Shown here: one piece after another, positions 1 to 6,408 of the stretch
Numbering within the stretch: position 1 is the first letter of the stretch
How the letters are laid out: the number at the start of each line of letters is the position of its first letter
DNA from: an uncultured Paraglaciecola sp.
GTDB taxonomy: Bacteria; Pseudomonadota; Gammaproteobacteria; Enterobacterales; Alteromonadaceae
DNA: 6,408 bases
Reading direction: 5' to 3'
Assembly: GCA_905479025.1 (NCBI GenBank)
Contig: CAJQKX010000620.1
Coordinates: 1 to 6,408 of the forward strand
Translations under genes and position numbers: made by a program
The notes under the pieces: model-generated
Seen by the model: the letters and a program-made list of their open reading frames with translations, nothing else
The model's database searches: none
What the model was told of the DNA's origin: nothing

Positions 1-573
1 ACTTGAGAGAGGCTCTGGCAGAAATTGCTCAAGCTCTTCAGGCTCTATTCTCATATTCTGTATATCGAGAGGAACGTCGATCCAGACCGGGCCTTTTCGC
101 CCATGTTGCGATAAATATATTGCCTTGTTTAACTCGTAAACAACTTTACTAGGATCATCGATCATTACTGCATACTTTGTAATAGGCTCAACAATCGGGA
201 TAATATCAGCTTCTTGCTGCCCAAATGTTCTAAGCGGAATTCCAGTGTGTCTTGTAGTTTCAGCTAATGTATTCTGGCCTGAAACAAATACACACGGCAC
301 TCCATCTTGCCAAGCATTTAGAACACCTGTAACCGCATTTGTTCCAGCACAACCTGTAGATACTAGACATGCACCAAGTCGGTCATTATTTTGAGAATAG
401 GCAACGGCAGCATATGCAGCTGCTTGCTCATGATGCACAGCAACCCCCACGATCTCTTTATGCTTGGCCACCCCATCTGCTAAAAACAACGCTCCACGCC
501 CAGTTACCATAAATATATGGCCGACACCTGCCTCATATAATCTATTAAATATGTAGTCTGCTACTCTAACCAT
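1..573 (-). CDS. Thiamine-pyrophosphate-dependent enzyme, acetolactate synthase-like, N-terminal part (partial)
   Basis: My reverse-strand translation gives 191 residues from an ATG at 573-571 and runs open off the left edge. Family members are usually about 550-600 residues, so roughly the first third is here: the whole pyrimidine-binding (PYR) domain and the beginning of the linker to the central domain. Residues 47-52 read HHEQAA; E49 is the conserved glutamate that activates the TPP aminopyrimidine ring. The stretch STGCAGTNAVTGV at 72-84 matches the SGPGATNxVTG loop of acetolactate synthases but with C and A where that loop usually has P and G. GPVWIDVPLDIQ at 161-172 is the usual end of the domain. 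A TGA lies two codons upstream, which fixes the start, although no good Shine-Dalgarno is visible. Relatives either ligate pyruvate-derived two-carbon units to carbonyls (acetolactate synthase, YerE in yersiniose synthesis) or decarboxylate 2-oxoacids. The substrate here is unknown; the gene context suggests an aldehyde or keto-sugar. It follows the dehydratase gene by 53 bp, probably in one operon. Confidence 0.88.
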   Translation of the reverse strand, partial: MVRVADYIFNRLYEAGVGHIFMVTGRGALFLADGVAKHKEIVGVAVHHEQAAAYAAVAYSQNNDRLGACLVSTGCAGTNAVTGVLNAWQDGVPCVFVSGQNTLAETTRHTGIPLRTFGQQEADIIPIVEPITKYAVMIDDPSKVVYELNKAIYLSQHGRKGPVWIDVPLDIQNMRIEPEELEQFLPEPLSS

Positions 574-626
574 GTTTCAGAAACTATATATCATAAAGAA
601 AAAAATTATCACTACTGATGCAAGGG

Positions 627-1103
627 TCATTTTTTACTCGGCTTAAAATTCTCAAGCACATCTGGCAACGTAATTAAAAAGTCTGCGCTACAAGCTATTT
701 CATCACCTACAAAGCTTTCCGCAGATCCTTTAGCTATACCACGTTTAAATGAGTCTAATGTTGCCTTTATTTCTAATCGCTCACCAGGAATGACTTTTCT
801 CTTGAAATTAGCATTATTAATACTAACAAAGTTAGTTTTCATGCCTTTATAGGGCTCCATACACAGAAATGTCATGATAAATGTTTGAACAAGGCACTCG
901 ATCTGGATGTGCCCAGGAACATTCGGATCACCTTCAAAGTGAGCAGGGAAAAACCACTCATTATATGTAAAGTTCTTAAGCCCTCTCGCACTTTTACCGG
1001 GATCCACATCAAAAATACTATCAACAAACAATTGAGGATAGCGGTTTTGCTGGCATTCTTGTATACCTTTAATATCGAAAGATAATAGTTCTGAATTACT
1101 CAT
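627..1103 (-). CDS. FabZ-like hotdog-fold 3-hydroxyacyl-ACP dehydratase
   Basis: A complete 158-residue protein of FabZ-like length. The FabZ landmarks are in order: NRYPQLFVD at 20-28 (FabZ: HRYPFLLVD), FFPAHFEGDPNVPGHIQIE at 51-69, and FKRKVIPGERLEIKA at 100-114 (FabZ: FRRPVxPGDxL). The putative catalytic pair is H55 and E69; their 14-residue spacing equals that of the His/Glu pair in characterised FabZ enzymes. The usual GHFP is AHFE here, so this is a divergent member and not a housekeeping FabZ. The expected role is dehydration of a beta-hydroxyacyl chain carried on an ACP, in the cytoplasm. The start ATG is preceded by TAAGGTAGGA, which overlaps the ACP stop codon, so the two genes are only 11 bp apart and probably translated together. 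The likely partner is the adjacent dedicated ACP. A non-dehydratase hotdog activity cannot be excluded. Confidence 0.85.
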   Translation of the reverse strand: MSNSELLSFDIKGIQECQQNRYPQLFVDSIFDVDPGKSARGLKNFTYNEWFFPAHFEGDPNVPGHIQIECLVQTFIMTFLCMEPYKGMKTNFVSINNANFKRKVIPGERLEIKATLDSFKRGIAKGSAESFVGDEIACSADFLITLPDVLENFKPSKK

Positions 1104-1114
1104 AAATTCCTACC

Positions 1115-1357
1115 TTATAAATCCATAATAACTTCATACTTTAAAAGTATATTTTTACCTTCTTCGTAACTTGAAAAATCGACTATATCATCAATATCAA
1201 GCTCCACTTCAAATTCATCTTCGAGCTCAGCCATTAACTGCATATGACCTACGCTATCCCAATCAATTATATCCTGATATTTCAGGCCTTTCAGTTTATC
1301 TTCCTCTATATTAAAACTCTCCATAAAAGCTTTATTATATTTCTCTATATTTGTCAT
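1115..1357 (-). CDS. Dedicated acyl carrier protein
   Basis: A small acidic protein of 80 residues from the ATG at 1357-1355. An in-frame TTG two codons upstream (1363) is possible but sits only about 2 nt from the AAGGAA ribosome binding site, whereas the ATG has a normal 7-nt spacing, so I prefer the ATG. The carrier motif is WDSVGHMQLMAELEDEF; the serine (residue 35 from this ATG) would carry 4'-phosphopantetheine. The usual motif is DSL, here DSV. The acidic helix after it (ELEDEFEVELDIDDI) is the usual docking surface for partner enzymes. It is sandwiched between luxC-like and fabZ-like genes, so it probably holds the acyl intermediate for both. Its 5' end lies inside a tandem duplication covering the luxC-ACP junction. 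Family assignment is firm; the cargo is unknown. Confidence 0.92.
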   Translation of the reverse strand: MTNIEKYNKAFMESFNIEEDKLKGLKYQDIIDWDSVGHMQLMAELEDEFEVELDIDDIVDFSSYEEGKNILLKYEVIMDL

Positions 1358-1507
1358 AAGCAACTTCCTTAATTACGATGATTTAATTTTTAAATTTAGA
1401 CTACTCAATTGGAGCTGCTCTATTATATTTCTCATATTTTTTATAAGCAACTTTTTTAGTTACGATGATTTAATTTTTAAATTTAGACTACTCAATTGAA
1501 ACTACTC
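1333..1507. repeat. Tandem direct duplication of the luxC-ACP junction (copies 1333-1420 and 1421-1507)
   Basis: Two abutting copies of 88 and 87 bp align with about eight mismatches and one single-base gap. A core of 39 nt (1373-1411 and 1460-1498) is identical. Read on the minus strand, each unit holds the last codons and stop of the luxC-like gene, an AT-rich spacer, a ribosome binding site and the first codons of the ACP gene. The copy at 1421-1507 supplies the actual luxC C-terminus (RVVSIE, stop) but its ribosome binding site reads AAAAAA and its ACP start codon is ATA. The copy at 1333-1420 retains a relic luxC end (reading RAAPIE, stop) and the working ACP start. This explains most of the 130-bp gap between the two genes. 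Confidence 0.9.
1365..1370 (-). promoter_or_regulatory. Ribosome binding site of the ACP gene
   Basis: On the minus strand this reads AAGGAA, 7 nt before the ATG at 1357-1355. It decides between that ATG and the upstream TTG. In the decayed duplicate copy the same place reads AAAAAA, which supports the view that only this copy is functional. Confidence 0.7.
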
Positions 1508-2702
1508 TTGACATATGGCGGATCAAATCATACCCGTCCCAAATCAAGCCAAACTCTGATGCCCTACCACAAGGCACAATACGATCTAGCCCTACTATTC
1601 CTTTGCCAGCAAAAAAACTAACTAGTTCATCCCTTTTGAAACCAATATATGTTAGCGTCTGGAACTTTCTTGAAACAAAATTTAACAGCTTATCAGGCGC
1701 TTGATTAGAATATTCAAAGTAACTGCCTCCAGCACATGTCCGTTCGGTCACATCAGAATAAAGGCTCTTCAATTCAATTCGATTAATAAGATTATCAGAA
1801 GCGATTGGCAAGGATACACCATCATAATCCAGAGCGGCATTACACGATGCAGAATATTTATTTACTGCCGTCATCAACTGTATAGCATATTTTTTTTCCA
1901 GTAGTGCTTCATGTAAAGATTTCCAAAAAATTTCTTTTGCTTTCAGAATATCTTTAGAACCTCCAACCCAATAAATAAGACGCGGCGCTGAACATGCATT
2001 TTGATCGAATAAATACGTGTCGTTATAGAAATCAAATGCAATTTTTTTCTTGTCTTGAATGGTTAAATACTCTGCAGCTTTAATTATGCAAAATGAATAT
2101 CTATCAGCAAATGTTATATCAAAGGAGCGGGGAGGGAGTGGTGATTTTCGTATTTCTTCAATTGTATTATCACCCCCCCAAACAACTCTTACATCACATA
2201 AATTAGAAAAAAAATTATTGATTTCAGAGTCATGCTCATATCTTACTATTGAAATATACCTCTTCAACTCTTTGAACTCCAACCTATCCAGAAGTTTGCA
2301 AATAGCATTGCTAACAATATCAGTTTGAGGAAAACTCTTAGACGAAACTCGAACTACACAAGCATTACCTGACAAAAGCCCCGCTAACAAACTATAAGCA
2401 AAATTAATTGGAACGTTTGATGGAGCAATATGAAAACTAACACCGCGACCAACATTAGATTTCAAGTCCAAATAAGACCTTCTTAGCCTAGTTATACTCG
2501 ATTTACGGACATAAAAACCAAAGGTTATTATTTCAGGGAAATCTCGTCCTTGTGGATGCTTAATCAATAATCCAGAAAGCTTATCCAAAAACGTGATTAC
2601 AGTATCTTCAAACGGAGCTAAAGGCTTGAGAAAGGGCATTTCGCTAAATTTGTCATTACCCGCCAAAAGCTGAAATTTAAAATTTGGATGCATATGTATC
2701 AC
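1488..2702 (-). CDS. LuxC-family acyl-CoA / acyl-protein thioester reductase
   Basis: A complete 404-residue protein, somewhat shorter than the roughly 480 residues of bioluminescence LuxC. The family reduces an acyl thioester to the aldehyde with NADPH through a cysteine thioester. Visible features are HIAPSNVPINFAYSLLAG at 91-108 (nucleotide-binding segment of the aldehyde dehydrogenase-like fold), VVWGGDNTI at 173-181, FDQNACSAP at 232-240 with C237 as the expected nucleophile, and the C-terminal signature LDRIVPCGRASEFGLIWDG at 372-390. The start is GTG at 2702, chosen because AGGGG lies 5 nt upstream; an ATG three codons later is a less well-placed alternative. The gene overlaps luxE by 26 nt, which suggests coupled translation and an enzyme complex as in lux systems. 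The natural acyl donor is likely LuxE or the downstream ACP; this is inference. A run of seven G residues lies in codons 175-178. Confidence 0.93.
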   Translation of the reverse strand: MIHMHPNFKFQLLAGNDKFSEMPFLKPLAPFEDTVITFLDKLSGLLIKHPQGRDFPEIITFGFYVRKSSITRLRRSYLDLKSNVGRGVSFHIAPSNVPINFAYSLLAGLLSGNACVVRVSSKSFPQTDIVSNAICKLLDRLEFKELKRYISIVRYEHDSEINNFFSNLCDVRVVWGGDNTIEEIRKSPLPPRSFDITFADRYSFCIIKAAEYLTIQDKKKIAFDFYNDTYLFDQNACSAPRLIYWVGGSKDILKAKEIFWKSLHEALLEKKYAIQLMTAVNKYSASCNAALDYDGVSLPIASDNLINRIELKSLYSDVTERTCAGGSYFEYSNQAPDKLLNFVSRKFQTLTYIGFKRDELVSFFAGKGIVGLDRIVPCGRASEFGLIWDGYDLIRHMSRVVSIE

Positions 2703-3759
2703 TACAACCCCTAATCTCGGCTTTTTGTAAACGGCCCGTTACTTTAAAGAATTTACCCTTGCGACCACATGGGCAACAATCCTGACCCAGCAAAACACCT
2801 TTGTCTTCAGTTAATAAAGAATGGCCAGGGTATGACTCAGGAATTACTGACAAGACTTGTATAATTCCCTCCTCACCAATATCTGCAACAGAGAAATCAA
2901 AGGCTCTCCGAATGACGACATCACTAAAACTGCTGGCATGTAAATGTCCGTGTTCACACTCCATGTAAACAGAGCCGGTTTGCTCTACCATTCCATAGTA
3001 ATCAAATATTTTTTCTATACCACATACACTCTGAATTTTTTCTTTAAAATCTTTTTGTGAGACCGATTCATCCTCTAGTTTTTTCCAACCACCACCATGA
3101 ATTAGCGTCCCTTTAGATAAGTCTAAGAAAAGATCACTTTCTTTCAATAATTTATAAAAATGCTGCCAAATCATGAAGGTAAACCCAAATACTAATATTT
3201 CTTTACCTTTATGTTTATCTAAAAATAATTCAAGCGCTTCTAAATCGAGTTCCATATTCTCATTTAAGGCAAAAACTTTATCACGCCCAAAAAGTGAAAA
3301 CCCTAGTATGCCCGCCCCTCGAGCAGAAAACATAGAACGATCCTTTAGAACAGATGAGCTATCTATAATTATCATTGGAAGTCGGGAGCTACCAATATAG
3401 GATTCAACTATTTTTGCTAAAACCTTTGTTTGTAATGTTGCGGTGCTTCTGTCTAGATATATCTTTGAAACTTGTTGGCCGGAAGTACCCGATGAAGTCA
3501 TTGTCTTTATGATTTCACCTTTCTCAACACTCATTAAATCGTATTGCTTAAAAAGTGTCACGGGTAAAAAAGGAATGTTATGGTAGTCAGAAATTCTCTC
3601 AACATTGAAATTCATTGCATCAAGCAATTTTTTATAACTGTTACAGGTTTTATAATGCTGCAAAGAAAGCAATCTAAGACGGTCTGTTAAAAATTCAGAC
3701 TTAGCAGTAGCATCTAAACCAAAAACCGGTTTAGTTAAAAAACAATGGTCATTCAACAA
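2677..3759 (-). CDS. LuxE/PaaK-family acyl-protein synthetase (acyl-adenylating)
   Basis: A complete 360-residue protein, the usual length for LuxE. The family activates a carboxylic acid with ATP as acyl-AMP and passes the acyl group through an enzyme cysteine to a partner reductase or carrier. MTSSGTSGQ at 87-95 is the Ser/Thr/Gly-rich ATP-binding loop; HGGGWKKLE at 221-229 and FDYYGMVEQTGSVYMEC at 252-268 are typical of LuxE. The C-terminus has CCPCGRKGKFFKVTGRLQ at 328-345 and RGCSDT at 350-355; C352, nine residues from the end, sits where bioluminescence LuxE has its acyl-transfer cysteine. No ATG gives a full-length protein: the start is TTG at 3759 (or the TTG next to it), with a weak GTGAG 6 nt upstream and an in-frame TAA shortly before. 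The gene follows the ABC transporter gene after 104 bp and overlaps luxC. The acid it activates is unknown. Confidence 0.92.
   Translation of the reverse strand: MLNDHCFLTKPVFGLDATAKSEFLTDRLRLLSLQHYKTCNSYKKLLDAMNFNVERISDYHNIPFLPVTLFKQYDLMSVEKGEIIKTMTSSGTSGQQVSKIYLDRSTATLQTKVLAKIVESYIGSSRLPMIIIDSSSVLKDRSMFSARGAGILGFSLFGRDKVFALNENMELDLEALELFLDKHKGKEILVFGFTFMIWQHFYKLLKESDLFLDLSKGTLIHGGGWKKLEDESVSQKDFKEKIQSVCGIEKIFDYYGMVEQTGSVYMECEHGHLHASSFSDVVIRRAFDFSVADIGEEGIIQVLSVIPESYPGHSLLTEDKGVLLGQDCCPCGRKGKFFKVTGRLQKAEIRGCSDTYASKF
2708..2712 (-). promoter_or_regulatory. Ribosome binding site of the luxC-like gene
   Basis: AGGGG on the minus strand, inside the end of the luxE-like gene and 5 nt before the GTG at 2702-2700. 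The later in-frame ATG at 2693 would be 14 nt away, too far, so the site supports the GTG start. Confidence 0.55.
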
Positions 3760-3800
3760 AATGTACTCACTTTTTTATTATTTTGAAAATTTATGCAACC

Positions 3801-3859
3801 ATTTTAGTAAATCGAAGGGGCTATATGTTATGAATACTAGATTTATAATTTACTAAATT
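3801..3859. repeat. Imperfect AT-rich inverted repeat between the ABC transporter and luxE-like genes
   Basis: The arms at 3801-3812 and 3848-3859 pair at 11 of 12 positions across a 35-nt loop. The stem is almost entirely A-T and has no U-tract typical of a strong intrinsic terminator. It could be a weak attenuator, a regulator site or chance in AT-rich DNA. I see no convincing -35/-10 pair in this 104-bp gap. Confidence 0.3.
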
Positions 3860-3863
3860 TTAT

Positions 3864-5636
3864 TTATCGCTCAATCATATCTTTATAACTACCACTTCGC
3901 GCAATTTGTCCATCTTCCAACTCGACAATCTGTGTACAATTTTTAAGTGTAGTCAAACGATGAGCTACAATAATCACCGTGATCTCATCACCTAGATTTT
4001 CAATGGACTCCATCACCGCACGTTCGGTATCATTATCCAGTGCACTGGTGGCCTCATCAAACACAATTACATCAGCTTCTTTATATAGTGCACGGGCGAC
4101 GCCTATACGCTGGCGTTGCCCACCAGACAGTTGAACGCCTCGCTCACCCACTTCAGTATTGTATTGTTCGCCCCATGATTCAATGGTATCGGAAATCTGT
4201 GCTTTTTGGGCGGCTTGACGCACGTGTTCATGGTCTATTTGTTCTGTCGGTATACCGAAAGCAATATTCTCTGCAATACTTGTATCTGCTAAAAAAATGG
4301 ATTGTGGCACATGGGCAATATGCGCTTGCCAACCACGTTGGTTTAGCTCGGTAATGTTTACATCATCAATTGCCAAAGTGCCATTAGTAGGCTGCAACAG
4401 CCCCATAATAATGTCTAATAACGTGCTTTTGCCACAGCCGGTGTCGCCAATAAAACCAATACGACTACCTTTTTCGATGTTGAGACTAAGGCTAGGCTGC
4501 AATACCCAAGGTGTGTTTTGTGAGTATCTGAAAGCCAAGTTAGTTAAGGTAATATTGTGTTTAAAGAGTATGGGTGCAGGTAATGACTCTTCAGCATGAG
4601 CGGGTAATTTTTGGTTAAGTAGGTTTAGCGTCTCCTTTAAAATAGATTGGCTACCACGCAAGTTTGACAAACTAGCATAAGCTTGCTGCAGGACGGGTAG
4701 TAATCGTGCCGCTCCCAAAGCCAATGCACCTAGTATAGGTATTGAGTCGGTAATACCTGATGGACTAGTGGCTAGTGTATAGGCAACGCCAGCAATCAGA
4801 ACCATACCTAAGGATTCTATGCCATAACGGGGGAAACCACTGAGAATGATAATATTACCATGTGCACGCTTCAAGGGTAATTCTGAATTACGAAATATAT
4901 TACTATAGCTAGATTGAGTACCATCAATCAACACATCACGAATACCGCCCAAGCCTTCCTGTAAGGCTTTAATTACTTGATTTGATTCATGGTCAACACG
5001 TTTACTAGCGCGCTCTAAAGCTTTTTTGGTAGCAAAAATAACCACCCAATATATGGCCCCAAAACCCGCGAAAACGATAATCGCAATCATCGGATTAATA
5101 GTAAACAACGCAAATGCGATGAATGAAAGCATGAAAATGGAGCCGCATAAGTTGAGCACTGGTAAAAGCGTTTGTAACACCACACCATTTGCTTTGATCG
5201 AAATGCCAGCAATCACTTCACTACTATTGCGCGCCACATGCACGATATAAGGTTGATAGAGCGTACGATAATAAATACTGGTGGTAAAATCAGCACCAAT
5301 TGAGTGGCTAAGTCGTGTTTGTCCCCAGAGTAAAATGAAGCGCATCATGCCAGATAACAATGCGCCGACGCAAAAAGCGATAGTGAACGGTAATATTAGC
5401 TGCTCAGGCTCTGTTATGCTGAGCGCCTGGATAAATGGCTGCGCCAATGGATGAAGCATCACGCGATCTGGCGCGGTTAATGCCCCTAGAAAAGGCAACA
5501 CAGCACCTATACTAATCACCTCGGCGAGGGATGCCAGAATCACTACTACAAATAATAGCCCAAATTGCACTCGACGTCGCAGGTTAATATGCTGCCAAAG
5601 CCGGCGTAAAAGTTGGGGTATGGTTGGGTTAAGCAT
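3864..5636 (-). CDS. ABC exporter, PglK/MsbA-like lipid-linked oligosaccharide flippase
   Basis: A complete half-transporter with a membrane domain fused to an ATPase domain, 590 residues from the ATG at 5636. An ATG 13 codons upstream (5675) would give 603 residues, but it has no visible Shine-Dalgarno, while the 5636 start has AGTGGA about 8 nt before it and matches the usual N-terminus of the family. Hydrophobic segments near residues 26-50, 82-103, 155-178, 184-200, 262-288 and 298-318 give the expected six helices. The ATPase domain has Walker A GDTGCGKST (397-405), Q-loop VPQ (443-445), signature LSGGQ (503-507), Walker B VIVFDEA (523-529) with E528, and H-loop AHR (558-560). It should therefore be active. 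PglK relatives flip lipid-linked glycans across the inner membrane; the wzz neighbour fits this. Lipid or peptide export remains possible. The gene is richer in G+C than the lux-like genes downstream. Confidence 0.88.
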   Translation of the reverse strand: MLNPTIPQLLRRLWQHINLRRRVQFGLLFVVVILASLAEVISIGAVLPFLGALTAPDRVMLHPLAQPFIQALSITEPEQLILPFTIAFCVGALLSGMMRFILLWGQTRLSHSIGADFTTSIYYRTLYQPYIVHVARNSSEVIAGISIKANGVVLQTLLPVLNLCGSIFMLSFIAFALFTINPMIAIIVFAGFGAIYWVVIFATKKALERASKRVDHESNQVIKALQEGLGGIRDVLIDGTQSSYSNIFRNSELPLKRAHGNIIILSGFPRYGIESLGMVLIAGVAYTLATSPSGITDSIPILGALALGAARLLPVLQQAYASLSNLRGSQSILKETLNLLNQKLPAHAEESLPAPILFKHNITLTNLAFRYSQNTPWVLQPSLSLNIEKGSRIGFIGDTGCGKSTLLDIIMGLLQPTNGTLAIDDVNITELNQRGWQAHIAHVPQSIFLADTSIAENIAFGIPTEQIDHEHVRQAAQKAQISDTIESWGEQYNTEVGERGVQLSGGQRQRIGVARALYKEADVIVFDEATSALDNDTERAVMESIENLGDEITVIIVAHRLTTLKNCTQIVELEDGQIARSGSYKDMIER

Positions 5637-5903
5637 ATTAAGTTTCCACTCTAATAAAGATGAGGCTAACACCATTACTTGTAACTTTTGGGATTAAATG
5701 AACGTTCAAATGTACGTTGATGCACTTGGCTTGTGTGTTGGCCATCTTTTAAAATTATTCTGATCAAGAGAGCGCAACTTTTAGGCGCGAGAGAACAACA
5801 AAAATTTATGAGGTCTTAACTTACCCAGCATTGGAATCAGTAGCAATAATAGCCTTTATCAGATGTTAGCTTATTGTAAATTTAAGAATTAAAAACCAAA
5901 AAA
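5637..5903. other. Intergenic region upstream of the ABC transporter gene, no gene seen
   Basis: This stretch lies between the wzz stop and the preferred transporter start. No open reading frame with family resemblance and no RNA gene was recognised. It holds an 18-bp imperfect palindrome at 5701-5718. I looked for a JUMPstart/ops element (GGCGGTAGC) and for a clear terminator after wzz and found neither. A promoter for the transporter gene probably lies here, but I could not find a -35/-10 pair I would defend. Confidence 0.5.
5701..5718. promoter_or_regulatory. 18-bp imperfect palindrome, possible operator
   Basis: AACGTTCAAATGTACGTT pairs with itself at eight of nine positions (one mismatch at the sixth base). 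It lies 26 bp before the upstream possible start (5675) and 65 bp before the preferred start (5636) of the ABC transporter gene, a position that suits a regulator site. It is not a recognisable lux box. No regulator gene is present in the window to pair with it. Confidence 0.35.
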
Positions 5904-6407
5904 TTATGAAATCTTTTCACTGAAAGCATAATGCTTTATAAGAACTAATAAAATACTTAGCATCCCACCTAATAGCGCGATTAAGATAGTAATTAAAGAC
6001 CTTGCAGGCTCTGATTTTTTTTCCATTACCGCAGGAGGGTCAATGTAATCAAAAACGTAATATTGATTGGCTTCAATTAGGGTTAACTTTTTAGTTTCTT
6101 CTTGAAGGAGTTGAGCTATAACTTGCTTGATTTCAGATAAACCAGTTATTGAAATTTGTTGATTAAGATAGCTAACAGCCTTTTCTGACTCTGATTTATC
6201 TTTTTGTCTATAAAAAGCATTAACTTCATTAATTACTAACTCAACCCATTGCTTCGCAATAAATGGTGATTGATGTTTGATTGCTAGGGTGATAAAGCCA
6301 GATTTTTTATCTTCACTTAAACTTAAGTGTTCGGTTTTAAATACTTCAAAGCTTTCTTGAGCACTTGGTATCTGTTGCTGAGGATAAGAAAAGTCTCTAA
6401 TCCAAGT
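5904..6407 (-). CDS. Wzz-family polysaccharide chain-length regulator, C-terminal part (partial)
   Basis: My reverse-strand translation gives 167 residues, open at the right edge and ending ...HYAFSEKIS at a TAA (5906-5904). Wzz proteins are usually 320-380 residues with one membrane helix at each end and a helical periplasmic domain between. What is visible is the second half: the end of the membrane-proximal fold (SGFITLAIKHQSPFIAKQWV), a long polar helical stretch with many Q, E and K residues, then YVFDYIDPPAVMEKKSEPAR, the proline-rich segment that precedes the last helix, and finally the hydrophobic helix SLITILIALLGGMLSILLVL. The family sits in the inner membrane and sets the length of Wzy-polymerised O-antigen or related glycans. 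It is the first gene of the visible series and is separated from the transporter by more than 220 bp, so it may be transcribed separately. Confidence 0.9.
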   Translation of the reverse strand, partial: TWIRDFSYPQQQIPSAQESFEVFKTEHLSLSEDKKSGFITLAIKHQSPFIAKQWVELVINEVNAFYRQKDKSESEKAVSYLNQQISITGLSEIKQVIAQLLQEETKKLTLIEANQYYVFDYIDPPAVMEKKSEPARSLITILIALLGGMLSILLVLIKHYAFSEKIS

Positions 6408-6408
6408 G

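Follow-up and report, generated by a model that had tools for sequence, protein, structure and literature searches.

We report here a five-gene run, in the order LuxE-like, LuxC-like, ACP, FabZ-like and ThDP enzyme, on the minus strand of a 6,408-nt stretch of DNA (the window), and the grouping of these families is more than chance. Our leading interpretation, drawn from sequence and given slightly less than an even chance, is that the cassette may make an acyl-derived aldehyde, extend it with PEP and, through the ThDP enzyme, join it to a keto-sugar for a surface glycan. The run had been named in a preliminary description of this DNA, and all five genes are present (Table 1); the left edge of the window cuts the ThDP gene, leaving 191 aa. 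In the direction of the minus strand the run follows the end of a Wzz-type gene and an ABC flippase gene, and luxE and luxC overlap by 26 nt.

Table 1. Features of the window, with coordinates and the basis of each assignment
Feature	Position	Strand	Basis
YerE/JanthE-like ThDP-dependent carboligase/decarboxylase, N-terminal 191 aa	1..573	-	TPP_enzyme_N; open at left edge
FabZ/FabA-like dehydratase, 158 aa	627..1103	-	Pfam FabA, catalytic residues
Acyl carrier protein, 82 aa from TTG	1115..1363	-	Pfam PP-binding
LuxC-like acyl reductase, 404 aa	1488..2702	-	Pfam LuxC, Cys237
LuxE-like acyl-protein synthetase, 360 aa	2677..3759	-	Pfam LuxE, Cys352
Context: PglK/MsbA/HepA-type ABC exporter	3864..5675	-	NCBIfam, below cut-offs
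Context: Wzz-type chain-length regulator, C-terminal part	5904..6407	-	Pfam GNVR, NCBIfam Wzz(fepE)

The surface-glycan setting first proposed is supported by the flippase and Wzz neighbours. The ABC exporter scored 259 bits for HepA, 257 for PglK and 247 for MsbA in NCBIfam, each under its cut-off and the first two far under, and its sequence is probably that of a lipid-linked glycan flippase. The Wzz-like piece reached 26.8 bits for GNVR, just under the Pfam cut-off of 27.7, and E 5.7e-7 for Wzz(fepE), far under the NCBIfam cut-off. This flippase gene lies upstream of luxE, in the place that an AMP-ligase gene usually occupies in relatives. Gene calls and Pfam revealed no AMP-ligase, FabG or NeuB gene in the window up to its left edge, and Pfam and NCBIfam no pse or flagellin genes, Wzz and the flippase being present instead.

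The first two proteins belong to the Pfam families LuxE (PF04443, E 3.7e-54) and LuxC (PF05893, E 3.9e-30), as first described, but are far from reaching the curated NCBIfam Lux equivalog cut-offs (69.6 against 550 bits and 56.2 against 750 bits, respectively). Cys352 of LuxE (EIRGCSD), which we take to be the acyl-accepting C-terminal cysteine, aligns with EQKGCS of the LuxE in structure 7xc6, and Cys237 of LuxC (DQNACSAP), presumably the catalytic cysteine, aligns with DQQAC of the LuxC in that structure; neither cysteine varies across 28 aligned sequences. With these cysteines kept, the aldehyde formation suggested earlier for the pair appears plausible. The luciferase fatty-acid reductase (7xc6) has in common with the window the two families, the adjacency of their genes and the acyl-site cysteines of both, whereas the window differs by carrying ACP, FabZ and ThDP enzyme in one run, without luxAB. 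Continuation into luxAB or a primary fatty-acid operon had been named as evidence against the first interpretation; neither is seen as far as the window reaches, its left edge falling within the ThDP gene, and gene calls, Pfam and NCBIfam gave no luxAB among the window genes. Bioluminescence was rejected on the absence of luxAB from the window and on the scores below the Lux equivalog cut-offs.

The ACP is recognized by Pfam at E 1.9e-4 (PF00550, 22.1 bits against a cut-off of 20.8), and an ATG two codons inside its ORF is a likely alternative to the TTG start. Its Asp-Ser attachment motif is retained by 97% or more of the 62 related ACPs, and the protein is at most 67% identical to the ACPs of LuxE loci. 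The FabZ-like protein (PF07977, E 6.5e-17) retains the His of the HF motif and the Glu of the IE motif; two NCBIfam FabZ equivalog models gave 106.8 bits (cut-off 113) and 102.1 bits (cut-off 155.15).

The families of the cassette do co-occur in other genomes, as the preliminary description had expected of a conserved unit. Within 80 LuxE-anchored genome loci the core comprises AMP-ligase (76 loci), LuxC (74), ACP (62) and SDR (59), and in 70 of the loci LuxE and LuxC were labelled as same-strand neighbours, the other 10 including contig ends and genes missed by the simple ORF caller. All five families were labelled together in six loci (L009, L017, L019, L026, L050 and L062). A thioesterase was present in 17/80 and a gene of the metallo-beta-lactamase fold in 7/80, and no LuxD-type acyl hydrolase was found in the window. 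A ThDP gene occurs in 44 of the 80 loci, as a split transketolase in 35 and as a YerE/JanthE-like gene in nine, never as both: transketolase was found in none of the nine YerE-like loci and in 34 of the 71 others (p 0.0086). FabZ accompanies the YerE-like gene in 8/9 loci against 4/71 others (p 1.5e-7), and NeuB in 8/9 against 5/71 (p 3.7e-7). The contiguous order FabZ-ThDP-NeuB is kept in six of the nine loci, from four phyla, with 2-22 nt between the ThDP and NeuB genes. The LuxE link of these nine loci is by construction, since they were found through LuxE; only the NeuB/FabZ link and the transketolase exclusion are free of this anchoring bias. The cassette is found in several phyla and has therefore probably spread horizontally. 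Plasmids yielded 35 records with LuxE relatives, every one below 60% identity; no relative turned up when viral contigs were scanned with a LuxC profile, and a megablast search of E. coli genomes with the window found no match.

The ThDP enzyme had been called acetolactate synthase-like with a possible YerE-type role. It is indeed a ThDP (TPP) enzyme (PF02776 TPP_enzyme_N, E 3.1e-28 over 191 aa), but one nearer to YerE/JanthE than to acetolactate synthase: the best solved relative of the fragment is 8rph, which is JanthE (PMC12188165) and scores 142.8 bits where acetolactate synthase II reaches 96.6, and 8rph is also the best solved relative of its full-length kin. Acetolactate synthase itself was rejected, the full-length kin falling under the curated large-subunit cut-off (344.4 against 538.35 bits for the L009 copy, which is 73% identical to the window fragment; the fragment gave 111.2 bits over just 191 aa with the same model). 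The ThDP-activating catalytic Glu (HHEQ) is kept in the fragment, and the GDG..NN ThDP-binding motif, whose position lies beyond the edge for the window enzyme, is present in 9/9 full-length kin. In a tree built without named YerE or JanthE rows, the fragment falls within the LuxE-linked ThDP clade (SH-aLRT 100) and within a nine-row subclade that excludes locus L080 (SH-aLRT 99). The window type thus shares with YerE, ErwE and JanthE, enzymes of C-branched sugars, JanthE as closest solved relative, the catalytic Glu and the glycan locus, and differs from them in forming its own clade with LuxE/LuxC, FabZ and NeuB-like genes.

Genomes with other YerE-like copies served as controls, 80 of the 84 being searched: at E 1e-60, 79 lacked any LuxE match, and the remaining one had a weak match on a different contig. 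Nor did LuxE/LuxC lie closer than 1.5 kb to any of 87 control ThDP genes, an unfair control because they also sit further off in true loci. Five phylum draws (1,435 genomes including seeds, with a few best candidates scored per genome) gave no members of the LuxE-linked ThDP clade beyond the four seeds, the next scores being 738, 685 and then at most 586.

A PigD-like Stetter reaction, in which a 2-enal made by FabZ and LuxE/LuxC would receive an acyl anion at the beta carbon from the ThDP enzyme, might account for FabZ in 8/9 YerE-like loci. It is nevertheless highly improbable, the best solved relatives being JanthE and acetolactate synthases, with no PigD or MenD among the best 60 of 149 entries or among the 51 for the window fragment, and it leaves NeuB unexplained.

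The partners of the YerE-like genes suggest instead what the aldehyde may be used for. The ninth YerE-like locus, L080, has an acetaldehyde dehydrogenase and a DmpG-type aldolase near its ThDP gene, and an HpcH/HpaI aldolase adjoins L119, which is among the two nearest outgroup ThDP genes. Outside the LuxE clade, 134 immediate same-strand neighbours of YerE-like genes (L119 included) comprised 10 NeuB, 8 HMGL-like and 5 HpcH/HpaI genes; 99 neighbours of other sugar genes comprised no NeuB, and no aldolase was among the 25 of their 50 families listed. Two genes of L009 (312 and 291 aa), considered as acetaldehyde dehydrogenase and aldolase, were rejected by Pfam, which assigns them to an LPG-synthase-type membrane protein and a methyltransferase.

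The relatives' NeuB-like partner shares with the NeuB/PseI nonulosonic acid synthases the family and the kept residues of what we take to be the PEP/metal site, and differs from them as a separate group, with 8/8 tested proteins under both the NeuB and PseI cut-offs, and in usually having no NeuA-type (CTP_transf_3) gene on the same contig (5/6 genomes). Ordinary sialic or pseudaminic acid synthesis was rejected for it on these grounds; two other NeuBs from the same set of loci exceed the NeuB cut-off. One partner (L068) is a 206-aa ORF only, and in L002, L030 and L074 the Lux-type NeuB comes without a ThDP gene in the locus sequence covered. From the co-occurrence, a NeuB gene is predicted to the left of the window. 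Comparison of the listed LuxC and NeuB homologues gave five exact matches in longest-contig size (at least 5 kb; 0.19 expected), in which the NeuB carriers are more distant relatives of the window, the closest at 63% in LuxC, the nearest relatives not being among the matches.

In the part of the source available, 4-hydroxy-2-oxo acids are the preferred donors of the YerE relative ErwE, and pyruvate is not accepted (PMC12247030). NeuB, DmpG-type and HpcH/HpaI chemistries all lead to such acids, and the aldehyde is therefore placed on the donor side. In the proposed pathway, an AMP-ligase (encoded outside the window) and the ACP would load and process a carboxylic acid, its chain being modified by FabZ and a reductase. 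LuxE and LuxC, judged by family and kept cysteines, would then reduce the ACP- or protein-bound acyl group to an aldehyde via Cys thioesters, and the NeuB-like enzyme, as its co-occurrence suggests, would condense this with PEP to a 4-hydroxy-2-oxo acid. The YerE/JanthE-like enzyme would decarboxylate the acid and transfer the resulting acyl anion onto the carbonyl group of an acceptor, for which a nucleotide keto-sugar is the likeliest candidate. The product, a C-branched sugar or one of higher carbon number whose side chain derives from the acyl group, would be exported via the adjacent flippase with its length set by Wzz. The keto-sugar is a guess, because no constant keto-sugar-forming enzyme was seen among the neighbours scanned in the nine loci.

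The preliminary description had likewise joined an aldehyde by C-C bond formation but had made it the acceptor, a role that the NeuB and aldolase partners do not favour; for the diffusible acyloin signal it offered as an alternative, no evidence was seen. ThDP carboligases often accept aldehydes, and an enzyme adding a pyruvate-derived two-carbon unit to the LuxC aldehyde would give an acyloin, to be reduced and attached to the glycan, while NeuB served another sugar. Of the 44 ThDP-bearing LuxE loci, 35 have the split transketolase, which would use the aldehyde as acceptor, and a second LuxE-LuxC pair adjoins transketolase genes in L005, L006, L047 and L077. The available text also has YerE preferring pyruvate (PMC12247030). 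However, a pyruvate donor needs neither NeuB nor aldolase, one of which accompanies the YerE-like gene in 9/9 loci, and we consider this acceptor role rather unlikely.

The co-occurrence of ThDP, NeuB and FabZ genes would also fit a homologation of the aldehyde, in which PEP is added by the NeuB-like enzyme and the role of the ThDP enzyme is confined to decarboxylation, leaving a 3-hydroxyaldehyde two carbons longer for FabZ and reductases to finish; repeated rounds would amount to PEP-driven chain elongation. FabZ beside the ThDP gene suits a 3-hydroxy product, but FabZ enzymes act on ACP thioesters and the ThDP enzyme falls among the YerE-like carboligases, so that we give homologation a small chance.

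The LuxE/LuxC/ACP core is already known, from the parts of two reports available, in flagellin glycosylation islands. Those of Enterobacteriaceae carry LuxE, LuxC, ACP, FabG-like and AMP-ligase genes (PMC4875605), and those of Aeromonas the same fatty-acid gene set, with a liposugar component suggested and a glycan unit of 102 Da, reported as unknown, in a strain of the LuxE/LuxC-carrying group (PMC7874193). The Aeromonas group II and enterobacterial islands thus have ACP, LuxE and LuxC in common with the window and add AMP-ligase and FabG; in the available text no ThDP enzyme is mentioned for the island set, the NeuB-family PseI serves pseudaminic acid, and one enterobacterial strain has FabZ. 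No report of the ThDP/NeuB form was found in the literature searched. The islands, together with the shuffling that glycan loci do undergo, lend some credit to a simpler account in which the set makes a fatty-acyl group, activated by LuxE/LuxC, as an ordinary acyl substituent, ThDP enzyme and NeuB being bystanders. This we regard as unlikely, in view of the FabZ-ThDP-NeuB order kept across phyla and of the mutual exclusion of YerE-like enzyme and transketolase, which would be expected if the two were interchangeable options for a single step.

The donor pathway, taken further, tentatively suggests a route to a sugar-like monomer whose starting material is not a sugar, a possibility that we rate as less likely than not: an ACP-bound acid, its LuxE/LuxC aldehyde, NeuB-like extension with PEP and YerE-like joining would yield a surface polyketide-sugar hybrid, the split transketolase performing the equivalent step in most other ThDP-bearing loci. 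If true, the proposed pathway would provide testable chemistry for a widespread cassette, name the likely donor of the LuxE-linked ThDP clade, and point to surface sugars with acid-derived carbon skeletons.

The seven genes or gene pieces in the window all run in the same direction, on its minus strand. NCBIfam families agree with the Pfam assignments, mostly with scores under the strict NCBIfam cut-offs. The LuxE-like and LuxC-like proteins score so far under the bioluminescence-protein models of NCBIfam (69.6 of 550 bits and 56.2 of 750 bits, respectively) that they are relatives and not lux genes.

Genes and gene pieces of the window, with their Pfam support
Feature	Positions	Strand	Basis
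Wzz-like end	5904-6407	-	Pfam, slightly under cut-off
PglK/MsbA/HepA-type ABC exporter	3864-5675	-	Pfam
LuxE-like	2677-3759	-	Pfam
LuxC-like	1488-2702	-	Pfam
ACP	1115-1363	-	Pfam
FabZ-like	627-1103	-	Pfam
ThDP enzyme, first 191 residues only (C-terminal half outside window)	1-573	-	Pfam

Judged by their residues, the window enzymes are likely to be active. Cys352 of LuxE and Cys237 of LuxC are each invariant in alignments of 28 sequences and fall, in profile alignments, on EQKGCS and DQQAC of the LuxC-LuxE structure 7xc6, positions which we take to be the acyl-cysteines. The Asp-Ser motif of the ACP is shared by 97% or more of the 62 ACPs related to it, the FabZ-like protein keeps both His and Glu (one FabZ relative of 18, L026|6, lacks the His), and the catalytic Glu (HHEQ) is present in the ThDP fragment. 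Two 75-nt direct copies at 1347-1421 and 1434-1508 (89% identity, 87 nt from start to start), which take in the luxC end, the intergenic gap and the first part of the ACP gene, are an apparent tandem duplication.

The cassette is conserved, its parts being ordinary and their combination unusual. LuxE and LuxC relatives amount to at least 7,999 and at least 5,642 matches, respectively. Scanning a LuxE alignment against genome contigs gave 80 loci from many phyla, which are the best 80 of 565 confirmed and hence represent the close end of the LuxE family. ORFs were called by a simple script and clustered, and 20 clusters were named through Pfam by one representative each. Among these best 80 LuxE loci, AMP-ligase was labelled in 76, LuxC in 74, ACP in 62, SDR in 59, the transketolase C part in 35, its N part and DegT in 34 each, thioesterase in 17, NeuB in 13, FabZ in 12, a lactate/malate-dehydrogenase-like protein in 11, YerE-like ThDP in 9 and a metallo-beta-lactamase fold in 7; LuxE itself was labelled in just 75 because the ORF caller missed some. 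LuxE and LuxC were labelled neighbours on the same strand in 70 of the 80, and the grouping of LuxE, LuxC, ACP, dehydratase and ThDP enzyme proposed in the preliminary description is confirmed for the window; all five families are labelled together in six of the 80 loci.

Within Gammaproteobacteria, 4 of 369 genomes had a LuxE-profile match, the window's own among them. The other three (L192-L194) have AMP-ligase, LuxE and LuxC in succession, two of them also ACP, DegT and NeuB, a layout like the published Aeromonas arrangement. Among the LuxE relatives as a whole, one (P0102) fuses LuxE to a thioesterase domain (PF04443 + PF00975); together with the many thioesterase genes, this fusion is reminiscent of LuxD, the acyl hydrolase of the lux system. 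In the 80-locus set, a lactate/malate-dehydrogenase-like gene lies directly after or near LuxC in L010, L016, L017, L028, L031, L032, L039, L048, L050, L068 and L074 (the copy in L017 reaches 290 bits, the L-LDH cut-off being 303.55), and its product may serve as reductase for one of the pathway's 2-oxo acids. L017 and L026, from one Melainabacteria and one proteobacterial genome, share a near-identical run of ketoacyl synthases, a small ORF, SDR, ACP, FabZ, ThDP, NeuB, metallo-beta-lactamase fold, ligase, LuxE and LuxC.

Two types of ThDP enzyme alternate in these loci. By clusters, 35 of the best 80 carry transketolase parts, nine the YerE-like gene and none both, while 36 have neither type within the available sequence; a profile recount gave 36, 10 and again none with both. 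The transketolase N part occurs in 0/9 YerE-like loci versus 34/71 others (p 0.0086). By sequence, the window falls with the YerE-like loci: its ThDP fragment shares 73% identity with the L009 copy (Smithella) and, in a quick tree of 50 rows in which 36 of the control rows were a random sample, forms one clade with nine others (SH-aLRT 100; 99 with eight of them, L080 left out). The closest solved structure to the L009 copy is 8rph (371 bits, versus 245 for acetolactate synthase), and the window fragment scores 142.8 versus 96.6 bits; 8rph is JanthE, described in the accessible text of PMC12188165 as a YerE-like enzyme coupling 2-oxo acids to ketones. Four loci (L005, L006, L047, L077) hold a second LuxE-LuxC pair beside split transketolase genes, as though each locus produced two distinct aldehydes.

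The nine YerE-like loci represent five phyla, as judged from record titles and tree labels, and are set apart by their partners: NeuB is present in 8/9 versus 5/71 others (p 3.7e-7) and FabZ in 8/9 versus 4/71 (p 1.5e-7). FabZ, ThDP and NeuB are consecutive in six of the nine, with 2-22 nt between ThDP and NeuB; the order is rearranged in L050 and, in L068, intact save for called ORFs on the opposite strand, the NeuB ORF there being just 206 aa. L080 has neither FabZ nor NeuB; in their place its ThDP gene is followed by an SDR gene and then by genes encoding acetaldehyde dehydrogenase and an aldolase of the DmpG type. Of the two nearest outgroup ThDP genes, that of L119 adjoins an HpcH/HpaI aldolase and that of L089 a sugar epimerase/dehydratase. 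NeuB-type synthases join an aldehyde to PEP, DmpG-type and many HpcH/HpaI enzymes join one to pyruvate, and the products are 4-hydroxy-2-oxo acids. The best reading, which we hold tentatively and at slightly less than an even chance, is that the LuxE/LuxC aldehyde would be condensed with PEP by the NeuB-like protein to a 4-hydroxy-2-oxo acid serving as donor for the ThDP enzyme. In the accessible part of a review (PMC12247030), ErwE is described as not accepting pyruvate and as favouring 4-hydroxy-2-oxobutanoate, -pentanoate or -hexanoate, this donor being given there without a link to a NeuB or aldolase gene. In L023 (Treponema), a possible radical SAM protein (5844-7055; 27.9 bits against a cut-off of 29.5) lies between NeuB and a glycosyltransferase.

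The eight LuxE-linked NeuB copies tested reach 295-321 bits, below the NeuB cut-off of 399.65 and the PseI cut-off of 340.25, while two other NeuBs of the same locus set reach 509 and 442 bits with the NeuB model. The LuxE-linked copies keep the residues compared, which we presume to be the PEP and metal ligands of the meningococcal enzyme, E134 being Asp or Glu. In five of six draft genomes, the contig that carries the LuxE-linked NeuB has no CTP_transf_3 gene; the sixth has one there, closer to an ordinary NeuB. These sub-cut-off scores and the missing CTP_transf_3 gene suggest that the NeuB-like partner would use a substrate other than N-acetylmannosamine. The window itself shows no NeuB gene, and the evidence for one beside its genes is indirect. 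When the longest contigs (5 kb or more) were compared between the 120 LuxC and 120 NeuB homologues listed, five exact sizes occurred in both sets, against 0.19 expected after jittering (at most 4 in 20,000 trials). The closest relative so linked to NeuB is P0136, a LuxC 63% identical to the window's (paired with P0292); relatives nearer than P0136 gave no LuxC-NeuB match among the 120 listed.

Several observations count against the donor-side role. No AMP-ligase precedes the window's luxE, the place where it mostly stands in relatives; the LuxE-type NeuB occurs in L002, L030 and L074 with no ThDP gene in the available sequence; and glycan loci recombine freely. The link between ThDP and LuxE holds by construction, since the loci were LuxE-anchored. 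When 1,435 genomes were searched, the LuxE-linked ThDP clade gained no member beyond the four seeds. LuxE was sought in 80 of the 84 non-seed genomes that carry other YerE-like copies and was absent at E 1e-60 in 79, the other having a weak match (230 bits) on a different contig from its YerE-like gene; neither a free-standing clade member nor an independent new one was thus found. When 78 of the 116 listed neighbours in the ThDP and NeuB loci were scanned with Pfam, no constant keto-sugar source appeared in the 25 of 88 families listed.

A set of ACP, FabG, AMP-ligase, LuxE and LuxC is described, in the accessible text of both papers, for flagellin glycosylation islands of Enterobacteriaceae (PMC4875605), with LuxE in 73 strains, FabZ in one and a suggested liposugar component, and for group II islands of Aeromonas (PMC7874193), where the flagellin glycan of one strain contains an unknown 102-Da unit. 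No account of LuxE/LuxC/ACP combined with a YerE-like ThDP enzyme and NeuB was found in the open-literature texts searched, most subscription journals being outside the scope. Flagellin genes flank the cassette on both sides on the contig of L050, which makes a flagellin island a fitting setting for at least one carrier; the Wzz and flippase genes of the window are in keeping with a polymer locus.

The pairing may extend to YerE-like genes outside the LuxE clade. In 88 control loci from phylum draws, with a ThDP ORF called in 87, the 134 immediate same-strand neighbours of at least 150 aa included 10 NeuB, 8 HMGL-like and 5 HpcH/HpaI proteins, the L119 aldolase among the last. Of three such NeuB proteins (L122 3514-4380, L127 511-1350, L099 2-1474), two are just 279-288 aa long and have no SAF domain listed, and one carries a cupin domain. 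The comparison sample held 99 neighbours of aminotransferase, dehydratase, nucleotidyltransferase and glycosyltransferase genes in LuxE loci without a YerE-like gene; NeuB was absent from all 99, and no aldolase stood among the 25 of 50 families listed, where families of two members or fewer could be missed. The two sets of neighbours were drawn from different genomes, which makes the comparison rough. With NeuB and aldolases among the control neighbours, and no NeuB and no listed aldolase in the comparison sample, enzymes producing 4-hydroxy-2-oxo acids seem to accompany YerE-like genes more widely.
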